Both the position numbers and the translations under genes were made by a program. Positions 1 through 58,042 of a stretch of DNA of 58,042 nt are shown piece after piece (positions within the stretch are counted from its first letter, which is position 1; every line of letters begins with the position of its first letter). A model generated the notes under the pieces. The model was given only the letters and a program-made list of their open reading frames with translations. It made no database searches and was not told the origin of the DNA. Source of the stretch: an uncultured Eubacterium sp. (GTDB lineage Bacteria > Bacillota > Clostridia > Oscillospirales > Acutalibacteraceae); assembly GCA_944380635.1 (NCBI GenBank), contig CALWID010000014.1:1-58042 (forward strand), in the 5' to 3' direction.

Positions 1-1589
1 TTAAGGTTGCCGTAGACCTTGTTGACGAGGGTATGATTGATGAGAAAGAGGCTGTTCTCCGCGTTGAGCCTAAACAACTTGATTCTCTTCTTCATGACCA
101 GTTTGACGCAGACGCTCTTAAGGCTGCTACTCCTATCGGCAAGGGTATTGCCGCTTCTCCCGGCGCTGCCTGCGGTAAAGTTGTATTCACCGCTGCAGAC
201 GCTAAAGAGTGGGCGGACAGAGGTGAAAAAGTAGTACTTGTTCGTCTTGAAACTTCACCTGATGATATTGAAGGTATGGTTTCTTCAGAAGGTATTCTTA
301 CCGTTCGCGGCGGCACAACTTCTCACGCTGCCGTTGTTGCCCGCGGTATGGGCACTTGCTGCGTATCCGGCTGCGGCGATATTGCAATGCATGCTGATGA
401 AAAATACTTTGAACTCGGCGGCAAGAGATATAACGAAGGTGATTATATTTCTATCGACGGTTCAACCGGTAATATTTACGGTGAGGCTATCCCAACCGTA
501 AGCGCTACTATCAGCGGTGATTTCGGCCGCTTTATGGATTGGGCAGATAGTTACCGCACACTTAAAGTAAGAACAAACGCTGATAACCCGAGAGATACTG
601 CTCAGGCTCTTAAGTTCGGCGCAGAAGGCATAGGCCTTTGCCGCACAGAGCATATGTTCTTTGAGGGCGACAGAATTAAGTCAATCCGCAAGATGATTGT
701 TGCTAAGAACGCTGAAGCACGCGAGGCTGCTCTTGAGGAGATTCTTCCTCTTCAGCAGGGCGATTTTGAGGCTATGTATAAAGAACTCAACGGCCTGCCG
801 ATGACTATCAGATTCCTTGACCCGCCTCTTCACGAGTTCGTTCCAACTAAGGATGACGAAATTGCAGAACTTGCAGAAGAACTTGATATGAGCGCTAAGG
901 AACTCAAAGAAATTTGTGATTCTCTTCATGAAACAAACCCGATGATGGGCCACCGCGGACTTCGTCTTGCAGTTACCTATCCTGAAATTGCTAAGATGCA
1001 GACTAAGGCTGTTATCCGTGCCGCTATCAATGTTTCTAAAGAAACAGGCGTTAAGATTGAGCCTGAAATTATGATTCCGCTTTCATGCGACGCTAAGGAA
1101 CTTAAGTTTGTTAAGGATATTGTTGTTGAAACTGCTGATGCAGAAATCGCTGCAGCAGGCGTTGAAATGAAGTATGAAGTAGGCACAATGATAGAGATTC
1201 CGCGTGCTGCTCTTACAGCAGGCGAAATCGCTAAAGAGGCTCAGTTCTTCTGCTTCGGCACAAACGACCTTACTCAGATGACTTACGGCTTCAGCCGTGA
1301 TGACGCTGGTAAGTTCCTTGAGTCTTATTATGATAATAAGATTTTTGAATCAGACCCGTTCCAGAAACTTGATACAATCGGCGTAGGTAAACTTATGAAG
1401 ATGGCAGTTGCAGACGGTAAAGCAACACGCCCCGACCTTCACTGCGGAATCTGCGGTGAGCACGGCGGCGACCCAAGTTCAGTTGAGTTCTGCCACGAAA
1501 TCGGTCTTGATTATGTATCTTGCTCACCGTTCCGTGTTCCGATTGCCCGCCTTGCAGCAGCACAGGCCGCTATCAAGAGTTCTAAATAA
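1..1589 (+). CDS. ppdK: Pyruvate, phosphate dikinase, C-terminal part (5' end outside window)
   Basis: Cytoplasmic enzyme interconverting pyruvate, ATP and Pi with PEP, AMP and PPi. The frame is open from base 3 with no start codon suited to the family, so the N-terminal nucleotide-binding part lies upstream of the window. About 528 of the usual ~875 residues are present. Counting from the Met codon at 33, the swivelling phosphohistidine domain holds GGTTSHAAVVARG with the phospho-accepting His near residue 98. The PEP-binding TIM barrel follows and ends in HCGICGEHGGDP, which carries the catalytic Cys, then the usual SPFRVPIARLAAAQA tail. A strong hairpin terminator follows directly, so this is the end of its transcript. 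In Clostridia the enzyme often works in PPi-linked glycolysis, which fits the glycolytic genes further along. The assignment is very secure. Confidence 0.97.
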   Translation, partial: KVAVDLVDEGMIDEKEAVLRVEPKQLDSLLHDQFDADALKAATPIGKGIAASPGAACGKVVFTAADAKEWADRGEKVVLVRLETSPDDIEGMVSSEGILTVRGGTTSHAAVVARGMGTCCVSGCGDIAMHADEKYFELGGKRYNEGDYISIDGSTGNIYGEAIPTVSATISGDFGRFMDWADSYRTLKVRTNADNPRDTAQALKFGAEGIGLCRTEHMFFEGDRIKSIRKMIVAKNAEAREAALEEILPLQQGDFEAMYKELNGLPMTIRFLDPPLHEFVPTKDDEIAELAEELDMSAKELKEICDSLHETNPMMGHRGLRLAVTYPEIAKMQTKAVIRAAINVSKETGVKIEPEIMIPLSCDAKELKFVKDIVVETADAEIAAAGVEMKYEVGTMIEIPRAALTAGEIAKEAQFFCFGTNDLTQMTYGFSRDDAGKFLESYYDNKIFESDPFQKLDTIGVGKLMKMAVADGKATRPDLHCGICGEHGGDPSSVEFCHEIGLDYVSCSPFRVPIARLAAAQAAIKSSK

Positions 1590-1615
1590 TCTTTCATAAG
1601 AACGCATAATAAAAT

Positions 1616-1645
1616 GGACTGCTGAATTTTCAGCAGTCCTTAATT
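1616..1645 (+). terminator. Rho-independent terminator of ppdK
   Basis: Perfect 11-bp stem (GGACTGCTGAA pairing with TTCAGCAGTCC) with a 2-nt loop, followed by a T-rich tail, 26 bases after the ppdK stop codon. Confidence 0.85.
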
Positions 1646-1653
1646 TTATATCT

Positions 1654-2034
1654 TTATTTATCTATCAAGTAAAAGTTTGCGTCGTCAATACCGCTCATTC
1701 GGCAAATTTCTCTTATGCCGTCATATATCTCATCACGGGAAAAATTGTGCTGCAAAAGTTCCTCATCGCTCATTTTGTTTAACTCATAATAAAAATCGAG
1801 CGCTGTTTTTAAAAACGCGGGATTGCCCGAGAATTGCTCTGCTTTTTCAAACAGGTAATTTTCAGCCGCGCAAATATCCTTTTTTGCCAAAAGTTGCGCT
1901 GTTTGTGTGCGAACTTCAAGTTCCTGTTTGGATTCCTGCGGTTCACCGTTTTTTAATATCATTTGAATAATGGCAGAAAGCAGCATTTCAATCTGCCGCA
2001 TAAACCAGTCTTCGTGAAAAAACATTTTAATCAC
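1654..2034 (-). CDS. Small hypothetical protein resembling DUF6483
   Basis: 126-residue protein, mostly alpha-helical and acidic, with no signal peptide or membrane segment. It begins FFHEDWFMRQIEMLLSAI and has a middle segment reading like a helical repeat. It resembles the small clostridial family DUF6483 (N-terminal EDW.MRQIE motif), whose function is unknown; I make that match from memory of the family pattern. The gene converges on ppdK and follows secA on the same strand, separated from it by a strong hairpin, so it probably has its own promoter. A short inverted repeat (2042-2060, CAAACGC and GCGTTTG arms) sits in its leader. No function can be assigned from sequence or context. Confidence 0.7.
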   Translation of the reverse strand: MIKMFFHEDWFMRQIEMLLSAIIQMILKNGEPQESKQELEVRTQTAQLLAKKDICAAENYLFEKAEQFSGNPAFLKTALDFYYELNKMSDEELLQHNFSRDEIYDGIREICRMSGIDDANFYLIDK

Positions 2035-2090
2035 CGAAAATCAAACGCATAAAGCGTTTGTATTAAAACATACTTATAAATATTTATTGA

Positions 2091-2125
2091 AAAAGTCTCC
2101 GCTTTTTAAGGCGGAGACTTTTTTT
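2091..2125 (-). terminator. Terminator of secA
   Basis: Stem of AAAAAGTCTCCGC against GCGGAGACTTTTT with an 8-nt loop, flanked by A and T runs so it can act in both directions. It lies 12 bases past the secA stop codon. Confidence 0.85.
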
Positions 2126-2136
2126 GCTGATTTTGA

Positions 2137-4908
2137 TTACTGCGCGTTTTTGGCGGCCTGCTCGGCAAGTTTTTCCGGTGAGCCGCAGCATTTTTTATAT
2201 TTTTTGCCGCTGCCGCAGGGGCACGGGTCATTAGGACCGACTTTCTTTGCCTTTCTTACAGGCTCTTTCTTAACGCTGTCATCGCCGCCGCCTGATGAAG
2301 TTGCGGTTATTTTTGCAACCGCCTGCCTTTCAACATCCTCACGGCGCCTTACAACGGTTGTGAACATCATCTTAACCGTGTTTTCACGGATAGTTTCCGT
2401 CATTTCGTCAAACATATCGTATGATTCAATTCTGAAAGCAACAACCGGGTCCTGCTGAGCATATGAACGCAGGTGGATACCTTCTTTAAGATTATCCATA
2501 GCGTCAATATGGTCCATCCAAAGTGAATCAACATTATGAAGCAGGATTTTGCGCGCAAGGTCCTGATAAATCTCATCGCCGAACATTTCGCGCCTTTCCT
2601 GAAGTTTCTTTTCACCTGTTTCTTTAAGGTAATCCGTAATTTCCTCAACGCTCATATCGTCAAGTTTATCGCAGTCCTCATCCGAAAGCAGCCAGCCGCG
2701 GTATTTTTCCTTAAGGCCGTTCAAATTCCAGTCTTTCCTGTGCGCGTCTTTAGCGCAGTAAACAGGAACATTGGCGTCTATGCTGGAATCAAGCATATCA
2801 ACAATCTTATCGGTAAGGTCAATACCGTCAAGCACCATATCGCGCTGCTTATAAATCAGTTCCCTCTGGCGGTTCATAACATCGTCATACTGAAGGGTTT
2901 GCTTTCTGATAGCGAAGTTTCTGCCCTCAACCTTTTTCTGAGATGATTCCACGGTGTTTGAAATCATCTTGCTTTCAATAGGCATATCCTCGTCAACGGC
3001 AAGGCGGCTCATCATTGCTTTCATTCTTTCGCCGCCGAAAAGACGCATTAAGTCATCTTCGGTTGAAAGATAAAACTGTGAAGCGCCCGGGTCGCCCTGA
3101 CGGCCTGCACGGCCTCTTAACTGATTATCAATACGGCGTGAATCGTGGCGTTCCGTGCCGAGAATAAACAGACCGCCCGCCTCGCGGACTTTATCTGCCT
3201 CGCCTTTAATCTGCTCTTTGTATTTATCTTCAAGTTCGCGGAAAGTTTTTCTTGCCTCAAGAATTTCCTCGTTATCCGTTTCCGCAAAGCCCTTTGCCTC
3301 GGCGATTATCTCTTCCGGGTACTGCATTTTTTTCATCTCTGCGGTTGCAAGAAATTCCGCGTTTCCGCCAAGGATAATATCAGTACCGCGGCCCGCCATA
3401 TTAGTTGCAATTGTAACGGCGCCGAGTTTGCCCGCCTGGGCGATTATCTCAGCCTCGCGCTCGTGGTTTTTAGCGTTCAGCACATTATGCGCAATGCCTG
3501 CTCTTTTAAGCATTTTTGAAAGCAGTTCGCTCTTTTCAATGCTGATTGTGCCAACAAGTATTGGCTGGCCTTTTTCGTGGCAGTTCTTTATCTGCTCTAT
3601 AACATGCTTGTATTTTGCTCTTTCCGTTTGGAAAATAACATCAGGATAATCTTTTCTGATAAGCGGTTTATTGGTTGGTATCTCAACAACATCAAGTTTA
3701 TATATCTCGCTGAATTCCTGAGATTCGGTAGAGGCTGTACCCGTCATACCGGAAAGTTTTTTGTAAAGCCTGAAGTAATTTTGGAATGTAATTGTGGCAA
3801 GGGTTTTGCTCTCGTGCTCAACTTTAACGCCTTCCTTAGCCTCAATCGCCTGGTGAAGACCGTCATTATAACGCCTGCCGAGCATTATACGGCCCGTAAA
3901 TTCATCAACTATAAGAACCTGACCGTCTTTAACAACATAATCTATATCCCTGCGCATAACGCCTATTGCCTTTATTGCCTGGTTAATGTGGTGAAGCAGC
4001 GTGGTGTTTTCCATATCCATAAGGTTTTCCACGCCGAAATATTCCTCTGCCTTTTTAACGCCGCTTTGGGTAAGCGTTGCCGTGCGCGCTTTTTCGTCAA
4101 CAACAAAATCGCCGTCATAGGTTTCTTCCGTGTCTTCCTTTTCGTTCATCTGGGCAACCTTATCCATTTTAAGCGTTTTTGCAAAGGCGTTTGCACGGCG
4201 GTACATATCGGTGGATTGTTCGCCGCGGCCGCTTATGATAAGCGGAGTACGAGCCTCATCTATAAGGATTGAGTCAACCTCGTCCACTATTGCAAAGTTA
4301 TGGCCGCGCTGAACTTTCTGCTCTTTGTAAAGCACCATATTATCCCTAAGATAGTCAAATCCCATCTCATTATTTGTGCCGTAAGTAATATCGCAGTTAT
4401 ATGCCTCCTGCCTTTCGGCGTTGCTTTTTTCATGAATTATAAGCCCTGCCGTAAGGCCGAGAAAACGATAAAGTTTGCCCATCCATTCGCAGTCGCGCTT
4501 AGCAAGGTAATCGTTTACGGTAACAATGTGAACGCCCTTTCCCTCAAGCGCGTTTAGATATGCCGGCAGAGTGGCAACAAGCGTTTTGCCTTCGCCGGTT
4601 TTCATTTCGGCAATTCTGCCCTGGTGCAGAATAATACCGCCTATTACCTGCACGCGGAAATGTTTCATTCCAAGCACTCTCCACGCCGCCTCGCGGCAAA
4701 CGGCAAAAGCGTCCGGCAGAATATCATCCAGCGTTTCGCCGGCGGCAAGCCTGTCTTTTAAAATCTGAGTTTGGGAAACAAGTTCCTTATCGCTCATAGG
4801 CTGATACTTGCTTTCAAGGGCAAGCACTTTATCAGCCGTTTTGGAAACGCGTTTTACTTCTTTTGTTGAATAATCGCCGAAAATGGCGGTTAAAAATTTA
4901 TTTGCCAT
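2137..4908 (-). CDS. secA: Preprotein translocase ATPase SecA
   Basis: ATPase motor that drives unfolded preproteins through the SecYEG channel at the cytoplasmic membrane. At 923 residues it has the full domain order: nucleotide-binding domain 1 with Walker A in [15 protein letters not shown] (near residue 103), the DEAD-like [19 protein letters not shown], the preprotein cross-linking region, the SGMTGTA segment, NBD2 with [10 protein letters not shown] and the [13 protein letters not shown] arginine-finger motif, then the helical scaffold. It ends in a zinc-binding [14 protein letters not shown] segment typical of the housekeeping SecA1, which contacts SecB or phospholipid. The start is set by an AGAGGTG ribosome site 6 bases before ATG. 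It is flanked by its own terminator and a separate lipoprotein gene, so it is probably monocistronic. Confidence 0.98.
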
Positions 4909-5001
4909 TATTACACCTCTAACAATGTATTAGTTAAAATTCAGTTCAAGTTAATATTTTAACATAGATTATAACAAATGTCTATCTAAAAGCGCTTAAA
5001 A

Positions 5002-5598
5002 TCATATGCCGATGGCGCTCTTTATAGCGCCGAGCGCTCCGCCGGAAACGCCGTTTTCAGCGTTTTCGTCAAAATTAAAAACAAGATTATCATCAGTCTG
5101 TTCAAGTGTAATTGTAATTTCCGCCGGCTCGCTCATCATGGGCGCGTTGTCAATTCTCCCGGTAAGGTCTGAAAGATTTTCGTCCAGCCACTCGTCGTTA
5201 GAGAGATTGTTAAGCAGGCCTAATGTTGAATAAGTGTCCATCAGTTCATTTGTAAAATCCGTTGCCGGCTGTTTTAAATCCTTGTTTATAACAGAAAGAG
5301 TAACGGTTTTTGCAGAAGTGTCTATCGAGGTGATTTCATAACTCAGGTTTTCAAACATTGCTCTGCCGAGTTCGGCAAACTGCTCGTGCTGCTTTGCATA
5401 ACTCATTATAATGCTCAGCGTTGAGGAACTTACATAAGTTTGAAGGTCGTCCGTATTAAACTCCTTAAGCGCGGTAAACACAATATCCGCAGTGGCGGTT
5501 ATATTTTCCTCTGTCATTTCAGCAGATGTTTTTGAGCATGCGCTAAAACAGCAGATAATCATAACAACACTCAGAAACAGTGCGGTAAATTTTTTCAT
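5002..5598 (-). CDS. Putative lipoprotein of unknown function
   Basis: 198 residues. The N-terminus is a classical lipoprotein signal: MKKF, a hydrophobic stretch (ALFLSVVMIICC) and a lipobox FSAC with the lipidated Cys near residue 21. The mature part begins SKTSAEMTEENITATADIVF and is a mixed alpha/beta domain with no recognisable catalytic motif, so the protein should sit on the outer face of the membrane. The start has an AAAAGGAGAT ribosome site. It lies just upstream of secA in the same direction, but without evidence of cotranscription. I do not recognise the family; similar small anchored proteins with a DUF5105-like or NTF2-like fold are common in Clostridia, but this is only a guess. 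Confidence 0.8.
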   Translation of the reverse strand: MKKFTALFLSVVMIICCFSACSKTSAEMTEENITATADIVFTALKEFNTDDLQTYVSSSTLSIIMSYAKQHEQFAELGRAMFENLSYEITSIDTSAKTVTLSVINKDLKQPATDFTNELMDTYSTLGLLNNLSNDEWLDENLSDLTGRIDNAPMMSEPAEITITLEQTDDNLVFNFDENAENGVSGGALGAIKSAIGI

Positions 5599-5753
5599 TG
5601 TTTTATCTCCTTTTAATTTTATTTTTCAATTAAAACTTTAAATATTATATAAAATAGAAAAACTTTTTTCAACAAAACTGATAATTTATTAATAAAAGAT
5701 TTTAAATTAAGCCACATATGCGCGTTTTTTTCGGAAATTTCGCGTTTTTTTGC

Positions 5754-5782
5754 TTGCCAAACGCCGCCGCAGATGATATAAT
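5754..5782 (+). promoter_or_regulatory. Sigma-A type promoter of the MATE exporter gene
   Basis: TTGCCA at 5754-5759 and a perfect TATAAT at 5777-5782 with a 17-bp spacer. Transcription would begin near 5789, leaving an untranslated leader of about 130 nt before the ATG at 5921. Confidence 0.75.
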
Positions 5783-5789
5783 CAAACCG

Positions 5790-5920
5790 TAAATAAAAAT
5801 AATATGTCTGCCACCGGGCAGAGGCATGCGCCTGAATCCGCGTCATTAGGTCTTTGAAGACGGCGGAAAAGGGCGCTTTTTTACTGCCTTTTGCCGGGTA
5901 AAGACTTTTGGGAGCAGGTT
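5790..5920 (+). promoter_or_regulatory. Structured leader with internal terminator, riboswitch candidate
   Basis: The leader folds into a small hairpin (CTGCC against GGCAG, 5808-5821) and then a long nested structure: outer arms GCGCCT (5828-5833) and GGGCGC, inner CCGC/GCGG, and apical GTCTT/AAGAC. The outer stem is followed directly by six T's (5877-5882), the arrangement of a transcription terminator. A later segment CTGCC..GCCGGGT (5884-5899) can pair with ACCGGGCAG of the first hairpin, giving a plausible alternative fold. Multidrug MATE genes in Clostridia are known to be controlled by guanidine-sensing riboswitches, and the mepA-associated class (guanidine-IV) is the best candidate by context. 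I cannot verify its consensus here, so the class assignment is inference. Confidence 0.55.
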
Positions 5921-7255
5921 ATGAAAAAAGATTCTGTTTTAATTTATGCTAAATATGTATCGCTTAATGTTTTGGGAATGATAGCGCTTTCCTGCTATAT
6001 TTTGGCGGACACCTTTTTCGTTTCCCGCGGGCTTGGGGCAAACGGGCTTACGGCGCTGAATCTTGCCATACCGGTTTACAACCTTGTAAACGGCACGGGG
6101 CTGATGCTGGGGGTAGGCGGCGGAGCAAAATATGCCGTTTCAAAAAGCAGGGGCGATTCAAGCGCTCAAAACAAAATATTTACAAACACACTTTATCTTG
6201 CCGCTGGTTTTTCCGTTTTGTTTGTTGCGGCGGGAATTTTCTTTTCCAAAAACATAACTGCGGCTCTCGGCGCGGACAGCAGCGTTTTTGAAATGACCGA
6301 TACTTACCTTAAAGTGATACTTTTGTTTTCCCCGGCGTTTATCTTAAATAATATTTTTGTAGCGTTTATCAGGAATGACGGCAATCCGAAACTTTCAATG
6401 GCGGGAATGATAACAGGCAGCCTTTCAAATGTTTTGCTTGATTATATATTCATTTTTCCGCTTAATATGGGCATATTCGGCGCCGTATTCGCCACGGGGC
6501 TTTCACCCGTAATAAGTATGTGCGTTTTAAGCGCGCACCGAATCAAGCGCAAAAATTCATTTCATTTAGTTAAAACCAAGCCTATGCCCAAACTCGGCGG
6601 CAGTATCTGTGCGCTGGGCATACCCTCGCTTGTAAGCGAACTTTCAAGCGGTATAGTAATTATTGTATTTAATTCTATAATCCTTAAAATGGAGGGCAAC
6701 ACGGGCGTTGCCGCTTACGGCGTTGTTACAAATATATCGCTTGTTGTTATTGCCGTTTTTACGGGTGTAGCGCAGGGAATGCAGCCGCTTGTAAGCAGCG
6801 CGCACGGCAGGGGCGATTCAAAATCTGCGGCGCGGTTTTTCAGATACGCCATTGTAACCGTTTTATGTATTTTTGCAGTTGTTTATCCCGCTATATTTTT
6901 CTTTGCCGGGCCGATTGCGTCCGTTTTCAACAGTGAAAATAACGCCGCTTTGCAGCAGATAGCCGTTTTGGGGCTTAAACTTTATTTTACGGGGGCGTTT
7001 TTCGCCGGATTTAATATAGTTGCGGCAATGCTTTTTACTGCCTCGGAAAACGCTTTGCCCGCGCATATCATTTCCCTTTTAAGGGGGCTTATTCTGATAG
7101 TGCCGGCGGCGTTTATAATGGCAGATTTATTCGGCATTAACGGCGTGTGGCTTTCTTTTACGGCAAGCGAAGCGCTGTGCGCCGTTTGCGCTGCAATAAT
7201 TCTTTTGCTTTTCGGCAGAAAAAACAGAAGTTCGGGAAAAAACAAAACTTTATAA
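5921..7255 (+). CDS. MATE-family multidrug efflux transporter, MepA-like
   Basis: Inner-membrane cation-coupled exporter of the MATE family, about 444 residues with 12 predicted membrane helices in two pseudo-repeats. The first half has the typical LADTFFVSRGLGANGLTALNLAIPVYNL motif region, and both halves carry conserved polar residues and small-residue-rich helices. I chose the ATG at 5921 (MKKDSVLIYAKY) because GGGAGCAGG lies just upstream; an in-frame TTG at 5891 lies inside the structured leader and is unlikely. A promoter, a structured leader and a downstream hairpin terminator make it a single-gene unit. Control by the leader RNA is likely. The substrate is unknown; cationic drugs or guanidinium compounds would fit the MepA group. 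Confidence 0.9.
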   Translation: MKKDSVLIYAKYVSLNVLGMIALSCYILADTFFVSRGLGANGLTALNLAIPVYNLVNGTGLMLGVGGGAKYAVSKSRGDSSAQNKIFTNTLYLAAGFSVLFVAAGIFFSKNITAALGADSSVFEMTDTYLKVILLFSPAFILNNIFVAFIRNDGNPKLSMAGMITGSLSNVLLDYIFIFPLNMGIFGAVFATGLSPVISMCVLSAHRIKRKNSFHLVKTKPMPKLGGSICALGIPSLVSELSSGIVIIVFNSIILKMEGNTGVAAYGVVTNISLVVIAVFTGVAQGMQPLVSSAHGRGDSKSAARFFRYAIVTVLCIFAVVYPAIFFFAGPIASVFNSENNAALQQIAVLGLKLYFTGAFFAGFNIVAAMLFTASENALPAHIISLLRGLILIVPAAFIMADLFGINGVWLSFTASEALCAVCAAIILLLFGRKNRSSGKNKTL

Positions 7256-7273
7256 CTTCTTAATTATTTCATT

Positions 7274-7327
7274 ACCCGCGGTTTATTATGCTTTGGTTTA
7301 ATAAACAAAGCGGGTTTTTGTTTTTTT
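7274..7327 (+). terminator. Terminator of the MATE gene
   Basis: Long hairpin with ACCCGC (7274-7279) pairing with GCGGGT and inner GTTTATTA/TAATAAAC arms, followed by a long T tract. Confidence 0.8.
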
Positions 7328-7430
7328 ATGTTTTAAAGTATGGTATACTGATATGTAAGGTGATTAGCGTGAAAATTTACGCTAATCCGGATTATATTAC
7401 CCTAAAAAATAATTTTGGGATGGCTGTAAT

Positions 7431-7508
7431 CACCATTAACGCCTTATCAGGCTACAATAAGGCGTTAATAATTTCAATTTTTTTGTAGCCTGAAAGGTTG
7501 GTGATTAA
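7431..7508 (+). promoter_or_regulatory. Pseudoknot-type leader element, copy 1 (upstream of response regulator)
   Basis: A conserved CACCA (7431-7435) precedes a perfect 12-bp stem, TTAACGCCTTAT (7436-7447) with ATAAGGCGTTAA (7457-7468). The whole 9-nt loop CAGGCTACA (7448-7456) is exactly complementary to TGTAGCCTG (7484-7492), which abuts the ribosome site GAAAGG (7492-7497); 11 nt separate that site from the ATG. A second copy with compensatory differences precedes mrp at 22127-22210. A further hairpin (GATTAGCGT with ACGCTAATC, 7362-7387) lies upstream, and TAATCACC (7427-7434) is complementary to GGTGATTA just before the start codon. Inference: an RNA pseudoknot that gates ribosome access. 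Confidence 0.65.
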
Positions 7509-8204
7509 ATGATGCAAACCGTTCTTGTTTGTGATGATGACAAGGCGATTCTTGATTCAATAGAGATATATCTTAAGGCGCAGGGATTTAATGTGCTTAA
7601 AGCGGAAAACGGAAATGAAGCGCTTAAAATAATAGAGGAAAATGAAATTCACTGTATGGTGCTTGATATTATGATGCCGGGTCTGGACGGGCTTCAGACA
7701 ACGCTTAAAATCAGAGAACTGCACAAAAGTTTTCCTATAATAATGCTTTCTGCCAAATCGGAGGATACGGATAAGATAGCGGGCCTCGGTTTCGGCGCTG
7801 ATGATTATGTTACAAAGCCGTTTAATCCGCTTGAACTTGTTGCGCGGGTAAAATCGCAAATACGGCGCTATATTTCATTTGCGGGATTTGTGCAGAAAAA
7901 ATCACAACTCGTTACCGGCGGGCTTGTTGTTGATACGGACGCCAAAACCGTGAGCGTAGACGGCGAACCCGTTAAACTTACCGCAAGGGAATATATGATA
8001 CTTGAATATCTTTGCAAAAATATGGGGCGTGTGCTCTCTTCCGCTCAGATATATGAGGCGGTGTGGAACGAACCTGCATTTAAATCCGAAAAAACAGTTA
8101 CCGTGCATATAAAAAACATAAGGGATAAAATAGAAATAAATCCCAAAGACCCGAAATATATTAAGGTGGTGTACGGACTTGGATACAAAGTGGATAAAAT
8201 TTAA
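7509..8204 (+). CDS. OmpR/PhoB-family response regulator (VanR-like)
   Basis: 231 residues. The receiver domain (about 1-120) has the acidic pocket CDDD, the phospho-acceptor Asp53 in VLDIMMPGLDG, the conserved Thr/Ser switch in IIMLSAKS, and Lys in YVTKPFNP. The C-terminal winged-helix domain (about 130-231) has LTAREYMILEYL, a recognition segment TVTVHIKNIRDKI and the closing KVVYGLGYKV. It is a DNA-binding transcription factor activated by the histidine kinase encoded next, whose start overlaps its 3' end by 26 bases. A VanY-like carboxypeptidase gene follows, so the likely regulon is peptidoglycan modification. ATG codons at 7509 and 7512 are both possible. The leader element upstream suggests translational control in addition to transcription. 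Confidence 0.94.
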   Translation: MMQTVLVCDDDKAILDSIEIYLKAQGFNVLKAENGNEALKIIEENEIHCMVLDIMMPGLDGLQTTLKIRELHKSFPIIMLSAKSEDTDKIAGLGFGADDYVTKPFNPLELVARVKSQIRRYISFAGFVQKKSQLVTGGLVVDTDAKTVSVDGEPVKLTAREYMILEYLCKNMGRVLSSAQIYEAVWNEPAFKSEKTVTVHIKNIRDKIEINPKDPKYIKVVYGLGYKVDKI

Positions 8205-10650
8205 GTACGGCAGTTTCTGCAAATTTCTTTCGGCGTTTATTGCCGCCGTGCTTGCCGGCTTATGCTGCGTTAATGCGGTAACGGTAATCCGCCACGCGGC
8301 TTATTTCGGTTTGGACGGTATTATAAACAACAAAAAAGTTGGGTATATGAATACCTATGAATTTAAAAGCGCTCTTGAGCAGGATATAGAAATTATTATA
8401 GATGATGTGAGCCACAACGCAAATCAGGCGGCGTATGATTCGGCAAAAGCGGCAACGGTGGCAAGTGCCGCTGAATTTGTGAATTACGCAAAAACATTTA
8501 TTGAGGATTATAAAAATCAACTTGCTGAATATCAACTTTGGGAAAACGGATATTCAAACGAAGAGTATCTTTATGCTCCGTATCTTGATATACCGTATAC
8601 CGACGAACGGTACGGCGTGTATTCGCTTAATTACAACGATTACGAAGACAGCCTCCAGTTTGAAATGTATATTGCGGATGATGTTATAGATGAAAACAAT
8701 AATTTAGATTTCACCGTTAATAATGTTGAAGACTTAACTCAAAATGAACTAACGGAAACTCTTAATACGCAGTTTGGCAACCAGGCGTATCATATTTACT
8801 GCCACGATACTGCCGAAGCCGGCGAATCCGCGGCGCTCGGGCTTAAAAATATCAGGTATTACGCCGAATTTTCAGACGGCTCAGTTGCGGCAAATGTGCA
8901 AAACACGGGTGAAATCAATTCTTTAATTCAAAACGAAGGATATGAATATTTTACCTATGAAAATTCAGATTCCTCGTCAAGCGATAACCTTAGCGATATA
9001 TATGTTTACGACGGCGATTATTACGGCGATACCGCTGAGAATGTTCGCCTTTATCTTGCCGTTAACCCCGCTTTTTCAGAAAACGATTATTACGGAACGG
9101 TAAATCAAAATCTTACCGAAGTTCCGTCTGCAAACGCGAATACTGCGCTTTATATTGCGCTGTTTTCACTAATCGGTTTAGCCGCTTTCGCCGTTATTTC
9201 AGTCCGCCTTGCGGGCCATAGAAGCGACGGCACTGTTGCCGCCGCGCCAGTGGATAAAATCCCGCTTGATATAAGTTTTATACTTGTCGCTGCTTTTATC
9301 GCGGTTCTTATGATGCTTGTGTTTCTGTTTCTTGAGGGCGAAAACAGCGCCATATTCGGGTATGATGATTCGAATTTAAATTTAGTTGGTTATTTGGATT
9401 TTTATAAATCCCGGTGGTATAAAAATATACTGTTTGCAATAGGCGCCGCGGCATATCTTGCTGTTTTGGGATTTGCCGTTTCGCTTGCAAGAAATTCAAA
9501 AACCGGTGTAAATGTTTTTAAGCACACCGCTATATATAAAATTTTCCGAGCGGTTTTCAGTTTCTTTAAGCGGATTTTTAAACAATTAAAAAATTTCTTT
9601 AAAACTATTGCTTTTATGCCGCAAAGGCTTGATAAAAAGGCGGTTTTGGCGGTTGGGCTGTTTTCGGCTTTTAATATCATAGGAATGTGCTTTGCCGTTC
9701 TTTTCGGCGCGGTTTTCGGCGCTAATTTCGCCGCGTTTCTGATTGGCGCATTTTGCTTTATAGTTGTAATTGCGGTGGATTGCGTTTGCGTGTTCAAGGC
9801 GTTTAAGTTTATGCGCGCTTTGGATATACTGATAGATTGCAGCGCAAAAAACGAGCCTGTTGATATTGACACGGAAAAACTGCCGCAGTGCCTGAAAACG
9901 CTTGCCGAATCCCTTGATAAAAAGAACACCGAACTTCAGGACGCCGTTATCCGCGCAATAAAAGACGAACGCACAAAAACAGAACTTATTACGAATGTTT
10001 CACACGATTTGAAAACCCCGCTCACTTCCGTAATCAATTATATAGACCTGCTGAAAAAGTGCAATATAAAAGACGATACGGCAGTTGGATATATGGAAGT
10101 TATAGATGAAAAGGCAAACCGCCTGAAAAGGCTTATTGAGGACCTTATTGAGGCGTCCAAAGTTTCAACGGGGAATATTGTGCTCAATAAAACAAAGATA
10201 AATCTTAACGAACTTGCAACGCAGGCGATTGTTGAGTATACTGATGATTTTGAGAAAAAAGGCCTTGATTTGATATTTGATGAAACTGACCGGAAGCATA
10301 TCGTATTTGCTGACGGCACAAAGATTTACCGCGTGTTTGAAAATCTGCTTTCAAATGCAAAGAAATATTCCGTGCCTGGCTCAAGGGTTTATGCCCGCCT
10401 TTATTCAGATGACGGTTATGGCTGTTTTGAAATAAAAAATATTTCAAAAGAGCCGCTTAATATCACTGCTGATGAACTTATGGAGCGGTTTGTCCGCGGC
10501 GATAAATCAAGAAGTGAGGAGGGCAACGGTCTGGGGCTTTCCATAGCGAAGGAACTTTGCAGCCTTAACGGCGGTAAACTTTTGATTTCCATAGACGGCG
10601 ACCTCTTTAAAGCAACGGTTATGCTGCCTAAAAACGGCAATGCAGAATAA
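8179..10650 (+). CDS. Membrane sensor histidine kinase with large extracytoplasmic domain
   Basis: 823 residues, longer than a usual VanS. One membrane helix (about 15-37) is followed by an extracytoplasmic domain of roughly 275 residues rich in Tyr, Asn and Asp. Next come three helices (about 320-345, 361-385, 410-430) and a further helical pair around 490-550. The HisKA domain has NVSHDLKTPLTS with the phosphorylated His, then an ATPase domain with N box NLLSNAKKYS and G box GNGLGLSIAKEL. The start is a TTG at 8179 inside the regulator gene, preceded by AAGGTGGTG; no ATG is better placed. It should phosphorylate the preceding response regulator. The external domain is not recognised; with VanY next door a cell-wall signal is plausible but unproven. 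Confidence 0.9.
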   Translation: MDTKWIKFKYGSFCKFLSAFIAAVLAGLCCVNAVTVIRHAAYFGLDGIINNKKVGYMNTYEFKSALEQDIEIIIDDVSHNANQAAYDSAKAATVASAAEFVNYAKTFIEDYKNQLAEYQLWENGYSNEEYLYAPYLDIPYTDERYGVYSLNYNDYEDSLQFEMYIADDVIDENNNLDFTVNNVEDLTQNELTETLNTQFGNQAYHIYCHDTAEAGESAALGLKNIRYYAEFSDGSVAANVQNTGEINSLIQNEGYEYFTYENSDSSSSDNLSDIYVYDGDYYGDTAENVRLYLAVNPAFSENDYYGTVNQNLTEVPSANANTALYIALFSLIGLAAFAVISVRLAGHRSDGTVAAAPVDKIPLDISFILVAAFIAVLMMLVFLFLEGENSAIFGYDDSNLNLVGYLDFYKSRWYKNILFAIGAAAYLAVLGFAVSLARNSKTGVNVFKHTAIYKIFRAVFSFFKRIFKQLKNFFKTIAFMPQRLDKKAVLAVGLFSAFNIIGMCFAVLFGAVFGANFAAFLIGAFCFIVVIAVDCVCVFKAFKFMRALDILIDCSAKNEPVDIDTEKLPQCLKTLAESLDKKNTELQDAVIRAIKDERTKTELITNVSHDLKTPLTSVINYIDLLKKCNIKDDTAVGYMEVIDEKANRLKRLIEDLIEASKVSTGNIVLNKTKINLNELATQAIVEYTDDFEKKGLDLIFDETDRKHIVFADGTKIYRVFENLLSNAKKYSVPGSRVYARLYSDDGYGCFEIKNISKEPLNITADELMERFVRGDKSRSEEGNGLGLSIAKELCSLNGGKLLISIDGDLFKATVMLPKNGNAE

Positions 10651-10661
10651 AGGGCTGAATT

Positions 10662-11339
10662 ATGAAGAGCAAAATAAGAATTCTTATTGCGGCGCTTTGC
10701 GTATGCGCGGCGGCTTTTGCCGGGGTGTGGGCGTTTGCCTTAAACGGATTGGGATTTGACAGTTACGGCCGTATCGTTTTTACCGAAAAAGAAGATAATC
10801 CCGAACTGACGATTGTAAACGCGGATAATCCCGTGCCGGATGACTGGAACGCCGAACTCACAACGCTGTCAAACGGCGAGCAGGTTGCAAGTATGATATA
10901 TCCATCGCTTCAGGATATGTTTGACGATATGCGCGCGCAGGGAATATATCCTTTTGTGCGCGCCGGTTATCGCTCAAGAGAAGAGCAGGAAAAAGTGCTT
11001 GAAGATAAAATTTCCGCTTATCAGAGCGAGGGATATTCTGAATCGCGCGCCCGCGAACTTGCGCTTGAAACGGTGGCGCAGCCGGGAACAAGCGAGCACG
11101 AACTCGGTTTGGCGGTTGATATAAATGCTGATGATGAACTCAGCACAAACGAAGAGGTTTATTCCTGGCTTGCTCAGAATTCGTATAAATACGGATTTAT
11201 TCTGCGCTATCCGCAGGATAAAGAGGATATTACAGGCATAGATTATGAGCCGTGGCATTACAGATATGTGGGAAAAGACGCCGCCGCGAAAATTTATAAC
11301 GCCGGCGAGTGCCTGGAGGAATATTTGGGCAAAAACTGA
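10662..11339 (+). CDS. VanY-like D-alanyl-D-alanine carboxypeptidase (peptidase M15B)
   Basis: 225 residues with an N-terminal signal anchor (about 6-27) and an extracytoplasmic metallopeptidase domain. The zinc site is visible: SEHELGLAVDI supplies His146 and Asp153, and EPWHYRYVG supplies the later His; the substrate-binding YRSREEQ segment is also present. The enzyme trims the terminal D-Ala from peptidoglycan stem peptides, affecting cross-linking and vancomycin-type antibiotic targets. It starts 11 bases after the kinase gene and completes a regulator-kinase-VanY operon. There is no VanX, VanH or ligase gene here, so this looks like a housekeeping or stress-responsive carboxypeptidase module and not a transferable glycopeptide-resistance cluster. 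Confidence 0.9.
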   Translation: MKSKIRILIAALCVCAAAFAGVWAFALNGLGFDSYGRIVFTEKEDNPELTIVNADNPVPDDWNAELTTLSNGEQVASMIYPSLQDMFDDMRAQGIYPFVRAGYRSREEQEKVLEDKISAYQSEGYSESRARELALETVAQPGTSEHELGLAVDINADDELSTNEEVYSWLAQNSYKYGFILRYPQDKEDITGIDYEPWHYRYVGKDAAAKIYNAGECLEEYLGKN

Positions 11340-11500
11340 CAGACAGGCGTATTTTACATTACAAATATTACTGCCGCCGGCAGTGCGCAGTTACCGATAA
11401 AATTCCAAAACTGTTATTTATATCAAAACTTAAAAATTTTCATAGATTACTAATATCAAAAGCGTATGCTTTTTGCGTTAAAATATAGTTTGTTTTTTTA

Positions 11501-11530
11501 TTGACAATCATATTGCCTTTATGATACTAT
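11501..11530 (+). promoter_or_regulatory. Sigma-A promoter of the DUF2752 gene
   Basis: TTGACA at 11501-11506, an 18-bp spacer, and TACTAT at 11525-11530. The 11340-11500 stretch before it holds a short palindrome (ACTGCCG/CGGCAGT) and an AAAAGC/GCTTTTT hairpin, but no gene. Confidence 0.65.
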
Positions 11531-11548
11531 AAAATCAGATAAATTTTT

Positions 11549-11926
11549 ATGAAACAAGCGAGCGAAATGACTTACAACAGTAATTACGAAATACAGTCGC
11601 GGTTCAAAAACCTGCTTAAATACCTGATGTGGTTTTTGGTATTTGCGGCGGTTGTGCTTTTATTTTACAAATGCCCTTTTAAACTGATAACGGGAATTGA
11701 CTGCCCCGGTTGCGGGCTTACCCGGGCATTTGGCTGTATCCTGCTTTGTGATTTTAAGGCGGCGGTGCAGTATCACCCGCTTTCGCCGCTCATTTTTACG
11801 GAACTTTTTTACCTGGTTTATTCCCAGTTTGTGCTGGGTATAAAAATAAATAACAGGGCTGTTACCGCCGGCATTTCAGCAAACGCTTTGCTTATGCTTG
11901 CTGTATGGCTTTGCAAAATACTTTAA
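11549..11926 (+). CDS. DUF2752 family small membrane protein
   Basis: 125 residues with three predicted membrane segments (about 27-45, 80-98, 105-123). It carries the family hallmark TGIDCPGCGLTRAFGCIL, in which a CPGCG motif precedes a conserved Thr-Arg pair. Function unknown; the Cys pair could bind metal or form a disulfide. The promoter is so close that the first ATG would have only about a dozen bases of leader and lacks a clear ribosome site. The in-frame ATG at 11567, preceded by a purine-rich GCGAGCGAA, is an alternative start. It is followed 21 bases later by another small membrane protein, and the two probably form an operon. Confidence 0.8.
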   Translation: MKQASEMTYNSNYEIQSRFKNLLKYLMWFLVFAAVVLLFYKCPFKLITGIDCPGCGLTRAFGCILLCDFKAAVQYHPLSPLIFTELFYLVYSQFVLGIKINNRAVTAGISANALLMLAVWLCKIL

Positions 11927-11947
11927 TTATTTTAAGGGGGAGAATTT

Positions 11948-12406
11948 ATGGCTGATACAGTATATTTTAATGTTGCTCCGAATTTTGATTTGCATATGTT
12001 TGCAGGCCAACTTGCGGAAAAATACAGAATGGAAGGCTTTAATGTTTCAGTTGCAGATTTCAGCAACGCAGTAGTTATTACTTTTGATAAAAATACCGGC
12101 GGAATAAATATGCTTTTGGGTCTCGGTCAGGGAATAAAGGCAACCTGTATGGTTGCGGAGGGCGTTCTTTCCATTAACTTCTCAGACGCGGACTGGACCG
12201 GCAAAATAATCGGCCTTTGCGTAGGCTGGTTCATATGTTTTATTCCTTTTATCACGGCTATAATCGGCTGCGTAAAGCAGTCCCAACTGCCTAAGAATAT
12301 CGGCAATGACGCTATGATGATAGCCTCTCAAATGAATCAGCAGTTTAACGGCCCAGGCCCGCAAGGCCCCGGTCCTCAAGGCCCTAATCCCGGCGGCACA
12401 TATTAA
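11948..12406 (+). CDS. Small membrane protein with Pro/Gly-rich tail, unknown function
   Basis: 152 residues. The first ~85 form a soluble alpha/beta region, followed by one or two hydrophobic segments (about 83-108, IIGLCVGWFICFIPFITAII). The C-terminal tail is built of GPGPQGP repeats (about 134-152), probably disordered. The ribosome site AAGGGGGAG is strong. It follows the DUF2752 gene and is closed by a good terminator. The layout of a soluble head, membrane hairpin and Gly/Pro tail resembles small TM2- or DUF4234-like envelope proteins, but I do not recognise the family and assign no function. Confidence 0.75.
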   Translation: MADTVYFNVAPNFDLHMFAGQLAEKYRMEGFNVSVADFSNAVVITFDKNTGGINMLLGLGQGIKATCMVAEGVLSINFSDADWTGKIIGLCVGWFICFIPFITAIIGCVKQSQLPKNIGNDAMMIASQMNQQFNGPGPQGPGPQGPNPGGTY

Positions 12407-12432
12407 TTAATAATTATAAACAGATTTGCATT

Positions 12433-12461
12433 AAAAGCGCCTTATAAAGGGCGCTTTTTTT
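12433..12461 (+). terminator. Terminator of the DUF2752 operon
   Basis: AAAAGCGCC pairs with GGGCGCTTTT around a short loop, followed by seven T's. Confidence 0.85.
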
Positions 12462-12534
12462 GCGTGTATGCAGCAATACCTTAAATTCAGCGCGAGAGAA
12501 GTAAAACAGAAAAGTTTTGTTAAGTTGCTAAACA

Positions 12535-12567
12535 ATACTTGACAAGTATATGCTGCCGCGCTATAAT
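12535..12567 (+). promoter_or_regulatory. Promoter with overlapping palindrome, MarR-suf operon
   Basis: Consensus promoter: TTGACA at 12539-12544 and TATAAT at 12562-12567, spacer 17. The -35 is embedded in a palindrome ATACTTGACAAGTAT (12535-12549), a natural operator for the MarR-type protein encoded just downstream. Repressor binding would block the polymerase. Confidence 0.7.
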
Positions 12568-12594
12568 ATGGAAAACAAAGGAGGAGGGGCGCAT

Positions 12595-13110
12595 ATGCAG
12601 TGCGAAATATCCAGAAATTTTTTTGATATGGTAAGCGAGATATATGCCGAGCAGAAGCAGCCGCTTGACTGCGGCGGCAAATTTATGCTTTACCGCTCAG
12701 AGATAAATATGCTGGAACTTATCGGCAACTTTCCTCAGTTAAATGTCAGCGAACTTTCCGCGAAATCCTCTGTTACAAAAAGCGCTGTAACACAGATAAG
12801 CGTTAAACTTTGCGAAAAAGGGCTTATAGAAACATATAAAAGTCCCCATAATAAAAAAGAAAAATACTTTCGCCTTACGCCGGCGGGCGAGGAGGCAAAA
12901 AGGCTGTATGAGGATATGAACAAACAGGCGGCGGCTAAAATGCGCGCCTACCTATGCGGTTTAAGCGCTGATAAAAAGCAAACCATTATGGATTTTATAA
13001 AAAAGGCAAAGGAATATATGCCCGCTTGCAGTTTTAACTGCGCTTGCGGCGGTGAAGATAATGCGCCGTGCCTTTCGGCGGCAGAAAGAGGGAGTTGTAA
13101 AAATGCTTGA
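12595..13110 (+). CDS. MarR-family regulator with C-terminal cysteine cluster, SufR-like role proposed
   Basis: 171 residues from the ATG at 12595, chosen because GGAGGAGGGG lies directly upstream; earlier in-frame ATGs lie inside the promoter. The core is a MarR winged helix: LNVSELSAKSSVTKSAVTQISVKLCEKGLIE, the recognition-helix region, followed by the wing with NKKEKYFRLTPAGEE. Unusually, the last ~30 residues carry five cysteines (ACSFNCACGGEDNAPC, then GSC), as expected for a bound Fe-S cluster or metal. The gene overlaps the following SufC-like ATPase gene by 8 bases. Together this suggests a repressor of iron-sulfur assembly that reads cluster status, analogous to but unrelated to cyanobacterial SufR. 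The cluster ligation is inference. Confidence 0.85.
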   Translation: MQCEISRNFFDMVSEIYAEQKQPLDCGGKFMLYRSEINMLELIGNFPQLNVSELSAKSSVTKSAVTQISVKLCEKGLIETYKSPHNKKEKYFRLTPAGEEAKRLYEDMNKQAAAKMRAYLCGLSADKKQTIMDFIKKAKEYMPACSFNCACGGEDNAPCLSAAERGSCKNA

Positions 13111-13846
13111 ACTTAAGAACATTTCTTTTTCCGTTGAGGATGAAGCAAATAAAAAGCAAAAGGAAATCCTTAACAATATAAATCTTACTGTTGATAAGGA
13201 TAGTTTTGTTGTAATTACAGGCCCGAACGGCGGCGGCAAATCAACGCTTGCCAAAATCATTATGGGCATAGAAAAGCCCACTTCGGGTCAGATAATTTAT
13301 AAAGGGCAGGATATAACATGGCTTGAAATAAATGAGCGCGCAAAACTCGGCATAGGTTTTGCGTTTCAGCAGCCGGTACGCTTTAAGGGGCTTACCGTGC
13401 GCGACCTTTTAAGCCTGGCGGTAAACAAAGCGGTTGATACGCACGAACTTTGCGGCTATCTTTCAGAAGTGGGGCTTTGTGCGGCGGATTATATAAACAG
13501 GGAAATCAATTCAAGCCTTTCCGGCGGCGAACTTAAAAGAATTGAGATTGCAATGCTTATGGCGCGCGGCGTTGATTTTTCGCTGTTTGATGAGCCTGAA
13601 GCAGGTATAGATTTGTGGAGTTTTAATAATCTTATTAATGTTTTTGAAAAATTAAGGGATACAAAGCACGGCGCTGTTGTAATAATTTCTCATCAGGAAA
13701 GGATTCTTGAGATTGCGGATAAAATAGTAGTTGTTTCCGGCGGAGAAATTACCGCCGAGGGCGCTAAAAATGAGATACTGCCGGAACTTCTATCCGATTC
13801 CCATTCGTGCAAATTCTATAAAGCAAGGAGGAGCGGCAATGACTGA
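13103..13846 (+). CDS. sufC: SufC-like Fe-S assembly ATPase
   Basis: 247-residue soluble ABC ATPase. Walker A is TGPNGGGKSTLAKII, the signature SLSGGELKRIEIAM, and Walker B FSLFDEPEAGIDLWSF, the last in the form typical of SufC, with an Asp after EPEAGI. The start at 13103 has GAGGGAG upstream and lies within the MarR gene; earlier in-frame codons lack a ribosome site. SufC powers the SufB-type scaffold, whose gene overlaps its 3' end by 8 bases. No SufD, SufS or SufU is present, so this is the minimal two-gene type of SUF system (SmsCB-like), with cysteine desulfurase supplied from elsewhere. The insertion EDEANKKQKEILNN near residue 10 is longer than in most SufC proteins. Confidence 0.92.
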   Translation: MLELKNISFSVEDEANKKQKEILNNINLTVDKDSFVVITGPNGGGKSTLAKIIMGIEKPTSGQIIYKGQDITWLEINERAKLGIGFAFQQPVRFKGLTVRDLLSLAVNKAVDTHELCGYLSEVGLCAADYINREINSSLSGGELKRIEIAMLMARGVDFSLFDEPEAGIDLWSFNNLINVFEKLRDTKHGAVVIISHQERILEIADKIVVVSGGEITAEGAKNEILPELLSDSHSCKFYKARRSGND

Positions 13847-14771
13847 TATTAAAAATAACCCCATTTTGGGCGGAATATTAAAGACTATAGCAGGTATAGC
13901 GGATACTCCGAAAGGTGCTTATAACATAAGAGTTGACGGGCAGGGTATCGGCCGCCAAAGCACAAATAATATTGAGATAGTGCCAAAGCCGGAGGGCAAG
14001 GGCATAGAGATATATGTTAAACCCGGCACAAAGGGCGAATATGTTCATATTCCCGTTGTGGTGGATAAAAGCGGGTTTAAAGACCTGGTTTATAATGATT
14101 TTTATATAGGCGATAACGCTGATGTTGATATTATAGCGGGCTGCGGAATTCATAATGACGGCGAGCACCTCTCTCAGCATGACGGTATCCATACTTTCCA
14201 TGTTGGCAAAAACGCCAAGGTGCGCTATGTTGAAAAACATTACGGCGAGGGGAACGGCAGCGGCGAGCGCGTGCTGAACCCGGTTACGGTTGTTCACCTT
14301 GAAAAGGGCGCTTATCTTGAAATGGAAACCGTGCAGATAGAGGGCGTTGATTCCACAAAGCGCGTTACGAACGCAGACCTTAAAGAGGACGCGCGCCTTG
14401 TTATTAAGGAAAAGATAATGACAAGCGGAAATCAGACCGCACAAACGGATTTTACCGTTGAATTAAACGGAAATAATTCCAGCGCGAATATAAGTTCACG
14501 CTCCGTTGCAAAGGGCAGTTCAAAGCAGGAATTTTATTCCGCTCTTCACGGAAACGCGCTGTGCGCAGGCCATTCCGAGTGCGATTCCATAATTATGGAA
14601 AACGGTTTTGTAAAATCCGTGCCGGAAATTATTGCAAATGATGTAAACGCGTCGCTTATTCATGAGGCGGCTATCGGTAAAATTGCGGGCGAGCAGATTA
14701 CAAAACTTATGACTCTCGGGCTTTCCCACGAAGAAGCCGAATCCCAAATAGTAAAAGGCTTTCTCAAGTAA
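13839..14771 (+). CDS. sufB: SufB/SufD-family scaffold, short (minimal SUF type)
   Basis: 310 residues, shorter than SufB of the full SufBCD system (~480) because the N-terminal helical region is reduced. The beta-helix core is clear: repeated strands from 80 to 260, then HGNALCAGHSECDSIIMENG, which carries the conserved Cys and His/Glu/Cys-Asp cluster-assembly residues, and the C-terminal helical SufC-binding part HEAAIGKIAGEQITKLMTLGLSHEEAESQIVKGFL. The start at 13839 has AAGGAGGAGC upstream; the longer in-frame extension overlaps sufC without a ribosome site. It would build or transfer Fe-S clusters with SufC in the cytoplasm. A terminator follows, closing a MarR-sufC-sufB operon. Confidence 0.9.
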   Translation: MTDIKNNPILGGILKTIAGIADTPKGAYNIRVDGQGIGRQSTNNIEIVPKPEGKGIEIYVKPGTKGEYVHIPVVVDKSGFKDLVYNDFYIGDNADVDIIAGCGIHNDGEHLSQHDGIHTFHVGKNAKVRYVEKHYGEGNGSGERVLNPVTVVHLEKGAYLEMETVQIEGVDSTKRVTNADLKEDARLVIKEKIMTSGNQTAQTDFTVELNGNNSSANISSRSVAKGSSKQEFYSALHGNALCAGHSECDSIIMENGFVKSVPEIIANDVNASLIHEAAIGKIAGEQITKLMTLGLSHEEAESQIVKGFLK

Positions 14772-14787
14772 ATAAAAACAATAGATT

Positions 14788-14817
14788 AGCGGAAGGGAGA
14801 ATGCCCTTCCGCTTTTT
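14788..14817 (+). terminator. Terminator of the suf operon
   Basis: AGCGGAAGGG pairs with CCCTTCCGCT around a 6-nt loop and is followed by TTTTT. Confidence 0.88.
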
Positions 14818-14949
14818 CATTTTAAAAATCCCGCATTATTTCATAAATCATATATTAAAATCCTTAAATGAGTTTATTTGATTGAATCACAATGCTTTAA
14901 ATTATAAACTGAAATTAAGGTATTAATTTATGTGAAAGGGAAATTATTT

Positions 14950-17400
14950 ATGAAACATTCAGACATCATCGGCAAAATGACATTGAAACAAAAAGCGGAT
15001 TATGTTACGGGAAAGGATTTCTGGCATTTAAAAGAGTATAAAGAATTCGGGCTACCGGGAATTATGATTACCGACGGCCCCAACGGTTTAAGGAAAAAAG
15101 ACACAAGTAAAAAATCAAAAGGTGTGGGTCTTGGAAATTCCGTTGCCGCAACATGTTTTCCGCCCGCAGTAACGGCGGCGTGCTCGTGGGATACCGAACT
15201 TATTGAAGAAGAGGGCAGAGCGATAGGCGAGGAATGCCTTGCTGAAAAAGTGTCCGTCATTCTCGGGCCGGGTACAAATATAAAGCGCTCCCCGGTGTGC
15301 GGCAGAAATTTTGAATATTTTTCCGAGGACCCGGTTCTTGCAGGCGAGTGCAGCGCCGCTCTGATAAACGGCATACAGTCAATGGGGGTTGGCACATCTC
15401 TTAAGCATTTTGCATGCAACTCGCAGGAAGCGTACAGAATGGTTATTGATGAACTGATAGATGAAAGGGCAATAAGGGAAATATATTTCCCCGCGTTTGA
15501 AACAGCGGTAAAAAAAGCAAAGCCGTGGACGGTTATGAATTCTTACAACAAGATAAACGGCGTTTATTCATCGCAAAACCACTGGCTACAGGAAAAGGTG
15601 TTAAGAGGTGAATGGGGATTTGACGGCTTGATTGTTACGGACTGGGGTTCGTCGGTGGACAGGGTTAAAGGCATTAAAGCCGGAACAGACCTTGAAATGC
15701 CATCGTCCTGCGGTATAAACAGTGAAAAAATCATACAGGCGGTGCAGAGCGGCGAACTTGATGAAGAAGAACTGAATAAATGCGTGGACAGGATTATTGA
15801 ACTCACTAAAAAATCCGAGCCGGCGCTTAAAAAGAACTGCTCATACAGTGTTCGGGGGCACCACGAAATTGCGCGCCGTATAGCGGAGGGCTCATGCGTG
15901 CTGCTGAAAAACGAGGGCGGTCTGCTGCCGCTTTCCGGTAATAAAAAGATAGCCGTTATAGGCGAAATGGCAAAATTCCCGCGGTTTCAGGGCGCGGGAA
16001 CTTCGGTGATAAATCCAACTATGCTTGATAACGCCTGCGGCGAGTTTGAAAAACACGGTATGGAGTTTGTGTACGCAAAAGGGTATAATAAAGAAAAAGA
16101 TGTTGTTGAGCCGAAACTTTTGAATGAAGCGGTAAACGCCGCTGAAAACTGCGATGTTGCCGTAGTGTTTGCCGGGCTTACTGAGGAATTTGAGGCGGAG
16201 GGATATGACAGGCAGAATATTGATATTCCCGAATGCCATAACCGGCTTATAGAAGCGGTGGCAAAAGCCAATCCGAATACGGTTGTAGTTTTGGCGGCAG
16301 GGTCTGTAATACTTATGCCGTGGGCAGATAAAGTTAAATCAATTCTACATTCAGGTTTAGGCGGGCAGGCAGGCGCGGCGGCTGTTGTAAATATACTTAT
16401 GGGCGATGTTACGCCAAGCGGAAAAACCTGCGAAACATATCCGCTGCGGTTTGAGGATAATCCTGTTTACGGCAATTATCCCGGCGGCCCTGTTACCAGC
16501 GAACACAGGGAAAGCATTTATATAGGGTACAGATATTATGATAAAGCAAATCTTGATGTGCTGTTTCCTTTTGGCTTTGGGTTATCATACACAACTTTTG
16601 AGTACAGCGGCTTAAAATTATCTTCGCTTAATATAAACGAAAACGAAAATCTTATTGTTTCATTCGTGGTGAAAAACACCGGGAAAAGGCGCGGTGCGGA
16701 GACGGCGCAGATTTATGTTTGTGATGAGGAGTCAACTGTATTCAGACCTCAGAAAGAACTTAAGGCGTTTAAAAAGGTTTTTCTTGAGCCGGGCGAAAGT
16801 AAAAAAGTTGAATTTACCCTAAACAAAAGGGCGTTCGCTTTTTACAATGTATTATCCCACAACTGGTGCGTTGAAAGCGGAAAGTTTGATATTCTTATAG
16901 GCGCGTCAAGCAGGGATATAAGGCTGTCCGAAACTGTAAATGTATTTTCACTTAATAACGAGCCTGTTCCCGATTACAGAAAAAACGCGCCTGCATATTA
17001 CAATGATGTTAGAAATATCACCCGCAAAGATTTTGAGGCGCTGTACGGAAAACTGCCGGAAAACAAAATAGACCCAAACAGAAAAATTGATATTTATTGC
17101 TGCCTTAATGACGCTAAATATACAAAATGGGGCGCAGCGATAGGCAGGCTTGTAAAGGCGGTGATGACCAAAATGGGCTCAGGCGAAAACGGAGACGGCG
17201 CCATGCTTGCCGCTATGGCTGTTCAGGTGCCGATAAGAAATTTTGTGCAGATGAGCATGGGCGTATTTTCACCAGCAATGGCGGACGGGCTTTTGATGAT
17301 ACTTAATGATGACGAGTCCACTTTTAAAGGGCTTTTAAAAATATTCGGGTCAATAGGCAGCGCTCTTGTGAAACTGCCTAAACTTTTTAAATCTATATAA
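14950..17400 (+). CDS. Glycoside hydrolase family 3 beta-glycosidase
   Basis: 816 residues. The N-terminal TIM barrel has ITDGPNGLR, the substrate-binding KHFACNS and the catalytic nucleophile Asp231 in GLIVTDWGS. The second alpha/beta sandwich domain follows (SCVLLKNEGGLLPL onward), then a fibronectin-III-like domain (YTTFEYSGLKL to RAFAFYN). About 140 extra C-terminal residues follow with no known domain. There is no signal peptide, so it is an intracellular exo-beta-glycosidase, probably on imported oligosaccharides. The ATG at 14950 is 9 bases after AAAGGG; the in-frame GTG at 14932 is not supported. An AraC-type regulator gene follows after 29 bases. The exact sugar (glucoside, xyloside, GlcNAc) cannot be told. 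Confidence 0.93.
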   Translation: MKHSDIIGKMTLKQKADYVTGKDFWHLKEYKEFGLPGIMITDGPNGLRKKDTSKKSKGVGLGNSVAATCFPPAVTAACSWDTELIEEEGRAIGEECLAEKVSVILGPGTNIKRSPVCGRNFEYFSEDPVLAGECSAALINGIQSMGVGTSLKHFACNSQEAYRMVIDELIDERAIREIYFPAFETAVKKAKPWTVMNSYNKINGVYSSQNHWLQEKVLRGEWGFDGLIVTDWGSSVDRVKGIKAGTDLEMPSSCGINSEKIIQAVQSGELDEEELNKCVDRIIELTKKSEPALKKNCSYSVRGHHEIARRIAEGSCVLLKNEGGLLPLSGNKKIAVIGEMAKFPRFQGAGTSVINPTMLDNACGEFEKHGMEFVYAKGYNKEKDVVEPKLLNEAVNAAENCDVAVVFAGLTEEFEAEGYDRQNIDIPECHNRLIEAVAKANPNTVVVLAAGSVILMPWADKVKSILHSGLGGQAGAAAVVNILMGDVTPSGKTCETYPLRFEDNPVYGNYPGGPVTSEHRESIYIGYRYYDKANLDVLFPFGFGLSYTTFEYSGLKLSSLNINENENLIVSFVVKNTGKRRGAETAQIYVCDEESTVFRPQKELKAFKKVFLEPGESKKVEFTLNKRAFAFYNVLSHNWCVESGKFDILIGASSRDIRLSETVNVFSLNNEPVPDYRKNAPAYYNDVRNITRKDFEALYGKLPENKIDPNRKIDIYCCLNDAKYTKWGAAIGRLVKAVMTKMGSGENGDGAMLAAMAVQVPIRNFVQMSMGVFSPAMADGLLMILNDDESTFKGLLKIFGSIGSALVKLPKLFKSI

Positions 17401-17429
17401 AATATCAAATGGTAAACGGGGGCGCGTTT

Positions 17430-18140
17430 ATGAATTTAGGCGAACTGATAAGTATTAAAACGGATGATGATAGCAGCAGGCATACGCGGTATAATGAAGA
17501 ACTGAAACTCTTTTCATGTATTCAGCAGGGGGATATAAACAAACTTATAGAGGAACTGAAAAAACTTAATACTTCAGTTATTACAGGAAGATTATCTGAC
17601 GATGATATAAATCAGTACAGATATATTGCGGTCAGCACTATTACTCTTGCTATCAGATATGCCATTCAGGGCGGGATGAATGAAAAAGAGGCGTATGATT
17701 TTTCTGATGAATTTATTTTCAGCATTGATTCATTGAAAACCAAAGAGGAGATAACGGAGCATATATGCCGCAAAATAATTCAATTAACATATACCGTGCA
17801 AAAATGCAGAAAAACGCCGCCGCAATCGCCGCATATAAAAAAATGCGTTGCCTATATAAACGAGCATATTGAGGAAAAAATAACCGTTTCTTCCCTTGCC
17901 GGTTACTGTGGTCTGTCGCGCGACCATCTTGCAAAAATATTTAAGGAAGAGATGGGAGTAAACCCAAGTTCATATATAACCGGCCGCAAACTTGAAAAAG
18001 CCAAGGAACTTATTTTGGGCGGCAAAACAAACGGTGAAATCTGCAAAATACTCAAATTTTCATCTGCGTCCCATTTTATAACGGCTTTTAAAAAATATTG
18101 CGGTATGACTCCGGGCGAGTTTTACAATATGGCGAAATAG
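17430..18140 (+). CDS. AraC-family transcriptional regulator
   Basis: 236 residues from the ATG at 17430, which has ACGGGGG upstream. The N-terminal ~130 residues are all-helical (with SIDSLKTKEEITEHICRKII) and resemble the sensor part of AraC proteins that lack a cupin, probably a dimer or ligand domain. The C-terminal pair of helix-turn-helix motifs is clear: ITVSSLAGYCGLSRDHLAKIFK and the second ICKILKFSSASHFITAFKK, ending in GMTPGEFY. Being directly downstream of the GH3 gene in the same direction, it probably controls that gene and related sugar genes elsewhere. A bidirectional terminator lies after it. Confidence 0.9.
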   Translation: MNLGELISIKTDDDSSRHTRYNEELKLFSCIQQGDINKLIEELKKLNTSVITGRLSDDDINQYRYIAVSTITLAIRYAIQGGMNEKEAYDFSDEFIFSIDSLKTKEEITEHICRKIIQLTYTVQKCRKTPPQSPHIKKCVAYINEHIEEKITVSSLAGYCGLSRDHLAKIFKEEMGVNPSSYITGRKLEKAKELILGGKTNGEICKILKFSSASHFITAFKKYCGMTPGEFYNMAK

Positions 18141-18204
18141 AAAAATTTGTTATTTCGGCAAAAACGCACGCGCAGCCGCGCGGCTCAGAAATTTATAAAA
18201 AAAG

Positions 18205-18240
18205 AAAGCAGCCTTTTTTCGTTTTTAAAAGGCTGCTTTT
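18205..18240. terminator. Bidirectional terminator between AraC and degV genes
   Basis: AAAGCAGCCTTTT and AAAAGGCTGCTTT arms with a 9-nt loop and T or A runs on both sides; it serves the two convergent genes. Confidence 0.85.
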
Positions 18241-18271
18241 ATTGATTTTATCACATAAATGCAAAATATAT

Positions 18272-19123
18272 TTATTTTCTCATATAAAATACGGCAAATG
18301 CTTTTGGGCCGCAATGGGAAGATATTGTGCAGCCGGTTTCTGCCGTAATGATTTCTCCGAAATCGGATTTGCCGCTGGCAACGCCCTTTGCAAACGCAAC
18401 AGTTTCGCCGGAAACGCTGCCGGAATTAGCAATAATAATACGGTCCGTATCCATTTTTGAGGCGCCCGCGAAAATATCGTTTATATACTGCCGGTAAACA
18501 TTTTCTATTTTGCCGCGGTATTTTTTAACAACATCCATAGTGCCGTTTGCCGGGTTAACGCCTATTACGGGTTTAATTCCAAGCACATTAGCACCGAATT
18601 TTGCAACTGCGCTGCACCTTCCGCCCTTGTAAAGATAAACAAGTTTATCAAGCACAAAGGTGGAATGGATTTTAGGCACAAGGGACTGAAGGCGGTTTGC
18701 AATTTTTTTAGCCTCAAAACCTTTATCCCTTAGATCGCACGCCTTAAGCACAAGCAAACCCATACCGCAGGAAAGATTTTTTGAATCAACAACATAAACA
18801 TTTTTAAAATCCTGCGCCGCCGCCAAGGCGTTTTGGTGGCTTGATGAAATTGCGCTTGAAAGGCTTATGTGAACAACGCTGTTTCCCTGCTGTTCTGCCT
18901 CGCTGAAAACTTCATAATAAGACGCGGGGGAAACCGCCGCTGTTTTCGGCATTTCTCCCGTTTCTGAAACATGGGCGTAAATATCGTCCTTTGTAATTTC
19001 CTCTCCGTCTAAAAAAGATTCGCTGCCAAGCAGAATTGAAAGAGGCGTTATTCTGATATTTCTTAATTTAATTATATCTTTAGGCAGGTCGCATGTTGAA
19101 TCTGCCGTAATTACAACGCTCAT
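18272..19123 (-). CDS. degV: DegV-family fatty-acid-binding protein
   Basis: 283 residues, the usual DegV length. It opens VVITADSTCDLPKDI, has the lipid-headgroup motif PKTAAVSPASY, the SLSSAISSSHQNA stretch, and VDSKNLSCGMGLLVLKA. DegV/FakB proteins bind a fatty acid and present it to FakA for phosphorylation; here no fakA lies nearby, so the kinase must be elsewhere. The protein is cytoplasmic. The start ATG is preceded by AAAGGAGCAG. It appears to be monocistronic, converging on the AraC gene and sharing its terminator. The family is certain; the exact lipid is not known. Confidence 0.92.
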   Translation of the reverse strand: MSVVITADSTCDLPKDIIKLRNIRITPLSILLGSESFLDGEEITKDDIYAHVSETGEMPKTAAVSPASYYEVFSEAEQQGNSVVHISLSSAISSSHQNALAAAQDFKNVYVVDSKNLSCGMGLLVLKACDLRDKGFEAKKIANRLQSLVPKIHSTFVLDKLVYLYKGGRCSAVAKFGANVLGIKPVIGVNPANGTMDVVKKYRGKIENVYRQYINDIFAGASKMDTDRIIIANSGSVSGETVAFAKGVASGKSDFGEIITAETGCTISSHCGPKAFAVFYMRK

Positions 19124-19247
19124 TGCCGCTGCTCCTTTGTGATGTTATGCGAATTATACCATAAGATAGTTAAAACTTCAACAATCGCGCTTTATTATCA
19201 TATCCATTTTATAAAAATTTAAGATTTTCAGATTAAAAATAATAAAA

Positions 19248-20138
19248 TTATCTTTGCGGCTCATCGGCGGCAAGCCCGTCTGCCGCTGTAAAAATAACGC
19301 TTTGACCTTTTATTGCCAGCGCGCCTTCGTAAAGTTCTATTCCTATTGAAACAGATCCAATATTCTGCTCTTCGCCGTTTTCATATTTGGCGTAAACATA
19401 TACTTTTGCGCTGGCGATATTTGTATCGTCGTCATAATCAATTACCGCCTGGCTGAGCCTGAAAGAACTCAGTTTTTCATATTCGCCGCCGTTTGCCTCA
19501 AGCGCTTTAGTATAGTGTGCCCTGAATTGAGGCAGAGCAAGCCCCGTTTGAGAATCAAACTGCACTTCGGTAGTGCTGTAATCCATAACAAACTGCAAAA
19601 GATTTGGATATGCCTGAGGCTGGCTGAGGTAGCATGTAACGATTTCGTTAAAAGTATCAAGCCAGTTTTCACCGTTTGTATAGTATACGGAATAAGGATT
19701 GTCGGAATCGTCTTCGGCAGGCGTCAGCAAATAAAATCCGTATGTTTCAATATCGGAATCGCCTATTTTGCCTTCGCTATCCAAAATAATAATATCTTTT
19801 TTTCCGTCGTTATTAAAATCACGATTATATACTTCTGTTGCTATGCTGCCAAAATTCGCGCCCCATTCGGAAAATTCAGCCTCTGTATCGCCGCTTACAA
19901 TAATTGCGTAATCGCCGTCTTTATAAACGGAAACGCCTTCGTTTTCGGCAACAAGAGTTCTGCTGCCGTCTTTTTGCGCGCCGCGGTTGTCTGCGCTGTA
20001 ACTTGTGCTTTCGGCTGCCATTTCATTAATTGAAGGTTTGTATACCCTGAAATAATAAAACACGCCTACTGCTGTAAGCACAACAAGCAATGCTGAAAGT
20101 ATCGCCGCGCCGGCGGCAATTCCTTTTTTCTCTCTCAT
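19248..20138 (-). CDS. Membrane-anchored protein with a calcium-loop-like motif, unknown function
   Basis: 296 residues from the ATG at 20138, which is preceded by AAGGACTG overlapping the end of the HAD gene; a longer frame running into the HAD gene is not supported. One N-terminal membrane helix (about 7-32, AAILSALLVVLTAVGVFYYF) anchors a mostly extracytoplasmic beta-rich domain. Residues near 105-120 read YNRDFNNDGKKDIIIL, which resembles the FG-GAP/EF-hand calcium loop with alternating Asp/Asn. The rest has no known catalytic motif. Its gene overlaps the ribosome site region of the HAD phosphatase stop codon, so the two are translationally coupled. Function unknown. Confidence 0.8.
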   Translation of the reverse strand: MREKKGIAAGAAILSALLVVLTAVGVFYYFRVYKPSINEMAAESTSYSADNRGAQKDGSRTLVAENEGVSVYKDGDYAIIVSGDTEAEFSEWGANFGSIATEVYNRDFNNDGKKDIIILDSEGKIGDSDIETYGFYLLTPAEDDSDNPYSVYYTNGENWLDTFNEIVTCYLSQPQAYPNLLQFVMDYSTTEVQFDSQTGLALPQFRAHYTKALEANGGEYEKLSSFRLSQAVIDYDDDTNIASAKVYVYAKYENGEEQNIGSVSIGIELYEGALAIKGQSVIFTAADGLAADEPQR

Positions 20139-20142
20139 TAAA

Positions 20143-20733
20143 TCAGTCCTTATATTTATCTGAATATGTAAATTGAACCCGTCTGCCGTGCTCAATATGA
20201 TAGCAGTTTCCGCACGCAAGCGCGAAGATATATTTATCGTGCCTGTAAGAATCGGAATACACATCAATAACCTTTATATTGCCTTTGCCGAATTTTTCAT
20301 AAAGGCGGCGCACCTTTTCCTCTCCGCGGCAGTTTTCGCCTATTATCGCGCCGGTTTTTTTGCTGTGGCGCGTGCAGATAAGGTAATCAAATTCGGCTCT
20401 TTCGGCAATTTCCTCAAGCAGGAAATCAGGCGACGCGCTTATGATAACGCCCTTTCGCTTTCTTTCAAAAAACCACGGATAAATCTGCTTTTCATGCCTG
20501 TCCCAAAATCCTTTAACCGCTTTTTTAAGCGGAATCATCGGCGTAAACATAAAGCAGATTTTTTTAAAAGTTGTAAAAGTTATAATTTTGCATACCGTCA
20601 GCAGCAGCGCCGCAACAATAGCCGGCGCCATTATAATTATCCAGGGGTAGCGCAAAAGGCAGTAACCTATAAAAAGCGAACCGCTGTCAAACGGCACAAG
20701 GGTTTTATCAAAATCGTAAATATCAATTTCCAA
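20143..20733 (-). CDS. HAD-IB family phosphatase, membrane associated
   Basis: 196 residues. The catalytic HAD motif I is IYDFDKTLVPFDSG near the N-terminus (nucleophile and acid Asp7 and Asp9), motif II is the Ser in GVIISASPDFL, and motif III/IV is KVIDVYSDSYRHDKYI. A hydrophobic insertion (about 28-55, YPWIIIMAPAIVAALLL) follows motif I, as in HAD-IB members acting on lipid-linked or phosphoserine-like substrates at the membrane. The gene starts 2 bases from the stop of the dCMP deaminase gene and runs into the membrane-protein gene, so the three are probably one transcript. The substrate is unknown. Confidence 0.85.
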   Translation of the reverse strand: MEIDIYDFDKTLVPFDSGSLFIGYCLLRYPWIIIMAPAIVAALLLTVCKIITFTTFKKICFMFTPMIPLKKAVKGFWDRHEKQIYPWFFERKRKGVIISASPDFLLEEIAERAEFDYLICTRHSKKTGAIIGENCRGEEKVRRLYEKFGKGNIKVIDVYSDSYRHDKYIFALACGNCYHIEHGRRVQFTYSDKYKD

Positions 20734-20734
20734 A

Positions 20735-21232
20735 TCAAATTTTCTCCGCTTTAAAATCTATTTCAAGTTTTTTACTGCTTTCAAATTTAGTAAGTTTAAC
20801 GCCCGCCGCCGCCAACATTCTTCTGCTTGCGCGGTTGTTGTCAGTATCGTAATATTTATCGCTTATGTAGATTATTTCTTTTATTCCCGCCTGAATTATT
20901 GCCTTGGCACATTCGTTGCAGGGGAAAAGCGCAACATAAATTCGGGAGCCTTTAACGCCGATTCCGTTTGAATTTAAAATCGCGTTAAGTTCCGCGTGGC
21001 AAACGAACGGGTATTTTGTGTCGTTCTGATTATCCGCAGTGCGCTCCCACGGGAAATCCTCATCTGAACATCCGCGCGGAAATCCGTTATAGCCAACGCT
21101 TACTATTCTGTTGTCATCGTTAACTATGCAGGCGCCCACCTGCGTGTTTGGGTCTTTGCTGCGCATAGCGGAAAGCAGCGCAATGCCCATAAAATATTCA
21201 TCCCACGAAATATAACCTTCTCTTTTAGCCAA
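20735..21232 (-). CDS. dCMP deaminase / ComEB-like cytidine deaminase-family protein
   Basis: 165 residues. The zinc-dependent deaminase signature is complete: His79-Ala-Glu81 (CHAELNAIL) supplies a zinc ligand and the proton-shuttling Glu, and PCNEC supplies Cys105 and Cys108. The N-terminal [13 protein letters not shown] and [16 protein letters not shown] are the usual deoxycytidylate deaminase motifs, so it converts dCMP to dUMP for thymidylate synthesis. A ribosome site AAAGGGTG precedes ATG. A GC-rich hairpin (21269-21293) lies in the gap after mrp. First gene of a probable deaminase-HAD-membrane protein unit. Confidence 0.92.
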
Positions 21233-21301
21233 TCAAAACACCCTTTCCGTTAAAGTCATAATTCAAATAAGCCGCACTTTATCCGCGCGGCTTTATTTTT
21301 A

Positions 21302-22126
21302 TTATTTACCCTCAAGCGCGCTTACAAATTCGTCAAGTTCGCTAAGGTGAACATCTTCTACTTTGCCATCGTCAACCAGGCGGTTTATCTGCGGGTCTAT
21401 CGGCAGTTTTGCCAGCACGGGCAAACCGAGTTCAGCCGCAGTTTCGTCTATTTTGGATTCGCCGAATATATAATGCTTATTGCCGCAGTCCGGGCATACA
21501 AAATAACTCATATTCTCAACAAGTCCAAGTACGGGAATATTCATAAGTTTAGCCATATTTAAAGCCTTGCTTACTATCATTTTAACAAGGTCCTGCGGGG
21601 TGGAAACTATAACAATTCCGTCCACGGGAATACTTTGGAAAACAGTCAGCGCAACATCGCCTGTTCCCGGCGGCATATCAACAAAAAGATAATCAAGTTC
21701 GCCCCAGCGAACTTCCGTCCAAAACTGCTCCACAACGCCGCTTATCACGGGGCCGCGCCAAACAACGGGCGATTCCTCATTATCAAGCAGCATATTTATG
21801 CTCATAATTTTTATTCCGCTTTTTGTTACATTCGGCAGCAGAAATTCGCTGTCCTGCATGGCTCTCTTTGAAACGCCGAATGATTTTGGCACGGACGGGC
21901 CTGTAATATCAGCGTCCAGCACGCCGACTTTAAGCCCCGCTTTTGCGCATGCAGAGGCAAGCAGGCAGGTAACAAGGCTTTTTCCTACCCCTCCTTTGCC
22001 GCTTACAACGCCTATAACTTTTTTAATATCAGAGCCTTTGTTCATCGGCTTTAAAAAACTTTGCGGCTCTTTTCTTTCGCCGCAGTTCTGCGCGCAGGAA
22101 GAACAGTTATGACTGCATTCTGCCAT
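21302..22126 (-). CDS. mrp: Mrp/ApbC/NBP35-type Fe-S carrier P-loop ATPase
   Basis: 274 residues from the ATG at 22126. I chose this start because the ribosome site GAAAGG lies 11 bases before it, while the ATG at 22135 is too close to that site. The N-terminus MAECSHNCSSCAQNC has a four-cysteine pattern like NBP35. The deviant Walker A is GVVSGKGGVGKSLVT; DADITGPSVPK and the DMPPGTGD switch follow. A CPDCG pair near residue 213 is the conserved CXXC for Fe-S cluster binding at the dimer interface. The protein carries or transfers Fe-S clusters in the cytoplasm. Its leader holds the second copy of the pseudoknot element seen at 7431. A promoter TTGATA-17-TATAAT lies further upstream. Confidence 0.93.
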   Translation of the reverse strand: MAECSHNCSSCAQNCGERKEPQSFLKPMNKGSDIKKVIGVVSGKGGVGKSLVTCLLASACAKAGLKVGVLDADITGPSVPKSFGVSKRAMQDSEFLLPNVTKSGIKIMSINMLLDNEESPVVWRGPVISGVVEQFWTEVRWGELDYLFVDMPPGTGDVALTVFQSIPVDGIVIVSTPQDLVKMIVSKALNMAKLMNIPVLGLVENMSYFVCPDCGNKHYIFGESKIDETAAELGLPVLAKLPIDPQINRLVDDGKVEDVHLSELDEFVSALEGK

Positions 22127-22210
22127 ATTTACCATAGCCTTTCTGGCTGCAAAATAATATCAGTAAATTTATTTAACGCCTTATTACAGCCGGACAAGGC
22201 GTTAATGGTG
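22127..22210 (-). promoter_or_regulatory. Pseudoknot-type leader element, copy 2 (upstream of mrp)
   Basis: Read on the minus strand: CACCA (22210-22206), stem TTAACGCCTTGT (22205-22194) with ATAAGGCGTTAA (22184-22173), loop CCGGCTGTA (22193-22185), a 21-nt linker, and TGCAGCCAG (22151-22143) abutting GAAAGG (22143-22138), 11 nt before the ATG. Eight of nine loop positions pair with TGCAGCCAG, one by a wobble. Against copy 1, an A-T loop pair is replaced by G-C, and a C-G by a U-G wobble, so pairing is kept while sequence changes. Confidence 0.65.
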
Positions 22211-22274
22211 TTTTTGAGTTAAATATATTCGTAAAAAATAATCGCTTTTATGAATATTATAAACTTTTTTAGGG

Positions 22275-22303
22275 ATTATATCATATAAAACAACTTTTAT
22301 CAA
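22275..22303 (-). promoter_or_regulatory. Promoter of mrp
   Basis: On the minus strand, TTGATA (22303-22298) and TATAAT (22280-22275) with a 17-bp spacer. The transcript start near 22268 puts the whole pseudoknot element inside the mRNA leader. Confidence 0.75.
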
Positions 22304-22325
22304 TAGCCGCGGGGAAGCGGCAGTA

Positions 22326-22913
22326 TCAGTAGTTGCGTATAAGTGAAACCACTTTGCCCAGCACGGCAACTTCTTTAACTATGATAGGCTCATAATTATC
22401 GTTTTCGGGCTGCAGGCGGAATCCGCCTTTTTCCTTGTAAAAGCGTTTTACCGTTGCCTCGTCATCAATAAGCGCAACAACTATATCCCCGTTTTCAGCC
22501 ACGGGCGTGCGGCGCACAACTATAATATCGCCGTCCATAATATGGGCGTTTATCATGGAATCGCCGCGAACATGAAGCGCAAAATATTCGCCGCTTTTGT
22601 CAACCGCGGCAGGGATATATTCCTCTATCTGCTCCTGAGCAAGAATGGGCAGACCGGCAGTAACGGTGCCGAGCAGAGGTACTGCAACTGATTTTGCGCT
22701 GCCGCCGGTTAAGCGTATGGTGCGTTTAAGGTTTGGGTCCCTTTCTATATAGCCTGCTTTTTCAAGCGCGTTAAGGTTGTATTGCACCGTTGAGGTTGAG
22801 CGCAGACCGACCGCCTCGCCTATTTCACGCACGGACGGCGCTATTCCCCGCTCTTCAATAACACGCTGTATATAGTCTAACACCGCCTGTTGGGTTTTGT
22901 TTATTTTATTCAA
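22326..22913 (-). CDS. lexA: SOS response repressor LexA
   Basis: 195 residues, cytoplasmic repressor-protease. The N-terminal winged helix (1-65) has APSVREIGEAVGLRSTSTVQ as recognition region. The autocleavage site Ala86-Gly87 sits in GTVTAGLP, and the Ser-Lys dyad is Ser119 (VRGDSM) and Lys156 (EATVKRFY). RecA filaments trigger self-cleavage and derepress DNA-repair genes. The gene has its own promoter with a LexA-like operator overlapping the -35, so it should be autoregulated. It lies between mrp and a tRNA pair and does not appear to be in an operon. Confidence 0.96.
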   Translation of the reverse strand: MNKINKTQQAVLDYIQRVIEERGIAPSVREIGEAVGLRSTSTVQYNLNALEKAGYIERDPNLKRTIRLTGGSAKSVAVPLLGTVTAGLPILAQEQIEEYIPAAVDKSGEYFALHVRGDSMINAHIMDGDIIVVRRTPVAENGDIVVALIDDEATVKRFYKEKGGFRLQPENDNYEPIIVKEVAVLGKVVSLIRNY

Positions 22914-22980
22914 AATATTTCACCGCCGTATGCAATTAATGCAGTATTAATTGTATATTATCTTATTTTAAACTGATTTT

Positions 22981-23019
22981 ATTGTATCACAGGCGCATAT
23001 AAAAGTCAAACATTTGTAC
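22981..23019 (-). promoter_or_regulatory. lexA promoter with SOS-box-like operator
   Basis: On the minus strand TTGACT (23009-23004) and TACAAT (22986-22981) with a 17-bp spacer. GTACAAATGTTTG (23019-23007) overlaps the -35 and matches the Firmicutes SOS box pattern (CGAAC-N4-GTTCG) at most positions. LexA bound here would block its own transcription. Confidence 0.65.
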
Positions 23020-23045
23020 TATTTTAAAGGTTTTAAAAAAAAGTG

Positions 23046-23074
23046 TTGACAAAAGTCTTTTAATATAATATAAT
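23046..23074 (+). promoter_or_regulatory. Promoter of the tRNA-Met/tRNA-Glu unit
   Basis: Consensus TTGACA (23046-23051) and TATAAT (23069-23074), spacer 17; strong, as expected for stable RNA. It is divergent from the lexA promoter nearby. Confidence 0.85.
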
Positions 23075-23105
23075 CTACCTTGCTTGAAAGCAGTAACTGC
23101 AATAC

Positions 23106-23182
23106 GGCTTTATAGCTCAGTTGGCTAGAGCATGCGGTTCATACCCGCAGTGTCACTGGTTCGAATCCAGTTAAAGCCACCA
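23106..23182 (+). tRNA. tRNA-Met (CAT)
   Basis: Complete cloverleaf: acceptor GGCTTTA with TAAAGCC, D-arm GCTC..GAGC, anticodon stem TGCGG/CCGCA with loop TTCATAC (anticodon CAT), T-arm ACTGG TTCGAAT CCAGT, CCA encoded. Looks like elongator Met, though an Ile2 (modified C34) reading of CAT cannot be excluded. Confidence 0.95.
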
Positions 23183-23184
23183 AC

Positions 23185-23259
23185 GGCCCGGTGGTCAAGA
23201 GGTTAAGACACCGCCCTTTCACGGCGGTAACACGAGTTCAATTCTCGTCCGGGTCACCA
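23185..23259 (+). tRNA. tRNA-Glu (TTC)
   Basis: Two bases after tRNA-Met. Acceptor GGCCCGG pairs with CCGGGTC, anticodon stem CCGCC/GGCGG with loop CTTTCAC (anticodon TTC), T-arm CGAG TTCAATT CTCG, CCA encoded. Confidence 0.95.
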
Positions 23260-23263
23260 TATC

Positions 23264-23297
23264 ATCCGCCAAAACTCAGGTTTTGGCGGATTTTTTG
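23264..23297 (+). terminator. Terminator of the tRNA unit
   Basis: ATCCGCCAAAAC pairs with GTTTTGGCGGAT around TCAG-type loop bases and is followed by T6, directly after tRNA-Glu. Confidence 0.9.
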
Positions 23298-23343
23298 TTG
23301 TTTAAGCAAACGGAGGGAACTATAAAATTAAGGCGTACTGTTT

Positions 23344-23537
23344 ACAATCCCTCAGTCAAAGCTAACGCTTTGCCAGCTCCCTTTACACAAGGGAGCCGAG
23401 GTTATAAACCACGGCGACCTTAGTTTTAATTGGCTCATTAAGTAAGGGAGCAGTTTCAACGCAAGTCGCTCCTACCTTACTGCCTCCCCTGTGTAAGGGG
23501 AGGTGGGTTGCCGCAGGCAACCCGGAGGGGTTGTTGT
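23344..23537. repeat. MITE-like palindromic intergenic repeat
   Basis: About 194 bp with imperfect ~54-bp terminal inverted repeats. The left end ACAATCCCTCAGTC..CAGCTCCCTTTACACAAGG mirrors the right end, whose complement begins ACAACCCCTCCGGG. Each end itself folds (AGCTCCCTT/AAGGGAGC and CCTCCCCT/AGGGGAGG). It has no coding capacity. Repeats with these CCCTC ends and CTCCCTT cores are, as I recall, widespread between genes in gut Clostridia and are probably non-autonomous transposon derivatives. The stretch between the tRNA terminator and the asparaginase gene holds nothing else. Confidence 0.75.
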
Positions 23538-23587
23538 AAGCTCCTAAAGCATAAAAATGTAATTTACATTAAAAGGTGATGGTAATT

Positions 23588-24574
23588 ATGGAAAAAATAA
23601 GCATAGAAGTTCTGCTGACGGGCGGCACTATCGGCAGCGCAGTTAAAGGCGGTATGATTTCACCGGCAGGCTCGCCTGCTGAAAAACTTAAAGCCTCGTA
23701 CAAAAATGCCGGCGGCAAAGCGGAATTTGAATTTGTTTCGCCGTATACTATACTGAGCGAAAATCTGAACGCGGATAATATCAACGCTCTTGTCAGCAGC
23801 GCTCTCGGCGCATATAAAAGCGGTTATGATAAAATTATTATATGCCACGGAACCGATACTTTGCAGTATTCCGCCGCCGCTGTTTTGTATGCTCTTGCGG
23901 GCGCGCACTGTTCCTGCGTTTTTGTATCAGCCGCAAAACCGCTTGACGCAGAGGGCACAAATGGTTTTGATAATTTCTGCGCCGCTGCCGCTTTTCTTGA
24001 AAACACGGATATGCCCGGTGTGTATGCCGCATATAAAAACGGGGGCGAAAATGCAAAAATACTGCCCGCCGCACGCCTTGCGCTGCACGCAGAGGGCGGC
24101 GAAAGCCTTAACTGCGTAAACGGCGAATATGCCGCCGAATTTATTAACGGTAAAATTATACCTAATCCGCAGTTTGTTTTTGCCGAAAGTAAAAATATCG
24201 GTTTTCCTGTCCATTTTAAAAACTTTTCGGGCGTTGAGATAATAACTGCGGCTCCCGGGCAGGAGTACGCGCCGTGCAAAAGCGGCACACGCGCGGCAAT
24301 TCTTAAGCCGTATCACTCCGGCACGCTTAATACGGCAAGCGCTGATTTCAGAAAGTTCTGCCAAAACGCCAAAGAAAGAAATATACCCCTTTTCGCCGTG
24401 GATATTAAGCCCGGCGCGCAGTATGAATCTTCATTTGAATTTGAAAAACTCGGCATAATTCCGATTGAAGGCGCGGCTTTCGCGGCAACATATATAAAGT
24501 TGTGGCTTGCCGGGGGCAAAAAAGGAAAAGAACTTGAGCAGTTTATTAAAACTTCATTCGCGGGGGAATTATAA
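23588..24574 (+). CDS. Asparaginase family protein (L-asparaginase)
   Basis: 328 residues from the ATG at 23588, which is preceded by AAAGGTGATGG; upstream in-frame GTG/ATG codons overlap that ribosome site. The catalytic threonines are visible: TGGTIG near residue 14 and the second motif CHGTDTLQYSAA. It hydrolyses asparagine to aspartate and ammonia; no signal peptide, so cytoplasmic (type I). The C-terminal small domain (about 205-328) is more diverged than usual, and a substrate other than asparagine, as for some asparaginase-like amidases, is possible. It stands alone between a MITE and the glycolytic genes. Confidence 0.88.
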   Translation: MEKISIEVLLTGGTIGSAVKGGMISPAGSPAEKLKASYKNAGGKAEFEFVSPYTILSENLNADNINALVSSALGAYKSGYDKIIICHGTDTLQYSAAAVLYALAGAHCSCVFVSAAKPLDAEGTNGFDNFCAAAAFLENTDMPGVYAAYKNGGENAKILPAARLALHAEGGESLNCVNGEYAAEFINGKIIPNPQFVFAESKNIGFPVHFKNFSGVEIITAAPGQEYAPCKSGTRAAILKPYHSGTLNTASADFRKFCQNAKERNIPLFAVDIKPGAQYESSFEFEKLGIIPIEGAAFAATYIKLWLAGGKKGKELEQFIKTSFAGEL

Positions 24575-24704
24575 ATATTTTTATGTTAAAATTGCGCCGC
24601 CTAAAGGCGAACAGCATGCGGTTTTTTCCGCCTAAGTGTAAAATTTTATTGAGTTTGACAAAAATTTGACGAATAACGGCTTTATTTTGGTGGAAAAATA
24701 TGTA

Positions 24705-24733
24705 TTGATTTTGCTTTGTATATACTTTATAAT
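24705..24733 (+). promoter_or_regulatory. Promoter of pgk
   Basis: TTGATT (24705-24710) and TATAAT (24728-24733), spacer 17. The -10 region is duplicated: ATATACTTTATA occurs twice in tandem (24720-24745), offering a second -10 thirteen bases later. The 24575-24700 stretch holds short GC-rich hairpins that may end the asparaginase transcript, but no gene. Confidence 0.6.
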
Positions 24734-24798
24734 ATACTTTATAATATTTGCGTAAAAAATTGTATATTAAAAATCTTAATGTTTGAGAGGTAGTTTAT

Positions 24799-25998
24799 AT
24801 GAACGCATTAAACAAAAAAACAGTTGAGGATATTGATGTATCCGGAAAAAAAGTTCTTGTTCGCTGCGATTTCAATGTTCCGCTTAAGGACGGCGAAATT
24901 ACTAACGACAAAAGAATAGTTGCGGCTCTGCCCACTATCAAATATCTTGTTGAGCACGGCGCAAAGGTTATTCTTTGCTCCCACCTTGGCAGACCAAAGG
25001 GCGAGTACAAGCCTGAATTCAGCCTTGCTCCGGTTGCAAAAAGGCTTTCAGAGTACCTTGGCAAAGAAGTTAAACTTGCAGAGGATGAAAATGTTGTAGG
25101 CGAAAACGCCAAGGCTATGGCTGCCGCTCTTAACGACGGCGATGTAATGCTTCTTGAAAATGTTCGTTTCAGAAAAGAAGAAACAAAGAATGAGGAAAAT
25201 TTCTCTAAAGAACTTGCCTCACTTGCCGATATTTTTGTAAACGACGCTTTCGGCACCGCTCACAGAGCGCACTGCTCAACAACCGGCGTTGCTTCATATC
25301 TGCCCGCAGTATGCGGATTCCTTATTCAAAAAGAGATAACCTTTATGGGCGGCGCTCTTTCAAACCCGAAGAGGCCTCTTGTTGCCATCCTTGGCGGCGC
25401 TAAGGTTTCAGATAAAATAGGCGTTATCACAAACCTTATTGATAAGTGCGATACTCTTATTATAGGCGGCGGTATGGCTTATACATTTATGAAATCTCTG
25501 GGCCATAAGATAGGTACTTCTCTTCTTGAGGAAGACCAGGTTGAAAATGCCGGCAAAATGATGGAAGAGGCTAAGGCAAAGGGCGTTAAATTCCTTATTC
25601 CCGTTGATAATAAAGTAGGTAAGGAATATGATGAAAATACAGAGGCTATGGTAGTAAACAGCGATGAAATTCCCGACGGCTGGATGGGTCTTGATATCGG
25701 CCCTAAAACCCAGAAGATTTTTGCTGACGCTATCCAGGGCGCAGGCACAATTATCTGGAACGGCCCTATGGGCGTTTCAGAGTGGGATAACTTTGCACAG
25801 GGCACTATTGCCGTTGCAAAGGCTGTTGCCGAATCAGGCGCAATCTCAATCGTAGGCGGCGGTGATTCCGTTGCCGCTGTAACAAAACTCGGTTTCAGCG
25901 ATAAGATGAGCCACATTTCAACAGGCGGCGGCGCTTCTCTTGAATTCCTTGAGGGCAAGGAACTTCCCGGCATTGCCGCTCTTATGGATAAAGACTGA
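24799..25998 (+). CDS. pgk: Phosphoglycerate kinase
   Basis: 399 residues, full length. Converts 1,3-bisphosphoglycerate and ADP to 3-phosphoglycerate and ATP in glycolysis, in the cytoplasm. Signatures present: [21 protein letters not shown] at the N-terminus, the substrate-binding [30 protein letters not shown], and the C-terminal nucleotide motif [13 protein letters not shown]. The codon pattern (many GCT, GGC, CTT) resembles ppdK and the ribosomal protein genes, pointing to high expression. It begins a glycolytic run with tpiA and gpmI; GAPDH is not adjacent. A GC-rich hairpin (26019-26037) without a T run separates it from tpiA and may tune readthrough or mRNA stability. Confidence 0.98.
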
Positions 25999-26092
25999 TA
26001 ATAAAATCAGCGTACCAAGCCCGGCGCTTTGCCGGGCGCGGCCGCATTGTATATCAAAATTTTAAATTTTTTTAGATAAAAGAGGAATTGCT

Positions 26093-26860
26093 ATGAATAA
26101 ATCTCTTCGCAAGGCAGTAATTGCCGGTAACTGGAAAATGAATAACACTCCGTCCCAAACAACGGCTCTTATCAATGAGATGAAGCCGCTTGTTAAAGAC
26201 GCTGATTGCGATGTTATCATCTGCGCGCCGTTTGTTGACCTTACCGCAGCGCTTGAGGCGGCTAAAGGCTCAAACATTATGATAGGCGCGGAAAACTGCC
26301 ACTGGGCTGAAAGCGGCGCTTTCACCGGTGAAGTTTCAGCCGTTATGCTTAAGGAAATGGGCGTGCCTTATGTTATTATAGGCCATTCCGAGCGCAGGCA
26401 GTATTTTGGCGAAACAGATGAAACGGTAAATAAAAGAGTGCGCGCGGCGCTTAACGCAGGGCTTAAGGTAATCCTTTGCGTAGGTGAAGTTCTTGAGCAG
26501 AGAGAGCAGGGCGTAACTTTTGAAGTTGTGGGAATGCAGACCAAAATTGCTCTTCAGGGCGTTACGGCTGATGAACTTAAAAATGTTATAATCGCTTATG
26601 AGCCTGTATGGGCTATCGGCACGGGCAAGACTGCTACTGCTGAGCAGGCGGATGAAGTTAACGGCTATATCCGCAAGGTTGTTGAAGAACTTTACGGCAA
26701 AGACGCGGCGGACGCTTTCGTTGTTCAGTACGGCGGCTCAATGAATGCCAAGAACGCAGAGGAACTTCTTGCCAAGGAAAATGTGGACGGCGGCCTTATC
26801 GGCGGCGCTTCACTTAAAGCGCAGGATTTCTCGGTTATTGTTAAAGCGGCGTCTAAATAA
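26093..26860 (+). CDS. tpiA: Triosephosphate isomerase
   Basis: 255 residues. Interconverts dihydroxyacetone phosphate and glyceraldehyde-3-phosphate. The catalytic residues are Lys15 (AGNWKMN), His98 (IIGHSERR) and Glu170 (AYEPVWAIGTGKTA), with the mobile loop directly after Glu170 and the phosphate-binding GGSMNAKN and GGLIGGASL near the C-terminus. The ribosome site AGAGGAATT precedes ATG. It lies 94 bases after pgk on the same strand and is probably cotranscribed; a hairpin terminator or attenuator follows before gpmI. Confidence 0.98.
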   Translation: MNKSLRKAVIAGNWKMNNTPSQTTALINEMKPLVKDADCDVIICAPFVDLTAALEAAKGSNIMIGAENCHWAESGAFTGEVSAVMLKEMGVPYVIIGHSERRQYFGETDETVNKRVRAALNAGLKVILCVGEVLEQREQGVTFEVVGMQTKIALQGVTADELKNVIIAYEPVWAIGTGKTATAEQADEVNGYIRKVVEELYGKDAADAFVVQYGGSMNAKNAEELLAKENVDGGLIGGASLKAQDFSVIVKAASK

Positions 26861-26865
26861 AATCA

Positions 26866-26893
26866 AAAAGCCCTCCTCAAGAGGGCTTTTAAT
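26866..26893 (+). terminator. Terminator between tpiA and gpmI
   Basis: AAAAGCCCTC pairs with GAGGGCTTTT, followed by a T/A-rich tail. It may be only partly efficient, because gpmI lies 57 bases on without an obvious strong promoter. Confidence 0.75.
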
Positions 26894-26946
26894 ATATATC
26901 TTATTATTAATACAGAATTTCATCTCAGTTTAGGAGGAAGATACTG

Positions 26947-28476
26947 ATGAAAAAACCGGTTGTATTATGTATTATGGACGGTTACGGAATTAATAAATCA
27001 GATAAGGGCAACGCCATTGCAATGGCTAAAAAGCCTAATCTTGATAAACTTATGGCTCAGTGCCCCATGACTCAGATTGGTGCGTCAGGGCTTGATGTAG
27101 GTCTGCCGGACGGCCAGATGGGAAACAGCGAAGTCGGCCACACAAATATAGGCGCCGGCAGAGTAGTTTATCAGCCGCTCACAAGAATTACAAAGGCTTT
27201 TGAGGACGGCGACGCTTATAAAAACGAAGTGCTTGTTAACGCAATGGAAAATGCAAAGGGCAGGGCGCTTCACCTGATAGGGCTTGTTTCACCCGGCGGC
27301 GTTCACAGCCACACTCAGCACCTTTACGGACTTATGGAAATGGCTAAAAAGCACGGTGTTGAAAATGTTTATATTCATGCTATTCTTGACGGCCGTGATG
27401 TTCCGCCCGCGTCCGCGGCAGATGACCTTAAGGAACTTGAGGATAAGATTGCCGAAATAGGCGTAGGCAAAATTGCCACCGTTACAGGCAGATTTTACGC
27501 TATGGACAGGGATAATATCTGGAACAGGGTTGAAAAAGCGTATGCGGCGTTTGTTTACGGCGAGGGCATTCAGGCAGACGACCCGATAAAAGCCGTTAAG
27601 GAATCTTATGAAACTATTGATGAGGACGGCAAACACCTTACTGATGAATTTGTTATCCCAACCGTTATCGGCGGCGAAGAGGGCAGAGTAAAGGCAAATG
27701 ACAGCGTTATCTTCTTTAACTTCCGCCCGGACAGAGCCAGGGAAATTACAAGAGCGTTTGTTGACCCCGATTTTACCGGCTTTGAAAGAAAGAACGGATT
27801 TTTCCCGCTTAATTATGTATGTATGACTCAGTATGATGAGGAAATGCCGAATGTAAGCGTTGCTTTCCCGCCCGAAACGCTTAAAAACACCTTTGGCGAA
27901 TATATTTCAAATCTCGGCAAAACCCAACTTAGGATTGCTGAAACTCAAAAATACGCGCATGTTACATTTTTCTTTAACGGCGGCGAGGAAAAGCAGTATC
28001 CCGGCGAGGACAGAATACTTGTTGATTCACCTAAAATTTCAACATTTGACCTTATGCCTGAAATGAGCGCGCCGGAAGTTTCCGAAAAACTTAACGCCGC
28101 TGTAAGAAGCGGAAAGTATGACGCTGTTATAGTAAACTTTGCAAACTGCGATATGGTTGGCCATACGGGAATTATTCCGGCGGCAGTAAAGGCTGTTGAA
28201 ACGGTTGATTCCTGCGTAGGTTCGCTTGCCCAGGCTGTTAAAGAGATGGACGGCGTGCTGCTTGTTACGGCAGACCACGGCAATGCGGATAAAATGCTTG
28301 ATGAAGACGGCGAACCGTTTACCGCTCACACAACAAATCCTGTTCCGTTTATAGTTGTAAACTATCCGTGCAAACTGCGCGAGGGCGGCAGGCTTTGCGA
28401 TATTGCACCCACAATGCTTAAAATTATGGGCCTTGAGCAGCCGGCTGAAATGACGGGAGAGTCAATTATATTATAA
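26947..28476 (+). CDS. gpmI: 2,3-bisphosphoglycerate-independent phosphoglycerate mutase
   Basis: 509 residues, the normal length for the cofactor-independent, manganese-dependent enzyme. The phosphoserine nucleophile is Ser61 in QMGNSEVGHTNIGAG; metal ligands occur in IMDGYGIN at the N-terminus and DMVGHTG and TADHGNADKM near the C-terminus. It converts 3- to 2-phosphoglycerate in glycolysis. A near-perfect TTTAGGAGGAAG ribosome site sits before ATG. Third of the glycolytic run pgk-tpiA-gpmI. The frame ends ESIIL, as the family does. Confidence 0.98.
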   Translation: MKKPVVLCIMDGYGINKSDKGNAIAMAKKPNLDKLMAQCPMTQIGASGLDVGLPDGQMGNSEVGHTNIGAGRVVYQPLTRITKAFEDGDAYKNEVLVNAMENAKGRALHLIGLVSPGGVHSHTQHLYGLMEMAKKHGVENVYIHAILDGRDVPPASAADDLKELEDKIAEIGVGKIATVTGRFYAMDRDNIWNRVEKAYAAFVYGEGIQADDPIKAVKESYETIDEDGKHLTDEFVIPTVIGGEEGRVKANDSVIFFNFRPDRAREITRAFVDPDFTGFERKNGFFPLNYVCMTQYDEEMPNVSVAFPPETLKNTFGEYISNLGKTQLRIAETQKYAHVTFFFNGGEEKQYPGEDRILVDSPKISTFDLMPEMSAPEVSEKLNAAVRSGKYDAVIVNFANCDMVGHTGIIPAAVKAVETVDSCVGSLAQAVKEMDGVLLVTADHGNADKMLDEDGEPFTAHTTNPVPFIVVNYPCKLREGGRLCDIAPTMLKIMGLEQPAEMTGESIIL

Positions 28477-28712
28477 TTTTTCCCGATTTTAAGAGGACGC
28501 TGAAAACTCTTTTTTCGGCTGTATTACCGTGTTTTTGGGCTTAAATGTTTTTTATGCCCGGTTTTACTTGCCCAAAATAAATGAACGATTTTTTTAAAGT
28601 ATTTAGATAAATTATGAACATTTCATAAATTTTCATAACTAATACTAAATCCAATAGAAGGTCATTCCATTGCAAGCGTAAAATATGGTAATATTTCTCA
28701 CGGGGTGTTATT

Positions 28713-29051
28713 ATGAAGAAAATAGACAAGCAGGCTATACTCGGCCTGCGCATTATGCAGAGGAGAAAGCAACTCGGCATTAACCAAAGTGAACTCGCAG
28801 AACAAATTGGTTTAAGCGAGCACCAGATTTCAAATATTGAAACCGGCAGAAGTTATCCGAGAATGAAAAGTTTTATCCGTATCTGTGAAATCCTTGAGGT
28901 GAACGCCGATTACTTTATTTCCGGCGCTATGAAAGATGATATTGATGAAAATATTATTGATATGATTTCATCTCTTTCAGAAGAAGAGCAGAAAACTGTT
29001 TGGAAACTGCTTGATACTTATATTCACCGCAATGATGATTCAAGAGTGTAA
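28713..29051 (+). CDS. XRE-family HTH transcriptional regulator
   Basis: 112 residues. Residues 10-65 form a Cro/C1-type helix-turn-helix: LRIMQRRKQLGINQSELAEQ, then IGLSEHQISNIETGRSYP with the recognition helix. The C-terminal part (66-112) is acidic, with SSLSEEEQKTVWKLLDTYI, a helical tail seen in many small clostridial regulators. A ribosome site GGGGTG precedes ATG. It is monocistronic with its own terminator; the 230-base gap before it (28477-28712) is AT-rich with no gene I can see. Targets unknown. Confidence 0.88.
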   Translation: MKKIDKQAILGLRIMQRRKQLGINQSELAEQIGLSEHQISNIETGRSYPRMKSFIRICEILEVNADYFISGAMKDDIDENIIDMISSLSEEEQKTVWKLLDTYIHRNDDSRV

Positions 29052-29057
29052 AAAATA

Positions 29058-29090
29058 AAAAATCCGGCGGAAAACACCGTCGGATTTTTT
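29058..29090 (+). terminator. Terminator of the XRE gene
   Basis: AAAAATCCGGCGG pairs with CCGTCGGATTTTT (one mismatch) around a 6-nt loop, then T6. Confidence 0.85.
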
Positions 29091-29186
29091 ATTGCTTATT
29101 CGCTTTGCAACTGTTAAAATAAAAGTAAAGTAAATAAGTAAAAATGTTATTATAAGATTATAAATCGGTTAAAGGGGCGGAGATTA

Positions 29187-29651
29187 ATGATTTTTGATAA
29201 AGCGCAGAATATGGCGCAGTATTATGACGGCGCGCCGCTGCTTGAAAAGTGCGCTGATTTCATTAAGAAGTTTGAAAATGAAAACCTGCCAGACGGTTCT
29301 TATGAGATAGATTCAGACAGAGTTTTTGCAAATATTCAGTCTTACCGCACAAAGCCGCAGAGTGAGGACAGCCGCTTTGAGGCGCACAAAAAATATATAG
29401 ATGTTCAGTATATTGTTTCCGGCATAGAAAAAATTCGCTGGGCAAAACTCGGCGATCTTACTCAAACGGAAGAAAGGTATTCAAAGGGGCAGGATATTGC
29501 CTTTTATACGGGAAACGCAAAATTTGATTTTGTGCTTACAAAAGGCACTTTTCTTATGCTTTATCCGCAGGACGCTCATATGCCCGGCCTAAGTGATGAA
29601 AAAGATGTGAATGTAAGAAAAATTGTGTTTAAAATAATTGCAGATGAGTAA
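29187..29651 (+). CDS. YhcH/YjgK/YiaL family protein (DUF386)
   Basis: 154 residues with the cupin-like fold of this family: FEAHKKYIDVQYIVSGIEKI in the centre, followed by a strand rich in small residues and FLMLYPQDAHMPGL, whose His and acidic residues usually bind a metal ion. Members are linked to catabolism of sialic acid, sugar acids or beta-galactosides and are thought to act on a sugar anomer, but the reaction is uncertain. A good ribosome site AAAGGGGCGGAG precedes ATG. It converges on a LysR gene 13 bases away. No sugar operon lies next to it here, so context adds little. Confidence 0.88.
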   Translation: MIFDKAQNMAQYYDGAPLLEKCADFIKKFENENLPDGSYEIDSDRVFANIQSYRTKPQSEDSRFEAHKKYIDVQYIVSGIEKIRWAKLGDLTQTEERYSKGQDIAFYTGNAKFDFVLTKGTFLMLYPQDAHMPGLSDEKDVNVRKIVFKIIADE

Positions 29652-29664
29652 AACGCGCGGTGGA

Positions 29665-30549
29665 TTAATTTTCGCCGAGAACGCTCAGTGTTATTTCTAT
29701 AAACCGCTTTAAAACGGGGTTCGATTTTAAAGTTGAATAGTAAATGCCGAATGAAACCGGGGCGGAGTCTGAAATCGGAATGAATTTCAGGCTTTCGTCC
29801 TTTTTTGCGGGCAAATCCGGCTGCACACAATAGCAAAGCCCCGCCTGCACAAGCGGTTTTGCACATTCATAATTATCGCAAAGATATATCTGGCTCTGTT
29901 TAAGCGTTGCAGAGGCGTCGGTTACCACCTTGTAAATTTCCGGCATATCGCGCTGGCGCGAAATAAGGGCAATGCTTTTTCCTTTTAAATCATCAATTTT
30001 CAGGGAATCGTGTTTTGCAAATTCACTATCCGGCGAGCAAACGCAGCAAAGGCTGCTTTTTTTCAGTTCTTTATATATTATGCGGTTGTGCGCAGGCACA
30101 TCTGCTTTGTATGAAAAAATAACATCCACCGTTTCGTTTTCCGTAAGCGCTGAAACAGTCATAAACGGCGTTATTTTAACAACGGGGCGGCACTGCGGCA
30201 GTTCCTTTGCCACGCGGCGCAAAACGGGCGGCAGGGTTTTGGTTATAGGAATGCTGCGGCAGGTTATGCCGATCGGCAGCACTTCAGCCGCGCTTTTATC
30301 GCTTATTCTTGCCTTTGCCGTGTTAAGTATTTTCAGCGCGTCAGACGCAGGGCCTATAAACCGTATACCGTCCCTTGTAAGTTCCACGCTCTTGCTTGTT
30401 CGGTTAAAAAGTTTTGTGCCGAGTTCTGATTCAAGCGAATTTATCTGGTGGCTGACGGCAGGCTGGGTCATTCGCAGTTTTTCCGCCGCGCGTGAAAAAT
30501 TCAGGCAGGCGGAAACCTCCATAAAGCATTCAAGTTGAACTGTATTCAT
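29665..30549 (-). CDS. LysR-family transcriptional regulator
   Basis: 294 residues. The N-terminal winged helix (1-60) reads LECFMEVSACLNFSRAAEKL and TQPAVSHQINSLESELGTKLFNR, the LysR signature. The remainder (90-294) is a periplasmic-binding-protein-like effector domain, here shifted in sequence from well-known members. LysR proteins act as tetramers, often on a divergent gene; the divergent neighbour is a MarR gene heading an ABC exporter operon (spacing 204 bases). The intergenic DNA contains AT-rich dyads such as ATAGATAATAAACTAT that could be T-N11-A sites. The effector is unknown. Confidence 0.9.
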   Translation of the reverse strand: MNTVQLECFMEVSACLNFSRAAEKLRMTQPAVSHQINSLESELGTKLFNRTSKSVELTRDGIRFIGPASDALKILNTAKARISDKSAAEVLPIGITCRSIPITKTLPPVLRRVAKELPQCRPVVKITPFMTVSALTENETVDVIFSYKADVPAHNRIIYKELKKSSLCCVCSPDSEFAKHDSLKIDDLKGKSIALISRQRDMPEIYKVVTDASATLKQSQIYLCDNYECAKPLVQAGLCYCVQPDLPAKKDESLKFIPISDSAPVSFGIYYSTLKSNPVLKRFIEITLSVLGEN

Positions 30550-30753
30550 TAAATATCACCCGCTTGTTAATAATTTATCAATTAAATATTTATCAATAAA
30601 CATCTTTTATAGATAATAAACTATTTTTATTTGAAAATCAAGCGGATTTGTGATATATATTTATATGTAATTATTTGTTTGCGCGTTAATTGTAAGCGGG
30701 CAAACTTTTACAAGAAGGTGGTATCAATACAAACAAAAGAGGAAATCATAAAG

Positions 30754-31179
30754 TTGAACAAAGATATTTCCATATCTATAGATAAGTATATGGATATCCG
30801 CACCGAAAAGTTTGGCCTTACGGCGGCGCAGGGAATACTGCTGCTTTATGTTGCCGACAACGGCGGTGTAAATGTTTCACAACTTAAAAAATTTGTGGAT
30901 ACCTCTAAAAGCACTGTTTCAGCCACGCTTAAAAGGCTCTGCGGCAAGGGCTTTGTAACCCTTGAGACTTTGGCAGACGATAACAGGCAGAAAAAAGTTG
31001 TACCCACCGAAAAAGCGCTTCGTGTTAAAAACAGCCTTTCCCGTGAATTTACCGCTATTTGCGATGAACTTTTCGGCGGCTTTTCGCAGGAGGAACTGAA
31101 TACAGTTTTTAAATTTCAGCAAACTGTTATTGAGCGCGCACGCAGCGGCTTTAAAAACTATATGGAAACGGAGGAATAA
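30754..31179 (+). CDS. MarR-family transcriptional regulator
   Basis: About 141 residues if begun at the TTG at 30754, which is 10 bases after AGAGGA; a longer version from GTG/ATG codons further upstream is possible, but its N-terminus has no MarR similarity. The winged-helix core is GLTAAQGILLLYVADNGG, then VNVSQLKKFVDTSKSTVSATL with the recognition helix and the wing LADDNRQKKVVPTEKAL. It is followed 2 bases later by the first of two ABC exporter subunits. The arrangement matches the common MarR/LmrR-type control of heterodimeric multidrug ABC exporters, in which drug binding relieves repression. Confidence 0.88.
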   Translation: MNKDISISIDKYMDIRTEKFGLTAAQGILLLYVADNGGVNVSQLKKFVDTSKSTVSATLKRLCGKGFVTLETLADDNRQKKVVPTEKALRVKNSLSREFTAICDELFGGFSQEELNTVFKFQQTVIERARSGFKNYMETEE

Positions 31180-31181
31180 CA

Positions 31182-32915
31182 GTGAAAACAGTACTTAAAT
31201 ATGTTAAGAATTATAAAAAAGATTCATTCTTAACTATCTTTTTCACCATGCTGGAAGTTATTATGGAAGTTTTGCTGCCGTTTGTAATGTCTTACATAAT
31301 TGATGACGGTATTGAAGCAGGAAACATAAATAATGTTTATCTTTTCGGCGGCATAATGCTGGTTATGGCGGCTTTCAGCCTTGCTTTCGGCGCACTCGGC
31401 GGAAGATATGTTGCAAGGGCGTCTTCCGGATTTGCCGCTAACCTAAGAAAGGGCATATATGATAAGGTTCAAACATTTTCCTTTTCAAATATAGACCATT
31501 TCAGCACGGCAAGCCTTGTAACACGAATGACAACGGATGTTACAAATATTCAAAACGCTTATATGATGACTTTAAGAATTGCCACAAGGTCGCCGCTTAC
31601 TCTTATCTTTAGTTGGATAATGTGTTTCTTTATCAGCAAGAAGATAAGCCTTGTGTTCTTTGTTGCAATTATTCTGCTCGGCTGCGTGCTTGCAATTATC
31701 ATTAAAGCGTCGCTCAAATATTTTGATAAGGCTTTTGATACATATGATAAGGTAAATTCCGATATTCAGGAAAATATCTCCGCAATCAGGGTTGTAAAAT
31801 CATATGTGCGTGAAGAGCACGAAATCAAAAAGTTTGATAAGGTAGTTAAACTCCTTAAAAAATTCTTTATTAAAGCGGAAAGTTATTTAACCCTTAACTC
31901 GCCCGCACTTATGATATGTGTTTACGGCTGCACTATTGCCATTTCCTGGTTTGCCGCTCATTATATCATTGCCGGCGATATGACAACGGGTAATCTTACT
32001 ACTCTTCTTTCATACATAATGCAGATACTTATGAGCCTTATGATGCTCAGTATGATATTTGTTATGATAGCAATGAGTTCAGCAAGCGTTCACCGTATTG
32101 CTCAGGTAATTAACGAGCAGCCTGATATTCACAATCCGGAAAATCCCGTTGAGGAAGTTAAGGACGGCAGTATTGATTTTAATCATGTAAACTTTTCTTA
32201 CAGAAAAGACAGCGATAAGAACGCTTTGAATGATATTGATATTCATATTAAATCGGGTGAAACCATAGGTATTATCGGCGGCACGGGCAGCGGCAAGAGC
32301 AGTTTTGTAAATCTTATCTGCCGCCTTTATGATGTAAGTTCCGGCAGCGTATGCGTCGGCGGAGTTGATGTTAGGAATTACGATACGGAAGCGCTCAGAA
32401 ATCAGGTTTCTGTTGTGCTGCAAAAGAATGTGCTTTTCTCCGGCTCAATTCTTGATAACCTCAGGTGGGGCAATCCTAACGCCACTGAGGAAGAATGTAT
32501 AGAGGCGTGCAAATCCGCCTGCGCTGATGAATTTATTGAGCGTATGCCGGATAAATACAATACATTTATAGAGCGCGGCGGCACGAATGTTTCCGGCGGC
32601 CAGAAACAGAGGCTCTGTATTGCCAGGGCGCTGCTTAAAAAGCCTAAAGTTCTTATCCTTGATGATTCCACTTCCGCTGTTGATACAGCAACGGACGCCA
32701 AGATTCGCGAGGCGTTCAGAACAAAGATTCCGAATACTACAAAGATAATTATTGCCCAGCGTATTTCCAGCGTTAAGGACGCGGACAGAATTATCGTGCT
32801 TGACGAGGGCAGGGTAAACGGATTTGATACACATGAAAACCTTTTGAAGAATAACGATATATACAGCGAAATCTTCGAGTCCCAGCAGGGCGGCGGAGAT
32901 TTTGACCAGCAGTAA
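31182..32915 (+). CDS. Heterodimeric ABC multidrug exporter, subunit 1 (degenerate-site half)
   Basis: 577 residues: six-helix transmembrane domain (1-320) fused to an ATPase. Walker A is GGTGSGKSSFVNL, the signature VSGGQKQRLCIARALL, and Walker B LILDDSTSAVD, in which the catalytic Glu is replaced by Asp. That substitution marks one half of asymmetric exporters such as BmrCD, LmrCD and TM287/288, where one ATP site is non-hydrolytic. The start is a GTG with GGAGGAATAACA upstream. It partners with the next gene in the inner membrane and probably exports drugs or lipids. Operon: MarR, this gene, partner. Confidence 0.93.
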   Translation: MKTVLKYVKNYKKDSFLTIFFTMLEVIMEVLLPFVMSYIIDDGIEAGNINNVYLFGGIMLVMAAFSLAFGALGGRYVARASSGFAANLRKGIYDKVQTFSFSNIDHFSTASLVTRMTTDVTNIQNAYMMTLRIATRSPLTLIFSWIMCFFISKKISLVFFVAIILLGCVLAIIIKASLKYFDKAFDTYDKVNSDIQENISAIRVVKSYVREEHEIKKFDKVVKLLKKFFIKAESYLTLNSPALMICVYGCTIAISWFAAHYIIAGDMTTGNLTTLLSYIMQILMSLMMLSMIFVMIAMSSASVHRIAQVINEQPDIHNPENPVEEVKDGSIDFNHVNFSYRKDSDKNALNDIDIHIKSGETIGIIGGTGSGKSSFVNLICRLYDVSSGSVCVGGVDVRNYDTEALRNQVSVVLQKNVLFSGSILDNLRWGNPNATEEECIEACKSACADEFIERMPDKYNTFIERGGTNVSGGQKQRLCIARALLKKPKVLILDDSTSAVDTATDAKIREAFRTKIPNTTKIIIAQRISSVKDADRIIVLDEGRVNGFDTHENLLKNNDIYSEIFESQQGGGDFDQQ

Positions 32916-32934
32916 GAAAGGGGGGCGCATTATT

Positions 32935-34839
32935 ATGAACAATAATAAAAGCAATCTCAGAAACGGCGCCAAATCCTTTTCGCGCATTCTGAAATACATG
33001 GTTGCAAACAACAAAGTAGCATGGTTTTTTGTTATAGTTTGCATTATTATATCCGCGTTCGCGCAGATGCAGGGAATGGTATTCATTCAGTCCCTTGTAG
33101 ATGATTATATAGAGCCTATGATTGCGGCCGGCTCAAATGATTACAGCGGGCTTGCGGCCGCGCTTATAAAAGTTGCGGTTATTTATGTTGTGGGCATAGT
33201 TGCGCAGCTTACATATTCAAGAATTATGGTAAATGTAACTCAGGATACTATGCAGAAACTGCGTACAGACCTTTTCAGCAATATGGAAAAACTGCCGATT
33301 AAATATTTTGACACTCACGCCCACGGCGATATTATGAGCGTTTATACAAACGATATTGATACAATGCGCCAGTTGATAAGCCAAAGTATTCCGCAGATTT
33401 TCAACTCTGTTATAACGCTTTTGTTCTCGCTTGTTGCAATGATTCGTATGAATATTGTACTTGCGCTGATTACGGTGCTTATGGCGTGCGTTATGCTTAT
33501 AGTTACAAGGAAATTCACCCAGCGTTCGGGCAGATATTTTGATAAACAGCAAAAAGCGCTCGGCGAGGTAGACGGGTTTATTGAGGAAATGCTTGACGGC
33601 CAAAAAGTTGTTAAGGTATTCTGCCACGAGGAAAAAGCAAAGGCTGATTTTGATAAAATCAACGAGGAACTTCGCTTCAGTTCTTATAAGGCAAACAAAT
33701 ACGCTAATATGATGATGCCTGTTAACGCTAACATCGGAAACCTCAGTTATGTTTTGTGCGCCGCTGTTGGTTCCGCTCTTGCTCTCGGCATTGGCGGCGC
33801 AACCGGTATTGCGGGCGCAACAGTCGGCACGGTAGTTGCCTTTATGGGTCTTAACAAGAGTTTCAGCCAGCCTATTGCTCAGATAAGCCAGCAGATGAAT
33901 TCAATTATTATGGCGGTTGCCGGCACAAAGCGTGTTTTTGCTCTGTTTGATGAAAAGCCGGAGGAAGACCACGGCTATGTTGAAATGGTAAACGCCGTGC
34001 AGAATGAGGACGGTACTCTTACCGAAACTGACCACAGAACAGGCGTTTGGGCTTGGAAGCATCCGCACCAGGCTGACGGTTCCGTTTCATACAAAAAACT
34101 TGAAGGCGCAATCGTGCTTGACGGTGTAGATTTCGGCTATACGGATGATAAAATGGTTTTGCACGATATTAAACTTTACGCTGAGCCGGGCCAGAAGATA
34201 GCGTTCGTTGGCTCAACCGGCGCGGGCAAAACAACCATTACAAACCTTATTAACCGCTTTTATGATATTCAGGACGGCAAAATCAGGTATGACGGCATTA
34301 ATATTACAAAAATCAAAAAGCCGGATTTGCGCCGCACACTCGGCATAGTTTTGCAGGATACACACCTGTTTACAGGCACTATTATGGATAATATCCGTTA
34401 CGGCAAGATTGACGCTACTGACGAGGAATGTATCGCCGCCGCCAAACTTGCAAATGCACACGGATTTATTACCCGCCTGCCGGACGGCTATGATACAATG
34501 ATAGACGGCGACGGCGGCAACCTTTCTCAGGGTCAGTGCCAGCTGCTTGCAATTGCAAGAGCGGCAGTTGCAGACCCGCCCGTGCTTATCCTTGATGAGG
34601 CTACCTCTTCAATTGATACAAGAACGGAAGAACTTGTGCAGAAAGGTATGGACGCTCTTATGAAGGGCAGAACTACATTTGTTATTGCCCACCGTCTTTC
34701 AACCGTTAAGAATGCGGATTGCATTATGGTGCTTGAGCACGGCAGAATTATTGAGCGCGGCAGTCATGATGACCTTATCGCTCAGAAAGGTAAATATTAC
34801 CAACTTTATACGGGCAATTTCGCCGAACGCCCGGCATAA
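32935..34839 (+). CDS. Heterodimeric ABC multidrug exporter, subunit 2 (canonical catalytic half)
   Basis: 634 residues from the ATG at 32935, which has GGGGGGCG upstream; the earlier in-frame ATG at 32902 lies inside the first subunit's gene. It has the six-helix membrane domain with a longer region between TMD and ATPase (about 345-400), Walker A GSTGAGKTTITNL, signature NLSQGQCQLLAIARA, and Walker B LILDEATSSID with the catalytic Glu. The complementary site composition to subunit 1 fits an asymmetric heterodimer. Signature LSQGQ instead of LSGGQ is the usual form for this half. A terminator follows the stop codon. Confidence 0.93.
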   Translation: MNNNKSNLRNGAKSFSRILKYMVANNKVAWFFVIVCIIISAFAQMQGMVFIQSLVDDYIEPMIAAGSNDYSGLAAALIKVAVIYVVGIVAQLTYSRIMVNVTQDTMQKLRTDLFSNMEKLPIKYFDTHAHGDIMSVYTNDIDTMRQLISQSIPQIFNSVITLLFSLVAMIRMNIVLALITVLMACVMLIVTRKFTQRSGRYFDKQQKALGEVDGFIEEMLDGQKVVKVFCHEEKAKADFDKINEELRFSSYKANKYANMMMPVNANIGNLSYVLCAAVGSALALGIGGATGIAGATVGTVVAFMGLNKSFSQPIAQISQQMNSIIMAVAGTKRVFALFDEKPEEDHGYVEMVNAVQNEDGTLTETDHRTGVWAWKHPHQADGSVSYKKLEGAIVLDGVDFGYTDDKMVLHDIKLYAEPGQKIAFVGSTGAGKTTITNLINRFYDIQDGKIRYDGINITKIKKPDLRRTLGIVLQDTHLFTGTIMDNIRYGKIDATDEECIAAAKLANAHGFITRLPDGYDTMIDGDGGNLSQGQCQLLAIARAAVADPPVLILDEATSSIDTRTEELVQKGMDALMKGRTTFVIAHRLSTVKNADCIMVLEHGRIIERGSHDDLIAQKGKYYQLYTGNFAERPA

Positions 34840-34847
34840 AATAAATA

Positions 34848-34875
34848 AACGCTCCGCTTTTGCGGAGCGTTTTTG
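34848..34875 (+). terminator. Terminator of the ABC exporter operon
   Basis: AACGCTCCGC pairs with GCGGAGCGTT around TTTT, followed by T's. Confidence 0.88.
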
Positions 34876-34967
34876 CGTTTATTAAGGCAGTTTGGTGCGC
34901 GCGCAGAATTAATCAACCGCCCGTTTTGTTTTTTTATAAAGTTTACTCGGAGCAGTTATTTTTATAA

Positions 34968-35678
34968 TCAGCCCCACTTAAATACTATTTCATACCCGGC
35001 GGCGATTTCGGAAAAAAGATTTTCCAAAGTTTTCTGCGCGCTTTCCTGCGCTTTTTCAATCAAGCCGTTTTCTTTTGCATCATTGATTAACTTGTTTTCC
35101 AATTCGGTTTGAGAATTTGTAAAATCCTCAATTGTTAACTGATTAAAAATATTTTTGCTCTGCTTAGTGTCCGTAATAGAAGACGGGTCTATGTAGATAT
35201 TTGTAATATCAATTTTTATATTTTCAATGGTTATAACATTCGTTTTTGCATTCACATTAACTTTTGCGTCCGCAAGGTTTGTTATTCCCGCCTCAACATA
35301 GCCCGTGTAAGTAAATTGCATTGATTTACTGTTTATCTTAAGTTTCTCGCCGATTTTGCTTTTGTATATATCGCCCGAATCATAAGTTGAGGTCTGCTGA
35401 TAAAGACCCGTGTTAATTTCCGCTTGTTCTTCAAGTTTATCCTCAATTGCGGATACGGTTGAGACGGAATAGCGTTGCGGCGATATTTTAAGTTTTATAT
35501 CGTCAAAGTTGTACCCGCATAAGAAACCGCAGGCTACGCCTATTATTAACGAAAGGATAACCGCAGCAATAATTTGAAATACCTGCCTGATGGTTTTCCT
35601 TTTAATGCCTCTGAGTTCACTCTGTATTCCGCCGAGCGCGTCTAAAAGTTCATTTTGCTTTTCTTTTTCGGTTAACAC
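34968..35678 (-). CDS. DUF4230-family membrane protein
   Basis: 236 residues. A short cytoplasmic N-terminus with a coiled-coil-like helix (1-25) precedes one membrane helix (about 33-58, VFQIIAAVILSLIIGVACGFLCG). The extracytoplasmic domain follows, with FTYTGYVEAGI and the strand pair ITIENIKIDITNIYIDPSSI, which match the DUF4230 pattern, then a C-terminal helix AQESAQKTLENLFSE. The start is a GTG with AGAGGAG upstream. Function is unknown; the family is often found near cell-envelope genes. The downstream gene on this strand is absent, and its own upstream neighbour (zinc-ribbon membrane protein) faces the same way 135 bases off. Confidence 0.78.
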   Translation of the reverse strand: MLTEKEKQNELLDALGGIQSELRGIKRKTIRQVFQIIAAVILSLIIGVACGFLCGYNFDDIKLKISPQRYSVSTVSAIEDKLEEQAEINTGLYQQTSTYDSGDIYKSKIGEKLKINSKSMQFTYTGYVEAGITNLADAKVNVNAKTNVITIENIKIDITNIYIDPSSITDTKQSKNIFNQLTIEDFTNSQTELENKLINDAKENGLIEKAQESAQKTLENLFSEIAAGYEIVFKWG

Positions 35679-35813
35679 ACTAATCTCCTCTGCACATCTG
35701 TTATATTTTTAACAATTATATTATAACAATTATATATACCCTGTTCAACAGAAATTAACAAGTTTTGCAGTGCAGAATTGATTTTATTGCTGATTTAACA
35801 ATGGGCTATATGT

Positions 35814-37001
35814 TTATTCCGATATTTCAAGCAATTTTTGGGATACCCGCGCCTGAACATCAATGTAATAAGCAGTTTCCGCCGCGTTTAAATCTTCGTT
35901 TCCCCATTTTTCAAAATCCTCGGCGAACTGAGCGTATTTTTTCATATAGTCCGCATAGTCGGCAAGGATTGACGGGTCGTTGCCGCCGGATTCGTTATAT
36001 TTTTTCATAAATTCCACATATTCGTTCATAAACTCTTCGTAACTGTCCATCGCGGCTTTGAAATCAGGGTCTATATCGCCGGAATTATTTTCCGCGGCAG
36101 TTGTGCTTTGCGCCTGCGTTGTATCTTCTTCGGCGGGCTGAGTGGTTTCAACGCTTTCTTCGTCAGGGGCGCTGATGCTGATACTTATAATGTTAAAGCC
36201 TTCGTATTTAACGGTAATATCCCAGCCGTCGGCATTTTTTGCAGAATAATATCCGTCGCTTTTATCATAGTCCGCGTTAAAGCCTTTTTCAGAACATTCA
36301 GTCACATAATCGTTATAATCATCTTTTGTCATACCGCTTATGTAAACTGAAAATCCGTCTTCCTGCTCATAGCTGAAATTACCCATCAGCGATTTCGGCA
36401 CGGGCAGCAGTTTTCCCGCTTCGCTTTCCGGCCAGTTGATTTTGCTGAATTCCATAGGGGCGGATAAATCAATCGTCATTATTTTATCGCTTTCATTATA
36501 ATTTAAATCAAGTTTATTGCCGCTTTCGTTATAAGCGCTGTAATGGGTTGAGCCGGAGTCCCCGTCAATAGTAAAGCCGCTATCTTTGCATGATTCAGTG
36601 TATTCGGCATACTGCTTTTCTGAAATACGGTTTATATCAACCCATAAATTATCCTGCGAGTTGGTGTGAACTACGCCCCTGTCCTTAGGCGGCTGAGGCA
36701 GAATATCTCCTAAAATCATATCCGCCCATACAATTTTTTCATTTTCTTTTACCGCGCTTGATATTTTACCGGCTATTGCAATAACCGCAATAATCACAAT
36801 TAAAATAAACCACCACCTTTTATAAAAAGGCTTTTTCTTTTTCTTTGGTTTGTCCGGCTTGAATTGCTGATAAGTCGGGTAATTCTGCTGCTGCGGGGTT
36901 GTTTTCGCCTCCGGCGCATTACCCGGGGTTTCAATAACTGCGGTGCCGCAGTTAGGGCAAATACTGCCTTCAAATTCGGTTTGGCATTTACTGCATTTCA
37001 T
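35814..37001 (-). CDS. Zinc-ribbon membrane protein with duplicated extracytoplasmic domain
   Basis: 395 residues. It starts MKCSKCQTEFEGSICPNCG, a four-cysteine zinc ribbon on the cytoplasmic side, followed by a Pro/Gln-rich linker and a KPKKKKK basic patch. One membrane helix (about 64-85, WWFILIVIIAVIAIAG) comes next. The outer part has two related domains: each has Leu-Pro-x-Pro near its start and a long amphipathic stretch (about 100-175 and 180-265). A Thr/Ser/Glu linker leads to a C-terminal helical segment with repeated YADYMKKYAQFAE-like turns that resembles DUF6591. An AGGAGG site precedes ATG. Function unknown; the layout suggests an envelope sensor or regulatory partner. Confidence 0.78.
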   Translation of the reverse strand: MKCSKCQTEFEGSICPNCGTAVIETPGNAPEAKTTPQQQNYPTYQQFKPDKPKKKKKPFYKRWWFILIVIIAVIAIAGKISSAVKENEKIVWADMILGDILPQPPKDRGVVHTNSQDNLWVDINRISEKQYAEYTESCKDSGFTIDGDSGSTHYSAYNESGNKLDLNYNESDKIMTIDLSAPMEFSKINWPESEAGKLLPVPKSLMGNFSYEQEDGFSVYISGMTKDDYNDYVTECSEKGFNADYDKSDGYYSAKNADGWDITVKYEGFNIISISISAPDEESVETTQPAEEDTTQAQSTTAAENNSGDIDPDFKAAMDSYEEFMNEYVEFMKKYNESGGNDPSILADYADYMKKYAQFAEDFEKWGNEDLNAAETAYYIDVQARVSQKLLEISE

Positions 37002-37103
37002 AAATAAATCCTCCTCATAATTGAGTTTAATTTTTTCGGATACCCCGCCGCCGAAAAGGGGTATCCTTTTTTTGAATTACTGCTGAAGCGCCGTTTTCGG
37101 CTT

Positions 37104-37400
37104 TTACTTGGCTTTCTTTTCGTTGTTAATCATTGTTCTTATCCATTTTTCACTGTATCCGTATTTAGTGGCAAGTTGTTTGATGTTATGCCCGTTATAT
37201 TCTTTTAACACCTGCTTGCATATAAATTCCGAAGTGAAAAAGTTTACCGGGAAATTGACCTGCTGACCGCGAAACGCGGAATGTAAGACTAACGCCACCT
37301 CCACTCCAAGCAAATTTGCAATTTCGTTATAAACGCCGTTTAGGTATTCACTTTCAATATTCTTAGGGTCCATATCAGTAAAAACCTCTTTCATCATCAT
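37104..37400 (-). CDS. Mor transcription activator family protein
   Basis: 98 residues. Residues 15-95 match the Mor/C family: a helical dimerisation part EIANLLGVEVALVLHSAF, the short strand RGQQVNFP, then a helix-turn-helix NIKQLATKYGYSEKWIRTMI. Mor is the middle-operon activator of phage Mu, and stand-alone relatives are frequent in Clostridia. The gene has a GAAAGGAG ribosome site. It is preceded on its own strand by a 374-base region containing two copies of a 34-bp dyad element, which could be its own operators. No phage genes lie nearby, so it may be a chromosomal regulator. Confidence in the family is good; targets are unknown. Confidence 0.82.
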   Translation of the reverse strand: MMMKEVFTDMDPKNIESEYLNGVYNEIANLLGVEVALVLHSAFRGQQVNFPVNFFTSEFICKQVLKEYNGHNIKQLATKYGYSEKWIRTMINNEKKAK

Positions 37401-37491
37401 TAACTCCTTTCTATTATGATTTATCGCAACGGACTTGTATAGAGCGGTTATTCAAAGAACATATCGGCGGAACTATTCCCTGAATATTTCT

Positions 37492-37606
37492 CGCTCTCAT
37501 AACAGAACTTGTTATTTTCGCGAGGTACAAAAAAGCGCCGCTTTTTGAACTGCTTCCGCTCTCATAACAGAACTTGTTATTTTCGCGAGGCATAAAAAAA
37601 TGCCGC
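37492..37606. repeat. Two tandem 50-bp repeats upstream of the Mor-like gene
   Basis: A 34-bp unit (37492-37525 and 37557-37590) is identical in both copies. It begins CGCTCTCATAACAG and ends TTATTTTCGCGAGG, with the dyad ATAACA-GAACT-TGTTAT in its centre. Similarity continues for another 16 bp (pattern GGYAYAAAAAARYGCCGC), so the period is 65 bp with a 15-bp unique gap. Each unit can form a bulged hairpin. Being in the upstream region of a DNA-binding protein, these are operator candidates; a repeated RNA element is the alternative. No other copies were noticed in the window. Confidence 0.75.
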
Positions 37607-37622
37607 CTGATAAACAGGCGGC
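37584..37622 (-). terminator. Orphan terminator, minus strand
   Basis: GCCGCCTG (37602-37609) pairs with CAGGCGGC (37615-37622) around ATAAA; on the minus strand the stem is followed by seven T's. No minus-strand gene lies upstream of it before 37775, so it may end a small RNA. Confidence 0.6.
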
Positions 37623-37660
37623 GGGGGAATATTGATAAAGTGAATATTAAAATTAATAAT

Positions 37661-37699
37661 AAAAAATCAGGAACGCGCTTGAACGGCGAGTTCCTGATT
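37661..37699 (-). terminator. Second orphan hairpin with T run on the minus strand
   Basis: AATCAGGAAC (37665-37674) pairs with GTTCCTGATT (37690-37699) across a 15-nt loop; on the minus strand it continues into TTTTTT. On the plus strand it would be a leader hairpin of the following HAD gene. Confidence 0.55.
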
Positions 37700-37774
37700 C
37701 GTTAAGGCTGTTTTTACAGCGTATTTTATTGTCTGAAATAAGAAATTAAGTTATAATAACTGCGGGAGGTCATT

Positions 37775-38425
37775 ATGAAAGCAGTTGTTTTTGATATGGA
37801 CGGCGTTTTGTTTGATACGGAAAAGCTCGGATTTGCCGCTTGGGATTACGCAAGCAAAAAAATGAATATTCTGCCGGCAAGCGAACTTGCGTTTAAAACG
37901 CTCGGAATGAATGCTGCCGCCGTGGACGAAGTGCTAAAAGAGCGTTACGGCGCTGATTTTGATATAAAAAAATTCCGCTCTTTATGCCGCGGATACACAT
38001 ATGATTATTTTAAAATGCACGGTGTGCCGCAAAAACCTTACCTTAAAGAATCCCTAAGCCGCCTGGAAGCGGACGGATTTAAAATTGCGCTTGCGTCATC
38101 AACAGGAAAAGAGGGCGTTTACAGAAATCTTAAAGACGCTGATATAGAATATTTTTTCAGCGCGGTTATCTGTGGCGATATGATTGAAAAATCAAAACCC
38201 GCGCCCGATATTTATCTTAAAGCCGCTGAAACGCTCGGCGTAAACCCTGCGGAGTGCTTTGCTGTTGAAGATTCAAAAAACGGTATTATTTCCGCGTGTT
38301 CGGCGGGTATGAAAGTTATTATGATTCCCGATTTGTGGCAGGGAAGCCCCGAAACCGATTCACTGCTGTTTGCCAAGTGTGAAAATCTGCGCCTTGCGGC
38401 ACGGCGCATAATTGATAACGAATAA
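37775..38425 (+). CDS. HAD-superfamily phosphatase, beta-phosphoglucomutase-like subfamily
   Basis: 216 residues. Motif I is FDMDGVLFDTEK (nucleophile Asp8, acid Asp10), the helical cap spans about 15-85, motif II is Ser/Thr in ALASSTGK, motif III is the Lys of KSKPAPDIYL, and motif IV VEDSKNGIISA. Proteins of this type hydrolyse small phosphorylated metabolites or isomerise sugar phosphates; without kinetic residues to separate them, phosphatase or phosphomutase are both possible. A GGGAGG ribosome site precedes ATG. It appears monocistronic, with a structured upstream region shared with the orphan hairpins. Confidence 0.9.
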   Translation: MKAVVFDMDGVLFDTEKLGFAAWDYASKKMNILPASELAFKTLGMNAAAVDEVLKERYGADFDIKKFRSLCRGYTYDYFKMHGVPQKPYLKESLSRLEADGFKIALASSTGKEGVYRNLKDADIEYFFSAVICGDMIEKSKPAPDIYLKAAETLGVNPAECFAVEDSKNGIISACSAGMKVIMIPDLWQGSPETDSLLFAKCENLRLAARRIIDNE

Positions 38426-38583
38426 TTTGTTGCATATCATATTTAATTTTTAATTAAATAATAAACATTTCTGAAAAACGCCGCCGCGAATTTAAAAAAA
38501 TTATTTTTTTGCAGACAGAAATATGATTTCAGCCGTCTTAATAAGTGAGAGGCTCTCCAAATCATTTGAAAGGCGATGATAAT

Positions 38584-39258
38584 ATGTCATTATTAAGAAA
38601 AAGAAAAACGGATTCGGGCAGTAAACATATTATGAATGTACCGATGCTTGACCTCAGGCGCTATGTGCCGGACGCGCTTAAAAATATAGAAACTTTGAAT
38701 GCCGCAATAGTAGTTTTGCCTAAAGAGGAAAACAGGGAACTTATGGTTGCTTACGGAAGTATTCCGCGCAAAAATGTGGCGTCTGAAATATATGTTGAGA
38801 ATGACAGCGAAATAAAATTTTGCAACGGTTTTAGCGAAATTGACTGCGCTGTGTGCGATGAAAACACCGTGTATTTTATAAACGGCTTTGCCGTAATAAA
38901 AAACGCGGCTGAGCGAACAATAAGCGTTGTATTTAACGGCAGCATAATATGTGAAAACGGCGCCAAAATCAATTTAATATTTTGCAACGGCGAGGCGAAA
39001 TATGTTGATTTCAAGATAAAAAGCGTAAAGCACTTTTCTAAAAACCTGACTGTGGATAAAGATTTTATTGAAAATATTGAGGACGGCACCGTGGTTTCGT
39101 GCGGAAATATTTTAACTCTGCCGCTTGATGTTACGCCGGATTTGCTTAAGAGCAAAAAAATATATTTCTTTGCCGGAAATACTATAAAATGCGCTAAGCG
39201 GGCGCTTGGAACAGTTCAAACAATGTCCTTTGCGAAGGATTATAAAACTTTAATTTAG
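38584..39258 (+). CDS. Conserved-looking protein of unknown function upstream of an ECF sigma factor
   Basis: 224 residues from the ATG at 38584, with GAAAGGCG upstream; an in-frame start at 38545 lacks one. No signal peptide or membrane helix. After a basic N-terminus (LLRKRKTDSGSK), the protein is dominated by predicted beta strands separated by short turns (residues 45-190), with repeated KN/CNG turns and several cysteines; this could be a right-handed beta-helix or bactofilin-like fold, but I cannot recognise the family. The ECF sigma gene begins 2 bases after its stop codon without a separate ribosome site, so the two are translationally coupled, and the protein could be a cytoplasmic sensor or regulator of the sigma factor. 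Confidence 0.75.
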   Translation: MSLLRKRKTDSGSKHIMNVPMLDLRRYVPDALKNIETLNAAIVVLPKEENRELMVAYGSIPRKNVASEIYVENDSEIKFCNGFSEIDCAVCDENTVYFINGFAVIKNAAERTISVVFNGSIICENGAKINLIFCNGEAKYVDFKIKSVKHFSKNLTVDKDFIENIEDGTVVSCGNILTLPLDVTPDLLKSKKIYFFAGNTIKCAKRALGTVQTMSFAKDYKTLI

Positions 39259-39260
39259 TT

Positions 39261-39743
39261 ATGGAAGATGAAAATATTGCCGCGTTATTCGGTGAGATAT
39301 ACGAAAAATATTATAAAAAAATACTGCGCTTTTTCAGGGCCGATTTTTCCTGTGAGGATTCTGAAGACCTTACACAGCAGTCTTTTTTGCGGCTTTGGGC
39401 GTGGCTGCCCGGCGCCGGTTCGGTTAAAAACGGCGGCGCTCTGATATTCCGAATAGCCAAAAATGTGTGCGCGGACAGATACAGAAGCACGGCGCTCAGG
39501 CTGGATACTATGCCGCTGTATGATTTTGTTGATATTCCTGCGCCGTCCGGCTGGCATTACGCTGTTGAACTGCGGATTGCGCTGCGCTCGCTTAGCGTTA
39601 AGGAACAGGAAATTCTGCTTATGAAAGCGCAGGGATTTACAAGTGACGAAATCGGCGGCGCGTTTGGCTTAAGCGGTTCTGCCGTTCGCACGCGCCTGCA
39701 AAAAATTAAGAAAAAACTGCAAAGTGAAATTCATAGCAATTAA
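39261..39743 (+). CDS. ECF-type RNA polymerase sigma factor
   Basis: 160 residues. Region 2 (about 10-75) has YYKKILRFFRADFSCEDSEDLTQQSFLRLW and the FRIAKNVCADRYR -10 recognition end. Region 4 (about 105-155) has LSVKEQEILLMKAQGFTSDEIGGAFGLSGSAVRTRLQKIKKKL, a sigma-type helix-turn-helix. It directs polymerase to a specialised promoter set, typically for envelope or stress genes. It has no ribosome site of its own and depends on readthrough translation from the preceding gene. No classical anti-sigma factor with a membrane helix lies next to it. A strong terminator follows. Confidence 0.88.
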   Translation: MEDENIAALFGEIYEKYYKKILRFFRADFSCEDSEDLTQQSFLRLWAWLPGAGSVKNGGALIFRIAKNVCADRYRSTALRLDTMPLYDFVDIPAPSGWHYAVELRIALRSLSVKEQEILLMKAQGFTSDEIGGAFGLSGSAVRTRLQKIKKKLQSEIHSN

Positions 39744-39804
39744 ATTTTGTTGGGGTATTATTGCGCTGGTTTGCGCAAACAGGCTTGCAAAATGAGCATA
39801 ATAA

Positions 39805-39851
39805 AAAAGGGACTGCCTTTCGTATGCGAAAGGCAATCCCTTTTGTTTTTT
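39805..39851 (+). terminator. Terminator after the ECF sigma gene
   Basis: Long stem AAAAGGGA-CT-GCCTTTCG with CGAAAGGC-AA-TCCCTTTT, then GTTTTTT. Its 3' half is part of the 58-bp direct repeat that flanks the Bce-like cassette. Confidence 0.85.
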
Positions 39852-39880
39852 ATATGAAATTTGCGGAAATATGCGTTATT
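39823..39880. repeat. 58-bp direct repeat, left copy, at the edge of the Bce-like cassette
   Basis: Starts TATGCGAAAGGCAATC and ends ATATGCGTTATT; identical to 44587-44644 at 56 of 58 positions (differences at the C/A after AATC and the G/A after AAATTT). It carries the second half of the upstream terminator and reaches into the stop codon of the permease gene. Confidence 0.9.
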
Positions 39881-41903
39881 CCCTGCCGCCGGTAACGATC
39901 GTATAGTAGGATCGGGAAGTAATGCGGTAAACGATCACATACAAAACCGCAAAGACCAGGAAACAGGCAACCGTTGTGCCGATCAGCAGAGTCGGGTTTG
40001 TGAAACCGAGCAGCGTGATTGTTCGGTTGATCAGCGGAAAATTGAATGCAAGGTGGATTCCCGCCGTGATTAGCGGCGCGAAAAAGACGGTGAGCACCTG
40101 CGAGTTAATGCTCTTTTTGATTTCTTTTTCCGTCATGCCCACTTTTTTCATAATGTCAAACCTCGAGCGGTCCTCATACCCCTCGGAAATCTGTTTGTAG
40201 TACATGATCAGCACCGCGGCAAAAACAAATACAATGCCAAGCAGGATCCCAAGGAAAAACAATCCACCGTAAAGCCCCATAAAAGCCTCCAGGCTGTCCG
40301 CAATGCTGTCTGTTGAAATATCGCAGCCCGAAGCGGTGAGTTCGGTATTACTGTCCATATTTTCGTTAAATCGGTCAGTTAGGGCGGATAATTCTTCCGT
40401 TTCGCAGTCAAAATCAGAACCTATGATATAATGTGAACTCAAGACTTTGTTGCCGTTTGGTTCAGTTATATCCGCAAACCGGGCAATATATTCGTCGTAA
40501 TTCGGCACAAAAAGATAAATGCTGTCGTTTACAGAACTGGTATCGATTCCGTAGCCGATATAGTCATCCACATATTTCTTGATCTTCAGTTCGCCTGTGC
40601 CGTTGATGTTAACTGTGCTTTCGTCATAGTCCGAAAGTTTTGTTATATAGGCGATAGCCTCGTTTTCCCCAAGTGTTTCGTTTTTGCCCATCAGGCGGTT
40701 GTAGTCCTCCAGCGGCACGATCAGTACATTATATGCATTGCTGTAATAAAAACCGTTCGTAACGATCTGAAAATCATTGCCGCTGACATTTGCTGAAAAA
40801 TCAGAAAGGCGGTAACTGATCTTGTTCAGTGGGGTAACGCCGCTTTCTTTTGCTGTTCTTTCAAATATATTATTTGTGCTGTTTATGATGCTGTCATCAA
40901 TACTACCGTCCTGTGCAGCGCGAATATCTATTACCAGATCGCGGGGATAGCGTGTGCGCAGGCTTTCGTCCATGCCTGTATACAGGCACACCGTGCAGGA
41001 AATCATCACAAGCACCATTGTGCTGAGTATGCAGATGGAGGCAAGCCCTGCACCGTTTCTTTTCATTCGGTATGCCATGGTGGAAACGGATATAAAATGA
41101 TTGGTTTTGTAATAATAATGCTTGTTTTTCTGCAACGCCTTGCAAAGCGCAACGGAGCCGGAGATAAACAGCATATAGGTTGCAACGATAACCATAATGA
41201 CGGCAACGAAGTACATAAAGATCGCCGCCATAGGATCGGTGATCGTTACGGCAATCACATAGGCGCCGGCAAGAATCAGTGCGCCGAGTACGGCAATCAC
41301 CCAGTTCGCTTTCGGCGGCTTTTCGCCGGTGCTTTCGCTTTTCAGCAGGTCAACCGGGTTGGTCATATGGATCTGCCGCAGCGCACTGAGCAGGATCAAA
41401 ATAAAGATCACGGCAAACCACAAAAATGTTGTGCCTATGGAATCCGGCGAAATGCTTAATGAAAAATCTGCGCTGGCTGTTAAAATGTTTACCATTAAAA
41501 GCTGGGCGAATTTTGAAAACAGCAGTCCGCACGCCAGACCGGATGCCATGGAAATGCAGAAGATCACGGCGTTTTCCCAAAACAAAACTCTGGAAAGATT
41601 GATTTTATCCATTCCCAGAATGTTGTAAAGGCCGAATTCCTTTTTTCTTCTGCGTATTAAAAAGGAATTGGTGTAAAACAGGATCAGCAAAGAAAAAATG
41701 CCAAGCACATAGGTGCCGAAAACCAGAATACCCTGTATCTGTTCGCCGCCCGTTACTTCAAGCATGGATTCGTCTTTGCTTAAAAACGCCACAATGTAAA
41801 ACATGGCGATCATTCCCACACAGGTCAGAATATACGGCAGGTACAGTTTTTTATTCTTTTTTATGCCGTCCCATGCAAGGCGCAGGTAAAATGCTTTTTT
41901 CAT
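39876..41903 (-). CDS. BceB-type ABC transporter permease (FtsX domain)
   Basis: 675 residues, ten predicted membrane helices with the FtsX core repeated at both ends, and a large extracellular domain of about 200 residues between helices 7 and 8 (roughly 315-520). This is the layout of BceB/VraE-like permeases that sense and remove peptide antibiotics such as bacitracin, nisin or mersacidin-type lantibiotics from lipid II-cycle intermediates. The ATPase gene overlaps its start by 4 bases, and a two-component system follows upstream, making a complete BceRS-BceAB set. Base usage differs from neighbours: GATC occurs many times here and almost never outside the cassette. Confidence 0.93.
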   Translation of the reverse strand: MKKAFYLRLAWDGIKKNKKLYLPYILTCVGMIAMFYIVAFLSKDESMLEVTGGEQIQGILVFGTYVLGIFSLLILFYTNSFLIRRRKKEFGLYNILGMDKINLSRVLFWENAVIFCISMASGLACGLLFSKFAQLLMVNILTASADFSLSISPDSIGTTFLWFAVIFILILLSALRQIHMTNPVDLLKSESTGEKPPKANWVIAVLGALILAGAYVIAVTITDPMAAIFMYFVAVIMVIVATYMLFISGSVALCKALQKNKHYYYKTNHFISVSTMAYRMKRNGAGLASICILSTMVLVMISCTVCLYTGMDESLRTRYPRDLVIDIRAAQDGSIDDSIINSTNNIFERTAKESGVTPLNKISYRLSDFSANVSGNDFQIVTNGFYYSNAYNVLIVPLEDYNRLMGKNETLGENEAIAYITKLSDYDESTVNINGTGELKIKKYVDDYIGYGIDTSSVNDSIYLFVPNYDEYIARFADITEPNGNKVLSSHYIIGSDFDCETEELSALTDRFNENMDSNTELTASGCDISTDSIADSLEAFMGLYGGLFFLGILLGIVFVFAAVLIMYYKQISEGYEDRSRFDIMKKVGMTEKEIKKSINSQVLTVFFAPLITAGIHLAFNFPLINRTITLLGFTNPTLLIGTTVACFLVFAVLYVIVYRITSRSYYTIVTGGRE

Positions 41904-42664
41904 ACGGCATCACCGCCCGTAGCAAGCATGGTCAGCGTGTCGGAAATGCGCTGGTAAAGCTGTTCGTCCGTGCAGCCACCGCGGTAAATTTGGTGAAACA
42001 CCTCGCCGTCTTTAATGAAAAGCACTCTACCCGCGTGGCTCGCCGCCTTAACGGAGTGGGTTACCATCACAATCGTGTGCCCGGCGGTATTGATCTCCTC
42101 AAACAGCCTTAACAGTTCGTCCGTTGCCTTGGAATCCAGCGCGCCCGTGGGTTCATCTGCCAGAATCAGTTTCGGATTTGTTATTACGGCTCTGGCAACT
42201 GCCGCTCTCTGTTTCTGACCGCCGGAGATCTCGTAAGGATATTTTTTCAGAATTTCCGTTATGCCCAACTGGGCGGCAATTGGCGGCAGCAGGCGGTGCA
42301 TCTCCTCATACTTCATGCCCGCAAGCACCAGTGGAAGATAAATATTGTCCTCCACGGAAAATGTGTCCAACAGGCTGAAATCCTGAAAAACAAAGCCGAT
42401 GTTTTGCCTCCTGAATGCGGCAATATTCTTTTCCCGGATAGAGGAAATGTCTTCCCCGGCGATTCTGACTGTGCCGGATGTTGGTTTGTCAAGCGCGGCA
42501 AGAATGTTTAAAAGTGTTGTCTTTCCGGAGCCGGATTCACCCATTACGGCAACATATTCGCCCTGCTCCACACTGAAAGAAACATTGCGCAGTGCCGTTA
42601 CCTGATTTCCCCCGAAGCGGGTTTGATAGATCTTTTTGATTTGTTTTACTTCAAGAATACTCAT
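41900..42664 (-). CDS. BceA-type ABC transporter ATPase
   Basis: 254 residues from the ATG at 42664 (MSILEVKQIKKIYQTR), set by GAAAGGAGAG; the longer frame upstream has no ribosome site. Walker A GESGSGKTTLLNIL, Q loop FVFQDFSLLDTF, signature ISGGQKQRAAVARA, Walker B LILADEPTGALD, and H switch VTHS identify a MacB/LolD-type ATPase that powers an FtsX-like permease. The stop and the permease start overlap. With the upstream kinase and regulator it forms an antimicrobial-peptide resistance and sensing module. Confidence 0.95.
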   Translation of the reverse strand: MSILEVKQIKKIYQTRFGGNQVTALRNVSFSVEQGEYVAVMGESGSGKTTLLNILAALDKPTSGTVRIAGEDISSIREKNIAAFRRQNIGFVFQDFSLLDTFSVEDNIYLPLVLAGMKYEEMHRLLPPIAAQLGITEILKKYPYEISGGQKQRAAVARAVITNPKLILADEPTGALDSKATDELLRLFEEINTAGHTIVMVTHSVKAASHAGRVLFIKDGEVFHQIYRGGCTDEQLYQRISDTLTMLATGGDAV

Positions 42665-42745
42665 TCGTATCTCTCCTTTCCTGCTGTCATTATAGCAGGA
42701 AGGGGAAATGCAAGCCATCGAATGTGCTTACATTTCCCCGTGTAT

Positions 42746-42765
42746 TTCTTACGGTGCTGTAAGAA
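42746..42765 (-). promoter_or_regulatory. Candidate BceR-type operator for the ABC genes
   Basis: Inverted repeat TTCTTACGGTGCTGTAAGAA, 7-bp arms separated by 6 bases, lying between the kinase gene stop and the ATPase start. On the minus strand a TATAAT (about 42688-42693) lies downstream with only a weak -35 (TGGCTT at a 17-bp spacing), as expected for an activator-dependent promoter. A partly similar CTTACAT half-site lies closer to it. Confidence 0.6.
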
Positions 42766-42773
42766 GTGAAAAA

Positions 42774-43760
42774 CTATTCCGTTTCCAGTTTTTTGCTTCT
42801 CAGATCCAAATAAACTGCTGTGCCTTCGCCAGATTCCGCCCATATGCGGTGGTTCAGGTTATCGCAGATCCGTTTGCACAGATAGAGACCGAGTCCGCTT
42901 GCTTTTTTATCCGCCCTGCCGTTCAAACCGGTGTAGCCGCGTTCAAATATTCTGGGCAGATCTTCGGGCGCGATGCCGATGCCGGTGTCCTTTATGCAAA
43001 GTATACCAGGTGTTTTCATGGAAACTCTGATTTCGCCGCCGGAGGGCGTGTATTTTACGGCGTTAGAAAGGATTTGCTCAATCACAAACAAAAGCCATTT
43101 TTCGTCTGTAAGCGCCGTAAATAATGTTTTTTCATATTCCAGTTTCAGCTTTTTTGAAATGAACTGGCCGGAAAAATGCCGAAACGCTTGTTTTAACAGT
43201 TTATCCAGATCATATTTTGAAATCACATAATCCGTGCTCTCACTGTCCAGGCGCAAATAGCAGAGCACCATTTCAACATATTGCTCAATTCTGAACAAAT
43301 CATCGCTGATTGTGCGGGAAAGCGGCGAATCTTCATTTTGCAGGGTAAGGTGCATGGAGGCGATCGGAGTTTTGATCTGGTGCACCCACACCGTGTAATA
43401 TTCCACCATATCGCTGAATTTACTGCTGAACGCCTCTTCCTCTGCTTTGATCTCCTGCCGCAGACTGGCAATAATATTTTGGTAATCTTCATCATCCTGC
43501 GTGAGCCGCTCGGGCAGATCCTCTATCAGTTCTGCGCGTATTTTTTCGATCTCGCACAGCGTTTTGTGCTTGTGCCTTGCTTTGGAAAGATCCACTGCCG
43601 CGATCAATGTGCCAATGCAAAGGCATACAATGGCAGGGTAGACCACCGCACCTGCGGGCAGATGATATAAAACAAACGCGCACAGAAAGATCAGGCAAAA
43701 CAAAAGAAAAGTCAAAATCAGCGTTCTGCGTTTTCTTAAATATGTTAAAAAGAATTTCAA
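42774..43760 (-). CDS. BceS-type intramembrane-sensing histidine kinase
   Basis: 328 residues. Two N-terminal membrane helices (about 12-32 and 38-56) with only a few residues between them, so it has no external sensor domain and relies on the BceAB-like transporter for detection, as known for this family. The HisKA-type motif is VWVHQIKTPIASM with the phosphorylated His; the ATPase domain has N box EQILSNAVKYTPSGGE, and the G boxes DTGIGIAPEDLPRIFERGY and ASGLGLYLC. It should phosphorylate the regulator encoded 9 bases upstream. The ABC genes lie downstream after 109 bases, with their own promoter. Confidence 0.93.
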   Translation of the reverse strand: MKFFLTYLRKRRTLILTFLLFCLIFLCAFVLYHLPAGAVVYPAIVCLCIGTLIAAVDLSKARHKHKTLCEIEKIRAELIEDLPERLTQDDEDYQNIIASLRQEIKAEEEAFSSKFSDMVEYYTVWVHQIKTPIASMHLTLQNEDSPLSRTISDDLFRIEQYVEMVLCYLRLDSESTDYVISKYDLDKLLKQAFRHFSGQFISKKLKLEYEKTLFTALTDEKWLLFVIEQILSNAVKYTPSGGEIRVSMKTPGILCIKDTGIGIAPEDLPRIFERGYTGLNGRADKKASGLGLYLCKRICDNLNHRIWAESGEGTAVYLDLRSKKLETE

Positions 43761-43769
43761 TAGATCACC

Positions 43770-44441
43770 TTACTCAATAATGTAGCCTACGGAAAATTTG
43801 GTTTTAATAAAATTCTGCAATCCTGCGCCGTCCAATTTTTTGCGCAGGCGGTTAATATTTACCGTCAGGGTATTGTCGTCAATAAAACTGTCCGTCTGCC
43901 AAAGGCTTTGCATCAGTTTTTCACGGCTCACCGCCTTGCCTTTATTTCGCATCAGTTCCAGCAGGATCCGGTATTCGTTCTTGCTAAGTTCAACCGTTTT
44001 TCCGTTATATTCCAGTACGCCCCTGCCAGTGTCCAGCAGCGCGCCTCTGTGTTCCAAAATAGGGGAGGCGGGTGCAAAATCATATGCCCTGCGCAGCAGG
44101 GCATTCATTTTGGCAATCAGCACATTCAGATCAAACGGCTTTGCAATAAAATCATCCGCACCCATATTCATTGCCATCACCATGTTCATATTGTCCGCAG
44201 CGGAGGATATAAACAGAATCGGCACGCTGGATACGGCGCGGATCTTTTCACACCAGTAATAGCCGTTGTAAAACGGCAGGGATATGTCCAGCAGCACCAA
44301 TTGCGGGGAGTATTCTGAAAACTCGCCTAAAATATTTGAAAAATCATCTGCGGCCTTTGCCGCAAATCCCCAGCTTTCTGCTTCTTTTTTGATCGCGCAA
44401 GCGATCCTTTCATCATCCTCAATAATCAGTATTTTATACAT
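43770..44441 (-). CDS. BceR-type OmpR-family response regulator
   Basis: 223 residues. The receiver domain has IEDDERIACA, phospho-acceptor Asp in LVLLDISLPFYNGYYWCEKI, ILFISSAAD and FIAKPFDLNVL. The winged helix has LSKNEYRILLELMRNKGKAVSRE, TLTVNINRLRKKLD and ends FIKTKFSVGYIIE. It probably activates the transporter promoter through the palindrome near 42746. First gene of the RS pair; the cassette start lies about 145 bases from the right-hand 58-bp repeat. Confidence 0.93.
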   Translation of the reverse strand: MYKILIIEDDERIACAIKKEAESWGFAAKAADDFSNILGEFSEYSPQLVLLDISLPFYNGYYWCEKIRAVSSVPILFISSAADNMNMVMAMNMGADDFIAKPFDLNVLIAKMNALLRRAYDFAPASPILEHRGALLDTGRGVLEYNGKTVELSKNEYRILLELMRNKGKAVSREKLMQSLWQTDSFIDDNTLTVNINRLRKKLDGAGLQNFIKTKFSVGYIIE

Positions 44442-44586
44442 GTCCTACAGACCACAGCCTTTCCGGCGTTCATTTTAGCAAATAACGGTGTTTCGTTCAA
44501 GCAGATCCCTGTTATATTACAATATTGTTAGAATCTTTTTGCTTTTTTATCGATCTTTCTATGAAATCCGCCCACTGTCCCTGCAC

Positions 44587-44644
44587 TATGCGAAAGGCAA
44601 TCACTTTTGTTTTTTATATGAAATTTACGGAAATATGCGTTATT
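44587..44644. repeat. 58-bp direct repeat, right copy, at the metH end of the Bce-like cassette
   Basis: Same sequence as 39823-39880 with two differences, ending in the metH stop codon. The partner hairpin arm that makes a terminator in the left copy is degraded here (CACTGTCCCTGCAC instead of GACTGCCTTTCG), so metH may have lost its own terminator by the insertion. Confidence 0.9.
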
Positions 44645-46952
44645 TTCCGCCGAAAAAAGCGCGGGCAATACGCACTGTTTCCATTGCGTCTTTTGCGTAC
44701 CAGTCGGCGTGTATCATATCTGCGTAAGACTGGGTGAGTACCGCTCCGCCCACTATTACTTTTGCGTTTGTGTTTCGGTGCAGAAGTTCAATCGTTTTTT
44801 CCATTGCGGGCACGGTAGTGGTCATAAGCGCTGAAAGCCCTACTAATTTAACATCGTTTTCTTTAACGGATTTAAGCACTTCTTCTTCCGGCACATCTTT
44901 GCCCAAGTCTATAACATCAAATCCGTAATTTGAGAGCAGTACTTTTACTATGTTTTTGCCTATATCGTGAATATCGCCGTGAACGGTGGCTATAATTACC
45001 GTTTCGCCGCGCTCTTCTTTTTTGCCGCTCATTATCATCTTTTCCTTAATTACATCAAAAGCGGCTTTGGCGCTGTCCGCACTCATAAGAAGTTGGGGCA
45101 GGAAAATACGGTTGTTTTCAAACCCGACGCCAACTTCGTCCAGCGCCGGAATTATATAATTGTTGATAACATCAAGCGATTCGTTCGTTTTAAGCAGTTC
45201 GGCGGCGCACCTTGCCGCATCTTCTTTAACGCCTTTAACAATAGCCGTGTGCAGAGTCGTTTCACCCGCCGTGGCAGGCTGCTCCGGCACGGTTACGCTC
45301 TCTATATATTCGGCGCAGTTTTCGTCCAGTCCGCTGAGCGCGTTGAAAGCGTAATAAGCGTTCATCATACTTTGCGAATTAGGGTTAATTATTCCGGCGG
45401 AAAGCCCGCTTTGCAGAGCCAGCGTGAAAAACGCCGTGTTAACCGCGTCCCTTTTCGGCAGTCCGAAAGAAATATTAGAAACGCCCAAAACGGTGTTTAC
45501 ACCCAGCGTGCGGCGTATATATTCCACGGCTTTCAGCGTTTCGGCGCCGTTTGAGGAATCCGTGCTTACAGTCATTGTAAGCGCGTCAACAATCAAGTCT
45601 TTTTTGTCTATACCGTAATCAGCGGCGGTGTTTATTATTTTTTCGGCAATTTTTATTCTGCCTTGCGCCGTCTGCGGTATTCCGCTTTCATCAAGGCAAA
45701 GGCAAACCACAACCCCGCCGTATTTTTTGGCAAGCGGGAACACTGCCGCCATATTTTCCGCCTTTCCGTTTACGGAATTTATCATCGGTTTGCCGTTGTA
45801 TATTCTAAGCGCTTTTTCAAGCGCCGCCGTATTTGAAGTGTCTATCTGAAGCGGAGATGAAATAACGCCCTGAAGGCTTTGCACCGCTGTTTCCATCATT
45901 TTAACTTCGTCTATTTCCGGCAGCCCCACATTTACATCAAGTATATGCGCGCCGGCGTCCGTCTGTTTTAATCCCTCTTTTATGATATATTCAATATCGT
46001 TTCTGCGCAGCGCCTCTTTAAACAGTTTCTTACCGGTGGGATTTATGCGCTCGCCTATTATTACGGGCTTTTTGCCTATTTCTACCGTTTGGCTGTAAGA
46101 AGAAACAAGCGTAAAGTTTTTCTTTTCAGGGATATTTGCGGGAATATCACGGCAAAGTTCAATCATTTTTTTAATGTGTTCCGGCGTTGTGCCGCAGCAG
46201 CCGCCAAGGTATGATACGCCTGTATCAGCCGCTTTTTTCATATCCCGCGCGAAATCATTGGGCGAAACATTGTAAACCGTTTTGCCGTTTACGCTTTCCG
46301 GCAGGCCGGCATTTGGCTGAACTATAATCGGCAGAGAAGTCCATTTCCTTATCTCTTCAATAAGCGGCAGCGTCTGCGCAGGGCCCAGCCCGCAGTTAAA
46401 GCCTATGGCGTCAACTCCCAGCCCTTCAAGCATAGTTACGGCGGTTTTAACATCGGCGCCTGTAAGAAGTCTGCCTTTTTCGTCAAATATCATTGTAACA
46501 AAAACGGGCAGGCTGCAGTTTTCTTTTGCGGCAAGCACTGCGGCTTTTACCTCATAAGTATCGCTCATTGTTTCAATAAGCACAATATCGCTGCCGTCCT
46601 TGCCTGCATTAATCATCTGGGCAAAAATATCAACTGCTTCTTCAAAATCAAGTTCGCCCATAGGCTTTAAAAGTTTGCCGGTTGGGCCTATGTCAAGCGC
46701 AACTTTTTTGCCCGTGCTCCCCGCAAGGCGCACGCCCGCCTTTATAACTTCCTCAGGTTCTTTTATTTTAAGCCTGTTTGCGCCGAAAGTGTTTGTTGTT
46801 ATATATTCGCTTCCCGCGGCGGCATATGCCCTGTGAACGGCAAGCACTTTATCACTGTCTGTAATATTAAGCAGTTCGGGCAGTTCGCCCGCTTTAAGCC
46901 CCGTGCTTTGCAGCATAGTGCCCATACTGCCGTCAAAAAATTTAATGTTCAT
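44640..46952 (-). CDS. metH: Cobalamin-dependent methionine synthase, lacking the activation domain
   Basis: 770 residues in three modules. The homocysteine-binding barrel (1-290) has FFDGSMGTMLQ, GFNCGLGP and the zinc ligands GGCCGTTPEHI. The methyltetrahydrofolate barrel (about 305-560) has IIGERINPTGKKLFK and LDVNVGLPEIDEV. The B12 domain (about 600-770) has VHGDIHDIGKNIV with the cobalt-ligating His. The C-terminal AdoMet reactivation domain of ~1200-residue MetH is missing and is encoded by the adjacent gene, whose end overlaps this start by 11 bases. It makes methionine from homocysteine in the cytoplasm and needs cobalamin. The gene runs up to the 58-bp repeat. Confidence 0.95.
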   Translation of the reverse strand: MNIKFFDGSMGTMLQSTGLKAGELPELLNITDSDKVLAVHRAYAAAGSEYITTNTFGANRLKIKEPEEVIKAGVRLAGSTGKKVALDIGPTGKLLKPMGELDFEEAVDIFAQMINAGKDGSDIVLIETMSDTYEVKAAVLAAKENCSLPVFVTMIFDEKGRLLTGADVKTAVTMLEGLGVDAIGFNCGLGPAQTLPLIEEIRKWTSLPIIVQPNAGLPESVNGKTVYNVSPNDFARDMKKAADTGVSYLGGCCGTTPEHIKKMIELCRDIPANIPEKKNFTLVSSYSQTVEIGKKPVIIGERINPTGKKLFKEALRRNDIEYIIKEGLKQTDAGAHILDVNVGLPEIDEVKMMETAVQSLQGVISSPLQIDTSNTAALEKALRIYNGKPMINSVNGKAENMAAVFPLAKKYGGVVVCLCLDESGIPQTAQGRIKIAEKIINTAADYGIDKKDLIVDALTMTVSTDSSNGAETLKAVEYIRRTLGVNTVLGVSNISFGLPKRDAVNTAFFTLALQSGLSAGIINPNSQSMMNAYYAFNALSGLDENCAEYIESVTVPEQPATAGETTLHTAIVKGVKEDAARCAAELLKTNESLDVINNYIIPALDEVGVGFENNRIFLPQLLMSADSAKAAFDVIKEKMIMSGKKEERGETVIIATVHGDIHDIGKNIVKVLLSNYGFDVIDLGKDVPEEEVLKSVKENDVKLVGLSALMTTTVPAMEKTIELLHRNTNAKVIVGGAVLTQSYADMIHADWYAKDAMETVRIARAFFGGK

Positions 46953-47520
46953 CGGTTTCCTCCGCTGCCGGCTCTATCCCGGCAAACGCCGTAACGGATT
47001 TTGTAGGTATCATCTGGCAGGTATCGCTCAGCGTTATTCCGCAGCGTTTTGTTATATCCATAAGTTTAAATATCTTCTTTTGCTCGGTAATATCAAGGTC
47101 AAAATAGCCGGGGGAATATCTCTGCCGCGTTTTAACGCCCTCTTTTTTCTCAATTTCCGCCTGTAAAGAGTCGCACACCTCTTCAATTTTAGACGCAAGA
47201 GAAGCCTGCATTATAAGCAGCATTGCGCCGTCCCCGGAATATTTGCGCAGCAGCATATCGCCTTTAACGCCAACCGTTGCGGCAAGCAGGGCAACGCGGC
47301 GGCAGCCGGCAAGATTTTTAGCAAGGCGGCTGCTCTTAAATTCAAAGCCGCCTGTTTTAAGCGCCGTTTCGGTAACTTCGCAGTCAAAAATCCTGTAAAT
47401 GCTTTTCGGCTCGCAAACGCTGTTTATTTCCGCCATTGCTGAATCTATCATTGCAAGCAGGCGTTCGTCATTTACGCTGCTTTTGGTTCGCATATATCTT
47501 AATATTTCTTTTTTATCCAT
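46942..47520 (-). CDS. MetH reactivation-domain protein (AdoMet-binding, split from MetH)
   Basis: 192 residues. The family motif RYSPGYFDLDI near residue 140 corresponds to the AdoMet-binding RxxxGY of the methionine synthase activation domain, followed by IFKLMDITKRCGITLSD and MIPTKSVTAFAGI. It re-methylates oxidised cobalamin bound to MetH with AdoMet and an electron donor. Here it is a separate polypeptide encoded between metF and metH, with both ends overlapping its neighbours (8 and 11 bases), so the three genes are one translationally coupled operon. In Clostridia such split MetH systems are known. Confidence 0.9.
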   Translation of the reverse strand: MDKKEILRYMRTKSSVNDERLLAMIDSAMAEINSVCEPKSIYRIFDCEVTETALKTGGFEFKSSRLAKNLAGCRRVALLAATVGVKGDMLLRKYSGDGAMLLIMQASLASKIEEVCDSLQAEIEKKEGVKTRQRYSPGYFDLDITEQKKIFKLMDITKRCGITLSDTCQMIPTKSVTAFAGIEPAAEETDEH

Positions 47521-48379
47521 TTATAATCTCCGAAAGCCCGCTCATAATAGACCCCGCAACATCCGGCTTATTCATTGTGTAAATATGAATATTATTCTGC
47601 CCGTTTGCCATAAGGTCTATTATCTGCTCCGTTGCGTAAATAATTCCCGCCTGTTTCATTTTTGCAGGGTCATCGCCGAAACGCTCTATTATCTTCTCAA
47701 ATTTTTTCGGGAATTTACAGCCGGAAAGTTCAACGCTTCTTTTAATCTGGCTTGCGTTTGTTATGGGCATTATTCCCGCAATTATAGGCACATTTATGCC
47801 TTTTATAAGGCAGTTTTCCTTAAAGCGGAAAAATACTTCGTTATCAAAAAACATCTGCGTTGTAAGGAAATCAACACCGCAGTCAACCTTTTCCTTTAAG
47901 TGCTGTATATCCTCAATTTTGTTTGCGCTTTCCGGGTGTATCTCCGGGTAGCAGGCGCCGCCCACGCAGAAATCGCCTTTCTCTTTAATAACCTGCACAA
48001 GTTCATATGCGTGCTCAAAATGCTGCCCGTCCGGAAATTCAAAATCTTTGGGAATATCCCCCCTCAGGGCAAGTATGTTTTCTATGCCCTCGCTTTTCCA
48101 TTCGTCCAGCACGCCCTCAATTTTATCCTTTGTGGAAGTAAGGCAGGTTAGGTGGGAAAGCGGGGTTATGCCGCAATCCTTTATTGCCCTGGCTATTTCC
48201 GTTGTAAATCCCGTGCGTGTGCCTGCCGCGCCGTATGTAACGCTCATAAAGGCGGGGCTGCTTTTTGCCATTTCGTTTACAACCGCCTTTGTATTTTCTA
48301 TTTTGCTCCATTCCTTCGGCGGGAAAACCTCAAAAGAAACGGTTACTTTTTTGTTTTTTAATATTTCGGAAATTTTCAC
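47513..48379 (-). CDS. metF: 5,10-methylenetetrahydrofolate reductase
   Basis: 288 residues with a TIM barrel and FAD site: SFEVFPPKEWSK with the catalytic Glu at the N-terminus, FMSVTYGAAGT, LAHLTC-like SHLTCLTS, NILALRGDIPK and FLTTQMFFDNE. It reduces 5,10-methylene- to 5-methyltetrahydrofolate, the methyl donor for the MetH encoded two genes on. The start is a GTG with a perfect GGAGGTG 5 bases upstream. A metF-activation domain-metH operon is complete for methionine methyl transfer. No S-box or cobalamin riboswitch motif was seen in its leader. Confidence 0.95.
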   Translation of the reverse strand: MKISEILKNKKVTVSFEVFPPKEWSKIENTKAVVNEMAKSSPAFMSVTYGAAGTRTGFTTEIARAIKDCGITPLSHLTCLTSTKDKIEGVLDEWKSEGIENILALRGDIPKDFEFPDGQHFEHAYELVQVIKEKGDFCVGGACYPEIHPESANKIEDIQHLKEKVDCGVDFLTTQMFFDNEVFFRFKENCLIKGINVPIIAGIMPITNASQIKRSVELSGCKFPKKFEKIIERFGDDPAKMKQAGIIYATEQIIDLMANGQNNIHIYTMNKPDVAGSIMSGLSEIING

Positions 48380-48686
48380 GACTGCACCTCCGCATTACTG
48401 CCGTATGATTTCAGTTTTTTATTATATAATAATATAATATATCAAATCGGGCGCGGCTTTGCAAGCGTTTGTTGGCGCCGCTGCCGCGCTTTGCGCCCTT
48501 AAAACAGCGTTTTGTGAAAAATAATTTAAAATTAAAAGTTAGCAAATATGAGAATAAAAGAGATAAAAAGAGAAAATAAGAGATACTCATTATTTTTTTA
48601 AATTCGGTGTTGACTTATTTTCACCCTTGTGCTATTATAATGCGGCAAGTTGAAAAACTAATAATTCGGTTTGGAGGAAAGTAAAA
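48380..48686. other. Divergent intergenic region between metF and rplM
   Basis: 307 bases without a gene. It holds the metF leader (TA-rich -10-like runs near 48420-48440), a GC-rich imperfect hairpin (GGGCGC..GCGCCC, about 48449-48500), a purine-rich run of AGAGATAAAAAGAGA type (about 48550-48590) and the rplM promoter. No ribosomal-protein leader structure that I recognise. Confidence 0.6.
48610..48641 (+). promoter_or_regulatory. Promoter of rplM-rpsI
   Basis: TTGACT at 48610-48615 with TATTAT (48633-48638) at 17-bp spacing; an overlapping TATAAT at 48636 gives a 20-bp spacing and is less likely. Confidence 0.65.
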
Positions 48687-49115
48687 ATGTCAACATTTAT
48701 GCCAAAGGCTGACGAAATCGAACGCAAATGGTATGTTCTTGACGCTGCGGGCAAGCCCCTCGGCAGAGTTGCGGCTGAAGCGGCTGTTCTTCTTCGCGGA
48801 AAAAACAAGCCAATCTTCACTCCCAATGTGGATTGCGGCGATTTCGTAATCATTATCAATACAGATAAAGCCGTTCTTACAGGCGATAAACTCAACAAAA
48901 AATTGTATCAGCATCACACAGGTTATATCGGCAACCTCAAAGAGGTTAAATACGGCACTCTTATGAAAGAAAAGAGCGATTTTGCTATGCAGCTTGCCGT
49001 TAAGGGTATGCTTCCCAGCACAACTCAGGGCAGAAAGCAACTTACAAGATGCCGCATTTATAAAGGCGCAGAGCACAAGCACGAGGCACAGCAGCCCGTT
49101 GCTTGGGAATTCTAA
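48687..49115 (+). CDS. rplM: 50S ribosomal protein L13
   Basis: 142 residues, full length. Conserved segments are RKWYVLDAAGKPLGRVA, NVDCGDFVIIINTDKAVLTG and the C-terminal HKHEAQQPVAWEF. It binds 23S rRNA early in large-subunit assembly. The GGAGGAAAG ribosome site precedes the ATG. It is followed after 16 bases by rpsI, the standard L13-S9 operon of bacteria. The codon pattern is that of highly expressed genes. Confidence 0.98.
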   Translation: MSTFMPKADEIERKWYVLDAAGKPLGRVAAEAAVLLRGKNKPIFTPNVDCGDFVIIINTDKAVLTGDKLNKKLYQHHTGYIGNLKEVKYGTLMKEKSDFAMQLAVKGMLPSTTQGRKQLTRCRIYKGAEHKHEAQQPVAWEF

Positions 49116-49131
49116 GGGAGGTTAAGAGATT

Positions 49132-49530
49132 ATGTACGAATCAAATCCATATTTCTACGGCACCGGCAGAAGAAAAGAATCAGTTGCGCGCGTTCGCGTT
49201 TATGCCGGCACAGGTAAGGTTACCATTAATGACAGAGATATAGACGATTATTTCGGCCTTGATACTCTTAAACTTATTGTAAACCAGCCTCTCGTTCTTA
49301 CTGATACTAAAGAGAAATTTGATGTTGTTTGCCGTGTAAACGGCGGCGGCGTTTCCGGCCAGGCAGGCGCAATCCGCCACGGTATTGCAAGGGCTCTTCT
49401 TCAGTATGATGAGTCTCTTCGCCCTGCTCTTAAAAAAGCAGGCTTCCTTACCAGAGACCCTCGTATGAAAGAAAGAAAGAAGTACGGCCTCAAGGCAGCA
49501 CGTCGTGCTCCGCAGTTCAGCAAGCGTTAA
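49132..49530 (+). CDS. rpsI: 30S ribosomal protein S9
   Basis: 132 residues. It has the S9 core [20 protein letters not shown] and [20 protein letters not shown], and the basic tail ending RAPQFSKR, which reaches the P-site tRNA in the 30S head. A GGGAGG ribosome site lies just before ATG. Second gene of the L13-S9 operon, followed by a terminator. Confidence 0.98.
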
Positions 49531-49547
49531 TTGCGATTTGTTATTAC

Positions 49548-49577
49548 AACAGCCCCGCATTATTGCGGGGTTGTTTT
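49548..49577 (+). terminator. Terminator of rplM-rpsI
   Basis: AACAGCCCCGC with GCGGGGTTGTT around a 6-nt loop, followed by TTTTT. Confidence 0.88.
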
Positions 49578-49594
49578 TGTTATACAGCAATAAA

Positions 49595-49629
49595 AAAAGC
49601 CGCTTAAGAACACTGCTTAAGCGGCTTTT
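49595..49629 (-). terminator. Terminator of the DUF362 gene
   Basis: AAAAGCCGCTTAAG with CTTAAGCGGCTTTT around a 7-nt loop; symmetrical A and T runs allow both directions. It lies 72 bases past the DUF362 stop codon. Confidence 0.85.
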
Positions 49630-49700
49630 GCATAAAATATAAATAGTTTTAAGTTCGGTATAATTTTAAACTGTTTAACAGATGATTTTATAAATTACAA

Positions 49701-50705
49701 TTATTCGGCCTTAAAGGGTACTACATCTTTAACGGCGTCTTTCAGCGATATTTCGCAGTCGCCGTTGTCAATATCAATAAGTTTATATTTGTCATTACCC
49801 ATACCCAGTTCTTTCATATATGAAAGTTGGCGCAGTCCGTGGCGTGTTTCTATGCGTTCAACAAGGTCGTGGTGTTCATCCTCTTTAAGAGCGTAAACAA
49901 GGTCAACGGACGCCTGGTCAATTGCAAGAATATCCTTTGAGGCAAGTATGCCTATATTCGGCGTAACTACCGGCGCCGCGTCTACGCCCTCGCAGTCGCA
50001 CGATACGCTCATATTGCGCAGAACATTTACAAAAGTAATATGGTCTTTAAAATGGTCTACCGTGGCTTTTGAGGATTCCGTCATTCTTTCCATAAGTTCC
50101 TCTTGCGCAATGCTCCACATATCGTCCGAGCCCTCTGCGGTGTGTATCATCTTTTTGCCTATTCTGCCGTCCGCGCAGCCTATGCCGATATTTTTGTTTG
50201 AGCCTCCGAAACCGCCCATTGTGTGGCCTTTGAAATGAGTGAGCACAAACAGCGAATCATAGTTAAGAATATTTTTGCCCATATACATTTCAGTAAACCA
50301 TTTGCCGCCTTTTACAGGCAGTGCAACGGTGCCGTTTTCGTCCATAATATCCACGGGGCAAAAAGTCCAGCCGTTTGTTTTCAGCGTTTCACGGTGCTGC
50401 TCAGTGGTGTATCTGCCGCCTTCATAATAAGTGTTTGTTTCAACTATATTTGCGCCGGGCAGGTCATTTTTTATAAGCGCCTCAACCCACGGGCGCGGAA
50501 TGATATTCGGGCCGTGCGGCTCGCCGGTGTGAAGTTTGATGCCTATTTTGCCGGTAAGCGGTTCTGAAACGCGCTCAAATATTTTGCGCAGTCCGTCTGC
50601 GGAAAGATCTCTTGTAAAATATACGGTTGATTCATCACCCGTGCGCTCTTCATACGGAATGTAGTGTTCCCCGCCTGTGCCGGGAACTTTTTTTATTTCT
50701 GACAT
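49701..50705 (-). CDS. DUF362-domain protein
   Basis: 334 residues. The DUF362 core shows in GIKLHTGEPHGPNIIPRPW, IVETNTYYEGGRYTTEQH, VLTHFKGHTMGGFGGSNKNIGIGC and NIGILASKDILAIDQASVDLV. Many family members carry a C-terminal 2x[4Fe-4S] ferredoxin domain; this one does not, ending at SLKDAVKDVVPFKAE. Function is not established; the family occurs in anaerobes, and some members are linked to redox or Fe-S biology. The start has AAGGAGG. It stands alone with its own terminator. Cytoplasmic, no signal or membrane segment. Confidence 0.88.
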   Translation of the reverse strand: MSEIKKVPGTGGEHYIPYEERTGDESTVYFTRDLSADGLRKIFERVSEPLTGKIGIKLHTGEPHGPNIIPRPWVEALIKNDLPGANIVETNTYYEGGRYTTEQHRETLKTNGWTFCPVDIMDENGTVALPVKGGKWFTEMYMGKNILNYDSLFVLTHFKGHTMGGFGGSNKNIGIGCADGRIGKKMIHTAEGSDDMWSIAQEELMERMTESSKATVDHFKDHITFVNVLRNMSVSCDCEGVDAAPVVTPNIGILASKDILAIDQASVDLVYALKEDEHHDLVERIETRHGLRQLSYMKELGMGNDKYKLIDIDNGDCEISLKDAVKDVVPFKAE

Positions 50706-50884
50706 AGCGATTCCTCCTTAAGATATTCGGCGTAAAAACGAAAATGTGTTTTGCCGCCTATAACTATATTATAAAACATTAAAGTTACTTTAAGTCAAGA
50801 AATATTTTATTTTCGCTTTATATTTACAATTCAAAAGGATTGTAAATATTTCTAACCGCGAAACCCGTTGCGCCAGCGAAAAAA

Positions 50885-50910
50885 CAGCCGCAATACAATT
50901 GTTGCGGCTG
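50885..50910 (-). terminator. Terminator downstream of the small frameshifted gene
   Basis: CAGCCGCAA (50885-50893) pairs with TTGCGGCTG (50902-50910); on the minus strand it is followed by six T's, so it ends a minus-strand transcript arriving from about 51090. The rest of 50706-50880 is AT-rich, holding the DUF362 leader only. Confidence 0.65.
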
Positions 50911-50952
50911 AGTTTGCTTTTATGAAAATTACAAGGAAATTAAATTTTGATT

Positions 50953-51077
50953 TTACTTCTTTTTGATTGATTTACGAGCGCTGTATCTTCTGTATTCCCG
51001 AATAGCAATATCTGCTTTTTGCCGGTTGCTGATGCTTTTTAAAGTTTTGTTGCCCTGTTCGGATATTTTTCGTACAT
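50953..51077 (-). pseudogene. Possible small basic-protein gene with a frameshift, divergent to the XRE regulator
   Basis: On the minus strand AGGTG precedes an ATG at 51077 by 9 bases and opens a frame MYEKYPNRATKL that stops after 12 codons. One frame over, the sequence continues for ~30 codons as TLKSISNRQKADIAIREYRR and ends in a basic tail, with a terminator just after. A one-base shift in the CAACAAAAC run would join them into a ~41-residue basic protein. The good ribosome site and terminator support a real small gene, either mutated or with a programmed shift. No family recognised; small basic partners beside XRE repressors are common in mobile elements. Confidence 0.35.
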
Positions 51078-51091
51078 TTTAATTTTCACCT

Positions 51092-51106
51092 GTATAATTA
51101 TTATAC
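51092..51106. promoter_or_regulatory. Palindromic operator candidate between divergent small genes
   Basis: GTATAATTATTATAC is a perfect 15-bp palindrome centred between the two divergent start codons, and it contains TATAAT on both strands. AGGTG ribosome sites lie on either side. It is a natural binding site for the XRE repressor encoded next. Confidence 0.55.
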
Positions 51107-51117
51107 GAGGTGAATTT

Positions 51118-51456
51118 ATGAAATTCGGAGATATATTACGAGGATTGTTAGAAGAAACAGAAACCACGCAAAAGCAAGCAGCCGCCGAATTAAATTTACT
51201 TCCGGCAACTTTAGGGCGATATATTCGCAATGAACGAGAACCGGATATTGAAACCATTAAGCGAATCGCAAACTATTTTCATGTTTCTACAGACTATCTT
51301 TTAGATTATCAATCAGGCGGAACACATTCCCATACAGAGGATGAGGTGTTGAGAATTTTTCGCTTAATGACTCCGAAACAACAGGCTATATATGTGGAAC
51401 AAGGAAAAGCCGTTGCACGGTTGAATAAAAAAGAAGAAACGGCAAAATCATCATAA
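51118..51456 (+). CDS. XRE-family HTH regulator, phage-repressor-like
   Basis: 112 residues. The N-terminal Cro/C1 domain (5-62) reads ILRGLLEETETTQKQAAAEL then LNLLPATLGRYIRNEREPDIETIKRIANYFHVSTDYLL. The C-terminal part includes HSHTEDEVLRIFRLMTPKQQAIYVEQGKA, a helical tail found in repressors of mobile elements. The start has ACGAGGTG. A palindrome covers its promoter, suggesting autorepression. It lies just outside the tRNA-bounded island and may belong to an older element at the same site. Confidence 0.87.
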   Translation: MKFGDILRGLLEETETTQKQAAAELNLLPATLGRYIRNEREPDIETIKRIANYFHVSTDYLLDYQSGGTHSHTEDEVLRIFRLMTPKQQAIYVEQGKAVARLNKKEETAKSS

Positions 51457-51545
51457 TGAATTTCAAAAAGAAGGATTTATAGTTTGCTGTGTGCGTTTTC
51501 AACATCAGCGAATACTGTTTTTAACAAAGAAAAAACTAATTAAAA

Positions 51546-51579
51546 ACGGCAGAGCGTTTACCCTCTGCCGTAATTTTTT
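51546..51579 (+). terminator. Terminator of the XRE gene
   Basis: ACGGCAGAG pairs with CTCTGCCGT around an 8-nt loop, followed by AATTTTTT. Confidence 0.85.
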
Positions 51580-51590
51580 ATATAAAAATA

Positions 51591-51635
51591 AAAAATCCGA
51601 AAGCATCGCGATAAAGGTGAGTTTCGGATTTTTAT
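51591..51635 (-). terminator. Terminator downstream of the tRNA-Ala remnant
   Basis: AAAAATCCGAAA pairs with TTTCGGATTTTT across a ~20-nt loop; on the minus strand it lies immediately after the encoded CCA end of the tRNA. Confidence 0.75.
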
Positions 51636-51640
51636 CTTTT

Positions 51641-51716
51641 GGTGGAGCATAGGGGATTCGAACCCCTGACCTCCACACTGCCAGTGTGGCGCGCTCCCGA
51701 ACTAATGGGTAAACGA
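51641..51716 (-). tRNA. tRNA-Ala (GGC), intact 3' part, disrupted 5' part
   Basis: On the minus strand the 3' part is normal: anticodon stem CCACA/TGTGG with loop CTGGCAG (anticodon GGC), T-arm AGGGG TTCGAAT CCCCT, acceptor strand ATGCTCC with the U expected for the Ala G3-U70 pair, then ACCA. The 5' part fails: where GGGGCAT and a D-arm should be, the sequence is ACCCATTAGTTCGGGAGCGCG, with no matching acceptor strand and too few bases for a D-loop. It looks like a tRNA gene broken or replaced on its 5' side at an integration junction. A functional copy must exist elsewhere. Confidence 0.6.
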
Positions 51717-51746
51717 CCCTAAAGGTTAATTTTTGACGGAAGAGGT

Positions 51747-52418
51747 TTATGTCAATGAATATTCCACTTCTTGCAATGCATCAAGTAACTGTTTGTCTTT
51801 AAAATATCCATCTTTATAAAATGCTATCCTTTTCACTATTTTTACAATTCCGATTAGTAGCGCTCCAATAAATACAATCGCTATTATTACATTAAGTAAA
51901 GCGTCACGCTCTTTATGTATTAAAGATGAAATTAAAGCACCTATCGGTACACCAATTAAATAATCGAACGCCCTATTATTTACAAAAGCGTATCTTGCTT
52001 CATATTTTGCCAAAACGGAATCGCATTCTTTTTTTAATAAATTCCGTTTTGAAACCGTATCGATTCCATGTTTCATTAATACAGATTGGATCTGGTCAAT
52101 ATATTCTTTGTATGCATTGTTTTGCTTTTCTATCTCATTATTTCGAGCTGGCTTATTCAGCAAAGAATCAAATTTTAATTCCATGACCATCTCACATGGT
52201 ATATAAAGAATCATTGGTATTAAACACCAGAAATAATTAATTGGTAATACATATATCACTATTGTAGAAACCAACAGCAAAATTGCTACTATAAGTATTG
52301 CCCAATGAAAAGTATTAAATAATTTCTTTATTTCGCTCCAAGATCTAAATCCCTTCAATTTTTTATCTGAGCAAGATTCGTATATATCACGCCTAACATC
52401 ATAGTATTTATAAGTCAT
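51747..52418 (-). CDS. Multi-pass membrane protein at the end of the CBASS operon, unknown function
   Basis: 223 residues. Predicted topology: cytoplasmic N-terminus of ~35 residues, two close membrane helices (about 38-60 WAILIVAILLLVSTIVIYV, and 62-80), a ~75-residue cytoplasmic region with a helical, charged stretch (NNEIEKQNNAYKEYIDQIQ), a weak hydrophobic segment near 155-170, and a strong helix 178-200 (LLNVIIAIVFIGALLIGI), then a short tail. No catalytic motif. It starts 19 bases after the Cap15-like gene on the same strand and is AT-rich like the rest of the island. It is not among the CBASS effectors I recognise; the coiled helix between TM pairs is reminiscent of SLATT-type pore proteins, but I do not claim the match. 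Confidence 0.75.
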   Translation of the reverse strand: MTYKYYDVRRDIYESCSDKKLKGFRSWSEIKKLFNTFHWAILIVAILLLVSTIVIYVLPINYFWCLIPMILYIPCEMVMELKFDSLLNKPARNNEIEKQNNAYKEYIDQIQSVLMKHGIDTVSKRNLLKKECDSVLAKYEARYAFVNNRAFDYLIGVPIGALISSLIHKERDALLNVIIAIVFIGALLIGIVKIVKRIAFYKDGYFKDKQLLDALQEVEYSLT

Positions 52419-52437
52419 TTGATTAAATACTCCTATT

Positions 52438-53118
52438 TCAGTTAAATTCTTTTTTGATATTTACTTTTTCATTTATAGGTTCAGTTTTGACTAATTGAAT
52501 TTTACCGTGTGTACCGTCGTCACGATCCGTAAAATATTTTCCCTTTAAGGCACCGTCTTTACAGTGAAAAATATTACAGCCATCATGCTTTCTTGTTTTC
52601 CAATTAGGATTATTAGAATCATTGATATATGTAAAGGTTAAAATACTACCTTCTATATCATCAACATACAATGAGGCGGTTTTACTATACGATGAAGACG
52701 ATTCACCAAATTCACATTTAATTGAAATTTTATTCCAATCTTGTTTTATAGTAACATTACAACCGCCCATCTTTGGCTGGCCCTTATCATCAATATATGA
52801 AGATAAATAACTCCCATTCCACTCTCCATTTAAATCAGGTATATTGTGAAGTTTTTTAAACACTTTGGTCTTCCATAAAAATTTAATATAAAGGAAATAT
52901 ATAATCCCAAATATTCCTAAAACAGAAACTTGACTTATTGAAATTCCTATTTTATCGCATTGAGAAATTAAAACAGAAATAAAGCCAATTTTATTTCCAA
53001 GAAAATCAATAAAAAGATTCATAGGACTATATAACAATGAATTTAATATAAAGCTAATTACCATAATGATTATAATAGCGTTTTTTCTATAATCAGTATT
53101 AAGTGAATAGTTGTGCAT
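52438..53118 (-). CDS. Cap15-like CBASS effector (two TM helices plus beta-barrel, S-2TMbeta type)
   Basis: 226 residues. Two N-terminal membrane helices (about 12-32 and 62-84) are followed by a beta-rich soluble domain (about 90-215) starting LNGEWNGSYLSSYIDD, with VTIKQDWNKISIKCEF, LTFTYINDSNNP, a central HDGCNIFHC and LKGKYFTDRDDGTHGKIQL. This layout matches the SMODS-associated 2TM beta-strand effector Cap15, whose barrel binds a cyclic dinucleotide and whose oligomers disrupt the inner membrane, killing the infected cell. The position after Cap3 in a CD-NTase operon supports it. The match is by architecture and motif spacing, not a computed alignment. Its start sits just after the Cap3 stop. 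Confidence 0.82.
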   Translation of the reverse strand: MHNYSLNTDYRKNAIIIIMVISFILNSLLYSPMNLFIDFLGNKIGFISVLISQCDKIGISISQVSVLGIFGIIYFLYIKFLWKTKVFKKLHNIPDLNGEWNGSYLSSYIDDKGQPKMGGCNVTIKQDWNKISIKCEFGESSSSYSKTASLYVDDIEGSILTFTYINDSNNPNWKTRKHDGCNIFHCKDGALKGKYFTDRDDGTHGKIQLVKTEPINEKVNIKKEFN

Positions 53119-53126
53119 ATATTCAT

Positions 53127-53606
53127 TTAACCTTTCATCAATTTTTCATATCTAAATTTTCCGCCGAATTTGCTATCAACGACGCCAATGAACAAGTTAC
53201 CGGTATTGCCTAAAATAATCATAAAAAAATACCGAAACACATTAGTTCCGTCTTTATATAATTGATTAATTAGTCTTTTATCAGTTATTGATGGTATCGG
53301 CTCATTTACTGAATGCGTATGCCATTCTCCCATATAATTAACTATTCCATTACTGGTTTCCCACATTTCGTTTATTTGTTGTTGCGTACAATTTTTATTC
53401 CGAATAAACGAAGTTTTAGAGGAACGATCGTAAATAGAAGGAACGGTAACATTACTAATAACATATGTATCATTATTCAACTCTTTTTTTCCTAAAAGAA
53501 TACCTCCCGATTCATTGCTACCATCAATTTGTCTGTATTTATTTATTTCATCAATAACTTCTTGATTAATTATCAGTTTTAACCCATCGGGAAAATTGAT
53601 ATCCAA
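53127..53606 (-). CDS. Cap3-like JAMM/MPN metalloprotease (deconjugase)
   Basis: 159 residues. A complete JAMM zinc site: Glu32 in NESGGILLGK, and EWHTHSVNEPIPSITD giving His96, His98, Ser106 and Asp109 with the exact H-x-H-x7-S-x2-D spacing. In type II CBASS, Cap3 cuts the bond by which Cap2 attaches the CD-NTase C-terminus to target proteins, restraining the system. It starts with a TTG one base after the Cap2 stop codon, giving tight coupling. Order CD-NTase, Cap2, Cap3, effector is typical for type II operons. Confidence 0.9.
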   Translation of the reverse strand: MDINFPDGLKLIINQEVIDEINKYRQIDGSNESGGILLGKKELNNDTYVISNVTVPSIYDRSSKTSFIRNKNCTQQQINEMWETSNGIVNYMGEWHTHSVNEPIPSITDKRLINQLYKDGTNVFRYFFMIILGNTGNLFIGVVDSKFGGKFRYEKLMKG

Positions 53607-53607
53607 T

Positions 53608-55275
53608 TCAATCTATCCTTTCGATGTATTCAGAACCATTATCAAAGTTTTTCCATCTTTCATCTATAACCGCGTTAAATTCTTTACATTTTGACATATT
53701 GCCAAACCATATATAATGATAGTTTTTATCAGAATCAAATCTTTTCGATACTAATCTTTGAATAAAGCTATTCACAAAAATTTTGATATCCAGTCCTGAA
53801 TAAGGAACATATGTTGATTGGCATCCAGACTCTCTCTTGTACAATTCTGAAGCGTTTAATATAACACAATCTTCAAATTCCAAGTTATTGTCAAATAATT
53901 CATGATATATATCTTGAGGTTTATTAAGAATCAAAGCATGTCCGCATAATGCATACGGCTCCACCCAAAGCATAATAATAGGGACATTAATATTGTGGTT
54001 ATTAAAGTATTGCACAAAACGATACTCAATAGAAGCTCTTCCTATTGTTATAAAAATGTAATTACAATTATTAAATACATCAACGCTTTTATTTAAATAA
54101 CTATGTATATTATCAGAAAAAGTCTTAACTATAATGTTTGGATTGTGATTAATCAACTCTTGTTCGAGTGCTTTTGTTTTTCTTTTGCAAACTTGATTAA
54201 ATCCGCAATAATGTCTGCCGATATTCTCTTCAGTTAGAATTTGATTGTCAAATAATTTATATTTTGAAACGCCAACAGAAGCGAATCCCTCAGCCAAATG
54301 ACTTCCGAGGGAACCACAGCCTATAATGGCTACTTCTTTATCAAAAAAATAATTTTCAATGCCACCTCGACTAAACAATCTATCTTGTGAAATATTATGG
54401 ACTGAAAATCTTTCTATTGTTGTGTTTCCATAAACTCCCTTTACCGCTAACTCTATTGGACTTTTCCCTTTCCTAAAGCCATTAATATCTTTAAATGATT
54501 TTTGATAAAATCCGCAAAGTGCATAGCTCCCATTGATTTCCAGACCAAGTATAATTATATTGGTTTTGTATTTACTGGTTTCAATAAATCTTTTATAAAA
54601 TTTATAATACTTACTATAAGCTTTTATATATTCACCCGCGTCTCTATAAGTTAAAATTTTAGGATATGAATCCGAGGTAATAGGGATATAAATGCATTTT
54701 TTATCAATACAATTTTCATTGGCTATATTTAAATTAGAAAGATATATTTTGTAATCGTTATTTTGGCAAAAGTAAAAGTCATTATTCTTTAAGAGACAAT
54801 AAAGCATCTTTGGACTATCATCATTGTGAAAGGCAGAATAATATATAGATTTCTCTAAGCTTTTTGATGTTTTCCAGTAGGCTAAGCACTCATCATCAAA
54901 ATCCGAAAAATTCTTACCATTCAAACCATCACTCACTATCGAAAAAGCCTTTGTAATAGAAGTAACAACCAAATCATTTGGCATTCTGAAATCTGGTATA
55001 TTGGTTTCATTATCAAATAGGCAAACACTATTGTCGCTATTAATGTGAGGAATTCCCCTAATATTCGACACGCATGATTCTAATACATATATTTTGGGAA
55101 ACTCATATGGAAAAAACTTTGTTAATTCACAACGCAATTGTATGCTTTTGTTATTAATAACCTGGGAACATATAATATATTCTTCTTCACAACTAGACTC
55201 ATCGTGCAATACAATTATATTTTTTTTTGATAGTTCATCCTCAATATATTGATTATCGACCTGATCTTCCATCAT
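53608..55275 (-). CDS. Cap2-like E2-E1 fusion (ThiF family)
   Basis: 555 residues. The N-terminal E2-like domain (about 1-150) has PHINSDNSVCLFD with the candidate catalytic Cys85. A linker of ~150 residues follows. The E1-like ThiF domain (about 300-530) has the nucleotide motif IIGCGSLGSHLAEGFASVGV at 317-336, the second Arg/Asn motif ENIGRHYCG, and the catalytic Cys485 in ESGCQSTYVPYSG. Cap2 activates the C-terminus of the CD-NTase and conjugates it to proteins, priming second-messenger output. Its start overlaps the CD-NTase gene by 23 bases. Confidence 0.9.
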   Translation of the reverse strand: MMEDQVDNQYIEDELSKKNIIVLHDESSCEEEYIICSQVINNKSIQLRCELTKFFPYEFPKIYVLESCVSNIRGIPHINSDNSVCLFDNETNIPDFRMPNDLVVTSITKAFSIVSDGLNGKNFSDFDDECLAYWKTSKSLEKSIYYSAFHNDDSPKMLYCLLKNNDFYFCQNNDYKIYLSNLNIANENCIDKKCIYIPITSDSYPKILTYRDAGEYIKAYSKYYKFYKRFIETSKYKTNIIILGLEINGSYALCGFYQKSFKDINGFRKGKSPIELAVKGVYGNTTIERFSVHNISQDRLFSRGGIENYFFDKEVAIIGCGSLGSHLAEGFASVGVSKYKLFDNQILTEENIGRHYCGFNQVCKRKTKALEQELINHNPNIIVKTFSDNIHSYLNKSVDVFNNCNYIFITIGRASIEYRFVQYFNNHNINVPIIMLWVEPYALCGHALILNKPQDIYHELFDNNLEFEDCVILNASELYKRESGCQSTYVPYSGLDIKIFVNSFIQRLVSKRFDSDKNYHYIWFGNMSKCKEFNAVIDERWKNFDNGSEYIERID

Positions 55276-56191
55276 GTTTTAATACCCCCGGCGAGTTTGT
55301 TACAACATAAGATTTGTTAGAAGATTCCACTTTCGGAAATCTCGTTCCAAACAAATTCTGCAAAATTTCAGTTGCAGTTTCATCGTTATTTTCAAAAATT
55401 GCAGAGGATAAATCCTTCCTTAGATTTGTTAACGAAGAAAGAATCGTATTTTTTTTAGTATTACTTATGTTTTCAAACAAATTTTCACCCGGCGCGACAG
55501 GTTTAACACAAGAAAAATTTTTATCTAAAGTATTTAAAATTTTTTCTATTGTACGAAATAAAGCCTTATCATCCCTGTTGTCATAACCGTCAAAGTTCTC
55601 TGCGACTAAAATGGTTATTTCAATACCTTTCAACGGCACATTATTATATTCTTTCCATGCTTTTAGATATCTTACTAATCTCCTTAATTGCTCATCATTT
55701 TCATTAACTTTATCAATAAACCAATCGGTGAAAGCTTTAGGGTCGCTAAGCACCCAACCATTAGATTTATGTGCTAAATACGGTTCATCGTCCTTCATTA
55801 TGTAAATTGGCAAATCAATATGATATCCGTCTGCATAATTAACGCGTACACATGTATTCTTATCAGTTGAATCCAAAGAAGTTCGCTTGTCAGTTGCTTC
55901 TTTAACCCAATTATGAACCGAAGTGGCTGATGGCCACTCATTCTCGTTGCTGGAATATCCTTGCAAATAAACGCCATCGTCTAAATCGTAATCATCGGAT
56001 ATCGGATTAACTGTTGTTTTCATAGCAAAAGAACCCTGCCAGCAAAATTTCGGCTGTTTTTTGCTATTTTCTGAAAACCATTCCTTAATATCTGCTCTTA
56101 AAGCATCTCGCCCCGTCTTTAATTTATCGATTTTTGAAGCGGACAACTTAATTTTTCCATCAAATCCTATAAAACTACGATGTAAATTCAT
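55253..56191 (-). CDS. CD-NTase, cGAS/DncV-like nucleotidyltransferase of CBASS
   Basis: 312 residues. The nucleotidyltransferase core has Gly-Ser at WQGSFAMKTTVNP (53-54), the catalytic DxD in DDYDLDDGVYL (Asp69, Asp71) and the third Asp126 in GYHIDLPIY. A helical second half follows (LRRLVRYLKAWKEY, residues ~175-250). On phage infection it should make a cyclic di- or trinucleotide that opens the Cap15-like effector. The ribosome site GGAGAG precedes ATG; the regulator stop lies 3 bases upstream. The C-terminus ends HDGRSGR, so the Gly usual for Cap2-type conjugation is followed by one Arg, which is unusual. Confidence 0.9.
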   Translation of the reverse strand: MNLHRSFIGFDGKIKLSASKIDKLKTGRDALRADIKEWFSENSKKQPKFCWQGSFAMKTTVNPISDDYDLDDGVYLQGYSSNENEWPSATSVHNWVKEATDKRTSLDSTDKNTCVRVNYADGYHIDLPIYIMKDDEPYLAHKSNGWVLSDPKAFTDWFIDKVNENDEQLRRLVRYLKAWKEYNNVPLKGIEITILVAENFDGYDNRDDKALFRTIEKILNTLDKNFSCVKPVAPGENLFENISNTKKNTILSSLTNLRKDLSSAIFENNDETATEILQNLFGTRFPKVESSNKSYVVTNSPGVLKHDGRSGR

Positions 56192-56194
56192 CTT

Positions 56195-56916
56195 TTATCT
56201 CTCCTCATTTTTAATTGAACTAACTAGCTGCTCCACATTAATACTTTCCGTTTTCAAGCCGTGATTCAATAACTCGTTTATTTTAGTATTAATTTGGATC
56301 ATTATACTATTTTTTAAGGCATCTTTTTGTCTATTTTCTTTTTGGTTTATTTCCTCCACCCTATCATAAAACTCTTTTAGCAACATTTCATCACATTGTA
56401 GTTTTCCTAAAAGTTGAGATTTAAAAAGTTTCATATAGTACGGGAAATATATTTTATCTTCATCAGTCATTTGTTTAATTGACAATTTACCATTTAAGAC
56501 CAAAAAATATTTACATAAGCTTGACATAACAGGATTTTCATAATAACTGCTTATATAAAGAACTATAAATCTGTATAAATTCAAATCTGTATTCTCTTTG
56601 AACATATCTTTTTTCATTAAATCAATAACAATAGAGATATAATCGGTTTTTTCGGCATCTAAATCCATAGTTCCAAGCATATCATCTCTTTGTAGGAGAT
56701 AATGGGCTCTATCTAACTGTTCTTGAAAATCAATTTCGTTTTCAATTTTATCATTAAAAACAGAATCAAATAAAAATTTATATTTATCATTGGGCAGAGC
56801 CTGTCCACTTTCATATAAGCGAATATATGTATCTAAAGTAGGTCGGGAAATATTTAATGTATTGGCAAATTGAGTTAGTGTGATACCATATTTTTTAAGT
56901 GTTTCTTTAATCATAA
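56195..56916 (-). CDS. HTH-type regulator at the head of the CBASS operon
   Basis: 240 residues from the ATG at 56916, with AAGGTGATAATT upstream; an in-frame ATG 43 bases earlier lies within the promoter. The N-terminus is an XRE-like helix-turn-helix (about 5-45): KYGITLTQFANTLNISRPTLDTYIRLYESG. The rest (60-240) is alpha-helical and charged, with HYLLQRDDMLGTMDLDAEK and a long amphipathic C-terminal helix; no protease or sensor motif visible. It is first in the operon and 3 bases before the CD-NTase gene, so it probably represses the system. Known CBASS regulators of the CapW (WYL) or CapH/CapP type look different, so the class may be new. Confidence 0.82.
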
Positions 56917-56932
56917 TTATCACCTTGTAAAG

Positions 56933-56968
56933 AATAGCATAAAATTGTAAAATTGTCAATATCTTTAC
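56933..56968 (-). promoter_or_regulatory. Promoter and TTGTAAA boxes of the CBASS operon
   Basis: On the minus strand TTGACA (56959-56954) and TATTCT (56938-56933) with a 17-bp spacer. The plus strand shows TTGTAAAG at about 56928-56935, TTGTAAAATTGT at 56945-56956, and its inverted form CTTTACAT at 56963-56970. These repeated TTGTAAA elements straddle the promoter and are candidate operators for the HTH protein encoded next. Confidence 0.6.
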
Positions 56969-56969
56969 A

Positions 56970-57307
56970 TTTTTGCATTATTTTTATATGCTTTCTTATA
57001 TTTCTTTCCTTGTTTTGTAAAAATATAAAATCAATACAATCCTTCGCATCCAAGGGTACTAAGATTATGTCAGTAAGGTAAGATCACGACTCAAATCACT
57101 TTTTGATTTTACCCGGTCCTTTAAATTACCACAAATTTCATCTATTGAGTACGATGAAAACGCTACTAGTTGCCCTGTATCCTAAAAAGGCAAGAAAAGA
57201 CATAACTTCATCCTCTATCTTTCTAATTTTTTGTCATTTCTTTAATTTTCTTGTCGCTTTTTTACTTCTTCAACTGTTATATATTATGAAAGGGATAAAT
57301 ACATTAT
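56970..57307. other. Island region without a recognisable gene
   Basis: About 340 bases between the regulator promoter and the integrase remnant. It is AT-rich and broken by stops in all frames that could match a known protein. Short open frames exist on both strands, but none has a convincing start site or family. It is probably decayed DNA of the mobile element. Confidence 0.5.
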
Positions 57308-57832
57308 TTACACAGCAAAGAACATCTTGTTTCTCGGATGCTGTAAATCTAATATTTCACAAGTTTTGCTCGTGCTGATATGTGTATATATTTGCGTAGT
57401 CGCAATGGAACTGTGCCCGAGGAACTACTGAATATATCTAATGTCTACATCTTCATTGTGCAGCTCGGTTGCGAAAGCGTGTCTGAACATATGCAGTGTA
57501 ATATGCGGCGGGGCGCCAACAGCATTTGCGTAATTATTAACCATATATCGTATAGACTGCTCAGACAATCGGTTACCTAATCTGTTTATCAAAAGATAAT
57601 CTGTAAAATGCTTTTACACAGGCAATTTTTCGTTTTGCGCTTTCGGGCTTGTATAAGCTGTGAAGCATAGTGATATATGAATTGAGTTCGTTTTATTGAA
57701 ACAGTCGCGCTGCTTCATATAATCACACAACTGCTTTAAATCAAATTTGTATGCCTTAACGTTGAGTTGTTTAACCCTTTCACTGCTTTGCAGACAGTCA
57801 AATATTTGTCCTTATCGCTAATTAAATTAAAC
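57308..57832 (-). pseudogene. Tyrosine recombinase (integrase) pseudogene
   Basis: Reading the minus strand: a GGAGGA site and ATG at 57832 open a frame that stops early; after a frameshift an SAM-like N-terminal core-binding piece appears (LNVKAYKFDLKQLCDYMKQR). After further loss of frame, a catalytic C-terminal piece reads NRLSEQSIRYMVNNYAN, LHMFRHAFATELHNEDVDIR, then an in-frame TAG (57425-57427), then FLGHSSIATTQIYTHIS with the His and the Tyr nucleophile. It is therefore an integrase with a short N-terminus and at least two inactivating mutations. The usual first catalytic Arg region is missing. It identifies the 51.7-57.8 kb segment as a former mobile element that can no longer excise itself. 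Confidence 0.82.
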
Positions 57833-57842
57833 ATAAAAAATC

Positions 57843-57874
57843 CTCCGTATAATGATAAGTTCATTATTACGGAG
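57843..57874. repeat. Inverted repeat upstream of the integrase remnant
   Basis: CTCCGTATAATGA (57843-57855) mirrors TTCATTATTACGGAG (57860-57874) with one unpaired T. It covers the integrase ribosome site on the minus strand, so it is either an RNA hairpin limiting its translation or a remnant of an element end. Confidence 0.55.
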
Positions 57875-58042
57875 AATACAATATTGGTCGACAGGTTTGG
57901 GCAAAATCAAAAATGTTATTTTTTATCATGAAATTTTGCGAAATAGATTGACAAACATTAATATTTTATATAGCGTTAAATGTATAAATCAGTATATATT
58001 TTTCGAAAAAATATATTAATAAAGGATAATATCTAATTATCT
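57875..58042. other. AT-rich window end
   Basis: No gene visible. TTGACA at 57948-57953 with a weak -10 (TATAGC) near 57970 could start a plus-strand transcript leaving the window. No clear copy of the tRNA-Ala 3' end, which would mark the far attachment site, is present. Confidence 0.4.

Follow-up and report, generated by a model that had tools for sequence, protein, structure and literature searches.

Riboswitches of the preQ1 and SAM-II classes sequester the Shine-Dalgarno sequence (SD) by means of a pseudoknot lying beside it, and alternate between two mutually exclusive folds. A different use of base pairing is found at the ends of IS200/IS605 transposons and in palindrome-associated elements, where hairpins are accompanied by guide strands, about 4 bp in the known cases, which pair with terminal or flanking cleavage-site sequence. 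Bacterial miniature repeats (MITE, REP/BIME, BOX and ERIC) are short, non-coding, hairpin-forming and dispersed, and multiply in lineage-specific bursts (PMC2229807, in part). The example of mobile/repeat sequence candidates (MRSC) in the part of PMC11109978 used here is a single long stem near transposase genes; MRSCs occur in many copies per genome and have covarying stems, as does the element reported below, whose position at start codons does not belong to the MRSC description in that part.

The element described here resembles miniature repeats in all of the properties listed above and, like MITEs in particular, is non-coding and multicopy and has empty orthologous sites. Unlike miniature repeats, it is confined to the SD-start spacer, has a single orientation, brings an SD at near-fixed spacing and consists of a long, covarying RNA capable of forming a pseudoknot. 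It shares with IS200/IS605 ends hairpins whose neighboring strands pair with the flank or terminus, and pairings that might act as guides exist both with the flank and at the right end; in contrast to IS200/IS605, however, there is no Y1 transposase in the three copy-richest genomes searched, the target is the SD-start spacer, and the pairings are far longer than those of IS200/IS605 or REP-RAYT systems. With the preQ1 and SAM-II riboswitches it has in common an SD-adjacent pseudoknot and two exclusive folds, both predicted, but it is mobile, present in dozens of copies before unrelated genes and matched by no Rfam family. None of the families tested fits, and searches of an open-access library showed no recognizable description; the element is a candidate new kind of element of the SD-start gap.

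The stretch of DNA analysed (the window; 58,042 nucleotides) belongs to a 2.0-Mb genome, G000, whose nearest relative among those searched is G027. A preliminary description had reported, before a response-regulator (RR) gene and before mrp, a stem, a 9-nt loop, linkers of 15 and 21 nt, a loop-complementary strand, and GAAAGG exactly 11 nt ahead of ATG, all of which we verified in place in both copies. The loop pairing extends over 9 of 9 positions in the RR copy and over 8 of 9 in the mrp copy, counting one G-U, with one C-A mismatch. Missed at that stage were an outer stem, P1 (UAAUCACC 7427-7434 with GGUGAUUA 7500-7507 in the RR copy; ACCAU with AUGGU in the mrp copy), a pair of hairpins upstream of the RR copy that have no counterpart in the mrp copy, and the SD as an alternative partner of GCCUU. 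The mrp ATG referred to is 22126-22124; the longest mechanical open reading frame (ORF) begins 9 nt upstream, at 22135. The features at the two sites are as follows.

7357..7364, plus strand: native SD of the RR gene, AAGGTGAT, about 145 nt from the start codon and collinear with the empty site of G027
7362..7387, plus strand: hairpin A of the RR copy, made up of host flank GATTA (7362-7366), core GCGTGAAAATTTACGC (7367-7382) and mirror arm TAATC (7383-7387)
7400..7424, plus strand: hairpin B, reduced in the RR copy (CCC/GGG with AAAA/TTTT, then ATGGC); the full form is seen in L025 and relatives
7427..7434, plus strand: P1 5' strand, RR copy (covariation; permutation)
7436..7447, plus strand: P2 5' arm, RR copy, containing GCCUU (7441-7445), the SD-pairing alternative
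7448..7456, plus strand: loop CAGGCTACA, RR copy, covarying with 7484-7492
7457..7468, plus strand: P2 3' arm ATAAGGCGTTAA, RR copy
7484..7492, plus strand: loop-complementary strand TGTAGCCTG, RR copy (covariation)
7492..7497, plus strand: GAAAGG, the element's own SD, RR copy (family-wide spacing; retained in 15 of the 17 weakest G000 copies)
7500..7507, plus strand: P1 3' strand, RR copy, between SD and start codon (covariation)
7509..8204, plus strand: response regulator gene (Pfam PF00072 and PF00486)
22275..22303, minus strand: promoter-like TTGATA-17-TATAAT of mrp, common to the empty site (read by eye)
22227..22232, minus strand: remnant of the native mrp SD
22205..22209, minus strand: P1 5' strand ACCAT, mrp copy
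22194..22205, minus strand: P2 5' arm with GCCUU, mrp copy
22185..22193, minus strand: loop, mrp copy
22173..22184, minus strand: P2 3' arm, mrp copy
22143..22151, minus strand: loop-complementary strand, mrp copy
22138..22143, minus strand: GAAAGG, the element's SD, mrp copy
22131..22135, minus strand: P1 3' strand ATGGT, mrp copy
21302..22126, minus strand: mrp, an Fe-S carrier ATPase gene (Pfam PF10609), its start homologous to that of the relative

On the window, covariance model R2 returned both sites, their own reverse strands and otherwise weak matches (E of at least 0.34), and an Rfam scan of the window returned tRNAs only. A tRNA match at 51643-51719 (minus) lies just above its cut-off (30.7 vs 29 bits). 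Genes for the response regulator, a histidine kinase and a VanY-type D-Ala-D-Ala carboxypeptidase stand in a row at 7509-11339, and VanR models match the response regulator, all below their cut-offs.

The two sites belong to a repeat family. Allowing up to 3 mismatches, the stem-loop pattern occurred 17 times in G000 and 0 times when the reversed pattern was used as a control, and a covariance model built from those 17 stem-loops (R1) gave 54 matches in G000 and 5 in G027 at E<=0.01. We read 56 G000 places, namely the R1 matches and two slightly weaker ones, which leaves 54 besides the window pair (64 matches were reduced to 56 by dropping 6 reverse-strand duplicates and 2 truncated by locus ends); in the relatives, 88 of 91 matches were used, L057 and L064 repeating L248 and L268 and one being a reverse-strand match of L259. 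The G000 copies have a single orientation and lie, nearly all of them, immediately 5' of the start codons of unrelated genes. By a permissive test a start codon stood at the 3' end of 53 of the 56 G000 places (ORF of at least 30 aa; one of the 53 is a 30-aa frame within the next tandem copy at L027) and of 85 of the 88 places in relatives (ORF of at least 40 aa). Under a strict definition of a gene start, an ORF of at least 60 aa with an in-frame stop no more than 90 nt upstream, 114 of 138 copies qualified; random positions did so in 240 of 5760 cases and occurrences of AAAGG, counting the copies themselves, in 221 of 1472. The distance from AAAGG to the start was 13-14 nt in 35 of 52 G000 copies and in 72 of 86 copies of relatives, the window copies having 11 nt.

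Pfam scans of 22 of the 53 downstream G000 ORFs revealed no common pathway or theme. By the short names that we assigned from the Pfam matches, the genes led by the element encode a P-type ATPase, a glycosidase, HIT, MATE, PurF, nicotinate phosphoribosyltransferase, a sugar-binding protein, LeuA, TyrRS, starch synthase, a PCC domain, flavodoxin, YchF, alanine racemase, a GT28 glycosyltransferase, a CysK-type PLP enzyme, a PLP decarboxylase, MetRS, a CoaD-like protein and DnaN, in addition to the response regulator and Mrp of the window pair. Three tandem copies, the first a remnant, precede one MATE gene (L027) and two precede the starch synthase gene (L036). On 49 of 80 fetched mrp loci R1 had 0 matches, and the element is thus not a usual companion of mrp. 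The initial proposal of a regulator shared by the RR gene and mrp therefore has to be given up, since a mobile repeat whose 56 G000 copies stand in front of genes without a shared theme is not particular to these two. Numerous copies scattered without relation to start codons had been named as the outcome that would speak against a functional RNA; the copies are numerous, but they are not unrelated to start codons.

Comparison with the nearest relative showed that most of the sites that could be compared are empty there. The G027 response regulator was the closest (94%) among 60 genomes of the genus, and 12 orthologues of element-bearing G000 genes could be placed in 341,591 bases of G027, where 11 of them, including both window sites, lacked the element and the twelfth had a worn one. 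This survey comprised 13 tblastn matches with ORFs of at least 60 aa as queries, one of which was skipped (alignment from residue 53); orthology here means the best match within the fetched stretches, with identities of 75-99%. A clear native SD and spacer were present at 10 of the 11 empty sites; at cysK, where the spacer does not align collinearly, the evidence is weaker. The sequences read GAGGTGATTTTATT-ATG for RR, ACGGAGATGTTTGAA-ATG for mrp, AAAGGAGTTTTTATT-ATG for leuA, AAGGAGAACCGACT-ATG for ychF and ACGGAGGATCAAA-ATG for dnaN. Judged by eye, upstream promoter-like boxes are retained at RR, mrp and ychF, and the T-box upstream of leuA in G000 has a similar sequence in G027. Taken together, the native SDs of the empty sites and the retained upstream boxes place the element between native SD and start codon. 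The native SD has decayed at mrp (ACGGAG to ACGAAT), at L053 (AAAGGAG to AAAAATTAG) and at dnaN, and several other copies retain a good one. The RR, leuA and ychF flanks showed no clear target-site duplication against G027, their spacers being short and diverged, and neither a terminal inverted repeat nor a duplication was established for the element. One gene has worn copies of differing sequence in both G027 (L354 12173-12255) and G000 (L082 8948-9046), which point either to an ancient insertion common to both genomes or to a hot spot.

A complete element is about 140-190 nt long and non-coding. On the 5' side come, in order, the host flank, a core near GTGTGAAAAATCACAC, an arm mirroring the flank, some 10 nt and hairpin B with a basal AT bulge; on the 3' side follow the P1 5' strand, then P2 and the loop that it closes, a linker rich in U, the loop-complementary strand, AAAGG and the P1 3' strand, from which a few nt lead to the start codon. 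At least in L056, L059, L252, L269 and L276, a different 5' module that these copies share, TTGACC...CGAGCGGTCGCAAACGAACCC, takes the place of hairpin A, and L268 and L269 have otherwise identical 3' modules without and with this alternative module, one each. The sequence AACGCCTTATCMGGC presumably resembles enterobacterial REP sequences. A leader peptide running across the element was rejected, the frames and stops varying among copies (by eye).

Covariation was evaluated in an alignment (A5) of 40 copies picked for their diversity rather than sampled at random. For the nested structure, which comprises P1, GCCUU/AAGGC and the loop helix, 93.8% of cells were paired vs 83.7+/-0.6 in shuffled alignments, 105 cells were changed on both sides vs 33.2+/-5.0, and the covariation score was 0.302 vs 0.119+/-0.008, with 0 of 500 shuffles as high in either of the last two measures; sliding the alignment by 1-3 columns left 8-14 both-side cells. 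Counting the pairs that had at least one both-side change gave an unremarkable figure (10 vs 8.6; 78 of 500 shuffles). Covariation was weak among the first 17 G000 copies, with 8 both-side cells vs 4.5+/-2.0, a covariation score attained by 103 of 500 shuffles and further pair types below the shuffled mean. GCCUU/AAGGC is nearly invariant, so covariation speaks neither for nor against that pairing. P2 covaries more weakly, with 70.2% of cells paired (inner stem 87%, outer stem 50%) and 18 both-side changes vs 8.6+/-3.3; the inner P2 is supported by covariation between columns 23 and 38 (A-U 16, G-C 11, C-G 1), the former of which the nested fold leaves without a partner. Independently of any alignment, the strands of 137 copies (144 less 6 without AAAGG and then 1 duplicate) paired better with their own partners than with permuted ones, both for P1 (1067.5 vs 952.3+/-9.5, maximum 983) and for the loop helix (1087 vs 985.0+/-6.8, maximum 1008.5), and at least 8 of 9 positions were paired in 85 copies for P1 and in 92 for the loop helix, as opposed to 3 and 1 in the reversed-strand control. 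The claim that loop and downstream strand change together is thereby borne out over 40 diverse copies, with the pairing kept in relatives. The earlier failure to name a riboswitch class also stands, since the Rfam 15 covariance models, at gathering and at permissive thresholds, found nothing on the element.

These data, in combination with the empty sites and the 56 copies, reveal as a false choice the initial preference for a functional RNA over a dispersed repeat: a structured RNA does precede the start codons, and the element is structured RNA and dispersed mobile repeat simultaneously. Its mobility, position and structure are well supported.

The SD of the element may take part in two exclusive folds, both partly backed by covariation. 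In the minimum-energy fold, GCCUU (or CCUU) lies on the SD within P1 in 14 of 17 leaders folded; the exceptions to a clean nested fold are L050 (SD changed) and L093, which form P2, and L327, which is mixed and has AAAUG in place of AAAGG. For the RR copy, the rough energies, which include no pseudoknot penalty, were -31.4 kcal/mol for the core, -16.1 for P1+P2 alone and -14.0 for the loop duplex; the P2 energies of relatives derive from alignment columns and are probably underestimates. The nested fold hides AAAGG, whereas the pseudoknot originally proposed frees it, so that any hindrance of ribosome binding is better explained by the nested GCCUU/AAGGC pairing than, as first suggested, by the pseudoknot. 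Because GCCUU can pair either with the SD or with its own hairpin arm, the SD may be switchable. Among the 17 weakest G000 copies GAAAGG was kept in 15 and GCCTT in 2, compared with 36 and 34 among the other 39, although the survival of GAAAGG in weak copies is inflated by a search model that rewards it; that the SD part outlasts the rest is as expected if AAAGG translates the gene. GGUGAU was rejected as the true SD of the family, since it could play that part at best in the G000 subfamily, the P1 3' strands of relatives being AUGGGAAUU, AUGUGAAUU and others.

At the other end of the element, the host sequence that follows the native SD is frequently mirrored by an arm of the 5' hairpin. For the 80 of 144 copies whose core was recognized by script, a few of them misplaced, Watson-Crick runs between flank and arm summed to 232 vs 104 when permuted (sd 9; maximum 140 of 10,000). 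Within genomes having 3 or more copies, the sum over 64 copies was 183 vs 94.9+/-11.1 (maximum 138 of 5000), and 102 vs 36.3+/-8.2 past the first two bases. The pairing reaches 12 bp in L307, where it extends into GGTG of the SD, and at leuA and RR the paired flank is host sequence; the score was 0 in 24 of the 80 copies, in some because the core was cut elsewhere (L037, L053), and 1 in the ychF copy. G021 copies identical at 86-87 of 88 positions still differ in the mirror arm. Flank pairing together with such differences among near-identical copies suggests that the arm is set at or near insertion, and it seems to be either copied from the target or chosen to fit.

The reading that we consider probable is that both window sites are copies of a mobile, non-coding element which inserts in sense orientation into the SD-start spacer and brings its own, possibly bistable, SD. 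Insertion would leave the native SD too distant from the start codon and free to decay, and the gene is then likely to be translated from the AAAGG of the element. Switching is plausible: the off state would be the nested fold, with GCCUU paired to AAGGC within P1, and the on state the pseudoknot, in which the P2 3' arm would hold GCCUU, the loop would pair downstream and AAAGG would be free. The mirrored host flank may be a trace of target recognition during insertion. A more ambitious version, which we put forward tentatively, is a new class of mobile element that locates translation-initiation sites by base pairing, its arm pairing with SD-proximal host sequence, and whose bistable ribosome-binding module brings dozens of unrelated genes under its translational control, perhaps governed by a single signal. 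A selfish repeat that keeps to the SD-start gap by supplying its own SD and possibly a switchable fold would have an unusual lifestyle for a compact genome and would give rise to new translational control, and it raises the question of which machinery recognizes translation-initiation regions as insertion targets. The 11 filled and empty gene pairs of two close relatives constitute a direct test set.

Three other explanations share part of this evidence. Strong covariation, SD sequestration and an invariable leader position are what would be expected of a conventional riboswitch or protein-binding leader, inherited vertically and serving a genus regulon with many members, in the manner of a second-messenger riboswitch; we nevertheless give this little credence, given that the element is missing from 11 of the 12 orthologues placed in G027, that copy numbers range from 0 to 54 across 37 genomes of the genus, that the 22 Pfam-scanned downstream proteins have no pathway in common, and that two to three copies may stand in tandem (L027, L036). 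It seems to us very improbable that the element is, or used to be, excised from the mRNA like an intron, rejoining native SD and start, with flank and mirror arm as an exon-guide pairing: the host flank directly 5' does pair with an arm inside the element and a good native SD is retained in several copies, but no group I or II intron or other Rfam family matches, the native SD has decayed at mrp, L053 and dnaN, and every copy carries an SD of its own.

An element mobilized as single-stranded DNA like IS200/IS605 ends, whose fold acts in transposition alone without any part in regulation, is unlikely in our judgment, even though at both ends a hairpin-adjacent strand pairs with terminal sequence (left, flank and mirror arm; right, P1). 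Sense-strand combinations in the loop helix number 50 G-U vs 13 A-C, related copies being counted repeatedly, which favours folding of this strand as RNA or as single-stranded DNA and would be expected of the latter as well; for P1 the counts (25 vs 19) do not discriminate. Against it are pairings of 9-11 bp rather than about 4, a target that is exclusively SD-start, the persistence of AAAGG in worn copies, and 0 Y1 transposases in G000, G015 and G021, the three copy-richest of the genomes searched. A Y1 transposase was found in 20 of 38 genus genomes; a reverse transcriptase was found in neither G015 nor G021, and G000 has one weak match to it in a 994-aa frame. Neither enzyme tracks copy number, and both were rejected as movers.

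The hosts of the element are gut Clostridia. Within the genus R1 matched 29 of 37 genomes, and in other genera of the order it matched 0 of 23. In the rest of the class 14 of 390 other genomes, from 11 other genera and 8 other families, were matched under strict filters (E<=1e-4), and across the phylum R2 matched G000 alone among 398 genomes, also under strict filters and with the share of the class among them unspecified. In ten of the 11 loci read from other families (L318-L328) an ORF begins at the 3' end and the build recurs in other letters, while L320 has no ORF start there and a different 5' part; exact CCTCC (anti-SD) follows the arm in 3 of these 11 copies. An exact 29-position pattern had 0 occurrences in a genome contig collection that may lack records close to the window's genome, an exact hairpin-B pattern had 0 in a viral contig collection, and distant blastn with one full copy per search returned 0 phages and 0 plasmids.

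Two genes carry copies in two species each, a purF-like gene (L030 in G000, L274 in G021) and ychF (L039 in G000, L189 in G082), either by shared insertion or as hot spots. At L092, positions 1283-1444 (minus) match the ribosomal protein L20 leader below its cut-off (36 vs 58.7 bits). Elsewhere in the window, a 66-nt direct repeat, 92% identical, occurs at 39823-39888 and 44587-44652, at the 3' ends of the minus-strand ORFs 39876-41903 and 44640-46952, and two 59-nt copies, 86% identical and 65 nt apart, occupy 37492-37550 and 37557-37615.
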